Assembly (NCBI RefSeq): GCF_003075075.1 | Contig: NZ_QCYM01000008.1 | Location: 1 to 64,000 of the forward strand | Direction: 5' to 3' | DNA: 64,000 nucleotides | Source of the DNA: Labrenzia sp. 011 | Lineage (GTDB): Bacteria > Pseudomonadota > Alphaproteobacteria > Rhizobiales > Stappiaceae | Position numbers and translations under genes: made by a program | In this document: positions 1 through 64,000 of the stretch, piece by piece | Position numbering within the stretch: position 1 is the first letter of the stretch | Layout: each line of letters opens with the position of its first letter | Notes under the pieces: generated by a model | Seen by the model: the letters and a program-made list of their open reading frames with translations, nothing else | What the model was told of the DNA's origin: nothing | Database searches by the model: none

Positions 1-1
1 G

Positions 2-352
2 GGTGTTAAAGAACAAAACAAGATTTACTTTGACTGTTTTGAGCAAGCTGTGAAGAATTTCTCGCCCTTTCCAAATGCGAAGTTAATTCGTGGAGTGTTG
101 CCGGGAACTCTTAAGCAAGCGCCAATAGATAAAATTGCATATCTGTCAGTGGATTTGAATCACGCTAAATATGAAAAAGAAGTTATTACGGAGCTCTGGG
201 ATAGGCTTTCAAGTTCTGCTATCGTATTGATAGATGATTATGCTTTTCAATCTAACGAGGAGCAGTATGAAATGTGGAATGAATTTGCTTCTTCTAAAAA
301 CTGTTCGATCCTTACGATGCCTACAGGTTCCGGTGTGTTGATTAAGCCTTAG
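2..352 (+). CDS. TylF/MycF-like SAM-dependent O-methyltransferase, C-terminal fragment
   Basis: The reading frame is open from base 2, so the gene is cut by the window edge; 116 residues remain. The tail resembles the C-terminal half of TylF/MycF (macrocin O-methyltransferase) proteins: the strand IAYLSVDLN, the acidic pair in IVLIDDYAF, and the closing LTMPTGSGVLIKP, which matches the family's usual LPTGQG-x-IKP ending. Family members methylate sugar or polyketide hydroxyls and occur in surface-polysaccharide loci. A GTG at 50 is not a convincing start because the frame runs through it. The DNA is visibly AT-rich and uses A/T-ending codons, unlike nearly everything to its right, which suggests horizontal acquisition. 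A strong terminator follows. The family call is fairly sure; the substrate is unknown. Confidence 0.7.
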   Translation, partial: GVKEQNKIYFDCFEQAVKNFSPFPNAKLIRGVLPGTLKQAPIDKIAYLSVDLNHAKYEKEVITELWDRLSSSAIVLIDDYAFQSNEEQYEMWNEFASSKNCSILTMPTGSGVLIKP

Positions 353-390
353 GCAGTATTCTAGAGAAAGACCGGAAGGATACTAAAAAG

Positions 391-417
391 AAAACCGCCC
401 CCTGAGGCGGTTTTTTT
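391..417 (+). terminator. Rho-independent terminator after the methyltransferase
   Basis: AAAACCGCC (391-399) and GGCGGTTTT (406-414) form a 9-bp stem around the loop CCCTGA, with seven T residues at 411-417. It closes the methyltransferase transcript and separates it from the lysis cassette. Confidence 0.9.
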
Positions 418-435
418 GTGTCTGAAAGCTTCTTC

Positions 436-651
436 ATGAAACTGATAGTCGAATGGCGGCAGGTGCTGAAGCGGGCCTGGAGCGTGCGCCTGATGGTGCT
501 TGCCGCGCTGCTTTCCGGGGCGGAGGTCGCATTGCCATTCCTCGGTGACCTCCTCGAGCCGGGAATCCTCGCCGCATTGTCGGCGCTGGCAACTGCGGGA
601 GCGTTCGCTGCCCGGATACTCGCACAGAAGGACATGGAAAATGGGACGTAG
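436..651 (+). CDS. Phage-type holin, small membrane protein
   Basis: This 71-residue protein has a short charged N-terminus (MKLIVEWRQVLKRAW) followed by two hydrophobic stretches at about residues 18-38 and 44-63, ending in a charged tail. It resembles small holin proteins next to endolysins in alphaproteobacterial prophages (DUF7940-type, from memory). Such proteins permeabilise the inner membrane to time lysis. The ATG at 436 is preferred. A GTG at 418 lies directly after the terminator T-run and would add six residues. The end overlaps the endolysin start by 11 bases, and gene order holin-endolysin-spanins supports the function. Confidence 0.7.
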   Translation: MKLIVEWRQVLKRAWSVRLMVLAALLSGAEVALPFLGDLLEPGILAALSALATAGAFAARILAQKDMENGT

Positions 652-1108
652 AACCCGTCTTGCGGGCGCCGTCGGTGCGGCCGCGATTGCGCTGGTTGGC
701 GCCTGGGAAGGCCTGCGGCTGAGCGCCTATCGGGATGTGGCCGGGGTGCCGACCGTCTGTTATGGCGAAACCCGTGGTGTGGTGCTGGGAGACCGGCACA
801 GCAAGGCCGAGTGCGACGCCATGCTGTTGAGCTCGCTGAGGAAACACGAGGCAGGCATGCGCAGATGCCTGAAGGCGCCGGACGCCATTCCTGCCCGCTC
901 CTATGTCGCCTTTGTCAGCCTGACCTACAACATCGGTGTCGGGGCCTTCTGCCGGTCCACGGCGGCAAAGCGGCTCAACAGGGGCGATGTCAGGGGAGCC
1001 TGCGATGCGGCGACCTGGTTCAACAAGGCCGGAGGCCGGATGATCCGGGGACTGGTCAACCGCCGGGCCGCCGAGCATGAGCTTTGCCTCGAAGGCGTTC
1101 GCGGATGA
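641..1108 (+). CDS. GH24 phage-type lysozyme (endolysin), probable SAR endolysin
   Basis: This 155-residue muramidase cleaves the glycan strands of peptidoglycan during phage lysis. The GH24 catalytic triad is visible with the exact T4-lysozyme spacing: E23, D32 (+9) and T38 (+6), in WEGLRLSAYRDVAGVPTVCYG. Residues 8-21 form a weakly hydrophobic Ala/Gly-rich segment directly before the catalytic Glu, typical of signal-anchor-release endolysins that leave the membrane when it depolarises. The ATG at 641 overlaps the holin stop, and the stop overlaps the i-spanin start (ATGA), so the genes are probably translationally coupled. The lysozyme family is near certain; the SAR mode is inferred from the N-terminus. 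Confidence 0.92.
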   Translation: MGRRTRLAGAVGAAAIALVGAWEGLRLSAYRDVAGVPTVCYGETRGVVLGDRHSKAECDAMLLSSLRKHEAGMRRCLKAPDAIPARSYVAFVSLTYNIGVGAFCRSTAAKRLNRGDVRGACDAATWFNKAGGRMIRGLVNRRAAEHELCLEGVRG

Positions 1109-1464
1109 TCGCGGCGGTCCTGGGAGCTGTGCTCCGGAACAGGGGGCTTCGCAGCATTCTCATCATGGTTGCCGTACTGGGCGGGTTTTCTGTCTGGCAT
1201 GCGCTGGACAGATCCCGTGCGGTGAAGGCGGCACGTGAGGGCTATGTGAAGCAAGTGGAGCTGATTGCGGCGCAGAAGCAGTTGAAAGAGCTTGAGCGCC
1301 GGCAAGTCGTTGCCGATGCGGCCCGCCGCCATTTGCAAACCGAAATCGAAAAGGCCAATGCCGAAGCGGAGGCCGCCGAACAGGAGCTTGAGCATTATGT
1401 CTCAACCGTTGAGGACAGCTGCGTTGTTGAGCCTGGCCTTGCTGAGCGCCTGCGGAACCGTTGA
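1105..1464 (+). CDS. Rz-like i-spanin (inner membrane spanin subunit)
   Basis: This 119-residue protein has one N-terminal membrane segment (about residues 16-33, LRSILIMVAVLGGFSVWHAL). A long charged helix rich in Ala, Glu, Lys and Gln follows, predicted to be a periplasmic coiled coil. That is the architecture of Rz i-spanins, which bridge to an outer membrane lipoprotein and disrupt the outer membrane at the last step of lysis. The ATG at 1105 overlaps the endolysin stop; a TTG at 1084 is a weaker alternative. The next gene starts inside its 3' end in another frame, the classic Rz/Rz1 arrangement. Sequence similarity to named spanins was not tested. Confidence 0.75.
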   Translation: MIAAVLGAVLRNRGLRSILIMVAVLGGFSVWHALDRSRAVKAAREGYVKQVELIAAQKQLKELERRQVVADAARRHLQTEIEKANAEAEAAEQELEHYVSTVEDSCVVEPGLAERLRNR

Positions 1465-1699
1465 CGCGCGTTTGCAAGCGGCGGGGAAACAGACTGGTCT
1501 GCTAGAAGCGGAAAAGTCGCTGCCGGACTATCCGCACGACTGCCGCAAGCAGGAACGTTCGGGTGTCCGGACGGGTGAACCGCTGGACGTCGCTCTGCTT
1601 CGAACCGATCGGGCCTTGCACCGGGCCAATGCTCGGGTGCTGCGTTGCGCCGGCTGGTATGACGAAATCAGCGCCGGCTTTGCAGGAGGGCGGTCGTGA
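1397..1699 (+). CDS. Rz1-like o-spanin, outer membrane lipoprotein
   Basis: This 100-residue protein starts with a lipoprotein signal peptide (MSQPLRTAALLSLALLSAC), with a lipobox LSAC that puts the lipidated cysteine at position 19. The mature part holds conserved-looking Cys and charged residues but no recognised domain. Its first 68 bases overlap the i-spanin gene in a different frame, as o-spanin genes typically do. Together the two products would connect inner and outer membranes and fuse them during lysis. At about 80 residues the mature part is longer than lambda Rz1. Confidence 0.72.
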   Translation: MSQPLRTAALLSLALLSACGTVDARLQAAGKQTGLLEAEKSLPDYPHDCRKQERSGVRTGEPLDVALLRTDRALHRANARVLRCAGWYDEISAGFAGGRS

Positions 1700-1950
1700 C
1701 GGAAGACGAGATGCGCGAAATTGCCCGATTGGGCGGCAAGGAAGGCGGACGAGAAGGGGCGTGGGAAGTTCTGCGTGCATTGGGGGTGGATACTGAGCAC
1801 CCTCTGGAAGCCCAGAAGGACATGCATTTTTTGCGTGACCTCCGGACAGGGACAACCAGCGTCAAGGTAAAGTTCATAAACACCATAATTGGCGCTTTCG
1901 CGCTGGCCGGTCTCTACAAGGTATTTTCCGGCGTCATGTGGACGCCCTGA
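1696..1950 (+). CDS. Small phage-associated single-pass membrane protein
   Basis: This 84-residue protein is soluble and charged at the N-terminus (EDEMREIARLGGKEGGREG) and has one hydrophobic segment near the C-terminus (about residues 60-77, FINTIIGAFALAGLYKVF). It resembles small tail-end proteins of alphaproteobacterial prophage lysis modules (DUF6127-like, recalled rather than tested). The GTG start at 1696 overlaps the o-spanin stop (GTGA), so it is the last gene of the lysis operon. Function is unknown; a role in lysis control or membrane association of phage parts would be guesswork. Confidence 0.6.
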   Translation: MTEDEMREIARLGGKEGGREGAWEVLRALGVDTEHPLEAQKDMHFLRDLRTGTTSVKVKFINTIIGAFALAGLYKVFSGVMWTP

Positions 1951-1959
1951 GGGGCGTCC
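1940..1959 (+). terminator. Hairpin at the end of the lysis cassette
   Basis: GGACGCCC (1940-1947) pairs perfectly with GGGCGTCC (1952-1959) around TGAG. It overlaps the last codons and stop of the preceding gene. There is no T-run, so it is at best a weak terminator or an mRNA-stabilising hairpin. Confidence 0.45.
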
Positions 1960-2482
1960 CGGGGTGGTCTTGCCATAGAGGATCCAGTTATGTGGTCGCG
2001 TGCCGGTTTGTCCGGAAGGGACCGCTGTGACGGACGTTCAGCGGTCGACAGGCTGTTCACCGGTAAATGGCTACTGTGCGCTGCAATCTGCGTGACCATC
2101 TTCAAATCATGAACGAATTGGCCGACAGCGGTTGCCATAAACCCTGAATGCGCTCAAGCGCTACAGCTACAGGGCATCATGGACCCCAGGCAATGACCGT
2201 CTGCCGGACGCGGTTTGCGCGCGCCGGGAGGGTTGCTTGTATCAATCCAGGATTGTGTCCGGGCGTCGAGGCAGGGGAGAGCGATATCAGCTTCTTGAAA
2301 CAGCGAATCGCCCTGATCGGCAACATGAAAAGTCGACAGTCAGCCAAACAAGCGCTTCCTTTTCCTGCCTGCACCTTCTGGTGCGGCAGGTTTGGGGCGT
2401 TGTTATGGTATTCTTCCTGTTGTTGAGGCCATAGGCCGATATCCGAGTATCGGCTTATTATAATTATCTTTTTCGGGTTGGG
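1960..2482. other. Non-coding stretch with two hairpins
   Basis: No convincing gene is seen in this 520-base stretch. The short open frames lack ribosome binding sites and family features. One hairpin spans 2364-2390 (CCTGCC-T-GCACC, loop TTCT, GGTGC-GGCAGG). A second is at 2435-2454 (GCCGATA, loop TCCGAG, TATCGGC) and runs into an AT-rich tract on the plus strand. They may be terminators or decayed prophage sequence. Confidence 0.5.
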
Positions 2483-2566
2483 TCAGATGACGCCAACCAC
2501 GATTGCACCCAGAAAAGCAAGGGCTGCAAGGAAGGCAATCATGTTCAGGTTCCGTGCAAATGTCAT
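2483..2566 (-). CDS. Possible 27-residue single-pass membrane protein
   Basis: On the minus strand ATG at 2566 opens a 27-codon frame whose product has a short basic start (MTFARNLN) and one continuous hydrophobic helix (about residues 9-27) ending at its C-terminus. A GGGAGCGG ribosome binding site precedes the ATG by about 6 bases, and a hairpin (2435-2454) lies 28 bases beyond the stop. The pattern of basic N-terminus, membrane helix and immediate stop is typical of bacterial small membrane proteins. The frame can be extended upstream to 2716, but those residues look non-coding. Function is unknown. Confidence 0.5.
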   Translation of the reverse strand: MTFARNLNMIAFLAALAFLGAIVVGVI

Positions 2567-2901
2567 CTGTCCGCTCCCGATTACCTCTATGTGACAGAGC
2601 GATATTAGGACAGCCGTTCCGGGAAACGAAGAAAAAAAGTTGCTGCAATGCAAAGTCGTCATGCGCCCTTGGGTTGCGCTCCTTGAGGATTTGTTAATTA
2701 AGGCATTGATTGACAAGGAACCCTGCGGCCGGCAACGGCGCGTCTCCCCGTTTCAGGCGGATGAAATTTTTCCGGCGATCTATTCGCAGGCCACCGCAAC
2801 GGCGACCACCGGTGGTGTCGGAGGCAACGAAAGGGTGGTAGCGTAATATTAACAGGCTATTGCTATGTTTTGCTCACCGCGATCAATGCGCCGGAGTTTC
2901 A
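2567..2901. other. Intergenic region between the small ORF and the DUF2336 gene
   Basis: It presumably holds two divergent promoters. An 8-bp palindrome TTAATTAA lies near 2694 and an AT-rich patch (TAATATTAACAG) near 2845. No gene or RNA was recognised. Confidence 0.4.
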
Positions 2902-4059
2902 ATGTTCAATCTTGGCAAACTCGCTGAACTGGCAAGAGACCACAGTGCTGCTGGCCGCAAAAGCCTGATCTGCATGCTGACGGATCTTTTTGTGAGCGCC
3001 GGCGATGACCGGGATGAGCAGATCAGTCTGCTTTTCGGGGATATCGTCCTGAAGGTTCTTGGGCAACTGGAAGAGGAAACCCGAATCATCCTGTCAAAAA
3101 GGATGTGTGGGGAAAAGGATGCTCCTCATGAACTGATGGTGAAGCTGGCTCAGGATACGCTGGTGGTTGCCGAACCCGTTCTGGAACAGTCGCCCGTGCT
3201 TTCTTCTGAGGACCTGGTGACCATCGCCAGGACGGCTTCGATGGAACACCTCGGTGTCATCGCAGGCCGGGAGACCATCGACAAATCCGTTACATCCGTG
3301 CTCGTCGACCGGGGCGATGCCAGGGTCCTGAGCAAGGTCACCGAAAACAAGGGGGCGCATTTCGCCGATGCTTCCTTCCTGACACTGGTTGAGAAAGCCC
3401 GGACCAATACAAAGATCCAGGCGGCCCTCATTGACCGTCAGGATCTGACTGAAGAGGCAGCCAAGGCGTTGCTGCCGTTCCTGACGGAAGAGCTGAAAGA
3501 GCGTGTGGCCGCGCTCGGTGCCGACAATAGCCTTGTACAGGTGCTGGCGCAGCGCGCCGCCCTGGAAGTTGCGGCCCGGTCCCAAAAGCTTGAAGAGGCG
3601 CGGGAGCAATCCAACGCGCTGATACGGGACGTTGTGAACAAGAAGGCAAAAATCGGCGATGCGGTGATCCTGTTTGCCCGTTCGGACCGAACGGCTGAAC
3701 TGGGAATGCTGCTGGCCAAGGTGAGCGATCTTCCTCCCGCTGCCGTGTCTCAGCTGCTGTTCAGTACAAGCGACAAGCCGCTGGTCATTCTCTGCAAGGC
3801 AAATGGCGTTCCGCCAGAGGCTTACAAGGAGATCCTGACAATGCGCGCCCGTCGCCTTCGCATCGGCGGTCTGGAGCTGAACGCGGCCATTCAGCGCTAT
3901 GCAGTCTTGAGCGAAGAGGGCGCCAAGCGATCGCTCGAAGTTCTGAAAAAGTCCGGAGCGTCTTTCGGCCTGAAAACCAGTGCGGACACGACTGTCTCCG
4001 AGGCGCCACCCAAGAAGAAAGTTCCCTTCGCGTCCAGCCGCAGTTCTTCCTCGAATTGA
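2902..4059 (+). CDS. DUF2336 domain-containing protein
   Basis: The product is a 385-residue soluble, mostly helical protein with no signal peptide or membrane segment. Its repeated Ala/Leu-rich helices and phrases such as ERVAALGADNSLVQVLAQRA and SSEDLVTIARTASMEHLGVIAGR match the alphaproteobacterial DUF2336 family. These proteins have HEAT-like helices, are often linked to cell-cycle or polar processes, and have no assigned biochemical activity. The start at 2902 is supported by GGAG seven bases upstream; a TTG at 2860 would add 14 unlikely residues. The C-terminal tail is Lys/Ser-rich and probably disordered. It stands alone and converges with the LysE gene. Confidence 0.8.
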   Translation: MFNLGKLAELARDHSAAGRKSLICMLTDLFVSAGDDRDEQISLLFGDIVLKVLGQLEEETRIILSKRMCGEKDAPHELMVKLAQDTLVVAEPVLEQSPVLSSEDLVTIARTASMEHLGVIAGRETIDKSVTSVLVDRGDARVLSKVTENKGAHFADASFLTLVEKARTNTKIQAALIDRQDLTEEAAKALLPFLTEELKERVAALGADNSLVQVLAQRAALEVAARSQKLEEAREQSNALIRDVVNKKAKIGDAVILFARSDRTAELGMLLAKVSDLPPAAVSQLLFSTSDKPLVILCKANGVPPEAYKEILTMRARRLRIGGLELNAAIQRYAVLSEEGAKRSLEVLKKSGASFGLKTSADTTVSEAPPKKKVPFASSRSSSSN

Positions 4060-4062
4060 CGG

Positions 4063-4689
4063 TTATCCGGCCGACCGCTGCAACGTTGCAGTCATGGCCG
4101 CTGCGGAAATCAGAAACCCGCCACCAATCTTGTTGACCATTCGCAGCAGAGACGGGTTCCGGAGCTTCCGGCCGAGTGCTGCCGCAGCCAGGGCATAGAC
4201 GGCCGCATTCAGTATGCCCAAGACGACAAAGGTCGTGCCAAGCAAGGCAAGTTGCGGAACGACAGGGGCCTGGGCAGCAATGAAATGCGGCAGAAACGCC
4301 ATGAAGAAGACGATGCCTTTCGGGTTGAGAGCGGTGACCACATAGGCATGCCAGAAGATCTTCCGGCTCGATATTTCCGCAACCATATGCGGACCAAGAG
4401 CCGTGGGCCGGCTTCGCCACATTTTGACTCCGAGCCAGACCAGATATATCGCTCCGCACCACTTGAGCATCGTGAACGCCGTGGCGGAGGCCGCCAGAAT
4501 GGCTCCCAGGCCCAGGAGAGACGCAGCCGCCGCCGTCGCATCGCCCAGGCCGACGCCCATAACACTTGCGACAGCCGATTTGCGGCCCTGGGTCAAAGCG
4601 TAGCTCACGACAAGCATGATGGTCGGTCCGGGAATGGCCAGAACGATCAGCGTTGCAACAATATAGGCGGAATATAGTTCTAGTGTCAT
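4063..4689 (-). CDS. LysE/RhtB family amino acid exporter
   Basis: This 208-residue inner membrane protein has about six hydrophobic segments and the LysE/RhtB hallmark near the N-terminus (AIPGPTIMLVVSYALTQGRK, with the conserved PGP), followed by GVGLGDA and an ALNPKGIVFFMAFLPHF loop typical of the family. Members export amino acids such as homoserine, threonine, lysine or cysteine by proton exchange. The start at 4689 has AGGA upstream; an upstream codon at 4716 would add nine residues. The gene converges on the DUF2336 gene with only three bases between stops and diverges from the extensin-like gene. The exported substrate cannot be told from sequence. Confidence 0.92.
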   Translation of the reverse strand: MTLELYSAYIVATLIVLAIPGPTIMLVVSYALTQGRKSAVASVMGVGLGDATAAAASLLGLGAILAASATAFTMLKWCGAIYLVWLGVKMWRSRPTALGPHMVAEISSRKIFWHAYVVTALNPKGIVFFMAFLPHFIAAQAPVVPQLALLGTTFVVLGILNAAVYALAAAALGRKLRNPSLLRMVNKIGGGFLISAAAMTATLQRSAG

Positions 4690-4786
4690 GGGGATCCTGC
4701 GAAGCTGGTGTAGCAAAGCATAGGCCTTGGATGAGAGCTGTTCAATTGCCGCGCCTTCACTTCAACGGCCGGAACCGGGGAGAAAA

Positions 4787-5551
4787 ATGCAGATTGTAAC
4801 CCAGCTTTGTCGTGCCTTCCTGGCGGGAATGGTTCTTGCTCCTACCGTTTGTTTTGCCGTGGAGGTTGTCCCGGACGCCAAGCCACTGGCGCCCGCGTTC
4901 CGGGAGACGTTTCTGGAGGGTGTCGATACACCGCCGGCCAAACCGCGGTTTCCGGAAGCGGATGATACCGGAAGAAAGTCTGACGCAGGGGGCAGGCCAT
5001 TTGCAGCTTGTGACATTCCCGGAGCGCTGCTGGAACCGGGCGAACCGGTGGCAGGTGACAAGTACGAAGAGTGCCAGATTGCGGAGCCGGTCAGGCTGAA
5101 CGGTGTCGTAGATGGAACCAATGTGGTGAAGTTTCCCGCTCCCGTGTCCGTCTCGTGCCAATTTGCCGGGGTTCTGACCCGTTGGCTGAGGCAGGATGTT
5201 CTTCCAGCTGCGGAGCTGCAATTCGACAGTCCGGTGGCGGTTGTCGTGAGCGGACCGGGGTACCAGTGCCGCCGGCGGAACAACCGCCCGGACGGAAAGC
5301 TGTCCGAGCATGCATTGGGCATGGCTGTCGATATCTCCCGTTTCCAGTTGGTGGACGGGACGGAAATTTCCGTTGAAAAGGACTGGAAGGCAGGGACCGG
5401 AAAAGGGACGTTCCTGCAGACCATTCATGCAGGCGCCTGCCAGCGCTTCACGACGGTTCTGGGACCGGATGCGGATCCCGATCACCGGTCTCATTTCCAT
5501 CTGGATATCGGCTGTCATGGGCAGGACTGTACCTATCTCATCTGCCAATAA
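4787..5551 (+). CDS. Extensin-like C-terminal domain protein, probable periplasmic D,D-carboxypeptidase-like protein
   Basis: This 254-residue secreted protein has an N-terminal signal peptide (MQIVTQLCRAFLAGMVLAPTVCFA), a Pro-rich linker and a C-terminal domain of the extensin-like family (PF06904). That domain shows SEHALGMAVDIS and HRSHFHLD, the His/Asp pattern of zinc D-Ala-D-Ala peptidases of the M15/LAS superfamily, and several Cys residues likely to form disulfides. A peptidoglycan-trimming activity is therefore plausible but inferred. The start at 4787 has GGGGAG just upstream. It is divergent from the LysE gene and 75 bases ahead of the decarboxylase gene. Confidence 0.85.
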   Translation: MQIVTQLCRAFLAGMVLAPTVCFAVEVVPDAKPLAPAFRETFLEGVDTPPAKPRFPEADDTGRKSDAGGRPFAACDIPGALLEPGEPVAGDKYEECQIAEPVRLNGVVDGTNVVKFPAPVSVSCQFAGVLTRWLRQDVLPAAELQFDSPVAVVVSGPGYQCRRRNNRPDGKLSEHALGMAVDISRFQLVDGTEISVEKDWKAGTGKGTFLQTIHAGACQRFTTVLGPDADPDHRSHFHLDIGCHGQDCTYLICQ

Positions 5552-5626
5552 TTTCCGATCCCGGCTTGCAAATCCGCTGCAGGCTTGGTCCATTCAAACG
5601 GTCGACAGCAAATACCGGAACCACTG

Positions 5627-6847
5627 ATGGAACGATATGCGACTGCCGTTGAAGCTGCCCTGGACCTTCGTCCCGATCAGCCGGTCTACTGCTTCAGGCC
5701 GCAGGTGTTGCGCGAGGACGTGCAGCAGTTTCAGGCCCTTTTTCCCGGCAAGACCGCCTATGCGGTCAAGACCAACGGGGAGCCATTCGTGCTGGATGCG
5801 ATCGCAAGGTCCGGCATCGATTGCTTCGATGTTGCTTCACCAGCTGAATTCGCCGCGGTGCGCAAGGCCGCCCCCAAGGCCGAAATGCTTTACATGCATC
5901 CGATCAAGGCCCAGTCAGACATCCGGCTCGCGCTTGAACAATACGGTATCCGGACGCTCTCCCTCGATCACGAAGACGAGGTTGCGAAGATCCTGCGGAT
6001 CGTGCGGGCTCTCGACATTGACCCTGGTACGATCACGCTGTTTGTCCGCATTGCGACCAAAGGCCATGCGGCCTATGAGCTGTCGAAGAAATTCGGTGCG
6101 GCACCGGGACACGCGGTCGAACTTCTGCAACGTATCGACCGTATCGGTTTCAAATGCGGACTGTGTTTCCATGTCGGCAGCCAGGTGGAGGAGCCCGAGA
6201 CCTATGAACGGGCCCTTGCCTCGGCGGACTGGATCCGGTCGCGGGCGGGCGTGCCGATTGTCGAGCTGGATATCGGCGGAGGCTTTCCGGCCGTATACGG
6301 TCATGATCCGCGCCGGAAGGTGCGGGAGATGCCCTCTCTTGAAGATCTCATGGCGCAGCTCAAGACGGATATCGCGGACTGGCAGTTCGACGACCTGCCG
6401 CTGGTGGCCGAACCGGGGCGGGTGATCGTCGCGCGGTCCATTTCCCTCATTGTCCGGGTTCTGTTGAAAAAGGGCCGTCGCCTTTACATCAATGATGGCA
6501 TCTGGGCGTCCCTGTCGGACAGCTGGACCGGGAAAATCACGCTGCCGGCGCGGTTCATTCCGGACCCTGCGCGCAGAACGCGGTCGGGGCAGGCGGACAA
6601 GATCGTGCCGTTCAAGGTTTGCGGAGCGACCTGCGATAGTGTCGATATTCTGTCCCGTCCGTTCTGGCTCCCCGAGACTGTCGATACGGGAGACTGGATC
6701 GAGATCGGCCATATCGGGGCCTACAGTCTGTCGTTGAGGACTCGGTTCAACGGGTTTTATCCGGAAAAGGTGATCGAAGTCAGCACGCCGTTCGATGCCG
6801 GCGAGGCGCCGGAAGGCTTCGCCTCCATCGAGACCATGGCGGATTGA
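5627..6847 (+). CDS. Fold-type III PLP-dependent decarboxylase, ornithine/diamino acid decarboxylase-like
   Basis: This 406-residue enzyme has the alanine-racemase-fold barrel and C-terminal beta domain of group IV decarboxylases. The PLP lysine is K48 in AYAVKTN. Further motifs are HVGSQ, the phosphate loop GGGFP, AEPGR, the substrate cysteine in CGATCDSVD, and GAYSLSLRTRFNGFYPEK near the end. The short length and CDSxD/GAYS motifs favour ornithine decarboxylase (ornithine to putrescine) over diaminopimelate decarboxylase; carboxynorspermidine decarboxylase is less likely. The ATG at 5627 has only a weak upstream purine stretch; a TTG at 5585 is the alternative. It may supply polyamines. Confidence 0.85.
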   Translation: MERYATAVEAALDLRPDQPVYCFRPQVLREDVQQFQALFPGKTAYAVKTNGEPFVLDAIARSGIDCFDVASPAEFAAVRKAAPKAEMLYMHPIKAQSDIRLALEQYGIRTLSLDHEDEVAKILRIVRALDIDPGTITLFVRIATKGHAAYELSKKFGAAPGHAVELLQRIDRIGFKCGLCFHVGSQVEEPETYERALASADWIRSRAGVPIVELDIGGGFPAVYGHDPRRKVREMPSLEDLMAQLKTDIADWQFDDLPLVAEPGRVIVARSISLIVRVLLKKGRRLYINDGIWASLSDSWTGKITLPARFIPDPARRTRSGQADKIVPFKVCGATCDSVDILSRPFWLPETVDTGDWIEIGHIGAYSLSLRTRFNGFYPEKVIEVSTPFDAGEAPEGFASIETMAD

Positions 6848-6947
6848 TCCTGAAACGGAAAAATGCGGCAACGAGCGGGTGTCAGTTGGGCTGACCTGTT
6901 GCTTGTTGCCGCAAGTTTGCGGGCTGAGGGAATTCGGTTTCGAAACC

Positions 6948-7415
6948 CTACTGGCAGAAGCGCTGTTCGCCGCCATAGGTGGTGTAGGTGCCGGTGGACG
7001 GGTTGAAAGACCGGTATTTCGACGAGCAGTGCTGGTACCACGCAGGGCTCCACGGCTGGTATCCGGCGGCTCCCTGCACGCGGCCGGGATATGGAGCCTG
7101 CGGATAGTAGTTCACCGGCGGCGGGCTGGCGGCGGGCTGGCGGGTTGCGCCCAGCAGAACTGCCCCTGCCGCAAGACCAATAACGCCGGCCGCGACAGCT
7201 GCGCCGAGGTTGTCATTGTTTCCGTGTTTCTTGCCGCCGTGGTTATTGTTCTGGTTCTTCTTGCCCTGGTGGCTGGGTTGCGATCCGTGGTGCTTGTTAC
7301 CGCCGCGGTTGTCGTTCCAGCCGTTTTTTGAACCGGCTTCGGCCGTGGCAATCGTCGGCAGAAGAAGTACGCCTGTCAGGGCGGCTGCGATAATACGTTT
7401 GCTCGTGTTTCTCAT
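6948..7415 (-). CDS. BA14K family secreted protein
   Basis: This 155-residue protein has a signal peptide (MRNTSKRIIAAALTGVLLLPTIATA), then a low-complexity stretch rich in Asn, His, Gly and Lys (about residues 27-70). A short Gly/Ala hydrophobic segment (GAAVAAGVIGLAAGAVLLG) and the C-terminal BA14K signature follow (CSSKYRSFNPSTGTYTTYGG, ending FCQ). BA14K proteins are common in Hyphomicrobiales and include a Brucella immunoreactive lectin-like protein. Their cell role is unclear, possibly at the envelope. GGAGAGAG upstream of ATG 7415 is a good ribosome binding site. The gene is divergent from the HugZ-like gene. Confidence 0.88.
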   Translation of the reverse strand: MRNTSKRIIAAALTGVLLLPTIATAEAGSKNGWNDNRGGNKHHGSQPSHQGKKNQNNNHGGKKHGNNDNLGAAVAAGVIGLAAGAVLLGATRQPAASPPPVNYYPQAPYPGRVQGAAGYQPWSPAWYQHCSSKYRSFNPSTGTYTTYGGEQRFCQ

Positions 7416-7570
7416 CGTCTCTCTCCAATGGCCCGCGCTTTCGTGATTGGCGCCGTAGCTGATGTTGAGAGAATTGCACAGACGGTCTGAACCGGTTCTG
7501 AGATGCCCGTTCATCTGTTGTTCAGATTCCCGACGTGGAATTTCACGGGTATGATGCGGCAAGGAATCGT

Positions 7571-7586
7571 GGCCGGGGCCCCGGCC
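7571..7586. promoter_or_regulatory. 16-bp perfect palindrome next to a start site
   Basis: GGCCGGGGCCCCGGCC is fully self-complementary and ends 3 bases before the AGGAGG ribosome binding site of the HugZ-like gene. It could be a protein binding site or an RNA fold that affects translation. High GC makes chance occurrence more likely than its length suggests. Confidence 0.35.
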
Positions 7587-7599
7587 GTCAGGAGGAAAA

Positions 7600-8376
7600 G
7601 TGGATACCCGGAGCGAAATGGACAAAGAACCGAAATCAGTTGTCCGACCAACGGATGACGAGGCCCGTCTTCTCGCCAAGGGACTGATCCGCTCTGCCCG
7701 GTATGGCGCGCTTGCCGCCCTCGAATCCGGAACGGGGCATCCCATGGCCAGCCGGGTTGCGGTGGCAACGGATCTGGACGGAACCCCGGTTATCCTCACC
7801 AGTACTCTGTCCGGTCACACCGCCGCTATTCTCGAGACACCTGCCTGCTCTCTGCTTGTCGGCGAACCCGGCAAGGGCGATCCACTGGCTCATCCACGGA
7901 CGTCGCTATTCTGCAACGCCGAGCAGGTGGAGCGGGGAAGCCCGGTCCATGACCGGTTGCGCGCGCGTTATCTGGCGCGTCATCCGAAGTCGGCGCTATA
8001 TGTCGATTTTGGCGATTTTGCATTCTTCCGGCTGAAGCTTCTGCGTGCCAGCCTGAACGGTGGTTTCGGCAAGGCTTTCGAGCTGACGCGAGAGGATCTG
8101 CTGACGCCGGTGGATGACCCGGAGCGTTGGGCGGCACTGGAGACCGGGGCCGTCGCGCATATGAACGAGGACCACCGGGAGGCCATCAAGCTCTATGCCG
8201 AAGTGCTGCGTGGCGCAAAGCCAGCCAACTGGCGGTTGGCTTGCCTGGATCCGGAGGGGCTGGATCTCGTCGCCGGAGACATGATCGAGCGGCTCTGGTT
8301 TGATGAGCCGCTGGACGACCCGTCAGAATTGCGCCCCATGCTTGTCGCCCTGGCTCTGCAGGCCCGGAACACCTGA
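7600..8376 (+). CDS. HugZ-like heme utilisation / PPOX-fold flavin or heme protein with DUF2470 domain
   Basis: The 258-residue product has an N-terminal split-barrel PPOX domain (about residues 20-150; RYGALAAL, MASRVAVATDLDG, SLLVGEPGKGDPLAHPR) and a C-terminal DUF2470 domain that begins HMNEDHREAIKLYAE. This layout is that of HugZ-family heme-degrading proteins and related FMN-binding oxidases; no heme genes lie nearby to decide between them. AGGAGG at 7590-7595 precedes GTG 7600 by only four bases, so the in-frame ATG at 7618 is an equally possible start. The protein has no signal peptide and is cytoplasmic. Confidence 0.82.
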   Translation: MDTRSEMDKEPKSVVRPTDDEARLLAKGLIRSARYGALAALESGTGHPMASRVAVATDLDGTPVILTSTLSGHTAAILETPACSLLVGEPGKGDPLAHPRTSLFCNAEQVERGSPVHDRLRARYLARHPKSALYVDFGDFAFFRLKLLRASLNGGFGKAFELTREDLLTPVDDPERWAALETGAVAHMNEDHREAIKLYAEVLRGAKPANWRLACLDPEGLDLVAGDMIERLWFDEPLDDPSELRPMLVALALQARNT

Positions 8377-8774
8377 GAGGGTCCCCACTTCTTTCCCGAG
8401 CCTGATTGTACTTGTTTCAAGCCCTGTCCCGGGGTAAATCCTTTCATCTTTTTCTATCTGGACGATTGTTTTGCCTACGCTCTAACCGGTCTTCGATTCC
8501 GCGTTCGCACTCGCAAGGGTGCGTGATCGACTTGTTCGTCAAAACGGCGGATCGGGACCGGTATGGCTTAGCCAGACCGTATCTGGATTTCCCGATACGC
8601 TGCTGATTTTCCAATCTTCTCAGGATCAACGGACGACCGGTCCATCACGATTGGTGACATCCGTAAATTGATCGATTCATAGATGCTCAAGCCAGACTGA
8701 GTGCCCGTGGTTGTGGCCGCGTGGTTGTCCCGACTGCCCGTAGACGGACTTCCCTTTGAAGGAAGACCCACGGA
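8377..8774. other. Intergenic region without recognised content
   Basis: About 400 bases between the HugZ-like and DUF1062 genes. No gene, RNA or repeat family was recognised. A short hairpin CTTCC-N7-GGAAG (near 8751-8767) overlaps the leader of the DUF1062 gene. The promoter of that gene is expected here. Confidence 0.4.
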
Positions 8775-9392
8775 ATGTCGTCTTTACTGAAAATCGAATG
8801 GACTATTCTGAATTGCGATTCTCCTCTTGCAAACCGCCCATGCAGTCGTTGCAAAGCGATCAGGGAATTTGTCTCGACGGGAAAATTTAGACTGAATGCG
8901 AATGGCAGCCGTCTGGACGCCTGGTTGATATTCTCATGCGTGGTCTGCGGAAAACGATGGAACAAATCGCTTTTTGAGCGACGTCCCGTCAAAAATATTT
9001 CCCATGAGCAGCTCGAGGCGCTTCAGTCCAACGACCGGAAACTCGCGGAGCGTCTGGCGCTCGAGTGCAGCAATTCGGATGCTGCAAGGAGCTGTGGATT
9101 TACGCTTGATAAGCATGTTTCGGGTCGGGTTGGTGGTCCGTGCGACGAAGTCCTGCTTCGTATCCGCAATCCAGCCGGTGGCCGCATCCGCCTGGATCAG
9201 GTTCTGGCCAGGGGACTTGGGCTGTCGCGAAAAGACATCCACCGGCTTGTGGTTTCCGGAGTTCTTCGCATCGACAGTCCATCAGGCAAGGCCATCAGAC
9301 GACCGGTGCCCGGGGAGATAGAGATTGCGTTGTCCTGCGCAACTGCGAGCCGGGACCTGCTGGGGCGGCTGCAACTGAAACCAACGATCTGA
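8775..9392 (+). CDS. DUF1062 family protein with zinc-ribbon-like cysteines and an S4-like C-terminus
   Basis: This 205-residue protein matches the DUF1062 pattern: WTI near the start, two CxxC pairs (C23/C26 and C55/C58) around STGKFRLNANGSRLDAWLIF, and a following helical part with NDRKLAERLAL. The cysteine pairs suggest a zinc ribbon. The C-terminal segment from about residue 137 (RLDQVLARGLGLSRKDIHRL, then VSGVLRI and RPVPGEIEI) looks like an S4 RNA-binding domain, with the S4 order RLD, LGLSR, GxVxV and a closing PG-D/E-I. The pairing suggests an RNA or ribosome-related role, but no function is established. GGAAG precedes the ATG. It converges on the oxoprolinase gene. Confidence 0.8.
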   Translation: MSSLLKIEWTILNCDSPLANRPCSRCKAIREFVSTGKFRLNANGSRLDAWLIFSCVVCGKRWNKSLFERRPVKNISHEQLEALQSNDRKLAERLALECSNSDAARSCGFTLDKHVSGRVGGPCDEVLLRIRNPAGGRIRLDQVLARGLGLSRKDIHRLVVSGVLRIDSPSGKAIRRPVPGEIEIALSCATASRDLLGRLQLKPTI

Positions 9393-9525
9393 TTTGGCGC
9401 TCTGACGAGCCTCATCCCGGACTTTGTTTCCCCATTGCCGAACGGATCAGCCTGCGTTCATGCGAAGGCGGACTGATCCGTTCACTGGTCCTGTCCTGAT
9501 CTCGCCGATCAGGCAGGTTCAAGTG

Positions 9526-12500
9526 TCAGGCCTTTCCCCATCCGCCTGCGGTCGGCGTAACGACTGTCACAGCCTCCCCGGCCTCGAGCACCGTCTGGTC
9601 GCAGCCTTCCAGCTCTTCCACGGTGCCATCCAGCCGTCGGACTTCCGTACGGCCGAGTTCGCCGTCTTCCCCGCCGGCAAGGCCCTTGGGTGGAACCGTG
9701 CGGTGGGAAGCCAGGATGGCGCAGTCCATCTTTTCCAGGAAGCGCAGGGTACGCCTGGTTCCGTCGCCCGCCGACCACTTGCCCTTGCCGCCGGATCCCT
9801 TGCGGATATGGAAATCCTCCAGAAGAACCGGGAAGCGGAATTCCAGCACTTCCGGGTCTGTCAGGCGGGAGTTGGTCATATGGGTGTGAACGCCGTCCGT
9901 GCCGTTGAACCCGGGACCTGCCGGCGAACCGGAACAGATGGTCTCGTAGTACTGGTAGGTGTCGTTGCCGAAGGTCAGGTTGTTCATCGTTCCCTGGGCA
10001 TTGGCCATGGCGCCGAGAGCTGCGAAAACGGCATTGGTGACATGTTGCGACGTTTCCACGTTCCCGGCGACGACCGCGGCCGGATAGGACGGCCGCAGCA
10101 TGCATCCGTCGGGAATGACGATATGGATCGGCTTCAGGCAACCGGCATTCATCGGAATGTCGCCATCGACCATGACCCGGAAACAATAAAGGATCGCGGC
10201 ACGGGTTACCGGCTCCGGAGCGTTGAAATTGTTGGGTTTCACATCCGATGTACCGGTGAAGTCGACGGTTGCCTCACGCTTTTCCTTGTCGACCGTGATC
10301 CTGACCTTGATGACGGAGCCCTGATCCGTCGGATATTCGTATTCGGAATCCTTCAGTGCCTCGATAACCCGGCGCACGCTTTCTTCCGCATTGTCCTGAA
10401 CGTGGCCCATATAGGCCTGGACAACGTCCAGTCCGAAATGGGTCACCATCTTCCTGAGCTCCTGAATGCCTTTCTCATTGGCCGCGATCTGGGCGGAGAG
10501 GTCGGCGACATTCTGGTGCGGGTTTCTTGCCGGATAGCGGTGGTTGGTGAGAAGCTCGACGAGTTCGGCCTCGCGGAAATGTCCCTGATCGACGATCTTG
10601 AAATTGTCGAAAAGGACGCCTTCCTCATCGACATTCGTTGCGCGGGGCGTCATGGAGCCGGGCGCCGAACCGCCGACATCCGCATGGTGGCCGCGAGAGG
10701 CGGCCCAGAACAGGATCTTCTGTCCCTCGTCATCGAATACCGGGGAGACCACGGTGATGTCCGGCAGGTGGGTCCCGCCGTTATAGGGGGCATTCAGGGC
10801 AAACACGTCGCCCGGCTTTATCTTGCCGGCGTTGAGCTTGATGACGGTTTCGACCGACCGATCCATGGAACCGAGATGCACCGGCATGTGCGGTGCATTG
10901 GCGACAAGCGCACCGTCGGCATCGAAGACCGCGCAGGAGAAATCCAGCCGCTCCTTGATGTTGACCGAATAGGCCGTGTTCTGCAGCGTCACACCCATCT
11001 GCTCGGCGATGGACATGAACAGATTGTTGAACACTTCCAGCATGACCGGATCGGCGCTGGTGCCGATGGCATCGGACTGTTTCAGCGGTACGATGCGCTT
11101 CAGGATGACGTGATCCTTGGCGTTGATTTCCGCCTGCCAGCCGTTCTCGACAGCGATTGTCGCATGGGGCTCAATGATCACGGCGGGGCCGGTGACTTTC
11201 ATGCCCGGTTTGAGTGTCTCGCGTTTGAAGATGCCGGCCTCGTGCCAGGCGCCATCGGAATAAAGGCGTGTCGAAGACGCCGGGGCGGCTGTCTCGAAGG
11301 AGAGACTCGCGTCGGCTTCGGTGAGACCAACGCCGCCGCCTGCCGTTTCAACTTCCAGCGCCTCAACGACAACCGGTTTGTTCTCGTAGACAAAGCCGAA
11401 CTGGTTGTGATGGGCCTGTTCAAAGGCTGCGCGCATTTCGCCGACGCTCCCGAGCGGTACGGGAAGCGGCGTGTCTGTTCCTTCGTAGCGCAGATGTGCC
11501 GTGGCGGTCGTCCACCGGGCGTTGGCCGCGATTTCCTGTTTGTCGAGTTCCGCTTCCGTCTGGTTTGCAAGCTGTGCCCGCAGATCAGAAAGCTCCGGCA
11601 GCAGATCTTCGCTCAAGGTCTTGACCACGGCCTGCTGGCGGTTCGCCCTGATGTCGGCAAGGCCCATGCCATAGGCAGACAGGATTCCGGAGAACGGGTG
11701 CAGAATGACCGTCTTCATGCCGAGACTGTCGGCGACCCGGCATCCGGTCTGACCACCTGCGCCGCCGAAGCAGGTCAGCGCGTATTCGGTCACATCATAG
11801 CCGCGCTGCACGGAAATCTTCTTGATGGCATTGGCCATGTTCTCGACGGCGATCTTGAGAAAGCCGTCGGCAACTTCGGCCGGGGTGCGGCCGCCGCCGA
11901 TCCGTTCCGCCAATTCCGTGAATTTCTTCTCGACGATCCCGGCATCCAGCGGCTGGTCCCGGTTGGGGCCGAAGATCTTCGGGAAAAACTCCGGTGACAG
12001 TTTTCCGGTCATCAGGTTGGCATCAGTCACCGTAAGAGGCCCGCCGCGGCAGTAACAGGCGGGACCGGGATTCGCTCCGGCGGAATCCGGCCCGACCTGA
12101 AAGCGCCCATCCGCATAATGCAGGATCGAACCGCCACCGGCGGCCACCGTGTGGATCATCATCATGGGAGCACGCATGCGCACACCGGCAACTTCCGTCT
12201 CGAAAGCGCGTTCGTACTCACCTTCGAAATGGCAGACATCCGTGGAGGTACCGCCCATGTCGAAGCCGATGATCTTCTCGTAACCGGCCATGCGCGATGT
12301 TTCCACGGCGCCGACGACGCCCCCCGCCGGGCCGGAGAGGATCGCATCCTTGCCCTGGAAGAGTTCGGCTGCCGTTAGGCCGCCCGAGGACTGCATGAAC
12401 ATCAGCCGTGGACCGTTGCCGAGTTCCTCGCGGACCTGGTCGACGTAGCGGCGCAGGATCGGCGAGAGGTAGGCATCGACCACAGTGGTATCGCCGCGCC

Positions 12501-13110
12501 CGACCAGCTTCATCAGGGGCGAGACTTCGTGGGAGACCGAAATCTGCGGGAAGCCGACGTCACTGGCGATTTTCTTCAATGCCTGTTCATGGGCCGGATA
12601 GGCATATGCATGCATCAGCACGATGGCGATGGACCGAATTCCCGCGTCCCATGCGGCCTGCATCTCCTTGCGGGCTTCCGTTTCGTCCAGCGCGGTTTCC
12701 AGCGTGCCATCCGCCCGGATGCGTTCGGTGATTTCATGAACGCGCTCATAGAGCAGTTCCGGTTTGATGATTTCCTTCGCAAAAATATGCGGGCGCGCCT
12801 GATACCCGATTTCCAGGGCGTCGCGGAATCCTCTGGTGATAAAGAGAGCCGTCCGCTCGCCCTTGCGTTCCAGAAGGGCGTTGGTGGCGACGGTCGTGCC
12901 CATTTTGACGGTCGCGACCGTGTCCGGGGGGATCGGTGCGCCTTTTTCGATACCGAGCAACTCGCGGATGCCCTGGATGGCGGCATCCCGGTAGGCTTCA
13001 GGGTTCTCTGAGAGAACTTTGTGCGGATGCAATGTTCCGTCAGGGCTGCGTCCGACGATGTCGGTGAAGGTGCCGCCCCGGTCGATCCAGAAATCCCACT
13101 TGGCTGTCAT
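9526..13110 (-). CDS. oplA: 5-oxoprolinase / hydantoinase, fused A and B subunits
   Basis: This 1194-residue enzyme is the single-chain form of the hydantoinase/oxoprolinase family. The N-terminal HyuA half has the actin-like ATPase motifs [27 protein letters not shown] and [11 protein letters not shown]. The C-terminal HyuB half begins near residue 680 ([20 protein letters not shown]) and shows [24 protein letters not shown] and [10 protein letters not shown]. The full-length fusion favours ATP-dependent 5-oxoprolinase (5-oxoproline to glutamate), but N-methylhydantoin and related lactams are possible. The start at 13110 follows GGGGAG; an upstream ATG at 13131 adds seven residues. A palindrome 95 bases upstream is shared with the TRAP operon, so substrate uptake and hydrolysis are probably co-regulated. 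Confidence 0.92.
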
Positions 13111-13205
13111 GTTCTCCCCTTTGCTTTCCATGGAGGCCTGTCACGCGCATGCGCCTGGAATTCGATCGGCCTGCCGTATTCCAAATAACAAGTGTGTTTA
13201 TGTTT

Positions 13206-13225
13206 ACATTTTATCGATAAATTGT
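13206..13225. promoter_or_regulatory. Operator A: 20-bp near-palindrome upstream of the oxoprolinase gene
   Basis: ACATTTTATCGATAAATTGT is symmetric at 18 of 20 positions and lies in an AT-rich promoter region, 95 bases before the oxoprolinase start. The same 20 bases occur on the opposite strand at 14940-14959 upstream of the TRAP transporter. The regulator encoded at 18033 is the obvious candidate ligand-responsive binder, by proximity only. Confidence 0.65.
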
Positions 13226-13341
13226 CGATGAGAAAATTTTGAGTCCCGAATCCGCTCTGCAGTTTCCATCAGGAGGGTTGGTCCGCAGCTGCATGCCGCG
13301 CGTCGGGGCATGCTTCCATAAGTCAGGCCGGATGACCGGTT

Positions 13342-14814
13342 TCAATGAGGCTTGCCGGAGCGCAGCAGCCTCAATCCGCTTGCGCCCCAGCCGAAGCGTT
13401 GAGCAACGGGCGTTGGGTCGGAAATGCTCAATGCGTCAAGTGCTTCCTTCATTTCTTCGTGGCTGTTGTGAACGAGAAGGAGCCAGCGGTCGCCTCCTGC
13501 GGGAGGAGGGGGCAGCTTTTTCAGCTCGTCCCTGTCCATCGCAGTTACAAATTCGTCCGGTGGTCTCAGGTAATACTCGAGGGCAGGGGCGGCAAAGCCC
13601 TTGTAGAGCACGAGTTGATCGTCCGTGGAGCGATTGATCCTGTAATCCTGAACAATGCCGCGCCAATTTGGCCGTACCTTGTCGTACAGCGTAAATCTGA
13701 GTTCCGGGAAGGTGAGCACCAGCGCTGCGGCGACAAGAAGAATCGGACCAATGCGGGGGGCGAGCTGGTGGGCGCCAGCCGCCGCCAGCAGCAGGAGCCC
13801 AGGCCATGCTGAAATCAGATACCGATCGAACAGGATCGGCTGGACGAGAAGGGAATAGAGACAGGCGAGAACCAGAGGGCCGGCCGTATAGGCGAGGCAG
13901 ACGAGCACGGCCCTGCCTTTTTTCCTGTCGCCTGATGAAAACTCCGTTTCAACGCGTATGGCGCAAAGACAATAGATGAGTGCCAATGCTGCGAGTATCG
14001 ACAGATAGACCAGCGACCCGGCAATGCTGAATGCCATTGCCTTCAGGAATTGACTGTCCGGATAGGCGATCCAGAACCCGGATTCGGCCACCGATCTGGC
14101 GCGGTTCGCCAGAATGATCAGCCAGGGCAGGAAGGCAAGTGCGCCGAAGCCCATTCCGATACAGGCAAGGGTTGCCGGTGACGCCGTGAACCTTCCCGCC
14201 CGGAGAGTGTCGCGCAGGGCATGGGCGGCACAGACCAGGCCGACGGTCGCAAATCCGAGCAGCGCATAAATGTGGCTGTAGAGAAATGCCGCGCCGCTGA
14301 TACACAGCAGGATGAACCAGCCGGCGGACGGCCGGTGCAGCACCTTCAGCAGCGACAGCAGGAAGGCAAGCCCGCAGGCGGCGAGAAGCGCATACATGCG
14401 GGCCTCGGTGGAATACCAGACATGGAACGGCGAGAGCGCCAGAAGCGCTGCGGCCAGCAGGCCCACGCATCCTGCGCCTTGCCCTTCTCCGGCAAGAGCC
14501 CTGCCGGTCAGATAGATCAGCCAGACAGCCAGAACGCCGAGAAGCGCGGAGGGAAGGCGAAGGGCGGTTTCGCTGTCGCCCAGGACCGGCATGGTCAGCC
14601 ACAAGATCACATTGTGAAGCGGCGGATAGTTGTCTGCGGCGACGGATGAAAGCAGTTCGCGAAAGGTTCCGCTGGACTGGCTCCAGCTCACCGCCTCATC
14701 GTACCAGAGGCTGGTTCTGTCCAGGCCGAAAATGCGGAGCGCAGCCGCAACGATCAGTATGCCGGCAAGCAGCAGCGAACCTGCAATCCTGCCGTGGCCT
14801 ATGTCCTGCCGCAC
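13342..14814 (-). CDS. Polytopic membrane glycosyltransferase of the GT39/ArnT-like (PMT_2) type
   Basis: This 490-residue protein has about ten membrane segments and a soluble C-terminal part. After the first helix comes LRIFGLDRTSLWYDEAVSW, carrying the acidic first-loop motif (DE) of C-family glycosyltransferases that use polyprenyl-phosphate sugars, and NYPPLHNVILW and WYSTEARMYALLA follow as in RgtA/B/C/D-like proteins. Such enzymes add sugars to lipid A, lipopolysaccharide or proteins at the periplasmic face. GTG 14814 is preferred because GGGAGG lies about 10 bases upstream; GTG 14832 would place that sequence inside the gene. It sits between the oxoprolinase and TRAP genes with no evident metabolic link. 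Confidence 0.8.
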   Translation of the reverse strand: MRQDIGHGRIAGSLLLAGILIVAAALRIFGLDRTSLWYDEAVSWSQSSGTFRELLSSVAADNYPPLHNVILWLTMPVLGDSETALRLPSALLGVLAVWLIYLTGRALAGEGQGAGCVGLLAAALLALSPFHVWYSTEARMYALLAACGLAFLLSLLKVLHRPSAGWFILLCISGAAFLYSHIYALLGFATVGLVCAAHALRDTLRAGRFTASPATLACIGMGFGALAFLPWLIILANRARSVAESGFWIAYPDSQFLKAMAFSIAGSLVYLSILAALALIYCLCAIRVETEFSSGDRKKGRAVLVCLAYTAGPLVLACLYSLLVQPILFDRYLISAWPGLLLLAAAGAHQLAPRIGPILLVAAALVLTFPELRFTLYDKVRPNWRGIVQDYRINRSTDDQLVLYKGFAAPALEYYLRPPDEFVTAMDRDELKKLPPPPAGGDRWLLLVHNSHEEMKEALDALSISDPTPVAQRFGWGASGLRLLRSGKPH

Positions 14815-14939
14815 GTGTTGGCGTCCTCCCACAGACGTGATTGCTGCACGCTAGAGCATCGCGTGTCCACATGAAAGCAGCTTGGCATCGCCAGCTCTCC
14901 CGCGGAAGGGGGTTGGTAGAAATGGCGATTTTTATAGCA

Positions 14940-14959
14940 ACAATTTATCGATAAAATGT
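14940..14959. promoter_or_regulatory. Operator B: the same 20-bp near-palindrome upstream of the TRAP operon
   Basis: ACAATTTATCGATAAAATGT on the plus strand is the exact reverse complement of operator A. It lies 119 bases before the dctP-like gene and 125 bases before the divergent glycosyltransferase gene, in an AT-rich patch that stands out from its GC-rich surroundings. It could control both directions. Confidence 0.65.
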
Positions 14960-15078
14960 TGATGTTTTCAATTTCCGAGTTTAGTCTGTGTGAGGATGCG
15001 CTTGTCGAAGGTGTGCAGAGAACGCACCCTGGGCAGCATCGCGACGGGATACATCCCCCTTCCAAGAGGAGTTTATTC

Positions 15079-16074
15079 ATGCTGCAATCACGTTTTCTGA
15101 GCAGGGCGGGTGTCCGTCTGGTCGCCGCCGCCGCTTTCGGTCTTGCCGGTGCCGCTACGGTTTCCGCCGAAACCAAATGGGACATGCCGACGCCTTATGG
15201 TGACAGCAACTTCCATACCCAGAACATTGCCGTCTTCGCCGAGGACGTCAAAGAGAAGACCGACGGGTCGCTGGTCATCCAGATCCACTCTGCCGGTTCC
15301 CTCTTCAAGCATCCGGAAATCAAGAACGCCGTTCGCAAGGGCTTGGCGCCAATCGGCGAGACCCTCGTGTCGCGGCTTTCGAATGAAGATGCCGTCTTTG
15401 GCGTCGATTCCGTCCCGTTCCTGGCACCATCCTATGACAAGGCATGGAAACTCTACCAGGCCGCGAAGCCGGCCATGGAAGAGAAGCTCGATGCACAGGG
15501 TCTCGTGCTTCTTTATTCCGTTCCGTGGCCGCCGCAGGGTGTTTATGCCAAGAAGGAAATCAACAGCATCGACGACATGAAGGGCCTCAAGTTCCGCGCC
15601 TATAACGCGGCAACGGAGCGGCTGGCCCAGTTGGCAGGTGCCGTGCCGACCCAGGTCGAAGTGCCGGATATTCCGACGGCCTTTTCCACCGGCCGCGTGG
15701 AAGCAATGATCACCTCGCCCTCCACCGGAGCGAATTCCAAGGCCTGGGATTATCTGAGCCACTATCACGACACGCAGGCCTGGCTGCCGAAGAACATGGT
15801 CATCGTCAACAAGAGTGCTTTCGACGCACTCTCCGATGAGGAAAAAGCCGCCGTGCTGGAAGCGGCTGCTGAAGCCGAGAAACGTGGGTGGGAAGCTTCC
15901 AAGGTGGAAACCAACGGCAAGACGGCCATTCTGGTGGAAAACGGCATCACCGTTGTCAAACCGAGCAAGCAGCTGATCCAGGATTTGGCCGGTATCGGCG
16001 AAACCATGGCTGCCGAATGGCAGGAGCAAGCCGGTGAAGATGGCGCGGCCATTCTCGAAGCCTACAAAAACTGA
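15079..16074 (+). CDS. dctP: TRAP transporter solute-binding protein (DctP family)
   Basis: This 331-residue periplasmic binding protein has a signal peptide (about residues 1-30, cleaved near VSAETKW). The family features are SAGSLFKHPEIKNAVRKG, the central KGLKFRAYNAATERLAQLAG with the conserved arginine that binds the ligand carboxylate, and QVEVPDIPTAFSTGRVEA. It captures a carboxylated compound and delivers it to the DctQM membrane subunits. AGAGGAG lies seven bases before ATG 15079. Operator B upstream and the oxoprolinase nearby suggest a pyroglutamate-like or hydantoin-derived acid as substrate, which is inference. A terminator-like hairpin follows directly. Confidence 0.93.
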   Translation: MLQSRFLSRAGVRLVAAAAFGLAGAATVSAETKWDMPTPYGDSNFHTQNIAVFAEDVKEKTDGSLVIQIHSAGSLFKHPEIKNAVRKGLAPIGETLVSRLSNEDAVFGVDSVPFLAPSYDKAWKLYQAAKPAMEEKLDAQGLVLLYSVPWPPQGVYAKKEINSIDDMKGLKFRAYNAATERLAQLAGAVPTQVEVPDIPTAFSTGRVEAMITSPSTGANSKAWDYLSHYHDTQAWLPKNMVIVNKSAFDALSDEEKAAVLEAAAEAEKRGWEASKVETNGKTAILVENGITVVKPSKQLIQDLAGIGETMAAEWQEQAGEDGAAILEAYKN

Positions 16075-16082
16075 TATCAAAG

Positions 16083-16108
16083 CGCCGGGCCACAGTGCCC
16101 GGCGTTTT
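16083..16108 (+). terminator. Intra-operon terminator or attenuator between dctP and dctQ
   Basis: CGCCGGGC (16083-16090) pairs with GCCCGGCG (16097-16104) around CACAGT, followed by four T residues. Partial termination here would give more binding protein than membrane subunits, a common pattern in transport operons. Confidence 0.75.
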
Positions 16109-16142
16109 CCATAATCAGCTGCACATCCGGCGGGGGAAACCG

Positions 16143-16700
16143 ATGCGTAAGGCCTTGAATGCGCTGTATCAGGCGTCAACGGTACTGGCTGCGTGCTGTC
16201 TCGTCGTCATTGCCTCTCTGGTGGCCCTCCAGGTGCTCATGCGGCTGCTCGACGGCGCCCTGAGCCTGGGCGGTATGGATCCGATCGGCCTGCTGGTGCC
16301 TTCGCTTGCCGAGATCGCCGGGTTTCTTCTTGTCGGAGCATCTTTCCTGGCGCTTGCCGGAACCTTCCGCAACAGCGACCACATCCGGGTCAATATCCTT
16401 CTTCAGTCGGTCGGGCCGCGGGTTGCGCATCTGCTGAATATATGGGCCGTGGCGGTTGCCCTCGCCCTTGCAGTCTTTTTTACCTGGCATGCCGGTGGCC
16501 TCGCTTATGACAGCTACGCCTACGGGGAAGTGTCCTTCGGTATCATTCCGGTTCCGCTGGTCATTCCGCAATCGATCATGGCCGCAGGACTTCTGGTGTT
16601 TTCCATAGCTCTGCTGGACGATCTGGTCGTTGCCCTTGCCGGGCATGCCCCGAGCTTCGAGACGGTCATCAAGGACGATCTGGTCGAGGGGAAAGAATAA
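16143..16700 (+). CDS. dctQ: TRAP transporter small membrane subunit (DctQ family)
   Basis: This 185-residue protein has four hydrophobic segments and the DctQ layout: a first helix (ASTVLAACCLVVIASLVALQ), an amphipathic stretch, then FLLVGASFLALAGTFRNSDHIRVNIL, which carries the family's conserved R-x-x-x-H-I-R-V pattern. It links the solute-binding protein to the large permease subunit. GGCGGGGGAA precedes the ATG at 16143. The stop overlaps the dctM start by one base (TAATG), so the two membrane subunits are coupled. Identity is firm; the substrate is not known from this subunit. Confidence 0.92.
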   Translation: MRKALNALYQASTVLAACCLVVIASLVALQVLMRLLDGALSLGGMDPIGLLVPSLAEIAGFLLVGASFLALAGTFRNSDHIRVNILLQSVGPRVAHLLNIWAVAVALALAVFFTWHAGGLAYDSYAYGEVSFGIIPVPLVIPQSIMAAGLLVFSIALLDDLVVALAGHAPSFETVIKDDLVEGKE

Positions 16701-18004
16701 TGGACCTTTCCCTGATCGCGTTTTCCCTCGGGCTCGGCATGCTGGCAGCCCTGGCGACCGGCATCTGGGTCGCTGTTGCTCTTTTTGCCGTTGCGCTTGC
16801 AGCAATCATGGTCCTCGTGCCGGTGCCTGCCGGTACCGTCATGGCGACCACCGTCTGGGGCGCCTCCAATTCCTGGGATCTGACAGCCCTGCCGATGTTC
16901 ATCTGGATGGGCGAAATCCTGTTCCGGTCCCGCCTGTCGGAGGACATGTTTGCCGGTCTGTCTCCCTGGATGCGCAATCTGCCCGGCCGGCTGCTGCACG
17001 TGAACATTCTCGGTTGCGGTATCTTCGCGGCCGTATCCGGTTCCTCGGCGGCCACCACGGCAACCATCGGGCGCATGTCGCTGCCGGAGCTGAAGCAGCG
17101 CGGCTACGATGAACGCATGGCCATCGGTACCCTTGCCGGATCGGGGACTCTGGGGTTGCTTATTCCTCCTTCGATCATCCTGATCGTCTATGGTGCGGCG
17201 ACCGAACAATCGATCGCGCGACTCTTCATGGCCGGTGTGCTGCCAGGGGCCATGCTGTGTCTCCTGTTCATGGGATATGTGGCGCTTTGGGCGCTTGCCA
17301 ACCGGCAGAAGATGCCGCCGAAGGAAGAGCCTGTCCCCTTTGTCAGCCGGCTGATAGCAACCCGCAGGCTGTTTCCGGTCATCGGCCTGATCGCGGGTGT
17401 CATCGGTTCGATCTATGCGGGGCTGGCTTCGCCGACGGAAGCGGCCGCCATCGGCGTGATGCTGTCCCTGCTGCTTTCCTGGGCCAGCGGAACCATGAGC
17501 CGGAAAAGCTTTTCCGATGCCCTCATGGGAGCGACCCGAACCTCCTGCATGATCGCCTTTATCCTTGCCGGAGCGTCGTTTCTGACCGTCGCCATGGGAT
17601 ACACAGGCATTCCGCGCGAACTGGCCGCCTGGATCGGTTCGCTGGACCTGTCACCCTATGCGCTTCTGGTGGCCCTGACCCTGTTCTTCATCGTGCTGGG
17701 CTGTTTTCTCGACGGCATATCGGTGGTGGTCCTGACAACCTCGGTGATCCTGCCGATGGTGGAGCAGGCCGGTCTCGACCTCATCTGGTTCGGGATCTAT
17801 CTGGTTCTGGTCGTGGAGATGAGCCAGATAACACCGCCGGTCGGCTTCAATCTGTTCGTGCTGCAGGGAATGACCGGATACAACATCTTCAAGGTTGCCC
17901 GGATGGCATTGCCGTTCTTCCTGTTGATGATCCTGGCTGTGGTTCTGATTGTGGTGTTTCCGGACTTGGCTCTTTGGCTGCCACAGACGATGCTGAGCAA
18001 TTAA
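16700..18004 (+). CDS. dctM: TRAP transporter large permease subunit (DctM family)
   Basis: This 434-residue polytopic protein has about twelve membrane segments. Family motifs are ALPMFIWMGEILFRSRLSED near the first quarter, SGSSAATTATIGRMSLPELK with the conserved small-residue loop, and GTLGLLIPPSIILIVYG. It is the ion-coupled (usually sodium) transport channel of the TRAP system. It overlaps dctQ by one base and ends 28 bases before the likely start of the regulator gene, so permease and regulator are probably co-transcribed from the promoter near operator B. Confidence 0.95.
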   Translation: MDLSLIAFSLGLGMLAALATGIWVAVALFAVALAAIMVLVPVPAGTVMATTVWGASNSWDLTALPMFIWMGEILFRSRLSEDMFAGLSPWMRNLPGRLLHVNILGCGIFAAVSGSSAATTATIGRMSLPELKQRGYDERMAIGTLAGSGTLGLLIPPSIILIVYGAATEQSIARLFMAGVLPGAMLCLLFMGYVALWALANRQKMPPKEEPVPFVSRLIATRRLFPVIGLIAGVIGSIYAGLASPTEAAAIGVMLSLLLSWASGTMSRKSFSDALMGATRTSCMIAFILAGASFLTVAMGYTGIPRELAAWIGSLDLSPYALLVALTLFFIVLGCFLDGISVVVLTTSVILPMVEQAGLDLIWFGIYLVLVVEMSQITPPVGFNLFVLQGMTGYNIFKVARMALPFFLLMILAVVLIVVFPDLALWLPQTMLSN

Positions 18005-18032
18005 CGAAAAATCCTTGCGGGAGATTCAGGCG

Positions 18033-18581
18033 TTGCCGGAGAAGCCAGACATCACGAACGAACCGAATTCCGAAATGTCCATCGGACCTGTCGTTTCTTC
18101 GGCGCATCTGGCTTCGGGCGCCATGCCGGCCCTGTCGGAAATCGAGTTTGCCGTCACGATGATGGTCAATGCCTACCACCGCTGGATGGTTCGCTGCATG
18201 GCGGCCAGCGGATCGGAAGGGCTGGGACCGCTGGACGTGCTGGTGCTTCATTCGGTCAATCACCGCGGCCGGGCAAAAACGCTGTCGGACATCTGTCTGG
18301 TGTTGAACATAGAGGACACCCACACGGTTACCTATGCTCTCAAGAAACTTCAAAAAGCCGGGCTAATTTCAACCGGCCGCAGGGGCAAGGAAAAGACCGC
18401 CGAGATCACTGCCACGGGAGAGGCGGCCTGTATGGAATACAGGCGCCTGCGCGAAGCCCTTCTTGTGGAACCCATGAAGGCGATGGGGCTGGACGAGAGT
18501 GAACTCTCCCGGCTGGCCGCGATGCTTCGTCTCGTATCCGGAAATTACGATCAGGCCGCACGCGCCGCTGCGGCCATGTAA
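18033..18581 (+). CDS. MarR-like winged-helix transcription regulator (COG5631-type)
   Basis: The 182-residue product has an N-terminal region typical of a family of MarR-like regulators (GPVVSSAHLASGAMPALSEI, then a helical AVTMMVNAYHRWMVRCMAA). A winged-helix domain follows, with the recognition helix in IEDTHTVTYALKKLQKAGLI and a wing STGRRGKEKTAEIT. These are probably dimeric DNA-binding proteins that respond to small ligands. The start is uncertain: TTG 18033 has GGGAG nine bases upstream, TTG 18015 and ATG 18075 are alternatives. It directly follows the TRAP genes and is the best candidate to bind the two 20-bp operators upstream. Confidence 0.8.
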   Translation: MPEKPDITNEPNSEMSIGPVVSSAHLASGAMPALSEIEFAVTMMVNAYHRWMVRCMAASGSEGLGPLDVLVLHSVNHRGRAKTLSDICLVLNIEDTHTVTYALKKLQKAGLISTGRRGKEKTAEITATGEAACMEYRRLREALLVEPMKAMGLDESELSRLAAMLRLVSGNYDQAARAAAAM

Positions 18582-18616
18582 CCGGTTTTTCGGGCCATGG
18601 GGCAGTCGCCTGTTGA

Positions 18617-18640
18617 ATATTACAAAATTTCTTGTAGTAT
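18617..18640. promoter_or_regulatory. Probable ArsR operator overlapping the arsR promoter
   Basis: ATATTACAA (18617-18625) and TTGTAGTAT (18632-18640) form an inverted repeat with 8 of 9 positions paired and a 7-base spacer, ending six bases before the arsR start. Position and symmetry fit an autoregulatory ArsR/SmtB site. Confidence 0.55.
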
Positions 18641-18646
18641 CGAATT

Positions 18647-18985
18647 ATGGAAGATCAGGATGCCGTTTCCGCGCTGGGCGCGCTTGCCCAGGAGGACCGT
18701 CTGGCTGCGTTCCGCCTGTTGATGGCGGCAGGGCCGCAAGGTCTTCCTTCCGGGGCGATTGCCGAGCGTCTGGATATTCAGCCGACCCGGATGTCGTTTC
18801 ATCTGACCACATTGGAGCGGGCGGGTCTTCTAACGGCCCGCAGGGAGGGGCGGCATATTCATTATGCGGTCAGGTTTGACCGTATGAAAAACCTTCTGGC
18901 CTTCCTGGTGGAGGACTGCTGCGGCAACGATCCCGCCATCTGCTGTTTCCCTACCGGCAAGTATACAACGCCGTCAGGCGCCTGA
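18647..18985 (+). CDS. arsR: ArsR/SmtB family arsenic-responsive repressor
   Basis: This 112-residue winged-helix repressor has a recognition helix in TRMSFHLTTLERAGLLTARR followed by the wing REGRHIHYAV. It carries a C-terminal cysteine cluster, C91/C92 and C99/C100 (CCGNDPAICC), a layout like the C-terminal As(III) site of the Acidithiobacillus-type ArsR rather than the helix-borne CVC site of plasmid R773 ArsR. Binding of arsenite would release the operator just upstream. It starts the arsR-arsC-arsH operon, with arsC 14 bases downstream. Confidence 0.92.
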   Translation: MEDQDAVSALGALAQEDRLAAFRLLMAAGPQGLPSGAIAERLDIQPTRMSFHLTTLERAGLLTARREGRHIHYAVRFDRMKNLLAFLVEDCCGNDPAICCFPTGKYTTPSGA

Positions 18986-18999
18986 CAGGATTTCACTTC

Positions 19000-19413
19000 A
19001 TGACGATCACCATCTATCACAACCCGAAATGCGGGACCTCCCGCAACACGCTTGAGATGATCCGCAAATCCGGCGTGGAGCCGGAGGTCATCGAATATCT
19101 CAAGACCCCGCCAGGCCGGGATGAGCTTGTCAGCCTGATTGCCAGGATGGGAATTGCCGTTCGTGACCTTCTGCGCCAGAAGGGGACGCCCTATGACGAG
19201 CTCGGTCTTGACGATGCCAAATGGTCCGACGATCAACTGATCGATTTCATGATGGAGCATCCCATTCTGATCAACCGGCCGATCGTTGTTTCCGACAAGG
19301 GCGTTCGCTTGTGCAGGCCCTCCGAAAAGGTCATGGATCTGCTGCCGAAAGACATCGGGATCTTCACGAAAGAGGACGGCAGTGAGGTGAGGCCGGGAGC
19401 GGGCAATGACTGA
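19000..19413 (+). CDS. arsC: Arsenate reductase, glutaredoxin-dependent
   Basis: This 137-residue enzyme reduces arsenate to arsenite using glutathione and glutaredoxin. The active-site cysteine is C11 in [12 protein letters not shown], the usual motif of the R773 ArsC family (not the thioredoxin-linked type). The arginine cluster that positions arsenate is seen in [21 protein letters not shown], with the conserved R in NRPIV. The family's length is about 140 residues, so it is complete. AGGA lies upstream of the ATG. It overlaps arsH by eight bases. Without an efflux pump in the operon, the arsenite made here needs another exit. Confidence 0.95.
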
Positions 19414-20146
19414 ACTTGACCTTGCCGGTAACGACCTTCGCAATATTGTCGCACCGGATCTGAAGCCGATTGAAAAGAGCCGCCTGCTTGCACCCGACTT
19501 CCCGGTTCATCCGCCACGCGTCCTCCTGCTGTATGGCTCTCTGCGCGAACGCTCCTACAGCCGGTTTCTCGTTCTGGAAGCCGAGCGCCTGTTGAAGGCG
19601 TTCGGTGCCGAGACCCGGATCTTCAATCCCTCCGGTCTCCCCCTGCCGGATGATGCGGATGCCAGCCATCCGAAGGTCGCCGAACTCAGGGAGCTGTGCG
19701 CCTGGTCGGAGGCGCATGTGTGGTGTTCTCCCGAGCGTCACGGTGCGATGACCGGTATACTGAAATCCCAGATCGACTGGATACCGTTGAGCGTTGGAGC
19801 AATTCGTCCGACACAGGGCAAGACACTGGCCCTGATGCAGGTTTCCGGCGGATCCCAATCGTTCAATGCCCTCAACCAGATGCGGGTGCTCGGCAGATGG
19901 ATGCGCATGGTGACCATCCCCAACCAGTCCTCGGTTCCCAAGGCCTATCAGGAGTTTGACGAGGACGGACGGATGAAAGCCTCTCCCTTGTATGACCGTG
20001 TGGTGGATGTGATGGAAGAGCTGATGAAGTTCACACTTCTGACGCGCGGACAGTCCGGCTATCTGGTCGACCGCTATTCGGAAAGGAAGGCGGCGCGGGA
20101 AAAGCAGTCAGAGGCGGAAACAGCGGCGCTCGGCGTCGCCCGCTAG
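19406..20146 (+). CDS. arsH: ArsH, NADPH-dependent FMN reductase / organoarsenical oxidase
   Basis: This 246-residue flavoprotein has the NADPH-dependent FMN reductase fold. The FMN phosphate loop is [13 protein letters not shown], and the ArsH-specific parts [25 protein letters not shown] and [17 protein letters not shown] are present. ArsH proteins oxidise trivalent organoarsenicals such as methylarsenite to less toxic forms and also reduce quinones or chromate. It overlaps arsC and ends the operon. The organoarsenical activity makes sense of an operon with no arsenite pump, but that is inference. Confidence 0.93.
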
Positions 20147-20160
20147 GTCGCGCCGGGATT

Positions 20161-22287
20161 CTATGTTGCCGAACTTGCTGGCCGTTGCAGGTCCTCGTTC
20201 GGCGCTTGGGGCGTGTTGCGGGTTCTTTCCTGCGGAAACCACAAGCCGCCGGACGTGTTCAGCCGGAAGGCCGGGAAATTCGCTTCGTGACTTGCGACGC
20301 TGTCCGGCTTGCCGAACATGTAGCCCTGAACGAGATCGCAGCCGGCGGCACTCAGCAGGAAGGCCTGCTCTTCGGTCTCGACGCCTTCGGCCGTAATCGT
20401 GACATCGAGCGAACGGCCAAGCCCGACAATGGATGTCACGATGGCGTCGGTGCTCGCATCCTTGCCGAGATTTTGAATGAAGGTCTTGTCGATCTTGATC
20501 TTGTCGAAGGGAAAGAGGCTCAGGTAACTCAGGGACGAGTACCCTGTCCCGAAATCATCCATTGCGATCGAAACGCCCATCTCGTGGATTTCCCGCAGTG
20601 TTCCGATCACCGCATCCGTGTTCGAGATCAGAAGGTTCTCGGTCACCTCGATCTCCAGACGTCTCGGATCGAGACCGGAATTGCGCAGGGCCGCAGCAAC
20701 GCGTTTCTGGGTTTCGCCGGCAATGAATTGTGCCGGCGAGACATTGACCGCCACGCGGCGGGTCTTGTCTTCCCAAAGAGCGGCTTCCTGACAGGCATTG
20801 TTCAGGACCCAGGTTCCGATTTCCTCGATGAGACCTGTGTCTTCCGCGATCGGGATGAAGATGTCCGGCTTGATGGTTCCCTTGGTGGGATGATCCCAGC
20901 GGATCAGCGCTTCATAGCCCTTCAGCCTGCCGTCGCGCAGGGAGTATTGCGGCTGGTAAAGAAGCTTGAACTGGTCGAACCTGATCGCCTTGACGAGGCC
21001 GGCTTCCACTTCCTTGCGTTTCTGGGCATCGGCGTCCAGTTCCGGTGTGTACCAGGAAAACGTCGAACGACCGCTGTGTTTGGCGCGATACAGGGCAAGA
21101 TCTGCGCAATGCAGCAGACGGGAGGCGCGCCACGAGCCGTCGGTGGCGCGGGCTATGCCGATCGACAGCGAAATCTTGATCTCCTTTCCGTCGATAATGC
21201 AGGGGATCTTTGTTGCCGCGTTCATGTTGGCCGCGAGTTTCGTCATGCGGGCCGGGTCGGACACCGAAGTCAGCAATACGGCAAACTCGTCGCCGGACAG
21301 CCGCGACACAAGATGGGTGTCGAACACCGCTTTCAGACGCTCGCTGACGATCTGGAGGAAAACGTCGCCGGTGCCGTGTCCGTGGGTGTCATTGACTTCC
21401 TTGAACTTGTCCACGTCGATCAGCATGACGCCGATGTTCGACGCCTTTGCCTGCGCGAGCCGAAGGGCCTCCGTGAGCCTTGCGTTGAACACTGCACGAT
21501 TGGGCAGACCCGTCAGAGCGTCGTGATGGGCAAGAAACTGAATGTCCTGGTTGGTTGTCACCTGGTCGTGAAACCGCATCCAGAGCAGGATGCCGGCGAA
21601 CAGGAAGGATGTCAGGCACAATCCGCCGATTGCCGCGCTGATGGTCAGGATCAGGGGGCTCAGGCTGGACAGCTGGCCGGACTGCCGGGTCAGGAGCAAC
21701 AGGTCAGGCATGGCCGTATCCCCCGTCTCCGGACGATAGGCAATGACAGCGTTGTGTCCGAAGCGCCCATCCCAGGTCATGTCCGGCACCGCCGCCAGGG
21801 AGTTCAGGTCCAGTGTTGCCACCGCCCTGGTCAATGTGTCAGGCGACAGAAGAGATCTGTCGCGCGTCCAGGGGATTTGCTGAAGACCGGTTTCGCTGCG
21901 GGCGGTGTTGGTCGTCTGGGCTGGAAATATGACCGCCGCGTCCAGAATGTCCGATATCCCGCTCTTGTGCTGGAACAGGGCCTTGATCTCAGTGAGGGTT
22001 TCCGACGCAAGCTGCGGTTCGGAGGCCGGCCTGGCAGAAAGGCGCAGCCCTGAAACCGCCTGCGGTACAGGGCTTCTGCGCTCATCGGCAAGCGCCGTCA
22101 AAATCGTGTCGATCGTCTTTTCGTGAGGAAGAAACGTCTGCTCGAGTCCGCGGACAAGAAGCCAGTGTGTCAGGAAGCGATTGCTGGCATAGACACCCAG
22201 CGCCAGTGTCATGACCAGCGACATGGATATGAAAAAAACGACAATGCTTTTTCTTGCCAGGGGGTCTGCCATCCTGAGAGGCACCAT
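20161..22287 (-). CDS. Membrane-anchored GGDEF-EAL protein, probable c-di-GMP phosphodiesterase
   Basis: This roughly 708-residue protein has a membrane helix near the N-terminus (SIVVFFISMSLVMTLALGVYA), a periplasmic region of about 180 residues, a second membrane helix (ISAAIGGLCLTSFLFAGILLW), a GGDEF domain and a C-terminal EAL domain. The cyclase motif reads SGDEF in RLSGDEFAVLLTS, a modest deviation from GGDEF. The EAL domain looks complete: YEALIRWDHP, the ENLLIS segment, DDFGTGYSSLSYL and KIDKTF. Net phosphodiesterase activity is likely. The start is uncertain: ATG 22287, ATG 22272 and TTG 22320 are in frame, none with a strong ribosome binding site. It converges on arsH. Confidence 0.9.
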   Translation of the reverse strand: MVPLRMADPLARKSIVVFFISMSLVMTLALGVYASNRFLTHWLLVRGLEQTFLPHEKTIDTILTALADERRSPVPQAVSGLRLSARPASEPQLASETLTEIKALFQHKSGISDILDAAVIFPAQTTNTARSETGLQQIPWTRDRSLLSPDTLTRAVATLDLNSLAAVPDMTWDGRFGHNAVIAYRPETGDTAMPDLLLLTRQSGQLSSLSPLILTISAAIGGLCLTSFLFAGILLWMRFHDQVTTNQDIQFLAHHDALTGLPNRAVFNARLTEALRLAQAKASNIGVMLIDVDKFKEVNDTHGHGTGDVFLQIVSERLKAVFDTHLVSRLSGDEFAVLLTSVSDPARMTKLAANMNAATKIPCIIDGKEIKISLSIGIARATDGSWRASRLLHCADLALYRAKHSGRSTFSWYTPELDADAQKRKEVEAGLVKAIRFDQFKLLYQPQYSLRDGRLKGYEALIRWDHPTKGTIKPDIFIPIAEDTGLIEEIGTWVLNNACQEAALWEDKTRRVAVNVSPAQFIAGETQKRVAAALRNSGLDPRRLEIEVTENLLISNTDAVIGTLREIHEMGVSIAMDDFGTGYSSLSYLSLFPFDKIKIDKTFIQNLGKDASTDAIVTSIVGLGRSLDVTITAEGVETEEQAFLLSAAGCDLVQGYMFGKPDSVASHEANFPAFRLNTSGGLWFPQERTRNTPQAPNEDLQRPASSAT

Positions 22288-22320
22288 GTTCTGAAATCTA
22301 TCACATGATCCTATGCCCAA

Positions 22321-22676
22321 TTTCTTTCACCAACATGAATCCCTCCGGATTTTTCCCTATGTCTGCCGCCCGAAAGTCTCGCAATAGCGATTTCCGTGAT
22401 TGTCAGGGTTACCCTTGAAGGTTGTCATGACCGCATCGGCACGTGGGAAATTCTCGAAAAATTACCATGCGAATCCGCTGGGACAAATTTGACGGGATGC
22501 TCCGGGACTTTCAGATCGATCATCGTTTCCAAGCCTCTGCCGGGGCGTTCCAATGGAGGTTGATCTGGCCAAACATCCGCGCTGCCGATATGACTGGAAG
22601 GCGCAACTGATTCATTGTGGAAGGCGCCGGCGGAGAAGGTCTTTTTCCGGAATGCGGCCCCGGCAGGAGCTGATTT
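22321..22676. other. Intergenic region between divergent GGDEF-EAL and DjlA-like genes
   Basis: About 350 bases that should contain two divergent promoters. No RNA, repeat or further gene was recognised. Confidence 0.4.
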
Positions 22677-23369
22677 GTGAGCGTCTGGAGCAGTATTGGC
22701 AGTATTGTGGGGGCCATCGGTACCGGCGGGGCCCATCTGGTGGACCGCCTGGTTCAGCTTGTTCTGGCCCGTCCGGAAGGAACCGGCAGAGTTGCCTTCA
22801 CCGTGGCGATGATCGCTCTGTCGGCGAAAATGGCCAAGGCAGACGGCGTCGTCACCACGGATGAGGTTCTTGCCTTCCGGGACCTGTTCGAAGTTCCGGA
22901 AAAGGAAGAACGCAATGTTGCCAGACTGTTCAATCTCGCCAAGGAGGATGTAGCGGGATTTGAGGTTTATGCGCAGAAGCTTGCCGATCTTTTCCCGTAT
23001 GACCGCAAGACCCTGCTCGATATTCTCGACGGCCTTTTTCATATAGCCAAGGCCGACGGTATCATTCACGAGAGTGAACTGGGTTATCTTTCAAAGGTTG
23101 CAGAGGTCTTCGGGCTGGACGATCGCGAATTCTCGAAGGTGATGGCCCGGCACGTGCGCCAGGACGGCAATCCCTACGAGCTCCTGGGCCTTGGACCTGA
23201 CGCCAGCGATGCGGAGTTGAAGGCGCACTACCGGCGGGAAGTTCAGGAAACGCACCCGGACCGTCTCATCGCCAGAGGAGTGCCGGAGGAATTCGTCCGG
23301 ATTGCCAACGACCGTCTGGCCGCACTCAACGATGCCTGGGCGAAAATCTGCGCGGAAAGAGGATTATGA
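22677..23369 (+). CDS. TerB-DnaJ protein (DjlA-like co-chaperone)
   Basis: This 230-residue protein joins a TerB-like helical domain (about residues 40-150; MIALSAKMAKADGVVTTDEV and HIAKADGIIHESELGYLSKV, two repeats of the acidic KADG motif) to a C-terminal J domain with NPYELLGLGPDASDAELKAH and the invariant HPD in QETHPDRLI. The J domain stimulates DnaK ATPase. Unlike enterobacterial DjlA, it has only a weak N-terminal hydrophobic stretch (SIGSIVGAIGTGGAHLVDRL), so membrane anchoring is doubtful. The GTG start has AGGAG upstream. Its stop overlaps the amidase start (ATGA), implying coupling with cell wall hydrolysis. Confidence 0.88.
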   Translation: MSVWSSIGSIVGAIGTGGAHLVDRLVQLVLARPEGTGRVAFTVAMIALSAKMAKADGVVTTDEVLAFRDLFEVPEKEERNVARLFNLAKEDVAGFEVYAQKLADLFPYDRKTLLDILDGLFHIAKADGIIHESELGYLSKVAEVFGLDDREFSKVMARHVRQDGNPYELLGLGPDASDAELKAHYRREVQETHPDRLIARGVPEEFVRIANDRLAALNDAWAKICAERGL

Positions 23370-24127
23370 CAGTCAAAGCCGATACCGGGGTGACAGCCAG
23401 GGTTCACCCCTCGCCAAATCACGGTCCGCGCGCGCCAGGCGTGCCGATCGATATGGTCATACTGCATTATACCGGCATGAAGACCGCCGAGGCCGCGCTG
23501 AGCAGGCTGTGCAACCCGGAAGCCGAGGTTTCGGCCCACTATCTTGTCGATGAGGACGGCAGCATTCTTCAATGTGTCCCGGAGGCCAGACGCGCGTGGC
23601 ATGCGGGGCGCAGCTCCTGGAAGGGGCAGGACGACATCAATTCCCGCTCGATCGGCATCGAAATTGTCAATCCGGGCCATGAAAACGGCTACAGGGCCTT
23701 TCCGGACAGGCAGATCGAGTCCGTGGTGGCGTTGACCAAGGACATATGCCGCCGGCATGACGTTCAGCCCTGGGGGGTGCTGGGCCACTCCGACATCGCG
23801 CCTGAGCGAAAGCAGGATCCGGGAGAGCTATTTCCCTGGGGCCGATTGGCGGAAGCCGGTATCGGTCTTTATGTTGAACCGTTTCCAGTGGGGTCCGGCC
23901 TGTTCATTCAGGCCGGCGATCGCGGCCAGCCGGTCGAGGCTCTTCAGTCCATGCTCGCCCTCTTCGGGTATGAAATCGGCATTACGGGGGCGTTTGATGA
24001 GCGGACGCAGCTCGTCGTGACGGCCTTTCAGCGGCATTTCCGTCCGGAAAAGGTGGACGGCGTCGTCGATCAGTCGACGATCGAAACGCTCAATGCCCTT
24101 CTGAGGAAGTTGCCCTCGCTTTCCTGA
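23366..24127 (+). CDS. N-acetylmuramoyl-L-alanine amidase (AmiD-type, Amidase_2) with peptidoglycan-binding domain
   Basis: The 253-residue product has an N-terminal Amidase_2 domain (about residues 15-165): zinc ligands are suggested by H in VILHYTGMK, H in WHAGRSSW and GHSDIAPERKQDPGELFPW, the typical closing motif. A C-terminal PG_binding_1 domain follows (about 180-250; GQPVEALQSMLALFGYEIG, FDERTQLVVTAFQRHF). It would cut the bond between muramic acid and the stem peptide, probably in recycling of cell wall anhydro-fragments. There is no signal peptide, so cytoplasmic action or an unannotated export route must be assumed. It is coupled to the DjlA-like gene. Confidence 0.92.
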   Translation: MTVKADTGVTARVHPSPNHGPRAPGVPIDMVILHYTGMKTAEAALSRLCNPEAEVSAHYLVDEDGSILQCVPEARRAWHAGRSSWKGQDDINSRSIGIEIVNPGHENGYRAFPDRQIESVVALTKDICRRHDVQPWGVLGHSDIAPERKQDPGELFPWGRLAEAGIGLYVEPFPVGSGLFIQAGDRGQPVEALQSMLALFGYEIGITGAFDERTQLVVTAFQRHFRPEKVDGVVDQSTIETLNALLRKLPSLS

Positions 24128-24484
24128 ACGACCGGAAATGCGCTTGTACAAGCGACGGAACGGCTTCCGCAGCGGTCGATCGGCGGAAAAATATCCACAA
24201 TCAACGCAGGACAGGCAGCTTCGGTTCCCGCGCTGCAGCATTTTTCTGCCGGAAAAATCGAGGATCGTCACAGACATTCTCAGTAATGTCGCCCCATTGT
24301 CGGAAAGCTGGCAATTTTTGGTCACAAACTGCAGTGATTGACCAAATGTCGTCCCGAATTTGCGTAAAAAATTGTATTAAATTGAAATAATTCGTGATCC
24401 TGAAGTGCCCATTTTGGTCCCATAGGTCCTTCATTCCTCCGCCCCGAATTCAACTGCAACAAATAACCAAAAGGGCTGGACTGA
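24128..24484. other. AT-rich intergenic region before the lytic transglycosylase
   Basis: This 357-base stretch becomes AT-rich from about 24240 to 24400 and probably holds the promoter of the downstream gene. A short inverted repeat (TTTTCTGCCGGAAAAA, 24242-24257) is the only structure noticed. No gene was recognised. Confidence 0.4.
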
Positions 24485-25051
24485 ATGTTACGGTCATTCA
24501 AGACACTTACTGGCGCACTATGCCTCTTCGCCTATGCAACAACACTCGCCGCACCGGCAGCAATGGCGACAGGACCTGGTTCGGGTTCTGAGCCGATCCT
24601 GCACATCATCGAGAAACCTGGCGAGACGCAGGTCGCTGCGCTGACGGGGACAAAGTCCGCAAAGCGGAGTAGCAGCAAGGACAGATACGCGAAACTGATC
24701 CGCAAGGCGGCCTCCAAGTACGGGGTGCCGGTCAAGATCGCCAAGGCGGTGGTCGAGGTGGAGAGCAATTTCAATCCGAGAGCGCGTGGCAGTGCCGGTG
24801 AAGTCGGACTTATGCAGATCAAGCCGGCAACGGCGCGGGGCATCGGCTACCGCGGATCCACCAAGGCGCTGTATGACCCGGCAACCAATCTGGAATGGGG
24901 CATGAAATATCTCGCCGGCGCCCATGAGCGGGCGAACGGCGATCTGTGCGGTACCATTCTGCGCTACAACGCGGGCCATTTCGCAAAACGGATGAATCCG
25001 GTCAGCCGGCGTTACTGCGGCAAGGTCAAACGGATCCTCGCCTCCAACTGA
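24485..25051 (+). CDS. Lytic transglycosylase (SLT domain)
   Basis: This 188-residue secreted protein has a signal peptide (about residues 1-28, ending APAAMA) and a single goose-type lysozyme/SLT domain from about residue 70. The catalytic Glu lies in VVEVESNFNPRARG, followed by SAGEVGLMQIKPATARGIGY and the late motif ILRYNAGHF. It cleaves glycan strands of peptidoglycan to give 1,6-anhydro products. It is a compact single-domain form, as in proteins that open the wall for secretion or septation. The gene stands alone and ends in a strong terminator. Confidence 0.93.
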   Translation: MLRSFKTLTGALCLFAYATTLAAPAAMATGPGSGSEPILHIIEKPGETQVAALTGTKSAKRSSSKDRYAKLIRKAASKYGVPVKIAKAVVEVESNFNPRARGSAGEVGLMQIKPATARGIGYRGSTKALYDPATNLEWGMKYLAGAHERANGDLCGTILRYNAGHFAKRMNPVSRRYCGKVKRILASN

Positions 25052-25082
25052 TCTCTCCGGTACAGATTGTCCCGATGAGCAG

Positions 25083-25110
25083 ACCCCGCTGAATTTCGGC
25101 GGGGTTTTTT
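25083..25110 (+). terminator. Rho-independent terminator after the lytic transglycosylase
   Basis: ACCCCGC (25083-25089) pairs with GCGGGGT (25099-25105) around TGAATTTCG and runs into six T residues (25105-25110). Confidence 0.85.
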
Positions 25111-25133
25111 CGTGGCGGTGGCCACATACCGGC

Positions 25134-25823
25134 TCAGGCAAATTTGCGCCGCGCAGCGGGGACGGATGGGGGAACAGGTGTTGTTTCCGGAACATCGGCT
25201 GCGGTGAAGGGCTGGCCGAGTGCCGTGGTCACCGGTACGACGCCTGCCCAGATATCCGTTCCCAGATCTTCCGTATCATCGACGGGACCTCCCGTGCGGA
25301 TCTTCGTGCTGATGTGTTCGATCTCCAGGGCCAGAACGCCAGTCCCCTTGTGTTCCTTTGTCAACATCTCACGGCATTCGTCCCAGCGCCCCGGCAGGAG
25401 GTGATCGGTTATGGCGGCAAGAGCCCGGATCTGCTCCTCCGGATCATCCACCAGCCGCGCGGTGCCGTGCACGACAGCGCAGCGGTAATTCATGGAATGG
25501 TGGAATGCCGAGCGGGCCACAACGAGGCCATCGACCAGCGTGACGGTGACGCTCGCCGGAACTCCGGCGGCATTTGCCCTTATGATCCGGGTGGTGCTGG
25601 CGCCGTGAACATAGAGCCTGTCGCCGCAGCGGGCATAGGCCATCGGGATGACCATCGGCCGGTCCTCATGAATGAAGCCGCAATGGGCCACCAGGCCGGA
25701 GTCGAGGATTTCATAGGCCTGCTCCCGGTCGTAGCTGCCGCGCTTCATCTGCCGGATCCTGGCAAAATCGGGCAGGCCGGTGGATTGCCGTTCGTCCGGA
25801 GTGATCTTGTCAGAATTGGGCAT
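25134..25823 (-). CDS. PPOX-fold flavin-binding protein (pyridoxamine 5'-phosphate oxidase-like, NimA type)
   Basis: This 229-residue protein starts with RIRQMKRGSYDREQAYEILD and contains GLVAHCGFIHEDRPMVIPMAYARCGDRLYVHGA and HSMNYRCAVVHGTARLVDD, the pattern of the NimA-like flavin-binding branch of the PPOX fold. Such proteins bind FMN or F420 and are often annotated as nitroimidazole-resistance or PNPOx-related. True PdxH motifs are not evident. GGAGACAGG precedes ATG 25823; an in-frame upstream extension to 25934 is unlikely. It is divergent from a MocR regulator over an 82-base gap, a frequent pairing that suggests the regulator controls it. Confidence 0.85.
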   Translation of the reverse strand: MPNSDKITPDERQSTGLPDFARIRQMKRGSYDREQAYEILDSGLVAHCGFIHEDRPMVIPMAYARCGDRLYVHGASTTRIIRANAAGVPASVTVTLVDGLVVARSAFHHSMNYRCAVVHGTARLVDDPEEQIRALAAITDHLLPGRWDECREMLTKEHKGTGVLALEIEHISTKIRTGGPVDDTEDLGTDIWAGVVPVTTALGQPFTAADVPETTPVPPSVPAARRKFA

Positions 25824-25876
25824 TGCCTGTCTCCATTGAAAATGTGTCTTGTTTTTCGTGGTTTCGTCGATAAATT

Positions 25877-25893
25877 GGATCTGTAAAAGATCC
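25877..25893. promoter_or_regulatory. Inverted repeat in the PPOX/MocR intergenic region
   Basis: GGATC-TGTAAAA-GATCC lies 12 bases before the MocR start, in the 82-base divergent promoter region. MocR/PdxR proteins bind short repeats in such places, so autoregulation is plausible. Confidence 0.4.
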
Positions 25894-25905
25894 GGTTTCT
25901 CAAAA

Positions 25906-27378
25906 ATGACAGAACCAGTTTTCCCGGAAGGCATATTGACCCTGAACCGGTCGGGTGACGTTCCCCTGCCGGAACAGATCTATCGGGGGCTTCGGGAGGC
26001 TGTGCGGGCCGGCCTGTTGCGGCCCGGGACGCGACTGCCGTCAACCCGCCGTCTTGCCTCGACGCTCGAGGTTGCCAGAAACACGGTGAATACGGCCTAT
26101 GAGCTGCTGCAGGCCGAAGGCGTCATTTCCGTCAGGACAGGGGCAGCTCCCAGAATTGCCGAAGATCTGTTTCCCGAAGGTCTGCCGGCCGGCACGCCGG
26201 AGCCGCCCGCACAGCCGGGCCTGTCGAAACGCGGTCAAAGGCTCGCGGTGAACTTGCGCGGCGACGGCTGGGCCACGCGCCACGGGGCGCTTCAGCCGGG
26301 AGCGCCAGCGCTTGACTGCTTTCCTTATGAGGAATGGGCGCGCTGCCTGCGCCGCGCGGCCCGATTGGAACGCAGCGCCGATCTGCAATATCGCAATTAC
26401 GCGGGTGTGCCCGCCCTCAAGTTGCAGCTTGCCCGCCATCTGGCTGCGGAGCGCGGTGTGCGGGCGGAGCCGGAGCAGGTTCTGATCATCAGTTCCATGC
26501 AGGCGGGCCTGTCCCTGCTGTCCCAGGCACTCGGCGATCCGGGGGACGAGGTCTGGCTGGAAGACCCCGGGTATCTGGGCGCACGAACCGCCTTTCACGC
26601 GGCAGGATTCCGGATCCGGCCGTTGCCCACGGACGGGCAGGGGGCGGATGCAGGGAGCATGTGCATCGGAGACAACCCTCCCAAGCTCATCTATGTGACT
26701 CCGTCCCATCAATATCCGCTCGGTGTGCGCATGCCGCTTGCCCGCCGTCTTGCGCTTCTGGAAGCGGCTCGCACCACTGGGGCCGTTGTTCTGGAAGATG
26801 ACTATGACAGCGAGTTTCTGTTTTCCGGACGCCCCGTTGCCGCGCTCTACGGCCTGGCCGGAGAAGGGCAGGTGATCTATCTGGGGACATTTTCCAAAAG
26901 TCTCATGCCCGGACTGCGCATTGCCTTTTGCGTGGTTCCGGCAGCCCTGATCGCGCCGCTGACCCAGCTCATGCGCAATATGGGCTGTGCTGCCAATGTT
27001 CAGGCCCAGGCCGCATTGGCGAGCTTCATGGATGGTGGCGCCTATCAGAAACACCTGAAGCTGATCCGTGAGGTCTACAGGGAGAGAGGCATGATGCTGG
27101 TCGAGGCCCTGAAACGGCGTCTTGGCAACAGGATCGAGGTCGAGCCGCCTGCCGGCAATGTACAGGTCGCCTTGACCTTCCGCGAACCGGTCGATGATGT
27201 GGCGTTGGCGCAGGAGATGCACAAGGCGGGATTTGCCGTATCTGCCCTGAGCGGCTGTTATCTGGGGGCGGTGAAAACGCCGGGGCTGATCATTGGTTTC
27301 GCGGGGGCATCAGCTGCCCAGGTCGGCGAAGGCGTGGAGGTGCTGGGCACGCTGTTGGACCGGTTCGTGACCGGTTGA
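25906..27378 (+). CDS. MocR/PdxR family regulator, GntR-type winged helix fused to aminotransferase domain
   Basis: The 490-residue protein has an N-terminal GntR winged helix (about residues 15-85; PLPEQIYRGLREAVRAGLLR, PSTRRLASTLEVARNTVNTA) and a fold-type I aminotransferase domain from about 110. The PLP site is seen in ILEDDYDSEF-like VLEDDYDSEFLFSG and the Schiff-base lysine in YLGTFSKSLMPGLRIAF. MocR proteins sense PLP or amino acids with this domain and are not enzymes. PdxR members activate vitamin B6 synthesis genes. The ATG at 25906 is internal to a longer open frame from 25849 whose start lies in the promoter region. It is divergent from the PPOX gene. Confidence 0.92.
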   Translation: MTEPVFPEGILTLNRSGDVPLPEQIYRGLREAVRAGLLRPGTRLPSTRRLASTLEVARNTVNTAYELLQAEGVISVRTGAAPRIAEDLFPEGLPAGTPEPPAQPGLSKRGQRLAVNLRGDGWATRHGALQPGAPALDCFPYEEWARCLRRAARLERSADLQYRNYAGVPALKLQLARHLAAERGVRAEPEQVLIISSMQAGLSLLSQALGDPGDEVWLEDPGYLGARTAFHAAGFRIRPLPTDGQGADAGSMCIGDNPPKLIYVTPSHQYPLGVRMPLARRLALLEAARTTGAVVLEDDYDSEFLFSGRPVAALYGLAGEGQVIYLGTFSKSLMPGLRIAFCVVPAALIAPLTQLMRNMGCAANVQAQAALASFMDGGAYQKHLKLIREVYRERGMMLVEALKRRLGNRIEVEPPAGNVQVALTFREPVDDVALAQEMHKAGFAVSALSGCYLGAVKTPGLIIGFAGASAAQVGEGVEVLGTLLDRFVTG

Positions 27379-27430
27379 GACGATTATGTAACGTAATCAT
27401 CGTCGCTCCCGGTGAGGGCAGGGCCGCGGC

Positions 27431-27465
27431 AAAAAAACTCCCGCGGCAGGTCTCTGCCGCGGGAG
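27431..27465 (-). terminator. Terminator of the chemoreceptor operon
   Basis: A perfect 12-bp stem, CTCCCGCGGCAG (27438-27449) with CTGCCGCGGGAG (27454-27465), encloses GTCT. On the minus strand it is followed by seven T residues (27437-27431). It lies 41 bases past the chemoreceptor stop. Confidence 0.9.
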
Positions 27466-27506
27466 GATTGGTCGTGGTGCTGCTGCCACAGGACGTGGCA
27501 GCCTTG

Positions 27507-29192
27507 TCAGGCCGCGCGAACCTTGGTCAGGAACTCTTCCATGGCCTGACGCAGATTGTTGGACTGGCCGTGAAGGTCGCCCACAGCCGCATTCATGGCC
27601 GTGCCGAGCTTGGCGGTTTCACCTGCGGCGCCACTGACTTCCGAGATGGAGCGTGACACGCCTTCCGTGCCCTGGGCCGCCTCGGCAACGCTGCTGGCGA
27701 TTTCCGTCGTCGCCAGATTCTGTTCTTCGGCAGCTCCGGACATAGCGGAGGTGTTTTCGGTTATCTTCTGAACCATTTGCGCAACCGAACCGGTGGCTTC
27801 GGTAGACTCGTCGACGACCTGGCGCATTTCGGAGATCTGACGGTCGATCTCTTCCGTTGCCTTGGATGTCTGTTCGGCCAGAGCCTTGACTTCGGAAGCA
27901 ACCACGGCAAATCCCTTGCCTGCTTCACCGGCACGGGCCGCTTCGATCGTGGCGTTCAGCGCGAGCAGGTTGGTCTGTTCGGCGATGTCCGTGATGAGTT
28001 TGGTTACGTCGCCGATACGGGCGACCACCTGCTGGAGGGTCGAGACGGCCCGGTTGGACCGGTCGACTTCCGTTTCCGCATTTCGCGCGATTTCCGCAGA
28101 TGAACGCACCTGTTCGGTGATGGCCCGGATCGAAGCGGACAGTTCTTCAGTCGCGCTTGCCACCGTGTTGACATTCGCGGTTGCCTGTTCGGCCGCCGCG
28201 GACACTGCCAGAGCCTCTGTCGTCGTATTGTTGGCGATGTCAGACAGGGAGCCGGCCGAATTGGTCATTTCATCGAGCTTGGCGATCATGCCGTTATAGA
28301 TGCTGAGAACGGTGCTCTCGAAATCACTGGCGACATTCTCCATCTCCTGCCGCTTGAGGCGCTCGGCATTCTCCCGCTCCTCGGCGGTTGAGGCTTCCAG
28401 CTCTCGGGTGCGGATCAGGTTTTCCCTGAAGACGCCCAGGGCCCGGCCCATAAGCCCGATTTCATCGCCCCGTTCACCCACATCGACGGTTTGAGAGGTG
28501 TCCCCGGTTGCAAGTGCCTGGGTGATGCCGGACAGGCGGGCGAGCGGCGCGGAAACGATCACATGGTTCACAAAGCCCAGTACCATTGCGAGAATGGTCA
28601 GGGTAAGCGCACTGGCAATTGCGACGATTTCCACCGTCTGCAGGGCGGCTTCCTGCACCTGTTCGGATTGGTTCCGCCGGACGCCGACCGCATCCGTGAA
28701 CGTGCGGCTTTCGTGCTGTACCGCTGCGAGCAGTTCTGCACTTTCGGGGGTCACGTCGATGGCGCGGGCCAGATCGACCGTTTCCGGTGATCTCATGAGC
28801 TCGATCTGCCGGGCGGCAATGCGGGTAAACCACGCCTGCCAGGTTGACTCCAGCTGCTCGAGATTGGCGCTGAATTCCGGAGCCGTTTCCGAGATGAGTT
28901 TCCCGACTTCCGCAATCTGGCTGTTGATTTCGCCGTCAAGCTCCTGTGTCCGGGCCAGCCAGTCACGGTTGCCGGTGAGCAGGAACGATTTGACTGCAAG
29001 CGCCTGGCCGACGATCTTTTCGTTCAACTGAGCTGTCTGGGCGTTGAGGTTGGAAAGTGCGGAAGCCAGTTCGACCTGCTGGCGGGCCGACATTGTCTGG
29101 ATGGCACTGGTACCACCGGCGACAGCGCCGATGAGAGCCAGTAACAGAAAACCGGCGGCGATCTTTTTGCTGACAGAGAGATTTTTGAGCAT
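27507..29192 (-). CDS. Methyl-accepting chemotaxis protein
   Basis: This 561-residue chemoreceptor has a first membrane helix (about residues 10-30), a helical periplasmic domain of about 155 residues resembling the four-helix CHASE3 type ([40 protein letters not shown]), a second helix near 190-210 ([17 protein letters not shown]) and a HAMP domain. The cytoplasmic signalling hairpin has the kinase-contact tip in [20 protein letters not shown], then [20 protein letters not shown]. There is no C-terminal CheR-binding pentapeptide. The start at 29192 lies 13 bases after the stop of the small periplasmic protein gene, so both form an operon ending in a strong terminator. Confidence 0.93.
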
Positions 29193-29205
29193 TGTGCGTA
29201 TCCGT

Positions 29206-29808
29206 CTAGGAATTCGGGGACTGGCGGCGTTGAAGTTCCGTCAGATTGAATTCAACCGTGGCGGCACCGATCACTTTGCCGGTGTCAGGATCGGTAACCG
29301 ACATATTCAGCTGGGCGCGCCAGATCTTGCGATCCTCGTCCCATTCCGCTGCGTCGATGAAGACCGCTTCCGGGCCGTTGGGATAGGTTTTCTGAAATTT
29401 GGCTTCATCGCCCTGCCAGTAATCGCCGGTAATCGCGCTCTGGCCGACATTCAGGCCGTTGGCGTCCATGACGAAAATTTCCGGGTAAAGGCCGAGGGAG
29501 TTGGCTTGCACGCGTAACAGGTAGATGGACAGCGGAGCGGACAGGGTCGCCGAGATCAGCGGCTTGTCGTCAGCTTCCCGTTCCTCGCGCCATTGCCCGT
29601 CGAGTGTGTCGATTTCAGCCTGGGAAAGGGCGCCGCGCAGGTCGTTCTGGGCATTGATCGACAGGGAGACAATTGGATTGGAGAGCCACTCGCCAACACT
29701 CTCGACAATGGTCGGTGTAATGAGTTTTTCAGGATCGGGAGCCGTTTCGGCAAGCGCTCCGGATGATATCAGTAACGCGATCGGTAAACTGGCGTGCCAA
29801 CTACGCAT
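29206..29808 (-). CDS. Periplasmic sensor-like protein, partner of the chemoreceptor
   Basis: This 200-residue protein has a signal peptide ([20 protein letters not shown]) and no later membrane segment. The body resembles a single Cache/PDC-type ligand-binding domain: an N-terminal helix, then strands with [45 protein letters not shown], and a C-terminal [19 protein letters not shown], the usual 'conversion to next-level signal' strands of double- or single-Cache domains. As a free periplasmic domain next to a chemoreceptor, it may bind a ligand and act on the receptor's helical sensor. No histidine kinase parts are present. Family assignment is by pattern and not tested. Confidence 0.7.
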
Positions 29809-30184
29809 CGTATTCCTCCTCTATGTACATATCTCGAATCATGAGGGAGATTATTTAAATTTACCTAAATGAATTGTGATGTTTATTTATTCTGACTATG
29901 TTGTAATAAATAACAATCGTCGGACTTAAGTATCTAGGATGTCTGATATTTTGACGTACCTACAGTCTATGATTGTATATTTGGTTTCCTCTTCTTTTGT
30001 TTGTGTCTGGTTTCTTTTGCCGGAAGGTCCTTCATCAGGCGGGAGGACCCTTGCGCCGGGCCTGCAAATGCAAATGATGCATGTCCTGAAGGGGGCTTGC
30101 GGAGAGTGTCGAAGCATATCGGTTGGCGGAAACCGATCCGGTTCGTTGCTTGACCTTCGCTGCAAAGGCACTTAAGTCCGCAAG
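29809..30184. other. AT-rich intergenic region before rnpB
   Basis: This region is markedly AT-rich from 29820 to 30010. It includes an imperfect inverted repeat, TGTTTATTTATT (29880-29891) against AATAAATAACA (29905-29915), on the upstream side of the sensor/chemoreceptor operon. The rest (30010-30184) is the expected promoter region of rnpB. No gene was recognised; open frames here and across rnpB are chance. Confidence 0.5.
29880..29915. promoter_or_regulatory. AT-rich inverted repeat upstream of the chemosensory operon
   Basis: TGTTTATTTATT and AATAAATAACA can pair over 11 positions with one bulge and a 13-base loop. It lies 72 bases upstream of the periplasmic sensor gene and could be a regulator site or a weak hairpin. 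Confidence 0.35.
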
Positions 30185-30610
30185 CGCCAGTCGGCCGGAC
30201 AGCCGCTGCCGCAAGTGCCGAAAGGCCGCGGGGGAGGAAAGTCCGGGCTCCATGGAAATACGGTGCCGGGTAACGCCCGGCGAGGGTGACCTTAGGGAAA
30301 GTGCCACAGAAAGCAAACCGCCCCGACCTGGTTGTAGAACCCGGATGGGGTAAGGGTGAAAGGGTGGAGTAAGAGCCCACCGCGCAGCTGGCAACAGAGG
30401 CGGCATGGTAAACCCCACCGGGAGCAAAACCGAATAGGGACAGCGCGGGATCGGAGCAATTCGGTTCCAGGCCGATTTCCGGGCCAGCTGTCCGGGTTGG
30501 TTGCGTGAGGCGTCTGGTAACAGGCGTCCCAGATGAATGGCTGTCACGTCCGCAACGGGTCTTGTATCCTGAGCGGGCCATACAGAACCCGGCTTACAGG
30601 CCGGCTGGCG
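30185..30610 (+). ncRNA. rnpB: RNase P RNA, bacterial type A
   Basis: The catalytic RNA of RNase P, which matures tRNA 5' ends. The P4 region is unmistakable: GAGGAAAGTCCGGGCTCC (30233-30250) on the 5' side and the conserved ACAGAA followed by CCCGGCTTA near 30584-30597 on the 3' side. Other hallmarks are AGGGTGA (30283-30289), GAAAGTGCCACAGAAA near 30297-30312, and GGTAAACCCCACC (30407-30419). P1 closes by pairing CGCCAGTCGG (30185-30194) with CCGGCTGGCG (30601-30610), with one G-U. Length of about 426 bases fits alphaproteobacterial type A. Location just upstream of mraZ is common in Hyphomicrobiales. Confidence 0.95.
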
Positions 30611-31125
30611 GTTTTAATGCGACTGGAATATCTCCGGCCTTCCCGGGAGGAGGGCGGGCAGGCGGAACGGCCCGCAATGACCCGGTCGCGCTGCCTGCGC
30701 GAGGGGTGAGCCGGACCGGCCTCCTGCGATCTCTCTCGTTCTCCACAAGTCTTTGGTGCACGGCAAATTTTGCCGGGTTTGCGCGCCTGTTCAGGCAAAA
30801 CCTCCGTAAACGTGCGCATCCGATTCTTCTTTTCTGTCAAGGCTTCATTAAGCATGTTTCGCCTAAGGTCTTCCGATGGGGTCGTGTGCGATCAAATCGA
30901 GCCGGAATCCGTGAGATTCCATTGACCGCCCATGATTTCCCATGATATCCCATGTGAACCCGGATCGGGGAGCGCGGGCCCGTCTCAAGTTGGGTCAGGA
31001 GTGGCAATTTAACGGCTCGGCAAGAGCTGAATTTGCAAATTGCATGTCCTGGCATGTTGCCGGTCTTCTTCTCGCTGGGGTTTCGTTTCGGGATTGGCGG
31101 GTGAAAACCCGTTTCGAGGGGTTTT
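30611..31125. other. Intergenic region holding the dcw cluster promoter
   Basis: No gene is seen in these 515 bases. The part from 30740 to 31000 is less GC-rich and holds the phased CCCA repeats and a promoter-like TTGACC (30922-30927). A short hairpin CGGGT-GAAA-ACCCG (31099-31112) lies just before the mraZ ribosome binding site. Confidence 0.5.
30929..30962. promoter_or_regulatory. Probable MraZ binding boxes
   Basis: CCCA, CCCA, CCCA and CCCG occur at 30929, 30939, 30949 and 30959, exactly 10 bases apart; on the other strand three of them read TGGG. E. coli MraZ binds three TGGGN repeats separated by five bases upstream of mraZ, so the period matches. TTGACC at 30922-30927 and GATATC at 30944-30949 (16 bases between) make a candidate promoter covered by the boxes, consistent with autorepression about 165 bases upstream of mraZ. 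Confidence 0.65.
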
Positions 31126-31593
31126 ATGGCCGGCTTTGTTTCTCACTTTACCAACCGGCTGGATGCCAAGGGTCGCGTGTCGATCCCGGCGCCCTTCCGT
31201 GCGGTGTTGGCGAGAGATGGGTATGAAGGCCTTTATTGCATCACATCTTCCCACTGCCAGGCGGTCGATGCCGGCGGGAATGAGTTATGCGCCGAAATCG
31301 AAAAATGTTCGGAGGCTTTCGCAAAGTTGTCGCCGGATCACGATGCGCTCTCGGTTGCGCTTTTCGGCGCTAGCGAGAACCCCAAGGTGGACGGGGATGG
31401 CCGGATGACCATTTCCGACATGATCCGCGAGCATACCGGCATCACCGATCAGGTGACCTTTGTCGGCATGAAATACAAATTCCAGATCTGGGAGCCGGAG
31501 AGGTTTCGCGAGTATCGCGCAGAGGCCCAAAAGCGTGCGTTCGCGATGCTGTCGGGGCAGGCCCCCGCATCTTCTGGAGGAGAACCGGCATGA
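31126..31593 (+). CDS. mraZ: MraZ, transcription regulator of the dcw cluster
   Basis: This 155-residue protein has two SpoVT/AbrB-like half domains: the first with [19 protein letters not shown] (about residues 9-27), the second with [19 protein letters not shown]. MraZ forms a ring-shaped oligomer that binds phased repeats upstream of its own gene and tunes expression of the division cluster. The second half-motif reads DGDGRM instead of the usual D-x-x-GRI. Candidate boxes lie about 165 bases upstream. GAGGGG precedes the ATG, and the stop overlaps the rsmH start (ATGA). Confidence 0.97.
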
Positions 31594-32630
31594 TGGCGCT
31601 CGGCGACAAGGATGCGCCTCTTGCCGCTGGCGGGCCCGGGCGCCATGTGCCGGTTCTCCTGACGGAAGTTCTGAAATGGCTCGACCCGCAACCCGGTGAG
31701 ATCATCGTTGACGGTACCTTCGGGGCGGGAGGGTATTCCCGTGCCATTCTGGAGCGCGGTGCAACGGTTCTGGGAGTGGACCGCGACCCGGATGCGATCG
31801 CCGGCGGGCAGGACCTGGTGAAGGAGTCCGGCGGACGGCTGGTTCTTGTTCCCGGGCGGTTCGCCGACCTTGATGTTCATGCCCGAGACAACGGATTTGA
31901 CGGGGTCGATGGCGTGGTTCTGGATCTCGGCGTGTCTTCCATGCAGCTCGACGAAGCGGATCGCGGCTTTTCCTTCATGCGTGACGGTCCCCTCGACATG
32001 CGTATGGAGCAGGCTGGACCCTCCGCGGCGGATGTGGTCAACGAGCTTCCGGTGAGGGACATGATCCGGATCATCGGACTTCTCGGTGAGGAAAAGCGCG
32101 CCACGACCGTCGCCCATGCCATTGATGCCGCGCGCAAGGAAAAGCCGTTTTCCCGCACGCTGGAGCTTGCAGGTCTGATCGAGAAGGTGCTCGGTCGGTC
32201 GCCCAGGAAGGCACAGATCCATCCTGCTACCCGTACATTCCAGGCGCTGAGAATTTACGTCAACGGCGAGCTGCATCAGGCGGCCGAGGCGCTTGGTGCC
32301 GCGGAGCGGATTCTCAGGCCTGGCGGGCGGCTGGTGCTGGTGAGTTTCCATTCTCTGGAAGACCGGATCGTCAAGCGCTTCTTTCAGGACCGGACCCGCA
32401 CGCGCGGTGGCGGATCCCGTCATATGCCGGAGGAAGAAGTGCCTCCGGCGACATTCGAGCTGCTGACCCGCAAGGCGGTCGAGGCGGCGATGGACGAGAC
32501 GGATGCCAATCCGCGTGCCCGGTCCGCAAAACTGAGGGCGGGCCGCCGCACGCAGGCGGCCGCACGTGATCTGGACATACATGCCGCAGGTGTTCCGCAC
32601 CTGGCGGAATTTCATGGATTAGGGGGCTGA
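31590..32630 (+). CDS. rsmH: 16S rRNA (cytosine(1402)-N(4))-methyltransferase
   Basis: This 346-residue SAM-dependent enzyme methylates N4 of C1402 in the decoding centre of 16S rRNA. The SAM motif is [18 protein letters not shown] near residue 47, followed by VDRDPDAI, and [20 protein letters not shown] and [20 protein letters not shown] are RsmH signatures. ATG codons at 31590 and 31593 are adjacent, both after GGAGAACC; the first overlaps the mraZ stop. ftsL starts two bases after the stop. Confidence 0.97.
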
Positions 32631-32632
32631 AA

Positions 32633-32986
32633 GTGGTTCGAACGCTGAACATCCTGTTCATTCTGGCGGTCGTGATCGGCGCGGCGACCGTTTACGACAT
32701 GAAGCTGGCCGCAACGAAATCCGCGGAAAAGGTCGCGGAACTCCAGCGGCAGATCGACGAGGAGCGCGACAGGATCCAGCTGCTGAAAGCCGAGTGGAGT
32801 CTTTTGAACAAGCCGGACCGCCTGCAGACACTCGTTGGTCGCTACAACGATTACCTTCAACTTCAGCCGCTGGATGTGAAGCAGATCGTGACGCCGGAGG
32901 ATCTACCGGCCCGACCGGTAATGCTCGAGCCTATCGGCGGCAATCAGATGGGCGGCTATGCCGGCTCCTCGGCAGTGATCCGGTGA
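32633..32986 (+). CDS. ftsL: Cell division protein FtsL-like
   Basis: This 117-residue bitopic protein has one N-terminal membrane helix (LNILFILAVVIGAATVYDM) and a periplasmic coiled coil (AATKSAEKVAELQRQIDEERDRIQLLKAEWSLL) ending in the FtsL-type NKPDRLQTLVGRYNDYLQLQPL. FtsL joins FtsB and FtsQ to activate septal peptidoglycan synthesis by FtsWI. Sequence conservation is low in this family, and the position between rsmH and ftsI carries much of the assignment. GTG 32633 follows AGGGGGCTG. The gap to ftsI is ten bases. Confidence 0.92.
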   Translation: MVRTLNILFILAVVIGAATVYDMKLAATKSAEKVAELQRQIDEERDRIQLLKAEWSLLNKPDRLQTLVGRYNDYLQLQPLDVKQIVTPEDLPARPVMLEPIGGNQMGGYAGSSAVIR

Positions 32987-32996
32987 GGAGCTGAAC

Positions 32997-34709
32997 ATGA
33001 CAATGGTAAGTGAACCAGCAAGTTTCCTCCAGGTGCGGCGCGCGCAGCCGAGGGCCGCGCGCGGCTCCGTCTCCTCCAGTGCCGTCAAGTCGCGTGTCTA
33101 TGTGGCGATGCTGGCCTTCGCCTGTGTCTATCTCGCGATCGGGGGGCGGCTTGTCCTGCTTGCCCAGATGGAAGAGGCACCGTCGCGGGCATGGATCTCC
33201 GCCCAGGACTCCGTGGCCGCTTCCCGTCCGGATCTCATTGATCGCAACGGTGAGATTCTGGCGACCGACATCAAGACCACTTCTCTCTATGCCGAGCCGC
33301 GCCGAATTCTCGACGTGGACGAGGCGCTCGAAGGGCTTGTCCGGGTTCTGCCCGAACTGGATGAAAAAACCGTGCGTCGCCGGCTGGAAAGCGGGGCGGG
33401 GTTTGTCTGGCTGAAACGGGAGATGACCCCGCAGCAGGCGGAGCAGGTGCATAACCTCGGCCTGCCGGGCATCGGATTCCTGTCTGAAAACCAGCGCTTC
33501 TATCCGGGAGGTCCGACCGCGGGGCACATTGTCGGCTCCGTCAACGTGGACAACCAGGGGCTCGCCGGTATCGAGAAATATATCGATGACGCCTGGCTGG
33601 CCGAGCTTCAGTCGCTGGGGTTTGCTTCAGACCGCACGATAGAGCCGGTACGCCTTTCCGTCGATCTGCGCGTTCAGCACGTGGTGCGTGATGAGCTGGT
33701 CAAGGCGATGGAGCGCTACAGGGCCATTGCGGCGGCGGGCATTGTTCTGGATGTAAAGACCGGCGAGGTCGTCGCCATGTCGTCCCTGCCGGATTACGAT
33801 CCGAACGACCGGTCGCAGGCGCTGGAAAAGGACCGTCTGAACCGGGCAACCGGCGGTGTCTTCGAAATGGGGTCGGTGTTCAAGACCTTCACGGTCGCAA
33901 TGGCGCTGGATTCGGGAGCGGTTTCCATCAACGACAGCTTCGATGCGACCCGCCCGATCCGGGCCGCGGGGCGCACGATCACGGATTTCCACGGGAAAAA
34001 CCGCATTCTGTCCGTGCCGGAAATCTTCATCTATTCCTCCAATATCGGCACTGCGAAGATGATGCTGGCAACCGGCATTTCCCGGCAACAGGAATTCTTC
34101 AAGCGCCTTCACCTGACGGAGCGTCTGAAGACGGAGCTGCCGGAGAATGCGGCGCCGCTGCTGCCACCGAAATGGAACGAGCTGGCAGCCATGACGATCT
34201 CCTTCGGTCATGGCATTTCCGTCACGCCGATGCAGACCGCGGTGGCCGCTGCGGCGATCGTGAACGGCGGCAAGCTCATACCGCCGACCTTCCTGCCGCG
34301 CAGCCAGGAAGACGTTCAAGCCCTTGCGAAACAGGTCATTTCTCCGGACGTCAGCCGGATCATGCGGTATCTCTTCCGTCTCAACGTGCTGTCCGGTTCC
34401 GGGCGCAGGGCGGACGTACCGGGATATACCGTCGGTGGAAAAACCGGGACGGCGGAAAAGATCGAGAATGGCCGTTACATCAGCAGCAAGCGCCGCAATT
34501 CCTTCCTGTCCGCCTTCCCGATGGACGATCCGCGTTATGTGGTTCTGGTCGTGCTGGACGAGCCGAAATCGGAACGCAAGGGCATTGGTGCAACCGCCGG
34601 TCTCAACGCCGCCCCGACCGTGAGCGCGATCATCCGGCGTTCGGCCCCCATGCTCGGGGTGATGCCGCGTTTCGGCAAGGGGGATGAACCGATCGAGATT
34701 TCCTATTAA
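32997..34709 (+). CDS. ftsI: Penicillin-binding protein 3, septal transpeptidase FtsI
   Basis: This 570-residue class B PBP has a cytoplasmic tail, one membrane helix (about residues 34-54), a pedestal domain and a transpeptidase domain from about 230. The catalytic motifs are S293-V-F-K296 (in EMGSVFKTF), SSN (YSSNIGTAKM) and KTGT (VGGKTGTAEKI). It cross-links septal peptidoglycan with FtsW during division. It starts ten bases after ftsL and is separated from murE by 138 bases, one of the larger gaps in the cluster; the stretch between has no gene. Confidence 0.97.
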   Translation: MTMVSEPASFLQVRRAQPRAARGSVSSSAVKSRVYVAMLAFACVYLAIGGRLVLLAQMEEAPSRAWISAQDSVAASRPDLIDRNGEILATDIKTTSLYAEPRRILDVDEALEGLVRVLPELDEKTVRRRLESGAGFVWLKREMTPQQAEQVHNLGLPGIGFLSENQRFYPGGPTAGHIVGSVNVDNQGLAGIEKYIDDAWLAELQSLGFASDRTIEPVRLSVDLRVQHVVRDELVKAMERYRAIAAAGIVLDVKTGEVVAMSSLPDYDPNDRSQALEKDRLNRATGGVFEMGSVFKTFTVAMALDSGAVSINDSFDATRPIRAAGRTITDFHGKNRILSVPEIFIYSSNIGTAKMMLATGISRQQEFFKRLHLTERLKTELPENAAPLLPPKWNELAAMTISFGHGISVTPMQTAVAAAAIVNGGKLIPPTFLPRSQEDVQALAKQVISPDVSRIMRYLFRLNVLSGSGRRADVPGYTVGGKTGTAEKIENGRYISSKRRNSFLSAFPMDDPRYVVLVVLDEPKSERKGIGATAGLNAAPTVSAIIRRSAPMLGVMPRFGKGDEPIEISY

Positions 34710-34847
34710 GGAGACACTGGATCCGCTTGCTCTCACATGAAGGCAAACGGGTCCATGGAAGCCTTGAAGACCGGCGGGTCGCATCCGCTATCCGGTGTTC
34801 AAAGACAGCTTCAGCAAGACGACGCACGAACCGGATGATCGGATGAG

Positions 34848-36317
34848 ATGGATCTTGAATATTTAGCCGACGGGCTGACAGTGCCGGATGCGGCGAAGCA
34901 GCTGAAGATATCGGGCCTGACCGCAGACAGCCGGAAAGTCCGGCCCGGATTTCTGTTTGCGGCTTTCAAGGGCGCTTCGGTCGACGGAACCCGGTTTGCG
35001 CCCGATGCGGCCGCGGCCGGAGCCGTCGCGGTGCTGTGTGCCGATGATACAATGGATTCGGTGCGGGCCGCCTGTCCGCAGCACATGATCGTTATTGGCG
35101 CGCCGGAGCCTCGCCAGGTTTTTGCAAGAATGGCCGCACGGTTTTACGGCGCCCAGCCGGATACGATCGTCGCCGTCACCGGAACGGCGGGCAAGACCTC
35201 TGTCGCTCATTTCGTCCGCCAGATCTTTCAGGCTGCAGGGCATCCGGCCGCAAGTCTCGGAACTCTGGGAACGATCCGGCCGGGCGGCGAAAGCTATGGC
35301 GGTCTGACGACGCCCGACCCGGTGGCCCTCCACAAGGAACTGGCGGAGCTGGAGGCGGAAGGGATCGGCCATGCGGCCTTGGAGGCCTCCTCGCACGGGC
35401 TTGACCAGTTCCGTCTGGACGGGGTGCGTCTGACGGCGGCCGCCTTCACCAATCTCGGCCGCGATCACATGGATTACCACGCGACCGTCGAGGACTATCT
35501 GAAGGCCAAGCTGCGCCTCTTTTCCGATCTGCTGCCGGCAGGGGGAACAGTGGTTGTCGATCCGGGCGAGAAATACGCGGACCGGGTGCTGGCAGTCGCC
35601 GAAGCGCGCGGTCTTCCGCTGCTGACTGTCGGTGAAACCGGCAGGGGGGTGATGTTGACGGGCATGAAGCCCGTGGGGGCCGGGCAGGAACTGACGTTGC
35701 AGACGGCGCGTGGCGAATACAAGGTCACCCTGCCTCTGATCGGCCGGTTCCAGGTCTCCAATGCCCTGATTGCCGCCGGACTTGCCATTGCGGCCGGTAT
35801 TGATGCCGGCACGGCTTTGCGCGCGCTGGAAAACCTGAAGGGCGCGCCGGGACGGCTCGAACTTGCCGGGACCACGAAGTCCGGAGGGCTTGTCTTTATC
35901 GACTACGCCCACAAGCCGGACGCGCTGGACAACGCGCTTGCCGCTCTGCGGCCGTTCGCCAAGGGAGCGCTGTCGGTCGTTGTCGGCGCCGGGGGCGACA
36001 GGGACCCGGGCAAGCGGGTGCTGATGGGGCAGGCTGCTGCCCGGCAAGCCGATGTGGTGATTGTCACCGACGACAATCCCCGTTCCGAAAACCCGGCGAA
36101 GATTCGCAAGGCCGTGCTGCAGGGAGCCCCCGATGCATTGGAAATCGGTGACCGCTATGAGGCTATCGCGGAAGGTGTCCGGCGGCTCGGGAAGGGCGAT
36201 ATCCTGTGTGTGGCGGGAAAAGGTCATGAAACCGGCCAGATTGTTGGCGACACAGTGATTCCCTTTTCGGATCACGAAGCCGTTACGCGCGCCATAAGCG
36301 TTGAAGGAAACAAATGA
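34848..36317 (+). CDS. murE: UDP-MurNAc-L-Ala-D-Glu : meso-diaminopimelate ligase
   Basis: This 489-residue Mur ligase adds meso-diaminopimelate to UDP-MurNAc-dipeptide in the cytoplasm using ATP. The ATP loop is VTGTAGKTSVAHF; the usual third residue Asn is Ala here. Other motifs are LEASSHGLDQFRLDGV, IDYAHKPDALDNAL and DDNPRSENP, whose Arg selects diaminopimelate over lysine. No clear ribosome binding site stands out before ATG 34848, although GGATGAG lies adjacent. Its stop overlaps the murF start (ATGA). Confidence 0.97.
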   Translation: MDLEYLADGLTVPDAAKQLKISGLTADSRKVRPGFLFAAFKGASVDGTRFAPDAAAAGAVAVLCADDTMDSVRAACPQHMIVIGAPEPRQVFARMAARFYGAQPDTIVAVTGTAGKTSVAHFVRQIFQAAGHPAASLGTLGTIRPGGESYGGLTTPDPVALHKELAELEAEGIGHAALEASSHGLDQFRLDGVRLTAAAFTNLGRDHMDYHATVEDYLKAKLRLFSDLLPAGGTVVVDPGEKYADRVLAVAEARGLPLLTVGETGRGVMLTGMKPVGAGQELTLQTARGEYKVTLPLIGRFQVSNALIAAGLAIAAGIDAGTALRALENLKGAPGRLELAGTTKSGGLVFIDYAHKPDALDNALAALRPFAKGALSVVVGAGGDRDPGKRVLMGQAAARQADVVIVTDDNPRSENPAKIRKAVLQGAPDALEIGDRYEAIAEGVRRLGKGDILCVAGKGHETGQIVGDTVIPFSDHEAVTRAISVEGNK

Positions 36318-37744
36318 GCGACCCGCTTTGGACTTTGGATGCCTTCATCGATGCTGCCGACGGCAGCGTCAGGGGCGATATCGGCGCGGAAATTACCGGA
36401 ATATCCATCGACAGCCGCACGGTTGAACCGGGCGATGCCTTTGTTGCGATCAAGGGCGACCGGCTGGACGGTCACGACTATGTGGCAGCAGCTCTTGAGG
36501 CCGGGGCATCGCTTGCCCTGGTGGCCGAAGAGCGTTTGCAGGAACTGCCCGAAGACGGGCGTTATGTGGTGGTTGCCGATCCGCTGGAAGCCTTGCGCGG
36601 ACTGGCGGTCGCGGCGCGCGCACGCACCGACGCGCGCATCGTGGCGGTCACCGGTTCGGTCGGCAAGACCGGAACCAAGGAAGCCCTTCGCCTGACCCTG
36701 GAACCTTCGGGCAAGGTTCACGCGTCGGTGGCATCCTTCAACAACCACTGGGGCGTGCCGCTCACCCTGGCGCGCATGCCGGCGGATACGGACTACGGCA
36801 TCTTCGAAATCGGCATGAATCATGCCGGGGAAATCATTCCGCTGGTCGGGATGGTGCGTCCGCATGTGGCGATCATCACGACGGTGCAGCCGGTGCATCT
36901 GGAGTATTTCGATTCCGTCGAAAAGATCGCCAAGGCAAAGGCCGAGATCTTCGAGGGTCTGGAGCCCGGTGGCGTCGCCATCCTCAACAGGGACAACCTC
37001 CAGTTCGATCTGCTGAAATTTCTGGCCGCGACGGCCGGCGTCGCGCGGATCCATACTTTCGGCGAGACTCGGGCTGCCGACAGTCACCTTCAGAAGGTGG
37101 CCGGGTACCCAGCCGGGTCGAGTGTCGATGCCAGCATTCTGGGTCAGGAAATCACCTACAAGATCGGTGCGCCCGGCAAACATCACGTGAAAAACAGTCT
37201 TGCAGTGCTGACCGCCGTGGCGGATCTCGGCGCGGATCTCGCCAAGGCAGGGCTGGCGCTCGACACGATGCGGGCACCGAAAGGGCGCGGAGAGGTGAGC
37301 CGGCTGCCACTGCCTGGCGGGGAACTCAACCTCATCGACGAAAGCTACAATGCCAATCCGGCCTCGATGCGTGCCGCATTCTCCGTTCTGGGGGAAGCGC
37401 CGATCAGGCGGCCCGGACGGCGCATCGCGGTCATCGGCGACATGCGCGAACTCGGCGAGGATGCCGACCGCCTGCATGCCGAGCTTTCCCGGCCGATCAG
37501 CGATGCGCAGATCGATGCGGTCTATTGTGCGGGGCCACACATGCATGCGCTGTGGCAGCAGCTGCCGCACGAGCTGCGCGCGCATTACTGCGAGGATGCA
37601 AAAGATCTGGAAGACGTGCTTTTGAGCGACGTGCGGCCGGGCGATGTTGTTATGATCAAGGGATCGCTCGGAACCCGTATGGGTCCGCTTGTCGAAGCCC
37701 TGAAAAAGGAATATCCGCCTGCGGACGATAGCGCAGCGGCATAA
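36314..37744 (+). CDS. murF: UDP-MurNAc-tripeptide : D-alanyl-D-alanine ligase
   Basis: This 476-residue ligase adds D-Ala-D-Ala to the UDP-MurNAc tripeptide, using the product of Ddl encoded downstream. Motifs: SIDSRTVEPGDAFVAIKGDR in the N-terminal substrate domain, ATP loop VTGSVGKTGTKEALR, EIGMNHAGEI, and DESYNANPASMRAAF in the central domain. AAGGAAAC lies before ATG 36314. It overlaps murE by four bases and is followed ten bases later by mraY. Confidence 0.97.
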   Translation: MSDPLWTLDAFIDAADGSVRGDIGAEITGISIDSRTVEPGDAFVAIKGDRLDGHDYVAAALEAGASLALVAEERLQELPEDGRYVVVADPLEALRGLAVAARARTDARIVAVTGSVGKTGTKEALRLTLEPSGKVHASVASFNNHWGVPLTLARMPADTDYGIFEIGMNHAGEIIPLVGMVRPHVAIITTVQPVHLEYFDSVEKIAKAKAEIFEGLEPGGVAILNRDNLQFDLLKFLAATAGVARIHTFGETRAADSHLQKVAGYPAGSSVDASILGQEITYKIGAPGKHHVKNSLAVLTAVADLGADLAKAGLALDTMRAPKGRGEVSRLPLPGGELNLIDESYNANPASMRAAFSVLGEAPIRRPGRRIAVIGDMRELGEDADRLHAELSRPISDAQIDAVYCAGPHMHALWQQLPHELRAHYCEDAKDLEDVLLSDVRPGDVVMIKGSLGTRMGPLVEALKKEYPPADDSAAA

Positions 37745-37754
37745 GGGATAGCTG

Positions 37755-38840
37755 ATGTTTTATTTTTTGGGGCAATTTGCTGACCAGATCTCCGCATTGA
37801 ATGTCTTCCGGTACATTACGTTCCGCACCGGCGGGGCCATCATGACGGCCCTGTTTTTTGTATTCCTGTTCGGGCCGAAAATCATTTCCAGCCTGCGAAT
37901 CCGCCAGGGCCACGGCCAGCCCATTCGCGCCGACGGTCCCGAAAGCCATTTGCTGACCAAGAAAGGCACGCCCACCATGGGCGGGCTGATGATCCTCTCC
38001 GGGGCGCTGGTGGCCGCTCTGCTGTGGTCGGATCTGTCCAATCCCTACGTCTGGGTGGTGACAGGGGTCACCCTCGGCTTCGGCGGCATCGGTTTCTACG
38101 ACGACTATCTGAAGGTGACCAAGTCGTCCCACAAGGGGTTCGGCGGCAAGGCGCGGCTCGGCCTCGAGTTTCTGATCGCGGCGATTGCGGCCTTTGCGGT
38201 CACGTTGCTCGATGCGTCGGAGTCTTCCGAGGCAATCACCTTTCCGTTCATCAAGGACTTCACACTCAATCTCGGACTGATCTTCATTCCCTTCGCAGCC
38301 TTCGTCATGGTTGGAGCGGGTAATGCGGTCAATCTGACCGACGGGCTGGACGGGCTTGCCATCGTGCCGGTGATGATCGCCTGCGCCTCCTTTGGCCTGA
38401 TCGCCTATCTGTCCGGCAATGCGGTCTTCGCAAGTTACCTGCAGATCCATCACGTCGCCGGGACGGGCGAGCTGGCCGTGATCTGCGGAGCGGTGATCGG
38501 GGCAGGGCTCGGGTTTCTGTGGTTCAACGCACCGCCGGCCGCCATATTCATGGGCGACACCGGTTCTCTGGCGCTCGGCGGCATGATCGGTGCCATCGCG
38601 GTCGCCACGAAGCACGAGATCGTCCTGGCCATCATAGGCGGTCTTTTCGTTCTTGAAGCCGTTTCGGTGATCGTGCAGGTCATCTCCTTCAAGCTGACCG
38701 GAAAGCGCGTGTTCCGAATGGCGCCGATCCACCATCATTTCGAGATCATGGGCTGGACGGAAAGCCAGGTCGTGATCCGCTTCTGGATCATTGCGGTTGT
38801 TCTGGCCCTGCTCGGTCTTGCCACGCTGAAGCTGAGGTAG
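37755..38840 (+). CDS. mraY: Phospho-N-acetylmuramoyl-pentapeptide transferase
   Basis: This 361-residue integral membrane enzyme has about ten helices and transfers phospho-MurNAc-pentapeptide to undecaprenyl phosphate, making lipid I. Conserved cytoplasmic loops are present: [22 protein letters not shown] with the Mg-binding Asp pair, [35 protein letters not shown], and [14 protein letters not shown] with the triple-His motif. AAGGGAT lies before ATG 37755. murD starts five bases after the stop. Confidence 0.98.
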
Positions 38841-38845
38841 AGCGA

Positions 38846-40246
<1,401 letters not shown>

Positions 40247-41404
40247 ATGGTATCACGCGCAGATCGCAGCCGGTTCGCCGAGTGGCTCTGGACCGTGGAT
40301 CATTATCTGCTTGCCGCCTTCGGTCTGCTGATGGTCGGAGGTGTTGTCCTGTCCTTTGCGGCAAGCCCGCCCGTTGCCGAGCGGATCGGTGTCGACACCT
40401 TCTTCTTCGTCAAACGCCAGGCTCTGTTTCTCCTGCCGGCCATTACCGTCATGCTGGCGGCCTCGCTGATGTCGCCACGGGCGATCCGGCGGGCCGCGCT
40501 GATCGTCTTCATCGTGTCGCTGATCCTGATGATCGCGACGCTGTTCGCCGGCTTCGAGGCAAAGGGTGCACGACGCTGGATCTATATCGCCGGGTTTTCC
40601 CTGCAGCCGTCCGAATTCCTCAAGCCGGCCTTCGTGGTGCTGATCGCCTTTCTGCTGTCGGAAAGCGGCCGCCGCCGGGAAGTGCCGGGCGTGCTGTTTG
40701 CCTTCGTGCTGTTCGCCATCTGCGCGGCGTTGCTGATCGCGCAGCCCGATTTCGGCCAGACCATGCTTCTGGGCCTCGTCTGGGCAGGGCTTTTCTTTCT
40801 CAACGGCATTTCCTGGATCATCATCATGGCGCTGGGGCTGATCGGCATCGCCGGGCTGTTCGCCGCCTACGCCTTCCTGCCCCATGTGACCAACCGCGTG
40901 GACCGGTTTCTGGACCCGAGTTCCGGGGATACCTTCCAGGTCGACACAGCGATGGATTCCTTTCTTGCAGGCGGGTGGTTCGGGCGCGGACCGGGTGAAG
41001 GCACGGTGAAGCGCATTCTTCCCGACAGCCATACGGATTTCATCTTTGCGGTTGTCGGCGAGGAATTCGGGGTCCTGGCCTGTCTGCTGCTGGTTTCGGT
41101 CTTCGCCTTCATCGTCATTCGCGGCCTGAACCATGCCAGCCGGGACCAGGATGCCTTCAGCCGTCTTGCCACGGCGGGCCTTGTGGTTCTTTTCGGCCTG
41201 CAGGCAACCATCAATCTCGCCGTCAACCTGCACCTGATGCCGTCCAAGGGCATGACCCTGCCCTTCATTTCCTATGGAGGGTCGTCGCTCCTGTCATCGG
41301 CCATGACGGCGGGCGCCATCCTGGCCCTGACCCGACGACGACCGCAGCCTTCCCGTAGTGAGGCCGTCACCGTAAGCAGGTTGTCGCCATCGTCGTTGAT
41401 GTGA
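40247..41404 (+). CDS. ftsW: Septal peptidoglycan polymerase FtsW (SEDS family)
   Basis: The 385-residue SEDS protein has about ten membrane helices and polymerises lipid II into glycan at the septum together with FtsI. SEDS features: GFEAKGARRWIYIAGFSLQP followed by SEFLKPAF, AQPDFGQTMLL, an extracellular loop FLAGGWFGRGPGEGTVKRIL with the expected catalytic Asp region nearby (LPDSHTDFIFAVVGEEFG), and HLMPSKGMTLPFISYGGSSLL near the end. A Ser/Thr/Arg-rich tail of about 25 residues ends the protein. murG starts 34 bases downstream. Confidence 0.97.
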   Translation: MVSRADRSRFAEWLWTVDHYLLAAFGLLMVGGVVLSFAASPPVAERIGVDTFFFVKRQALFLLPAITVMLAASLMSPRAIRRAALIVFIVSLILMIATLFAGFEAKGARRWIYIAGFSLQPSEFLKPAFVVLIAFLLSESGRRREVPGVLFAFVLFAICAALLIAQPDFGQTMLLGLVWAGLFFLNGISWIIIMALGLIGIAGLFAAYAFLPHVTNRVDRFLDPSSGDTFQVDTAMDSFLAGGWFGRGPGEGTVKRILPDSHTDFIFAVVGEEFGVLACLLLVSVFAFIVIRGLNHASRDQDAFSRLATAGLVVLFGLQATINLAVNLHLMPSKGMTLPFISYGGSSLLSSAMTAGAILALTRRRPQPSRSEAVTVSRLSPSSLM

Positions 41405-41438
41405 AGCCAGATCGAACGTTAGGCCAGAAGCCGGACCC

Positions 41439-42545
41439 ATGAGCAAAACAGTATTATTGACAGCCGGCGGAACAGGCGGCCACCTTTTTCCAGCACAGGC
41501 GCTGGCCGGTGAACTCACCCGGCGGGGCTGGTGCGTCGAGCTGGCCACGGACGAGCGGGCGGACAAATACGGCTCGGCCTTTCCGGCCCGCAAGGTTCAC
41601 ATCATCGCCTCGGAGACCATCCGCGGCCGGAACCCGGTGTCGCTGGCCAGAACGGCATTCAGCCTGCTGCGCGGCACGCTTCAGGCCCGGTCGCTGATCC
41701 GGGCGCTCAAGCCGGATGTGGTCGCCGGCTTCGGCGGCTATCCGACCTTCCCGCCCATGTATGCGGCACGGCTGACCGGCACGCCTTCCATTCTGCACGA
41801 GGCAAATGGCGTCATGGGCCGGGCGAACAGGCTGCTGGCCAGGGGCGTTACCGCCATTGCCACCAGCGTGCCCATTGCGGATCTGCCCGAAGATCTGTCG
41901 CGCAAACTTGTCGAAACCGGCAATCCGGTCCGCGAAGCGGTTTTGGACGCTGCGGAACTGCCCTATTCCGCACCGGTTGCCGGGGGGGATTTCAGGCTGC
42001 TCATTTTCGGAGGGTCGCAGGGGGCAAGGTTCTTCTCGGATCTCGTGCCGCCGGCGCTCAAGGAGTTGCCGGCGGAAATCCGCGCAAGGCTCAGGATCGT
42101 GCAGCAATGCCGTCCGGAAGACCTGGAGCGGGTGCAGAAGGCCTGTGACGGGCTCGGGGTCCAGGCCGAATGCGCGCCGTTCTTTCAGGATATGCCGCAG
42201 CGCATCGCCCAGGCCCATCTGGTCCTTTGCCGCTCCGGAGCCTCTTCGGTCAGCGAGCTCAGCGTGCTCGGCCGCCCGTCGATACTGGTGCCGCTGCCCG
42301 GTGCGATCGATCAGGACCAGGCCGCCAATGCAAGGGTCCTGGAAAAGGCGGGCGGTGCCTGGCCGATCCGGCAGGTGGACCTGTACCCTGAACGCCTCGC
42401 CAGGGAGATCATCCGTTTCATGGAAACGCCGGACATGCTCGCGGCGGCGGCTGAAAATGCCCGCAGTGTCGCCAGACCCGACGCAGTGAAACGTCTTGCG
42501 GACCTCGTCGAGAAGGTCGCCAGCAAAGAAGGAGAACGGCCATGA
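41439..42545 (+). CDS. murG: Lipid I N-acetylglucosaminyltransferase
   Basis: This 368-residue peripheral membrane GT-B enzyme adds GlcNAc from UDP-GlcNAc to lipid I, giving lipid II. The N-terminal loop [30 protein letters not shown], the second loop [10 protein letters not shown] and the donor-site [20 protein letters not shown] are all family motifs. Its stop overlaps the murC start by four bases (ATGA), so lipid II synthesis and the first amino acid ligase are coupled in translation. Confidence 0.97.
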
Positions 42546-43942
42546 AAATGCCGCAGGATATCGGACCGATCCATTTTGTCGGGATCGGGGGGATCGGCAT
42601 GAGCGGGATAGCAGAGGTGCTCAAGACCCTCGGCTATCAGGTTCAGGGATCGGACATGGCGGAAAACGCCAATGTGCAGCGCCTCAGGGCGCATGGCATC
42701 GCGGTGACCGTGGGCCACGCGGCCGAGAATCTTGGCGATGCGGAAGTTCTCGTGGTCTCTTCGGCGATCAGGAAGGACAATCCCGAACTGGTTGCCGCCC
42801 GGGAGAAACTTGTTCCGGTGGTCCGGCGCGCGGAAATGCTTGCCGAGCTGATGCGCTTCAAGCAGGCGATTGCGGTTGGCGGAACCCACGGCAAGACCAC
42901 GACAACCTCCATGGTGGCCGCACTCCTCGACGCGGGCAATCTCGATCCGACCGTCATCAATGGCGGCATCATCAATGCCTATGGCACCAATGCCCGCATG
43001 GGCAAGGGGGACTGGATGGTGGTGGAGGCGGACGAAAGCGACGGCACCTTCGTCAAGCTGCCGGCGGATATTGCCGTCGTCACCAACATCGACCCGGAGC
43101 ATCTCGATCACTACGGCGATTTTGCGGGCGTTCGTGCCGCCTTCCGGCAATTCGTGGAAAACGTGCCGTTTTACGGATTTGCCGTGATGTGTCTGGACCA
43201 TCCGGAGGTTCAGACCATGATCGGCGCGATCGAGGACCGGCGGGTCGTCACCTATGGGACCAATCCGCAGGCGGACATCCGCTTCACCGACGTTTCCATG
43301 GACGGCGGCAAGTCGGTCTTCTCCGTGACCATTCGCGACCGCCGGACAGGTGAGGTGATCGAACTGAAGGATCTGGTTCTGCCGATGCCGGGGCTGCACA
43401 ATGTGTCCAACGCGACGGCTGCCATTGCCGTGGCTTCCCAGCTGGGCGTGTCTGCGGAGGAGCTCAAAAAGGGCATATCCACCTTTGGCGGGGTCAAGCG
43501 CCGCTTCACCCTGACAGGTTCGGTCGGCGGCATTCAGATCTTCGACGATTACGGCCATCATCCGGTGGAGATAAAGGCCGTGCTGCATGCTGCGCGCGAA
43601 TCCACCAGTGGCAAGGTTATCGCGGTCATGCAGCCGCACAGATATTCCAGGCTCGCCAGCCTGTTCGACGATTTCTCGAATTGTTTCAATGATGCCGATG
43701 CGGTGATCATCGCGCCGGTCTATGCCGCGGGCGAGCAGCCGATCGAAGGGGCCGCGCACACGGACCTGGTCTCCGGCATGAAGACCCGCGGGCACCGCAA
43801 TGTCCGGGCCATCGAAGGCCCCGATGAACTGCCGGCGATCGTGAAGGAATTGGCCGAGCCGGGGGATTTCGTCATCTGTCTTGGGGCGGGAAACATTACC
43901 CAGTGGGCCTATGCGCTGCCGAAACAGCTCGAAGACCTGTAA
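42542..43942 (+). CDS. murC: UDP-MurNAc : L-alanine ligase
   Basis: This 466-residue ligase adds the first amino acid, L-alanine, to UDP-MurNAc. Motifs: [19 protein letters not shown] at the N-terminus, ATP loop [24 protein letters not shown], and [20 protein letters not shown] with [23 protein letters not shown] lies before ATG 42542. Twelve bases separate it from murB. Confidence 0.98.
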
Positions 43943-43954
43943 GGGAGACTTTCA

Positions 43955-44926
43955 ATGGGTTTTCCCGATCTCCTTGAGACCATCCCGGATCTTGGCGAAG
44001 GCATTCGCGGCAGGCTGACCGCAAATCAGCCGCTTTCCGCCGTCACCTGGTTTCGCACCGGCGGCCCGGCGCAGCTCATGTTCCAGCCGGCGGACGAAGC
44101 GGATCTTTCCGCGTTCCTGCGCAAATTGCCGAAGGACATTCCCGTGCTTCCGGTCGGTCTGGGATCGAATCTCTTGATCCGTGACGGTGGACTGGAGGGC
44201 GTTGTCGTCCGGTTGAGCGCCAGAGGGTTCGGGGCGATCGAGGCAATCGGGGGCAACCGGCTCAGGGCAGGTGCTGCCGTGCCGGACAAGCGGCTTGCGG
44301 AAGCCGCGGCGGAGGCCGGTCTCGGCGGGTTTGCCTTTTACACGGGCATTCCGGGAGGCCTGGGCGGTGCCCTGCGCATGAATGCGGGGGCGCATGGAAC
44401 GGAAACCCGTGAGCGGATGATCGAACTTACCGCCTATGACCGTGACGGCAACCGCCATGTTCTGAGCAATGCCGACATGGACTATGCCTACAGGCATTCC
44501 TCGGCGCCGAAGGACCTGATTTTCACCGCAGGGGTGTTCGAAGGCGTGCCGAGCGACATGCAGTCCATCCGCGCGGAAATGGCGGATGTCGTCGCGCACC
44601 GGGAAAAGGCGCAGCCGATCCGGGAAAAGACCGGGGGGTCGACCTTCAAGAATCCGCCGGGCGCTTCAGCCTGGAAAGTGGTCGATGCCGCCGGTTGCCG
44701 CGGACTGACGGTCGGCGGAGCGCAAATGTCGGAGATGCACTGCAATTTCATGATCAACACCGGCAACGCCAGCGGACACGACCTGGAGCTGCTCGGAGAA
44801 ACCGTGCGGGCACGGGTCCTGAAACACAGCGGCATCAGGCTGGAATGGGAAATCAAGCGGCTCGGACAGTTCGGACCCGAAGGTCCGGTCGAACCGTTTC
44901 TGGGCGAAAAAGAGGAGGCTGCGTAA
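43955..44926 (+). CDS. murB: UDP-N-acetylenolpyruvoylglucosamine reductase
   Basis: This 323-residue FAD enzyme reduces UDP-GlcNAc-enolpyruvate to UDP-MurNAc with NADPH. FAD-binding parts include [19 protein letters not shown] and [20 protein letters not shown]. The catalytic Ser is in [12 protein letters not shown], the type I arrangement. murA is absent from this window, so the preceding step is encoded elsewhere. GGGAG precedes ATG 43955, and the ddl ATG follows the stop directly. Confidence 0.97.
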
Positions 44927-45853
44927 ATGGCCGGAAAACATGTTGCCGTGCTGATGGGCGGCTGGGTCAACGAACGCCCTGTAAGCCTCTCGACCGGCAA
45001 GGAATGCGCTGCGGCCCTGGAAGAGGCCGGTTACCGGGTGACCCGTGTCGATGTGGACCGGAATATCTCCGCTGTTCTGCAGGAGCTGCGGCCGGATGTG
45101 GTCTTCAACGCCCTTCACGGTCCCTTTGGCGAGGACGGTTGCGTTCAGGGAATATTAGAGTTTCTTAACATCCCCTATACGCATTCCGGCGTCATGGCAT
45201 CGAGCCTTGCAATGAACAAGGTGAAGGCCAAGGCGGTCATGGCGGCGGCCGGGGTTCCGGTGACCGAGCATGTGGTCGTGAACCGCCGGGACATCCTTCG
45301 CAAGCACCCGATGGAGCCGCCTTATGTGCTCAAGCCGATCAATGAAGGGTCGAGCTTCGGGGTGCTGATTGTCCAGAAAGATCAAGAGTTTCCGCCGCAG
45401 GAACTGAGCCGCGCGGACTGGGCCTTCCCGGAGGTGCTTATGTGCGAGAAGTTCATCGCCGGCCGGGAGCTGACCTGTGCTGTCATGAATGACAGGGCAC
45501 TCGGCGTCATAGATATCCTTCCCCAGGGGCAGGGGTTCTACGATTATGAAGCGAAATATGCACAAGGCGGTTCAAAACACATTCTTCCTGCGAAAATTTC
45601 ACCGATTGTTTACCAAAAGATAGAGACACTAGCAGTCAAGGCGCATCACGCTTTGGATTGTCGCGGTGTTTCCCGCGCAGATTTCCGATTCGATGAACGG
45701 GAAGATGGATCCGGTGAAGTGATTTGTCTTGAAGTGAACACGCAACCAGGCATGACGCCAACCTCTCTTGTGCCGGAAATGGCGGCCCACAAGGGGATGA
45801 GTTTCAAGGACCTGGTAAGCTGGATGGTAGAGGACGCAAGTTGCTGTCGCTAG
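44927..45853 (+). CDS. ddl: D-alanine : D-alanine ligase
   Basis: This 308-residue ATP-grasp enzyme makes D-Ala-D-Ala for MurF. Motifs: VFNALHGPFGEDGCVQG, HSGVMASSLAMNKVKAKA, YVLKPINEGSSFGV, and the C-terminal metal site EVNTQPGMTPTSLVPEMA. Its base use is uneven: codons such as ATA, TTA and CTA occur at 45149-45169 and in the AT-rich stretch 45540-45735, unlike the GC-rich rest, which may reflect embedded control sites for ftsQAZ. The stop lies 13 bases inside ftsQ. Confidence 0.97.
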   Translation: MAGKHVAVLMGGWVNERPVSLSTGKECAAALEEAGYRVTRVDVDRNISAVLQELRPDVVFNALHGPFGEDGCVQGILEFLNIPYTHSGVMASSLAMNKVKAKAVMAAAGVPVTEHVVVNRRDILRKHPMEPPYVLKPINEGSSFGVLIVQKDQEFPPQELSRADWAFPEVLMCEKFIAGRELTCAVMNDRALGVIDILPQGQGFYDYEAKYAQGGSKHILPAKISPIVYQKIETLAVKAHHALDCRGVSRADFRFDEREDGSGEVICLEVNTQPGMTPTSLVPEMAAHKGMSFKDLVSWMVEDASCCR

Positions 45854-46755
45854 GACGCAAACATAAACGCAATTCCCTGACCCGCCTGGAGGCCGAGCTG
45901 GCTCCGCGCGGGCGCGGTGTTGCGCGTTTGCATCGCCAGCCGGTCTGGCGGGCAGCGGGACGCCTTACCGAATTGCCGCAATGGGCCGGCTCTGCTGCTG
46001 CACTGGGTTTCTTAACCTTAACAATTGGTTATGGAATAGTCATAGGGGGGCACGGCCGGATCGTTTCCGATGCGCTGCTGTCTGCCGCGGGCTTCGGTGT
46101 CGAGGCTGTGAAGCTTTCCGGTCAGCGTGAGATCGACGAATTCCAGATCCTCGAAGCCCTCGAGATTCATGAAGGCTCCTCCCTGGCACTGTTCGATGCG
46201 GAAGGGGCACGCGAGCGTCTGAACCGGATGGCGTGGGTGAAAAACGCTTCCGTCATGAAGCTGTATCCGAGCACGCTGCAGATCAATATCGAGGAACGGG
46301 TTCCCTATGCGCTCTGGCAGCGCGGTGATCTGGTCTCGATCATCAACGAATCAGGCGACGTGATCACCGACGAAGTCGATGGCCGCTATGCGAATCTTCT
46401 TCTCGTGGTCAATCACGGAGCGCAACGCCGGGCTGTGGAAATCAATTCGGCTCTGGCCGAGGTGCCTGAACTTCGTCCGCGTGTGCGGGCGGCGTTTCTG
46501 ATCAGTGATCGCCGCTGGGATCTGCAGCTTGAAAACGGTATTTCCATCAGTCTTCCGGAAAACAACATCGATGCGGCCCTGGCCGACCTGATGAAAATGG
46601 ATCGGGAAAGCGGGCTGCTGTCCCGTGACATCGTGGCGATCGATCTGCGCCTCGCGGATCGGGTGACCGTCCGCCTGTCCGACGAAGTCGCCGAGCAGCG
46701 CAAGGTCATGACCGGCGGCAAGGGCCGGACCGGCAAGAAGGAGCGGGATACATGA
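45841..46755 (+). CDS. ftsQ: Cell division protein FtsQ
   Basis: The 304-residue bitopic protein has a basic cytoplasmic tail, one membrane helix (about residues 52-70), a POTRA domain (VKLSGQREIDEFQILEALEI) and the FtsQ beta domain with VKNASVMKLYPSTLQINIEE and VPYALWQRG. FtsQ recruits FtsL/FtsB to the septum. The TTG start at 45841 has AGAGGA eight bases upstream and overlaps ddl by 13 bases. The codons for the membrane helix include two TTA, two ATA and an ACA (46009-46044), strongly unlike the rest of the gene. The stop overlaps the ftsA start (ATGA). Confidence 0.95.
   Translation: MLSLGRKHKRNSLTRLEAELAPRGRGVARLHRQPVWRAAGRLTELPQWAGSAAALGFLTLTIGYGIVIGGHGRIVSDALLSAAGFGVEAVKLSGQREIDEFQILEALEIHEGSSLALFDAEGARERLNRMAWVKNASVMKLYPSTLQINIEERVPYALWQRGDLVSIINESGDVITDEVDGRYANLLLVVNHGAQRRAVEINSALAEVPELRPRVRAAFLISDRRWDLQLENGISISLPENNIDAALADLMKMDRESGLLSRDIVAIDLRLADRVTVRLSDEVAEQRKVMTGGKGRTGKKERDT
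46009..46044. promoter_or_regulatory. AT-rich island inside ftsQ with a CtrA-like half site
   Basis: The island contains TTAACCTTAAC (46012-46022) and an inverted repeat TAACC/GGTTA (46013-46017 and 46027-46031). It may be an internal regulatory site for ftsA/ftsZ. The two-half-site CtrA pattern TTAA-N7-TTAA is not matched exactly. Confidence 0.35.
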
Positions 46756-48074
46756 GCCGCTCTTCCAGCCATCTCTATCTGCCGAAAATGCGGCCATTGC
46801 CGAGCCGGCGCGCTGTCATCATGTCGGTCCTGGACGTCGGGTCGACGAAAGTCTGCTGCCTGATCGCGAAGCTTGTGCCGCGGGACGACAAGTCGATCCT
46901 GTCGAGCCGGTCCCACAAGGTCGAGGTGCTCGGATACGGGTATCAGCGCTCGCGGGGCATCAAGTCCGGAGTCGTGGTCGACATGGACGCCGCCGAGCAG
47001 GCGATACGCCAGGCAGTCGACAGTGCCGAACGCATGGCCGGCGTGACGGTCGAATCGCTGATCGCCAATATCAGCTGCGGCCGTCTGCAGAGCGAAATTT
47101 ACAGCGCCGGTGTGCCGCTGGCCGGTGAAAGCGTGTCGGAGGCCGATATCCAGCGGGTTCTTTCCGCCGGTTCCAGTCATTCCGTCACGGACGGCCGGGC
47201 GGTCACGCATGCGCTGCCGATTTCCTATTCACTGGACGGCAGCCGCGGCATCCGCGACCCGCGTGGCATGATGGGGCACAAGCTCGGTGTCGAAATGCAG
47301 GTGGTCACGGCGGAAGTGCCGCCGGTCCGCAATCTGGAACTTTGCATCAACCGCGGTCATCTTCACGTGGAAACCATGGTGGCAACGCCCTTTGCCAGTG
47401 GGTTGTCAACCATCGTCGACGATGAAGCGGAGCTGGGCGTTGCCTGTATCGACATGGGCGGCGGAACGACGACCCTGTCGGTCTTCGTCGACGGTCACAT
47501 GGTCCATCTGGATGCCATTGCCGTTGGCGGCAACCATGTGACCACGGATATCGCGCGCGCCTTCGCCACCCGCCTTCAGGATGCGGAGCGCCTGAAAACC
47601 CTTTATGGCTCGCCGCTGGCCTCCAGCTCGGACGACCGTGACCTGCTCACGGTGCCGCCGCTGGAAAGCGACAGCGACCTGCCGAACCAGATCCCGCGCT
47701 CGGCGCTGACCCGGGTCATCCGGCCGCGTGTGGAAGAAATCCTGGAACTTGTGAGAGATCGCCTGACTGCCTCCGGTTTCGCCGGTCGGGTGGGCAAGCA
47801 GATCGTGCTGACGGGGGGCGCAAGTCAGCTCACGGGTCTGGGAGAAGTTGCGCGTCACGTCCTGGGGCGCAACGTCCGTCTTGGCCGGCCACTTGGTGTC
47901 GCCGGTCTTCCCGAAGCCGCCAAAGGTCCGGCATTTGCCGCCGCGGTCGGCCTCTTGATTTATCCGCAAGTCGCTCAGATCGAACAGTTCGAACACAAGA
48001 ACCGGAGATCTGGGTGGGGCGGGCAATCTGGTTATCTGGCCCGCGTGGGCCAGTGGATCAGGGAAAGCTTCTGA
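46752..48074 (+). CDS. ftsA: Cell division protein FtsA
   Basis: This 440-residue actin-like ATPase anchors FtsZ filaments to the membrane. Nucleotide-binding motifs: [15 protein letters not shown] near residue 25, [18 protein letters not shown], and [17 protein letters not shown]. The C-terminal amphipathic membrane-targeting helix is seen in [13 protein letters not shown]. It starts inside the ftsQ stop. Compared with E. coli FtsA it carries an N-terminal extension of about 20 residues with several Ser and Arg, as is common in alphaproteobacteria. Confidence 0.97.
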
Positions 48075-48189
48075 CGACATGAGCCAAGAAGACGAAAACC
48101 AGGAATTTGAGCTGCCAGAAATGGCGGAGAAGATTAGGGAAGAAGAGGGTTCTCCCGTAGCGGGGGCGCCAGTGGGTCGCGAGGATAAT

Positions 48190-49992
<1,803 letters not shown>

Positions 49993-50022
49993 TTCTCGAC
50001 GCGATTGTCTTCCCTGATCGCG

Positions 50023-50052
50023 ACAGCCCGGAGCTCACGCTCCGGGCTGTTT
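50023..50052 (+). terminator. Terminator after ftsZ
   Basis: ACAGCCCGGAGC (50023-50034) pairs perfectly with GCTCCGGGCTGT (50039-50050) around TCAC, a 12-bp stem with a short T-run (50050-50052). It marks the end of the dcw cluster and separates lpxC. Confidence 0.75.
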
Positions 50053-50117
50053 CTGTAGGTGGAAAATTTTCTTTTTAAAATCAGCATGTTATGAAGCTGT
50101 GAATCGTTACAAACCGT

Positions 50118-50131
50118 AATAAAGCTTTATT
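50118..50131. promoter_or_regulatory. 14-bp palindrome upstream of lpxC
   Basis: AATAAAGCTTTATT is perfectly self-complementary and lies 116 bases before the lpxC start, in an AT-rich promoter region. CAAACCGT occurs twice nearby (about 50109 and 50165). Possible regulator site; no known binder is claimed. Confidence 0.3.
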
Positions 50132-50247
50132 TCGCTCTCTTTGGCATCGGGACTATCTTCCCCTCAAACCGTGATCGTTAAAAGTCCGTAACCTGCGAGG
50201 GGGAAATACCGGCCTTTTTTGATCGCAAACCGGAAGGGCAAGGGTAC

Positions 50248-51192
50248 ATGACAACATATGTCGATCGACAGACAACACTCGCAGATCAGGTCACGCTGAC
50301 CGGGGTTGGTGTTCATTCGGGCAAGCCCGTGTCGATCACATTGGTACCCGCCGAATCGAGCGTGGGGATCGTTTTCACCCGGAGCGACAAGGACATGTCC
50401 TCGGAAGTTTCCGCGCAGTGGAACAAGGTGTCCTCGACTGCCCTTTGCACGGTGCTTGGCGATCCCGCAGGCGATGGCGTGGCGACGGTCGAACATCTCA
50501 TGGCGGCTCTTGTCGGTATGGGTGTGGACAATCTCATTATCGAGGTCGACGGACCGGAAATGCCGATCATGGACGGCAGCAGCGCTGCTTTCGTCGAAGC
50601 GATCGAGCAGACGGGGCTGAAAAAGCTGGACCGTGGCCGCCGGTATCTCAAGATCAGGAAAACCGTCCGCGTCGACAATGGCAGTGCCTGGTGCGAGCTG
50701 CATCCTTATGACGGGACGAAGTTCGACATCACCATCGATTTCGACACACCGCTGATCGGCCGCCAGCGGTTCGAGTCGGACATGACCCCGCAGGTGTTCC
50801 GCGACGAGGTTTCCCGGGCACGCACCTTCGGTTACGTCAAGGATGTCGAGCAGCTCTGGAAGATGGGGTTTGCCCTCGGTTCCTCGCTGGAAAACTCCGT
50901 CGCCATCTCCGAAGACAAGGTGCTCAACCCGGAAGGCACGCGCTGGCCGGATGAGTTTGCCCGTCACAAGACGCTGGACGCAATCGGCGACCTTGCCCTG
51001 GCCGGTCTGCCTATCCTGGGTCTCTACCGGTCCTACAAGGGCGGTCACAAGATGAACAATGCCATTCTGGTCAAGCTGTTCGAGGACCCGAGCGCGTTCG
51101 AGATCGTCGAAGCGCCGGCTTTCCGTCAGGTCGGTCAGGTGGACAAGGGCGGTCTGGCCGCATCCGCCGCCTTCGGTCCGGACGTTTCCTGA
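50248..51192 (+). CDS. lpxC: UDP-3-O-acyl-N-acetylglucosamine deacetylase
   Basis: The 314-residue zinc amidase catalyses the committed step of lipid A synthesis. Zinc-binding and catalytic residues are visible: H in VATVEHLMAALVGMG, the HKTLDAIGDLALAG motif with His and Asp, and the general His in YKGGHKMNNA. TLTGVGVHSGKPV is the family's opening. It lies after the ftsZ terminator with its own AT-rich promoter, as in many alphaproteobacteria. Confidence 0.98.
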   Translation: MTTYVDRQTTLADQVTLTGVGVHSGKPVSITLVPAESSVGIVFTRSDKDMSSEVSAQWNKVSSTALCTVLGDPAGDGVATVEHLMAALVGMGVDNLIIEVDGPEMPIMDGSSAAFVEAIEQTGLKKLDRGRRYLKIRKTVRVDNGSAWCELHPYDGTKFDITIDFDTPLIGRQRFESDMTPQVFRDEVSRARTFGYVKDVEQLWKMGFALGSSLENSVAISEDKVLNPEGTRWPDEFARHKTLDAIGDLALAGLPILGLYRSYKGGHKMNNAILVKLFEDPSAFEIVEAPAFRQVGQVDKGGLAASAAFGPDVS

Positions 51193-51450
51193 TCTGAGCT
51201 CGGGCCGTTTTCCGCAAACGGCCGTTTGTCAATTCGGCGGAAAACACCACAATTCGAGCGGGTTGCCATAAATTTGCTTAAAAATACCGTCAGATGCCGA
51301 TGAGGACGTGACGGGGACGGGTGCTTTCCGCTAAACACTCCTGTCGATGAAATACGTGGCCGTTTAGAATTGGCCGGTTGGGCCGTTACGGCCGGGAGTA
51401 TAGGCGTGAACGGAATGGACAGTGGTTCTGAAGCAAGCGGAACCAGGGGC

Positions 51451-52263
51451 ATGAAATACTTCCTGAGACTCGCCGTCCTGGCAGCACCGCTTTTTCTGGC
51501 GGCTTGCGGAGGCAAGGAGGATCTGGACGATCTGGCCCTGAACGACACGCCGCCGGAAGTCCTGTTCAACGAAGGCCTCGCCCTGCGCGCGCAAGGCAAG
51601 CTGGGCGACTCCGCCAAGAAGTTCGAAGAGCTGGACAAGCTCTACCCCTATTCGGAATATTCCAAGAAATCGCTCGTCAATCTGGCCTACCTCAATTTTT
51701 CTCGCGGCAAATACACCGAGACCATCACGGCCGCGAAGCGATTCGTGACGCTTTATCCGGGCGATGAAGATTCCGCCTACATGCTGTATCTCGCCGGGCA
51801 GAGCTATTTCCGCCAGATGCCGGATATCACCCGCGATCAGGCCGTGACCCGCAAAGCCGCCGGCGCCTTCAATGAACTTATCCAGCGGTTCCCGGATTCG
51901 GAATATGTGCCGGATGCGGAACAGAAGCTGAGAATTGTTCAGGATCAGCTGGCCGGCAAGGAAATGCAGGTCGGCCGCTATTATCTGGAAAAGCGCAACT
52001 ACATTGCGGGCATCAACCGGTTCAAGACCGTGGTCGTCGACTATCAGACCACCCGGCATGTGGAAGAGGCCCTGTTTCGCCTGACGGAAGCCTATTACGC
52101 GCTCGGTGTCGTGAACGAGGCGCAGACCGCCGCCGCGGTGCTCGGGCACAACTATCCGGACAGCCAGTGGTACAAGGATGCCTATACGCTGTTGAACAAG
52201 GGAGGCTACGAGCCCTCCGAAGACAGCGGAAGCTGGATCAGCCGCGCGTTCAAGAGTATCTAA
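51451..52263 (+). CDS. bamD: Outer membrane assembly lipoprotein BamD
   Basis: The 270-residue lipoprotein has a signal peptide with lipobox (MKYFLRLAVLAAPLFLAAC, lipidated Cys at 19) and five TPR-like repeats: LFNEGLALRAQGKLGDSAKK, YLNFSRGKYTETITAAKRF and YYLEKRNYIAGINRFKTV among them. BamD is the essential helper of BamA for inserting beta-barrel proteins into the outer membrane. ATG 51415 and GTG 51403 give longer N-termini; 51451 gives the most typical lipoprotein signal. recN follows 81 bases later. Confidence 0.94.
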   Translation: MKYFLRLAVLAAPLFLAACGGKEDLDDLALNDTPPEVLFNEGLALRAQGKLGDSAKKFEELDKLYPYSEYSKKSLVNLAYLNFSRGKYTETITAAKRFVTLYPGDEDSAYMLYLAGQSYFRQMPDITRDQAVTRKAAGAFNELIQRFPDSEYVPDAEQKLRIVQDQLAGKEMQVGRYYLEKRNYIAGINRFKTVVVDYQTTRHVEEALFRLTEAYYALGVVNEAQTAAAVLGHNYPDSQWYKDAYTLLNKGGYEPSEDSGSWISRAFKSI

Positions 52264-52344
52264 CAAGCTCTGGAAAGACGACCCGGTTCTCTTATATGGT
52301 GGACCGCGCCGAACTGTAGGCTATGCCTTTAGGAGCTTCCCTTC

Positions 52345-54015
52345 ATGCTGGTCACGCTGTCTATCCGTGACATCGTTCTGATTGACCGTCTCGATCTGGA
52401 TTTTACCGCAGGAATGTCGGTTCTGACCGGCGAGACCGGTGCGGGCAAGTCCATTTTGCTCGATTCCCTGTCCCTGGCCCTGGGGGCCCGCGGGGATGCG
52501 GATCTGGTGCGTCATGGCGAATCTCAGGGACAGGTCACAGCCGTTTTCGATGTGGCGGCGGATCATCCTGTCCGCGCCTTCCTGCAGGAAAACGATGTCG
52601 ATGATGAAGGCGACATCATCCTGCGCCGTATCCAGACCTCCGATGGCCGGACCCGGGCCTTTGTCAATGACCAGCCGGTCAGTGCCGGCCTGCTGCGCCA
52701 GGCAGGCGGCCTGCTGGTGGAAATTCATGGCCAGCATGATGACCGGGCCCTGGTCGATCCGGAAAGTCACCGGGCGCTGATCGATGTGTTTGGCGGCCTG
52801 GTGGGCGACTGCGAGGCCGTCGGCAAGGCCTATTCGGCCTTCAGGGCGGCGGAAAAGGCGGTAAGCGACCATGAGAAGAGGATCGAGGCTGCACGCCAGG
52901 AGGCCGATTTCCTGCGCTCCTCCGTCGAGGAGCTTTCCGGCCTGAAACCGGAAACCGGCGAGGAGGATCAGCTCGCTGCGCGCCGCACGGACATGATGCA
53001 GGTGGAGAAAATCGCCGGCGACCTGAACGAAGCCTTCGAGACGCTGAACGGTTCGGCTTCCCCGGTCCCCGAGCTTGCCAGCCTGCTGCGGCGGCTGGAA
53101 CGCAAGGTCGATCAGGTGCCGGCGCTCCTCGGCTCGCCGGTGCGCACGCTTTCCGAAGCGCTGGATCTTCTGGAGGACACGCGCGCCAGTCTTGAAAATG
53201 CGCTGCGCGAAACGGAATTCGATCCGCGTGAGCTGGAAGCGGTGGAAGAACGCCTGTTCGCGTTGCGCGCGGCGTCGCGCAAATACTCCGTGCCGGTGGA
53301 CGATCTCGCCATGCTGCGTGAGCGTATGGCGGGAGATCTTGCCGATCTCGATGCGGGCGAGGACAAGCTGAACGCTCTTGCCGAAGCGGCGGCCAAGGCC
53401 CGGGCGGATTATGACAGGAAGGCTGCTTCCCTTTCGGAAAAACGGCGCAGGACTGCACGAGCCCTGGAAAAGGCCGTGGTCGCGGAATTGCCGGATCTGA
53501 AGCTGGAACGGGCCAAATTCATCGTCGAGCTGCAAAGCGATCCGCAATCTCCGGGCCGTTCGGGCATCGATCAGGTCGAATTCCACGTGCAGACCAACCC
53601 GGGCACCCGGCCCGGGCCGATGATGAAGGTGGCATCCGGCGGAGAGCTCTCCCGGTTCCTTCTGGCGCTGAAGGTATCTCTGGCGGACAAGGGATCGGCC
53701 CCGACACTGGTCTTCGACGAGATCGATACGGGCGTGGGCGGCGCGGTTGCCGAGGCTATCGGCCTGCGCCTGGCGCGCCTGGCGAGCAAGGTCCAGGTTC
53801 TGACCGTTACACATGCTCCCCAGGTGGCCGCGCGCGCGGAAGGCCATTTCCTGATCGCCAAGGAAGCAACGAAACCGGACCGGGTCGCGACCCGGGTCAG
53901 GCGCATCGACGAAAGCCACCGCCGCGAGGAAATCGCCCGCATGCTGGCGGGCAGCGTCATAACGGACGAAGCGCGGGCGGCAGCGGGCAAGCTGCTTACG
54001 GAAACGGCGGGATAG
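52345..54015 (+). CDS. recN: DNA repair protein RecN
   Basis: This 556-residue SMC-like ATPase acts in repair of double-strand breaks. It opens MLVTLSIRDIVLIDRLDLDF with Walker A in VLTGETGAGKSILLDSLSLA. A long central coiled-coil region follows, and the C-terminal lobe has the ABC signature VASGGELSRFLLALKVSLAD and Walker B LVFDEIDTGVGGAVAEAIG. GGAGCTTCCCTTC lies before ATG 52345. No LexA box was recognised upstream. Confidence 0.97.
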   Translation: MLVTLSIRDIVLIDRLDLDFTAGMSVLTGETGAGKSILLDSLSLALGARGDADLVRHGESQGQVTAVFDVAADHPVRAFLQENDVDDEGDIILRRIQTSDGRTRAFVNDQPVSAGLLRQAGGLLVEIHGQHDDRALVDPESHRALIDVFGGLVGDCEAVGKAYSAFRAAEKAVSDHEKRIEAARQEADFLRSSVEELSGLKPETGEEDQLAARRTDMMQVEKIAGDLNEAFETLNGSASPVPELASLLRRLERKVDQVPALLGSPVRTLSEALDLLEDTRASLENALRETEFDPRELEAVEERLFALRAASRKYSVPVDDLAMLRERMAGDLADLDAGEDKLNALAEAAAKARADYDRKAASLSEKRRRTARALEKAVVAELPDLKLERAKFIVELQSDPQSPGRSGIDQVEFHVQTNPGTRPGPMMKVASGGELSRFLLALKVSLADKGSAPTLVFDEIDTGVGGAVAEAIGLRLARLASKVQVLTVTHAPQVAARAEGHFLIAKEATKPDRVATRVRRIDESHRREEIARMLAGSVITDEARAAAGKLLTETAG

Positions 54016-54044
54016 GGATCCCGCCGCTCTGGAATACAGTGACT

Positions 54045-54227
54045 TTAATTCGGGAGACCCGGCACTTTCAATTCGATGCTGACGTCTTCCTCGTTGGTGA
54101 AATATCCGTTGGTGTAGAGCAGCCCGCCGATGATCAGGGCGACAATCAGTCCACCGGCGATAAACCAGCCGGCGCCGCCAGCGGTTCTTTTTTCGACATA
54201 ACGCGTGTTATGGTCCTGATGGGCCAT
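54045..54227 (-). CDS. Small single-pass membrane protein between recN and ligA
   Basis: This 60-residue protein opens MAHQDHNTRYVEKRTAGGAG, has one membrane helix (about residues 20-41, WFIAGGLIVALIIGGLLYTN) and a short acidic periplasmic tail ending VPGLPN. AGGAGAAG precedes ATG 54227, a strong ribosome binding site; the open frame continues upstream to 54296 but without a comparable site. It is antisense to its neighbours and stands alone. No family was recognised. Confidence 0.65.
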   Translation of the reverse strand: MAHQDHNTRYVEKRTAGGAGWFIAGGLIVALIIGGLLYTNGYFTNEEDVSIELKVPGLPN

Positions 54228-54332
54228 TTTCTTCTCCTGCTTCGCGTCAGTCTGCATTTCTTGCAATGCAGGCTGCTCTTGCTCGTTTGTTTGCACAGGC
54301 CTGATGCCTGTGCATGTATTATCAATGCTTGA

Positions 54333-56549
<2,217 letters not shown>

Positions 56550-56700
56550 TCGGTACGTTCTGGCTTTTGTTCTGGGGCTTCCGGCTGGGCATGGAACAAA
56601 AGCACCGGAAGTCTTGCAGTGCGTGTGAGTTTTCTCCCGCCCTGGTAACTCGAAGCTGGGATTCGGAGTGGAGACCGGGGCCGGTCCTCATATTTGGGCA

Positions 56701-56726
56701 GTCACCCCGGCCTTGAGCCGGGGTCC
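56701..56726. repeat. REP-like palindromic element, first copy
   Basis: GTCA followed by CCCCGGC (56705-56711), loop CTTGA and GCCGGGG (56717-56723), then TCC. Read on the minus strand it is GGA-CCCCGGC-N5-GCCGGGG-TGAC, the same layout as the second copy. Confidence 0.5.
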
Positions 56727-56854
56727 AATCGTTTCCAGAGTCGTGGGTTTTTGCACCATCTTACCGGCGATTTGCATGTCGTGACCGCCAGGGAACGGGG
56801 AGACTTGCGGCACGGCATCCTTTCCAACGGATTTGCCACTTTGTGAAGTGGATT

Positions 56855-56880
56855 GGATCCCCGATTAAATCGGGGATGAC
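56855..56880. repeat. REP-like palindromic element, second copy in opposite orientation
   Basis: GG then ATCCCCGAT (56857-56865), loop TAA and ATCGGGGAT (56869-56877), then GAC. It shares the GGA-N-CCCCG...CGGGG-N-TGAC frame with the element at 56701-56726 but in opposite orientation, so the two form a BIME-like pair. Confidence 0.5.
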
Positions 56881-57092
56881 CGAGCGTTCGAGGCACCGCT
56901 TTCCAAATCCGGAACAATAGACTTGACGACGATGCATCCACTTTGTCTCTCAAGGCTTTCTATTGCGTCTTGAAAGGGAAATTATCTCCTGTCCTTGTCC
57001 CCACCAAATTCCCGACCTTTGCCTCGCCACAGCCGTTTTGTTGCTATATTGTTCTCTTCATAGAGCGCTCAAGATCACCGGACCAGTAAACC

Positions 57093-59519
57093 ATGGCAGA
57101 CCCGGACGGGTACGACGACGCATTCGACGATCCCTTTCAGCCGGAAGGGGCGGCGCCCGTGCCTGTGCGGCCGGAGGGCGGTATCGCCGCGCGGGCCATG
57201 GCGGCGCGGCGGGGGCCGTCGGACTACCTGACCGGACTGAACCCGGAGCAGCGCAAGGCCGTGGAAACCACCGAAGGGCCGCTGCTGGTGCTCGCGGGGG
57301 CCGGTACCGGCAAGACCCGCGTTCTCACGACCCGCATCGCGCACATTATTGCGATGGGCAAGGCAAGTCCCGGTCAGATCCTGGCGGTGACCTTCACCAA
57401 CAAGGCTGCCCGGGAAATGAAGGAGCGCATCGCCGGTTTCGTCGGCGGCAATGTGGAAGGGATGGCCTGGCTCGGGACCTTCCACTCCATCTGCGTCAAG
57501 ATCCTGCGCAAGCACGCCGAACTTGTCGGCCTGAAATCCGGTTTTTCGATCCTTGATACGGATGACCAGATCCGCCTGATCAAGCAGATCATCCAGGCGG
57601 AAGGGCTTGACGACAAGCGCTGGACCGCCAAGGCCTTTGCCGGCATGCTCGACGGCTGGAAGAACCGGGCGCTCACCCCCAAGGACATTCCCGAAGGTGA
57701 GGCGCGGGCGTTCGCCAACGGCAAGGGCCGCCGGCTTTACGAGGAGTATCAGGACCGCCTGTCGATCCTGAACGCCGCGGATTTCGGCGATCTGCTGCTG
57801 CATGTCATCACCCTGTTCAAGACCCGGCCGGACGTCCTGGGTGAATATCAGCGCCGCTTCCGCTACATGCTGGTGGACGAATATCAGGATACAAACATCG
57901 CACAGTATCTGTGGCTGCGCCTGCTGGCCCAGGGCAATCCCAATGTGTGCTGCGTCGGCGACGACGACCAGTCGATCTACGGCTGGCGGGGGGCGGAGGT
58001 CGACAACATCCTGCGCTTCGAGCAGGACTTCAAGGGCGCGGAAGTCATCCGGCTGGAGCGCAACTACCGGTCCACCAGCCATATTCTGGCCACCGCCTCC
58101 CATCTGATCGCCTTCAATGAGGGCCGGCTCGGCAAGACGCTGTTCACCGACTTCAGCGAACCGGACCACGATCTGGTTTCGGTCGCCTCCGTCTGGGATT
58201 CCCAGGAGGAAGCCCGCACGATCGGCGACGAGATTGAAGCGCTGCAAAGCAACGGCCATGCCCTGAACGAGATGGCGGTGCTTGTGCGGGCGTCTTTCCA
58301 GATGCGCGAATTCGAGGAACGGTTCGTGACGCTCGGGCTCAACTACCGGGTGATCGGCGGGCCGCGGTTTTACGAGCGCATGGAAATTCGCGATGCGATG
58401 GCCTATTTCCGCTGTGTCATGCAGCCATCGGACGATCTTGCCTTCGAAAGGATCGTCAACACACCCAAGCGCGGTCTCGGCGATGCGACGCTGAAACTGG
58501 TGCACGGACTGGCAAGAGCCGAACGCATTCCGCTGATGCAGGCGGCCAGCCAGCTGATCGATTCCGAGGAACTCAAGCCCAAACCGCGCAACACCCTGAA
58601 AACCGTGCTCGACAATTTCGAGCGCTGGCGGCGTCAGCTCGACCACATGAAGCACACGGAGTTGGCAGAAATCATTCTGGACGAAAGCGGTTATACGGAA
58701 ATGTGGCGCATGGACCGGTCGGCGGAAGCGCCCGGGCGGCTCGACAACCTGAAGGAACTCATCCGCTCGATGGATGAGTTCGAATCCATGGCCGGGTTCC
58801 TCGAACATATCGCCCTGGTCATGGACCGGGACAGCGCCGACAGTTCCGACGCCGTTTCCATCATGACGCTCCACTCCGCCAAGGGTCTGGAATTCGACAC
58901 CGTCTTTCTGCCCGGGTGGGAAGAGGGCCTGTTTCCGCACCAGCGGTCACTTGACGAGAGCGGACGGGCCGGGCTGGAGGAGGAGCGGCGGCTCGCCTAT
59001 GTGGGCATCACGCGGGCGAAGAAGCGCGTGAAACTCTATTTCGCCTCCAACCGCCGCATTCATGGTCTGTGGCAATCGACCGTGCCGTCGCGCTTTCTGG
59101 ACGAATTGCCGCCGGATCATGTGGAGATTGCCGAACCGTCATCGAATTACGGCGGGTACGGCGGTGGTGGCTACGGGCCCTCGCGCTTCGACAGCCAGGA
59201 CGCCTTCGATACGGGGAGCTATTCGACACCGGGCTGGAAACGGGCGCAGCGGGCGCGGCAATCCTCGGACGGGTTCAAGGAAGAGGGGCGGGGCTATCAG
59301 TCCGCCCGGACGAAGCGGCAGGGGCCGTTGACCATCGAAGGGGAACTGGTGGCCCGCTCCGTCAGCGAGTCTCCCTCGGATTATTCCGTTGGAGAACGGG
59401 TGTTCCACATCAAGTTCGGCTACGGGGCCATCCGGTCCATCGAGGGCAACAAACTGACCATCGATTTCGAAAAGGCCGGGGTCAAGAAGGTCATTGACAG
59501 TTTCGTCGAACGGCACTGA
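57093..59519 (+). CDS. ATP-dependent DNA helicase PcrA/UvrD
   Basis: This 808-residue superfamily 1A helicase has an acidic N-terminal extension of about 45 residues, the Q motif LNPEQRKAVETTEGPL, Walker A VLAGAGTGKTRVLTTRIAH, Walker B DEYQDTN, DDQSIYGWRGA, LERNYRSTSHI and VSIMTLHSAKGLEFDTVFLP. A Gly/Tyr-rich linker (about 685-700) precedes the C-terminal Tudor-like domain (VFHIKFGYGAIRSIEGNKL), which in PcrA contacts RNA polymerase. It acts in nucleotide excision and mismatch repair and in clearing transcription conflicts. Confidence 0.96.
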   Translation: MADPDGYDDAFDDPFQPEGAAPVPVRPEGGIAARAMAARRGPSDYLTGLNPEQRKAVETTEGPLLVLAGAGTGKTRVLTTRIAHIIAMGKASPGQILAVTFTNKAAREMKERIAGFVGGNVEGMAWLGTFHSICVKILRKHAELVGLKSGFSILDTDDQIRLIKQIIQAEGLDDKRWTAKAFAGMLDGWKNRALTPKDIPEGEARAFANGKGRRLYEEYQDRLSILNAADFGDLLLHVITLFKTRPDVLGEYQRRFRYMLVDEYQDTNIAQYLWLRLLAQGNPNVCCVGDDDQSIYGWRGAEVDNILRFEQDFKGAEVIRLERNYRSTSHILATASHLIAFNEGRLGKTLFTDFSEPDHDLVSVASVWDSQEEARTIGDEIEALQSNGHALNEMAVLVRASFQMREFEERFVTLGLNYRVIGGPRFYERMEIRDAMAYFRCVMQPSDDLAFERIVNTPKRGLGDATLKLVHGLARAERIPLMQAASQLIDSEELKPKPRNTLKTVLDNFERWRRQLDHMKHTELAEIILDESGYTEMWRMDRSAEAPGRLDNLKELIRSMDEFESMAGFLEHIALVMDRDSADSSDAVSIMTLHSAKGLEFDTVFLPGWEEGLFPHQRSLDESGRAGLEEERRLAYVGITRAKKRVKLYFASNRRIHGLWQSTVPSRFLDELPPDHVEIAEPSSNYGGYGGGGYGPSRFDSQDAFDTGSYSTPGWKRAQRARQSSDGFKEEGRGYQSARTKRQGPLTIEGELVARSVSESPSDYSVGERVFHIKFGYGAIRSIEGNKLTIDFEKAGVKKVIDSFVERH

Positions 59520-59573
59520 GCAAGGCAGGACGAGGGACCATATCGGCCGCGCTTCGAGGCAGGTCAGAAGAAA

Positions 59574-59605
59574 GCCGGCCACCCGATGAGGGTGGCCGGC
59601 CGTTT
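59574..59605 (+). terminator. Terminator after the helicase gene
   Basis: GCCGGCCACCC (59574-59584) pairs with GGGTGGCCGGC (59590-59600) around GATGA, followed by CGTTTT. An 11-bp GC stem with a short T-run. Confidence 0.8.
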
Positions 59606-59809
59606 TCCCGAGCAGACACGCAGTTTATGCTGGGCGGGCGAGGGCTGCGCATCTTGCAGGAGATATCGCCCGACCCGTGATTGTGGGAAGATCGGACGAT
59701 GGACGGGAGCATGTTTCGTCGGGGCAGACTCCAGATGCTCCGGCCTCTTGCGGGCGCGAATGATTTCGCGCTCACATGGTCGTGGTGCCGTTGCCGGCCA
59801 GCCTGGGGA

Positions 59810-60310
59810 TCAGACCGTGAAATCCGCAAGAATGGATGTCAGGCCGGACGCGGACTGTTCTCCCGATCCGTCATAGCCGGTGTCGCTCTGCAGCGTTTCC
59901 AGCAGGGTGCTCATGAGGCTTTCTATCGAGTCGCTATCCTGCTGGGCTTCGCCGGAGGGCGGCGGCGGAGGAGGAGGGCCATCCTTCGCGGGCCCACCGA
60001 GTTCGCCGCTTTCAAACAGGTCGGCCAGCTGGTCGGCCTGTTCCTGATCAAGGGTTCCGGCTTCGACCTGTTCGGTGAGCATGGATTCGAAACCAGCCTG
60101 CATTTCCTCTTTGGAAGGCGGTTCGGACGTGCGGTCCGGGGCCCCGGATTCCATACGTTCGGCATGGATCGCATCCAGGGCCTCGAGCATGGCGTCCTGG
60201 TCTTCAGAGGTGATCTCACCCGCTGCAACTTCCTCGTCCAGCTTGCTGACGACCTGGTCCCGTGGTGACGGTCCCGTTGACATTGGGGGCATTGAGCCAA
60301 TTGACATCAT
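59810..60310 (-). CDS. Uncharacterised acidic low-complexity protein
   Basis: This 166-residue protein opens MMSIGSMPPMSTGPSPRDQ and is strongly acidic (many Glu, Asp, Gln), with no signal peptide or membrane segment. Two similar segments, SKLDEEVAAGEITSEDQDAM and LTEQVEAGTLDQEQADQLAD, each resemble the other (x-L-x-E-x-V-x-A-G-x-I/L-x-x-E-Q/D-x-D), suggesting an internal duplication. A proline run of seven (PPPPPPP) and a Ser/Gly-rich tail follow. AGGAG seven bases before ATG 60310 is a good ribosome binding site. No family is recognised, and it is divergent from the two-component genes. Confidence 0.7.
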   Translation of the reverse strand: MMSIGSMPPMSTGPSPRDQVVSKLDEEVAAGEITSEDQDAMLEALDAIHAERMESGAPDRTSEPPSKEEMQAGFESMLTEQVEAGTLDQEQADQLADLFESGELGGPAKDGPPPPPPPSGEAQQDSDSIESLMSTLLETLQSDTGYDGSGEQSASGLTSILADFTV

Positions 60311-60499
60311 GTAACTGCTCCTGAAATCGGCCGACTGGCCTTTGCTTCGCGCAGCCTGTGATGCGAAAAGTTAACATGATCTTAACCTTGTGAGGGCGGG
60401 GTTTCGGTGTGTTTCTGAAAGCAATTCCGGAAATATTCAGAAACATATTTTACAAGTTTCCGGATGAACTCTCCGTCGGATCAGGCATAAGGTCTTCCC

Positions 60500-61228
60500 A
60501 TGCATAGACCGTCCCACATACTCGTCGTCGAGGATGATTCAGAGATCAGTCTGCTGATCAAGCGGCATCTGGTCTCAAGCGATTTCAAGGTAACGCTGGC
60601 GCGGGACAGCACGGAAATGGACCGTGCCCTGCTCAGTGACAGAATAGATCTGGTGCTGCTCGATATCATGTTGCCGGGAGAGGATGGTATCAGCATCTGC
60701 CGCCGTCTGCGCGCGGTCAGTCCGATACCGATCATCATCGTGTCGGCGAAGAACGAGGATTTCGACCGGGTTCTCGGGCTGGAGATCGGTGCGGACGACT
60801 ATCTGCCCAAGCCGTTCAATCCGCGGGAGCTGACTGCGCGCGTGAAGGCCCTGTTCCGCAGAATCGAACTGGGCGTTGTTGCCTCGCCTCTGGCGACGGG
60901 GCTCCTGCGCTTCGAGGGCTGGGAAATGGATTGCAAGGCTCGTCGTCTGGTCAATGCGGACAAGGCGATGATTTCCCTGACACCGGCCGAGTTCAACCTG
61001 TTGCAGGCCCTCGCGGAACGCAGTGGCCGCGTCTTGAACCGTGACCAGCTCGTCGAACTGACCCTCGGCCAGTTCGGTGCGTCCAACGGGCGGAATATCG
61101 ACATACTTGTCAGTCGTTTGCGGGCAAAGCTGGACGCGGCAGGCGCTCCCTATCAATTCATCAGGACGGTGCGGTCCGGGGGCTACGAGTTCCTGGCACC
61201 GGTCACCCGTGAAAAAGCAGATGTTTAG
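60500..61228 (+). CDS. OmpR-family response regulator
   Basis: The 242-residue regulator has a receiver domain with the acidic pair E11/D12-D13 (VVEDDSEI), phosphorylation site D55 in LVLLDIMLPGEDG, and the K in DDYLPKPFNPRELTARV. A C-terminal winged-helix effector domain follows (TPAEFNLLQALAERSGRVLNRDQLVEL, ending FIRTVRSGGYEFL). The stop overlaps the histidine kinase start by eight bases, so the pair is cognate. Regulated genes are unknown; the divergent acidic protein gene is a candidate target by position. Confidence 0.94.
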   Translation: MHRPSHILVVEDDSEISLLIKRHLVSSDFKVTLARDSTEMDRALLSDRIDLVLLDIMLPGEDGISICRRLRAVSPIPIIIVSAKNEDFDRVLGLEIGADDYLPKPFNPRELTARVKALFRRIELGVVASPLATGLLRFEGWEMDCKARRLVNADKAMISLTPAEFNLLQALAERSGRVLNRDQLVELTLGQFGASNGRNIDILVSRLRAKLDAAGAPYQFIRTVRSGGYEFLAPVTREKADV

Positions 61229-62561
61229 ACGTTTGTGGCCCGACACCATGCTGCATCAGATCCTGATGTTGCTGGTGTGTGCCAGCCTTCTCATGGTTCT
61301 GGTGGGGGCGGTTGCCAGTTACTTCGTGAAACAGGCTTTCGACCGCACCGGCTGGATGGAAAGCCACTTCATCAGCATGGCGATCTCGAAACTGAACGAG
61401 ACACCGGTATCGGAACGCGCCGAAACGCTTGCCGATCTCAGGCGCGACGTTCCCGATCTCAGTCTCGAACCAGTCGAGGAGGAGATGTTGACGACGCTTG
61501 GAGCCACGGTCGAGAGCAAACGCTTCGGCCCCTTCGTCACGGGCAATCTGCTGTTCGGAATCCGGCTCGAGCATGTCTCGGTGCCGCGTGCCCAGGGCGA
61601 AGATGCGCCGCCAATTCACTATTTCCGTTTGCGGGACGGGACTCTTGTCAGTGCTACATGGGCGAACGGAGGTCCGCCGCCGTCCGTATTCCGGTTGCTC
61701 TTGTATCTGTTCGTGGGATTTCTGGCCGTCACCGTCTGGGGCTTGATGGTCTGGGCAGCCCGGGGCCTGGTCGGCCCCTTGACCGATCTGGCAACATCCG
61801 CCGGTTCCTTCGGCAAAACCTCGACAAGTCCGGTTCCCATTCGGGAACATGGTCCGAGGGAAGTGCGTACTGCGGCCCAGGCCTTCAACCGCATGCAACA
61901 ACGGATAAGCGACATCCTCGAAAAACGGACCCGGATGCTCGCCGCGATCAGCCATGATCTTCGCACACCCCTGACGCGTCTGCGCCTGCGTCTCGATCTT
62001 CTGGAAGAAAGCGAGATCCGCGACCGGAGCCTTGAAGATCTGGAGATCATGGAACAGCAGATCACCTCTGCTCTGACCTTTTTGCGCGACGGAGCGAGTT
62101 CCGAGCCGGTTCAGCGCATCGATGTTCCCAGTTTTCTGCAATCGCTTTCGGACAAATATGCCGATACCGGCCGGCCGGTCAAAGTGCGCTACCAGGGAAA
62201 TCTAGCGGTGATGGCCCGTGGGGGCGAGCTGGAGCGCGCCCTGTCCGATCTGATCGACAACTCCATCAAGTATGCCAGTGACGTGGAGATCGTCGCCTGT
62301 GAAGCCGGGGATCGCATCAGGATCGATGTCATCGATCATGGTCAGGGAATACCCGAGCAGGAGCGCGCGCGGTTGCTGGAACCTTTCGAGCGCGGCGACG
62401 GCGCGCGCCAGATTCGCGATGGCACGGGGTTCGGTCTCGGGCTTTCTATAAGCCAGGCCATCGTGGAAACCGCATCGGGTACTCTGGAGCTTCGCGACAC
62501 GGATGGCGGCGGCCTGACGGTCAGGCTGGAGTTTCCTGCCTGTCCGCCAAAGTCCGACTGA
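61221..62561 (+). CDS. Sensor histidine kinase, EnvZ type
   Basis: This 446-residue kinase has a membrane helix at about residues 15-35, a periplasmic sensor domain of about 125 residues, a second helix (about 160-182, LLLYLFVGFLAVTVWGLMVW), a HAMP domain (FGKTSTSPVPIREHGPREV, QAFNRMQQRI), HisKA with H245 in AAISHDLRTPLTRLRLRLDL, and HATPase with DLIDNSIKYA and GTGFGLGLSI. It phosphorylates the regulator encoded just upstream. The start is uncertain: ATG 61221 or GTG 61209; no strong ribosome binding site separates them. The signal sensed is unknown. Confidence 0.93.
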   Translation: MFRRLWPDTMLHQILMLLVCASLLMVLVGAVASYFVKQAFDRTGWMESHFISMAISKLNETPVSERAETLADLRRDVPDLSLEPVEEEMLTTLGATVESKRFGPFVTGNLLFGIRLEHVSVPRAQGEDAPPIHYFRLRDGTLVSATWANGGPPPSVFRLLLYLFVGFLAVTVWGLMVWAARGLVGPLTDLATSAGSFGKTSTSPVPIREHGPREVRTAAQAFNRMQQRISDILEKRTRMLAAISHDLRTPLTRLRLRLDLLEESEIRDRSLEDLEIMEQQITSALTFLRDGASSEPVQRIDVPSFLQSLSDKYADTGRPVKVRYQGNLAVMARGGELERALSDLIDNSIKYASDVEIVACEAGDRIRIDVIDHGQGIPEQERARLLEPFERGDGARQIRDGTGFGLGLSISQAIVETASGTLELRDTDGGGLTVRLEFPACPPKSD

Positions 62562-62687
62562 CGTGTGGGCCGGACGTGCCCATCCGCTACCGCCGCTTCC
62601 TTTCCTGCCTCGCCGGCTATGGCGTCTCCTGCGGCTTGGGGGTATACCGCAGGCCGCAACCCCAATTTACCAAAGGCACGAACGGGC

Positions 62688-63578
62688 ATGAAAACCATCC
62701 GGGTGCGGATCACAGCCGCGGAACTGGAAGCCAAGAGGATCGCGGATATTCTTGAACGCGCGTTCGAGGATGAGGGCAATCCGGTGGCGATTTACGAGGA
62801 TTCCACGGACGGGAAAACCTGGACCGCGGAAGTTCTGCTGTTCGGTGTGGAGCCGGAAGAGGCTGCCTCCACCGTGCGCGACCGGGTCGGCGCCGATGCC
62901 TTCGCGGCACCGCTCGAGGCGGATGAGCTGCCCGATATAAACTGGGTTGCAAAAAGTCTTGAAGGGCTGAAGCCGGTCAAAGCCGGCCGTTTTTTCGTGC
63001 ATGGCGGTCACGACCGGGACAAGGTGCCAGCCGGAGCGATCGGTCTCGAGATCGAAGCAGCGCTCGCCTTCGGCACGGGGCATCACGGCACCACGGCGGG
63101 GTGCCTGGAGGAGATCGACCGGCTTCTGTCCCTGCGGGAGTATGACAATATTCTCGATCTGGGCACAGGCACCGGTGTCCTGGCGATTGCTGCAGCGCGA
63201 AAGGCCAGGCAGCCCATTCTGGCAACGGATATTGATCCGGTCGCCACTGCTACAGCTCTGGAGAATGCCCGCCTGAATGGTGCGCGGCATCTGGTGCGCG
63301 GATTTACGGCGAACGGCATGGAAGATCGGCGGTTCCGGCTTTATGGGCCTTTCGATCTGGTGGTCGCCAACATCCTGGCGCGCCCGCTCATGAAAATGGC
63401 CCGCTCTGTCGGCGAGCACATGACGCGGAGTGCGACCCTGGTGCTGTCCGGCCTCAGGGTGGAAGACGGTCCCCGGATCCTGTTTGCCTATGGGTGCCAG
63501 GGCTTCGTTCTGGACCGGCGGCGTGTGAAGGATGGCTGGCTGACCTTGACGCTGGTGCGCGGCCGGAAGTCCGCCTAA
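62688..63578 (+). CDS. prmA: Ribosomal protein L11 methyltransferase
   Basis: This 296-residue SAM enzyme trimethylates lysines and the N-terminus of ribosomal protein L11. It has an N-terminal substrate-recognition domain of about 100 residues, then the Rossmann motif NILDLGTGTGVLAIAAARKA, ATDIDPVAT and the PrmA signature VVANILARPLMKMA. The family motif FGTGHHGTT is present upstream of it (residues about 123-131). An upstream in-frame extension to 62565 is not needed; ATG 62688 gives the usual length. Confidence 0.94.
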   Translation: MKTIRVRITAAELEAKRIADILERAFEDEGNPVAIYEDSTDGKTWTAEVLLFGVEPEEAASTVRDRVGADAFAAPLEADELPDINWVAKSLEGLKPVKAGRFFVHGGHDRDKVPAGAIGLEIEAALAFGTGHHGTTAGCLEEIDRLLSLREYDNILDLGTGTGVLAIAAARKARQPILATDIDPVATATALENARLNGARHLVRGFTANGMEDRRFRLYGPFDLVVANILARPLMKMARSVGEHMTRSATLVLSGLRVEDGPRILFAYGCQGFVLDRRRVKDGWLTLTLVRGRKSA

Positions 63579-63768
63579 GTAAATGGCAGCCTAACGCTCT
63601 GGAATAAAATGTCTTTTCCGCTTCATGTCGAGTCGCATGAAAGCCGGTTCAAGCGATGCTTCAAGACAAGACGCAGCCAGGTTGGGGTGACATCCTTAAG
63701 CTGGGCATCTGGATGCGGAAATTCGAAACCTGATTCATCAGGAGAGCAGAAATCATTGATTTCAAATG

Positions 63769-63803
63769 AAAAAAGCTCGCCGACTTATCGGCGAGCTTTT
63801 TTT
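63769..63803. terminator. Bidirectional terminator
   Basis: GCTCGCCGA (63775-63783) pairs perfectly with TCGGCGAGC (63788-63796) around CTTA. Six A residues (63769-63774) precede and seven T residues (63797-63803) follow, so it can work for prmA on the plus strand and for the convergent gene at the window edge on the minus strand. Confidence 0.9.
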
Positions 63804-63838
63804 ACGTGCACAGTTGTAACTCTCAAGCGTTGCTGACC

Positions 63839-64000
63839 TTAGAAAGCGCTGCTTGCCGAACCTTCACGCTCGAGCTGGTTGCGATCGTAACCGTGTGCGG
63901 CCAGTGTCGCGTCGTCGAGTGAAAGCAGATATCCGTTGACATAGCGGCGCGCCTGAACAGTGCGTGCTTCGATCATGCGATCAAGTGCGCGGCGCATGAA
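63839..64000 (-). CDS. DUF1127-like small protein, possibly truncated by the window edge
   Basis: The minus strand reads MRRALDRMIEARTVQARRYV, then NGYLLSLDDATLAAHGYDRN and a short tail to TAA. This resembles small Hyphomicrobiales proteins of the DUF1127/YjiS-like group, with a basic helix, LDDATL and a Gly before an Arg-rich helix. The first in-frame ATG is at 63997, three bases from the edge, giving a 52-residue product; the frame is open beyond it, so the true start may lie outside. Some family members bind RNA or affect growth control, but no role can be assigned here. Confidence 0.6.
   Translation of the reverse strand, partial: FMRRALDRMIEARTVQARRYVNGYLLSLDDATLAAHGYDRNQLEREGSASSAF

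Follow-up and report, generated by a model that had tools for sequence, protein, structure and literature searches.

The closest described system is the PxpR-pxpTABC locus of Corynebacterium glutamicum, in which genes for a 5-oxoproline transporter and for an ATP-dependent oxoprolinase have a local regulator beside them; according to the accessible text of that report, PxpR acts as a repressor and binds its ligand, 5-oxoproline, with a KD of about 0.73 uM (PMC13274462). In that text, the authors of the 2026 paper state that, to their knowledge, bacterial regulation of 5-oxoproline metabolism had not been studied before (PMC13274462). The same text describes the TRAP receptors DctP6 and DctP7 of Bordetella pertussis (PDB 2pfz and 2pfy), which have a eukaryotic-type oxoprolinase gene nearby; B. 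pertussis could not be shown to use 5-oxoproline, and no regulator or operator appears in what that text says of the system (PMC13274462). We found no description of the regulon reported here in the literature searched, most subscription journals lying outside its coverage.

The locus described here lies in a 64,000-nucleotide stretch of Labrenzia sp. 011, the whole of which was analysed and is called the window (Table 1). As far as the accessible text goes, it resembles PxpR-pxpTABC in the arrangement we propose, in which uptake of 5-oxoproline and its hydrolysis are placed under a regulator encoded nearby. However, the components differ, since the C. glutamicum system employs a GntR-type regulator, a transporter of the APC superfamily and the PxpABC enzyme (PMC13274462), whereas the present locus encodes a MarR/HTH_27 regulator, a TRAP transporter and a fused HyuA-HyuB enzyme. 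By analogy, the regulator may work like PxpR without being one. Read in this way, the system would belong to a kind already known, the small catabolic regulon that carries a MarR-type regulator of its own.

We propose, as the probable reading of the locus as a whole, that a MarR-type repressor released by 5-oxoproline controls the TRAP importer of this compound and a fused eukaryotic-type oxoprolinase. A dimer of the regulator would bind ACAWTTTRTCGAYAAAWTGT before oplA and before the dctPQM-marR operon, to which the regulator gene itself belongs, and would repress both units by covering their promoters. 5-Oxoproline (pyroglutamate) or a close derivative would then bind the regulator, leading to its release from DNA. 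The TRAP transporter would import 5-oxoproline, which OplA would hydrolyse, with ATP, to glutamate.

Table 1. Features of the candidate 5-oxoproline regulon, in window coordinates.
Feature	Position	Strand	Basis or remark
oplA, fused hydantoinase A/B, eukaryotic-type 5-oxoprolinase-like, 1201 aa	9526..13131	-	Pfam PF05378, PF01968, PF19278, PF02538
Possible oplA promoter, TCGACA-N17-AAACAT, spacer = operator	13200..13228	-	Weak
Candidate operator upstream of oplA, 20-bp near-palindrome	13206..13225	.	Site >20 bits before 37/40 family oplA rows
Candidate operator upstream of the dctPQM-marR operon	14940..14959	.	Site >20 bits before 29/29 family dctP rows
Predicted dctP promoter, TTGATG-N17-TAGTCT	14959..14987	+	-35 box begins at last operator base
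dctP, TRAP solute-binding protein, pyroglutamate-binding kind	15079..16074	+	PF03480; structure and sequence matches
dctQ, TRAP small membrane subunit	16140..16700	+	PF04290
dctM, TRAP large membrane subunit	16700..18004	+	PF06808; TIGR00786 above cut-off
marR, MarR/HTH_27 regulator gene closing the TRAP operon	18015..18581	+	PF13463, 68.9 bits (cut-off 22.2)

The regulator gene starts 10 bp behind dctM; the conserved part of the protein begins near residue 23, and the ATG at 18075 may be its true start. Besides HTH_27, the protein matches PF12802 MarR_2 (27.3 bits, cut-off 27), and Pfam at E <= 0.001 returns these two domains alone, with no GntR-type domain. Its predicted fold is the MarR fold with flanking dimerisation helices. 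No PDB sequence match was found at E <= 0.01, and AbfR, SlyA, MarR and the other solved MarR-family proteins among the matches listed are 10-22% identical to it. Within the taxonomic family (Stappiaceae) it was matched in 87 of 87 genomes, the best match in the 86 relatives being 70-95% identical. OplA carries Hydant_A_N, Hydantoinase_A, Hydant_A_C and Hydantoinase_B in this order on one chain, an order (fused HyuA-HyuB) that we take to mark the eukaryotic type of 5-oxoprolinase. Other genes share the neighbourhood. Between the two sites lies a PMT_2/glycosyltransferase-39-like gene (13342-14832; PF13231) with no evident part in the regulon, which is present in many Roseibium loci and absent from others. 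Directly behind marR is an arsenic group (18647-20146) that encodes an ArsR/SmtB-type regulator, ArsC (TIGR00014) and ArsH (TIGR02690), the last two assigned above cut-off; this group was undetected beside marR in many relatives.

The site before oplA, ACATTTTATCGATAAATTGT, recurs before dctP as its exact reverse complement, so that both promoters read the same 20 bases, ACAATTTATCGATAAAATGT, toward their own gene. The first-pass annotation had reported these identical 20-mers, called them near-palindromes and placed them about 95-120 bases before operon starts. Re-reading the window confirms all three points: the 20-mer has palindromic symmetry at 18 of its 20 positions, the dctP ATG (15079) lies 119 bp from its site, and the ATG of oplA at 13110 lies about 95 bp away. 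Its ribosome-binding site looks better, and this ATG is more likely to be the oplA start than the first codon of the open reading frame (13131), which is 74 bp from the site. The pair is also rare. With up to three mismatches, the relaxed 20-mer ACAWTTTATCGATAAAWTGT matches the window at the two sites only, and 0 of 100 shuffled sequences contain a match; the 12-mer core TTTATCGATAAA occurs at these sites and nowhere else in the 5.10-Mb genome, where the composition of the window predicts 0.043-0.044 occurrences.

Conservation was followed in 40 family loci around the regulator, plus the window. A matrix was trained on 65 family sites (consensus ACAWTTTRTCGAYAAAWTGT), closely spaced oplA/dctP pairs (L038, L050 and L056) being counted for the other gene too and L056 contributing one site counted for both genes; it scores each window site at 36.3 and the next best place in the window at 4.1. 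The scan of orthologues in relatives that had been suggested as a check of the motif gave the expected outcome. Among usable orthologues (at least 60% identity, start aligned; window counted), 29 of 29 dctP genes and 37 of 40 oplA genes had a site of more than 20 bits in the 300 bp before them, the oplA genes of L053, L067 and L072 having no strong site; the count is descriptive, because the same loci trained the matrix. Spacing varies little in the genus: the dctP start mostly lies 116-123 bp from its site, and the start of the oplA open reading frame about 61-76 bp. In two loci the oplA orthologue is found in three tblastn pieces (L061:133-3546 and L178:1879-5474), as if frameshifted or misassembled.

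The family-trained matrix was then applied outside the family, to 40 loci of the same order (Hyphomicrobiales) that belong to other families; 34 of these loci have a linked OplA or DctP. In 33 of these 34, the best site in about 19 kb falls in the upstream windows of oplA, dctP or marR, which at 300 bp each together cover 3.7% of the sequence; with 40 palindromic matrices whose columns had been shuffled, the number of such loci was 1-18, with a median of 3. The sole miss is L108, where the second-best hit falls in an upstream window. Top scores are low in some of these loci, and below 0 in L106, L107 and L114. The six loci left out of this count have no OplA or DctP at 45% identity or more, and in three of them (L121, L126 and L128; not L119, L127 or L134) the best site lies shortly before marR. 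The layout recurs among the named loci (80 loci, the best from 547 candidates), in records named Roseibium, Breoghania, Cohaesibacter, Stappia, Pannonibacter and Pseudovibrio and also in Mesorhizobium, Bosea, Hoeflea, Roseovarius, Roseicyclus and Roseibacterium; several of the 80 overlap the fetched loci (for example, L144/L033, L145/L035 and L169/L064), and the family members among them are effectively in the training set. In the Roseovarius, Roseicyclus and Roseibacterium records and in L196 the core is TTTGTTGACAAA. Two named loci, L177 and L194, have the MarR gene and oplA, yet their best site lies elsewhere.

The position of the candidate operator relative to the predicted dctP promoter is also kept. 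In 28 of 29 family rows TTGATG or TTGACG begins at the last operator base, and TAnnnT follows at a spacing of 16-18, likewise in 28 of 29 (background 0.006). Measured from the inferred dctP start, the centre of the candidate operator is about 44 bp upstream, and a protein bound there would touch the -35 region. The abutting -35 box counts in favour of our model, and the position of the centre suits a repressor, while an activator is also compatible with it. Class II activators sit close to such a position, and the same sites and regulator might instead serve an activator or dual regulator that aids RNA polymerase when 5-oxoproline is present, as would be allowed by an operator that, in 28 of 29 family rows, lies upstream of the -35 box and abuts it; to this extent the geometry at dctP tells against our model. 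The oplA side argues, if weakly, for repression. Here 33 of 37 family rows carry TCGACA or TTGACA across the opposite edge of the operator, and a -10-like hexamer with A2 and T6 stands at N17 in 24 of 36 (background 0.04), so that the operator would fall between the promoter elements, a geometry that is weak because outside the family it was seen in 1 of 24. MarR proteins, moreover, are mostly repressors. So is the analogous PxpR, the only studied 5-oxoproline regulator that we found, which binds 5-oxoproline according to the accessible text (PMC13274462) and speaks both for our model and against activation. We regard activation or dual control as rather unlikely and continue to favour a repressor.

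With regard to the substrate, the proposal of a lactam such as 5-oxoproline gains support from the binding protein. The top structural and top sequence matches of DctP are 2pfz, 2pfy and 6wgm, all of which bind pyroglutamate (5-oxoproline), and DctP is 44-48% identical to these three as against about 20% to other TRAP receptors; from this kinship we infer the substrate itself. The same regulon could nevertheless serve mainly another cyclic amide or acid, such as hydantoin, N-methylhydantoin or D-5-oxoproline, rather than L-5-oxoproline. OplA falls below every NCBIfam cut-off (caprolactamase alpha, 341.7 bits against 1000), its best full-length solved match carries the label N-methylhydantoinase, and a PxpA-family gene elsewhere in the genome counts against our model, since the 5-oxoprolinase activity may lie with another enzyme, either besides OplA or in its place. 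In Stappia-type loci, a further site stands before an Asp/Glu/hydantoin racemase-family gene just upstream of marR (L062, L063, L064, L163, L168 and L169; five cases, since L064 and L169 are the same contig), with a D-amino acid dehydrogenase-like gene on the other side of the site in all except L168. In L060 both genes are present, with no core site there at up to one mismatch. The TRAP genes of the Stappia-type loci are a different set, whose DctP is 50-52% identical to that of the window. The racemase and dehydrogenase-like genes with their further site are the only informative neighbours; 19 proteins encoded beside marR and oplA in other taxa gave no recurrent clue to the substrate. These genes widen the likely pathway to D- or other cyclic forms, place the exact substrate in some doubt and could mean a different or wider substrate than our model holds. 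Set against the closeness of DctP to pyroglutamate binders, we judge it improbable that L-5-oxoproline is not the main substrate, and we retain 5-oxoproline as the preferred ligand.

Two further observations touch these enzymes. At L067:11171-11830 and L187:8355-9005, too, a gene of the racemase family stands just before marR, with 44-45% identity to its Stappia-type counterpart. The Labrenzia genome has, besides the PxpA (LamB_YcsF) family gene, a second HyuB gene (G000:C5:35706-36422 and G000:C22:41395-42978), and other lactam or oxoproline enzymes may therefore exist in it besides OplA.

Which protein reads the motif can be approached through genomes that have one gene and not the other. 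Among 397 genomes of the order, 126 encode OplA at E <= 1e-250 with no MarR match at E <= 1e-20; 40 of these, hand-picked and many from the higher-identity end, served as controls. The best upstream score of oplA exceeded 0 in 29 of the 33 usable non-family loci with the MarR gene (of 40 order loci; median 17.9) and in 0 of the 40 MarR-negative genomes, whose scores (median -26.4, highest -8.4) are like those of shuffled sequence (Fisher p = 2e-16, a value to be taken with caution, the sequences being related). Among the named loci it exceeded 0 in 69 of the 73 usable of 80, family members included. Nine taxonomic families (f2, f14, f21, f24, f28, f29, f32, f45 and f49) contain both MarR-positive and MarR-negative genomes, and the contrast is therefore not simply one of taxonomy, although a number of the MarR-positive loci in f28, f29 and f32 have weak sites (L112, L105, L106, L136 and L114). 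Where the TRAP genes are unlinked, the site lies between divergent marR and oplA (L068, L070 and L071, and others among the named loci). The phylogenetic profile is weak alone, OplA (E <= 1e-250) being found in 90 of 119 MarR-positive genomes and 126 OplA genomes having no MarR match, and we therefore relied on the upstream-site test. Against our model stand the 29 MarR-positive genomes without OplA, some of them fragmentary, the four of 33 loci that score 0 or less, the three family oplA genes without a strong site and the two named loci whose best site is elsewhere.

From 29 of 33 against 0 of 40 it follows that the motif accompanies the MarR/HTH_27 gene, which bears out the suggestion of one regulon with a MarR-like regulator. 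The palindrome stands before the regulator's own operon or next to its gene and, on sequence grounds, tracks its presence; the regulon is very probably read by the MarR-type protein, whose physical binding we infer. As this binding is read from sequence, another regulator, such as the ArsR-like protein, a MocR/GntR-type neighbour or a distant factor, might read the motif with the MarR gene as a bystander. However, given that the motif tracks the MarR gene, that a site lies near marR also in three of the six loci without linked oplA or dctP, that the ArsR-like gene is undetected in many motif-bearing loci and that relatives do not keep the weak match at the MocR-type gene, we consider this very unlikely. 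The ArsR-like neighbour (18647) was rejected as the binder, many loci keeping the motif with no ArsR-like gene detected, and the MocR-type place (25859, 4.1 bits) exceeds 0 before only 1 of 25 MocR homologues in the fetched loci. That the repeat is an artefact of chance or duplication without function, which identical 20-mers 1.7 kb apart might suggest through local duplication, is almost certainly wrong, with about 0.04 cores expected per genome, the same promoter positions kept across genera and families, substitutions among sites that preserve the palindrome consensus, and contradiction by both the out-of-family top-hit test and the MarR-presence contrast.

5-Oxoproline is a common by-product of glutamate, and the locus offers a second, unrelated candidate sensor for it, with an exact candidate operator, a defined importer and a candidate enzyme. 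It yields a clear prediction for many Alphaproteobacteria, would help to assign function to many genes whose annotation stops at hydantoinase/oxoprolinase, MarR family or TRAP transporter, and might serve as the source of a biosensor for 5-oxoproline. More tentatively, and with considerable doubt, the gene could be the founder of a family of MarR-type sensors of 5-oxoproline that is widespread in Alphaproteobacteria, with records from Hyphomicrobiales and Rhodobacteraceae, and whose operator drifts slowly from TTTATCGATAAA to TTTGTTGACAAA; Stappia-type lineages would also have recruited the racemase and the D-amino acid dehydrogenase-like enzyme, allowing joint use of the D- and L-5-oxoproline released when peptides and cell walls are broken down.

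Elsewhere in the Labrenzia genome, the 16-mer AHTTTRTCGAYAAADT matches with up to two mismatches at 29 places, 27 of them besides the two sites; among the four of these 27 that were scored by matrix as possible further regulon members, the best reaches 7.9 bits as against 36.3, and the one in the window (25859) was rejected. In family f20 (L126 and L127), marR lies beside split and distant HyuA/HyuB-like genes, 27-31% identical to OplA, and a divergent TRAP operon. The best matrix hit in L127 is at 16535-16554 (10.2 bits), about 140 bp before the HyuA-like match.
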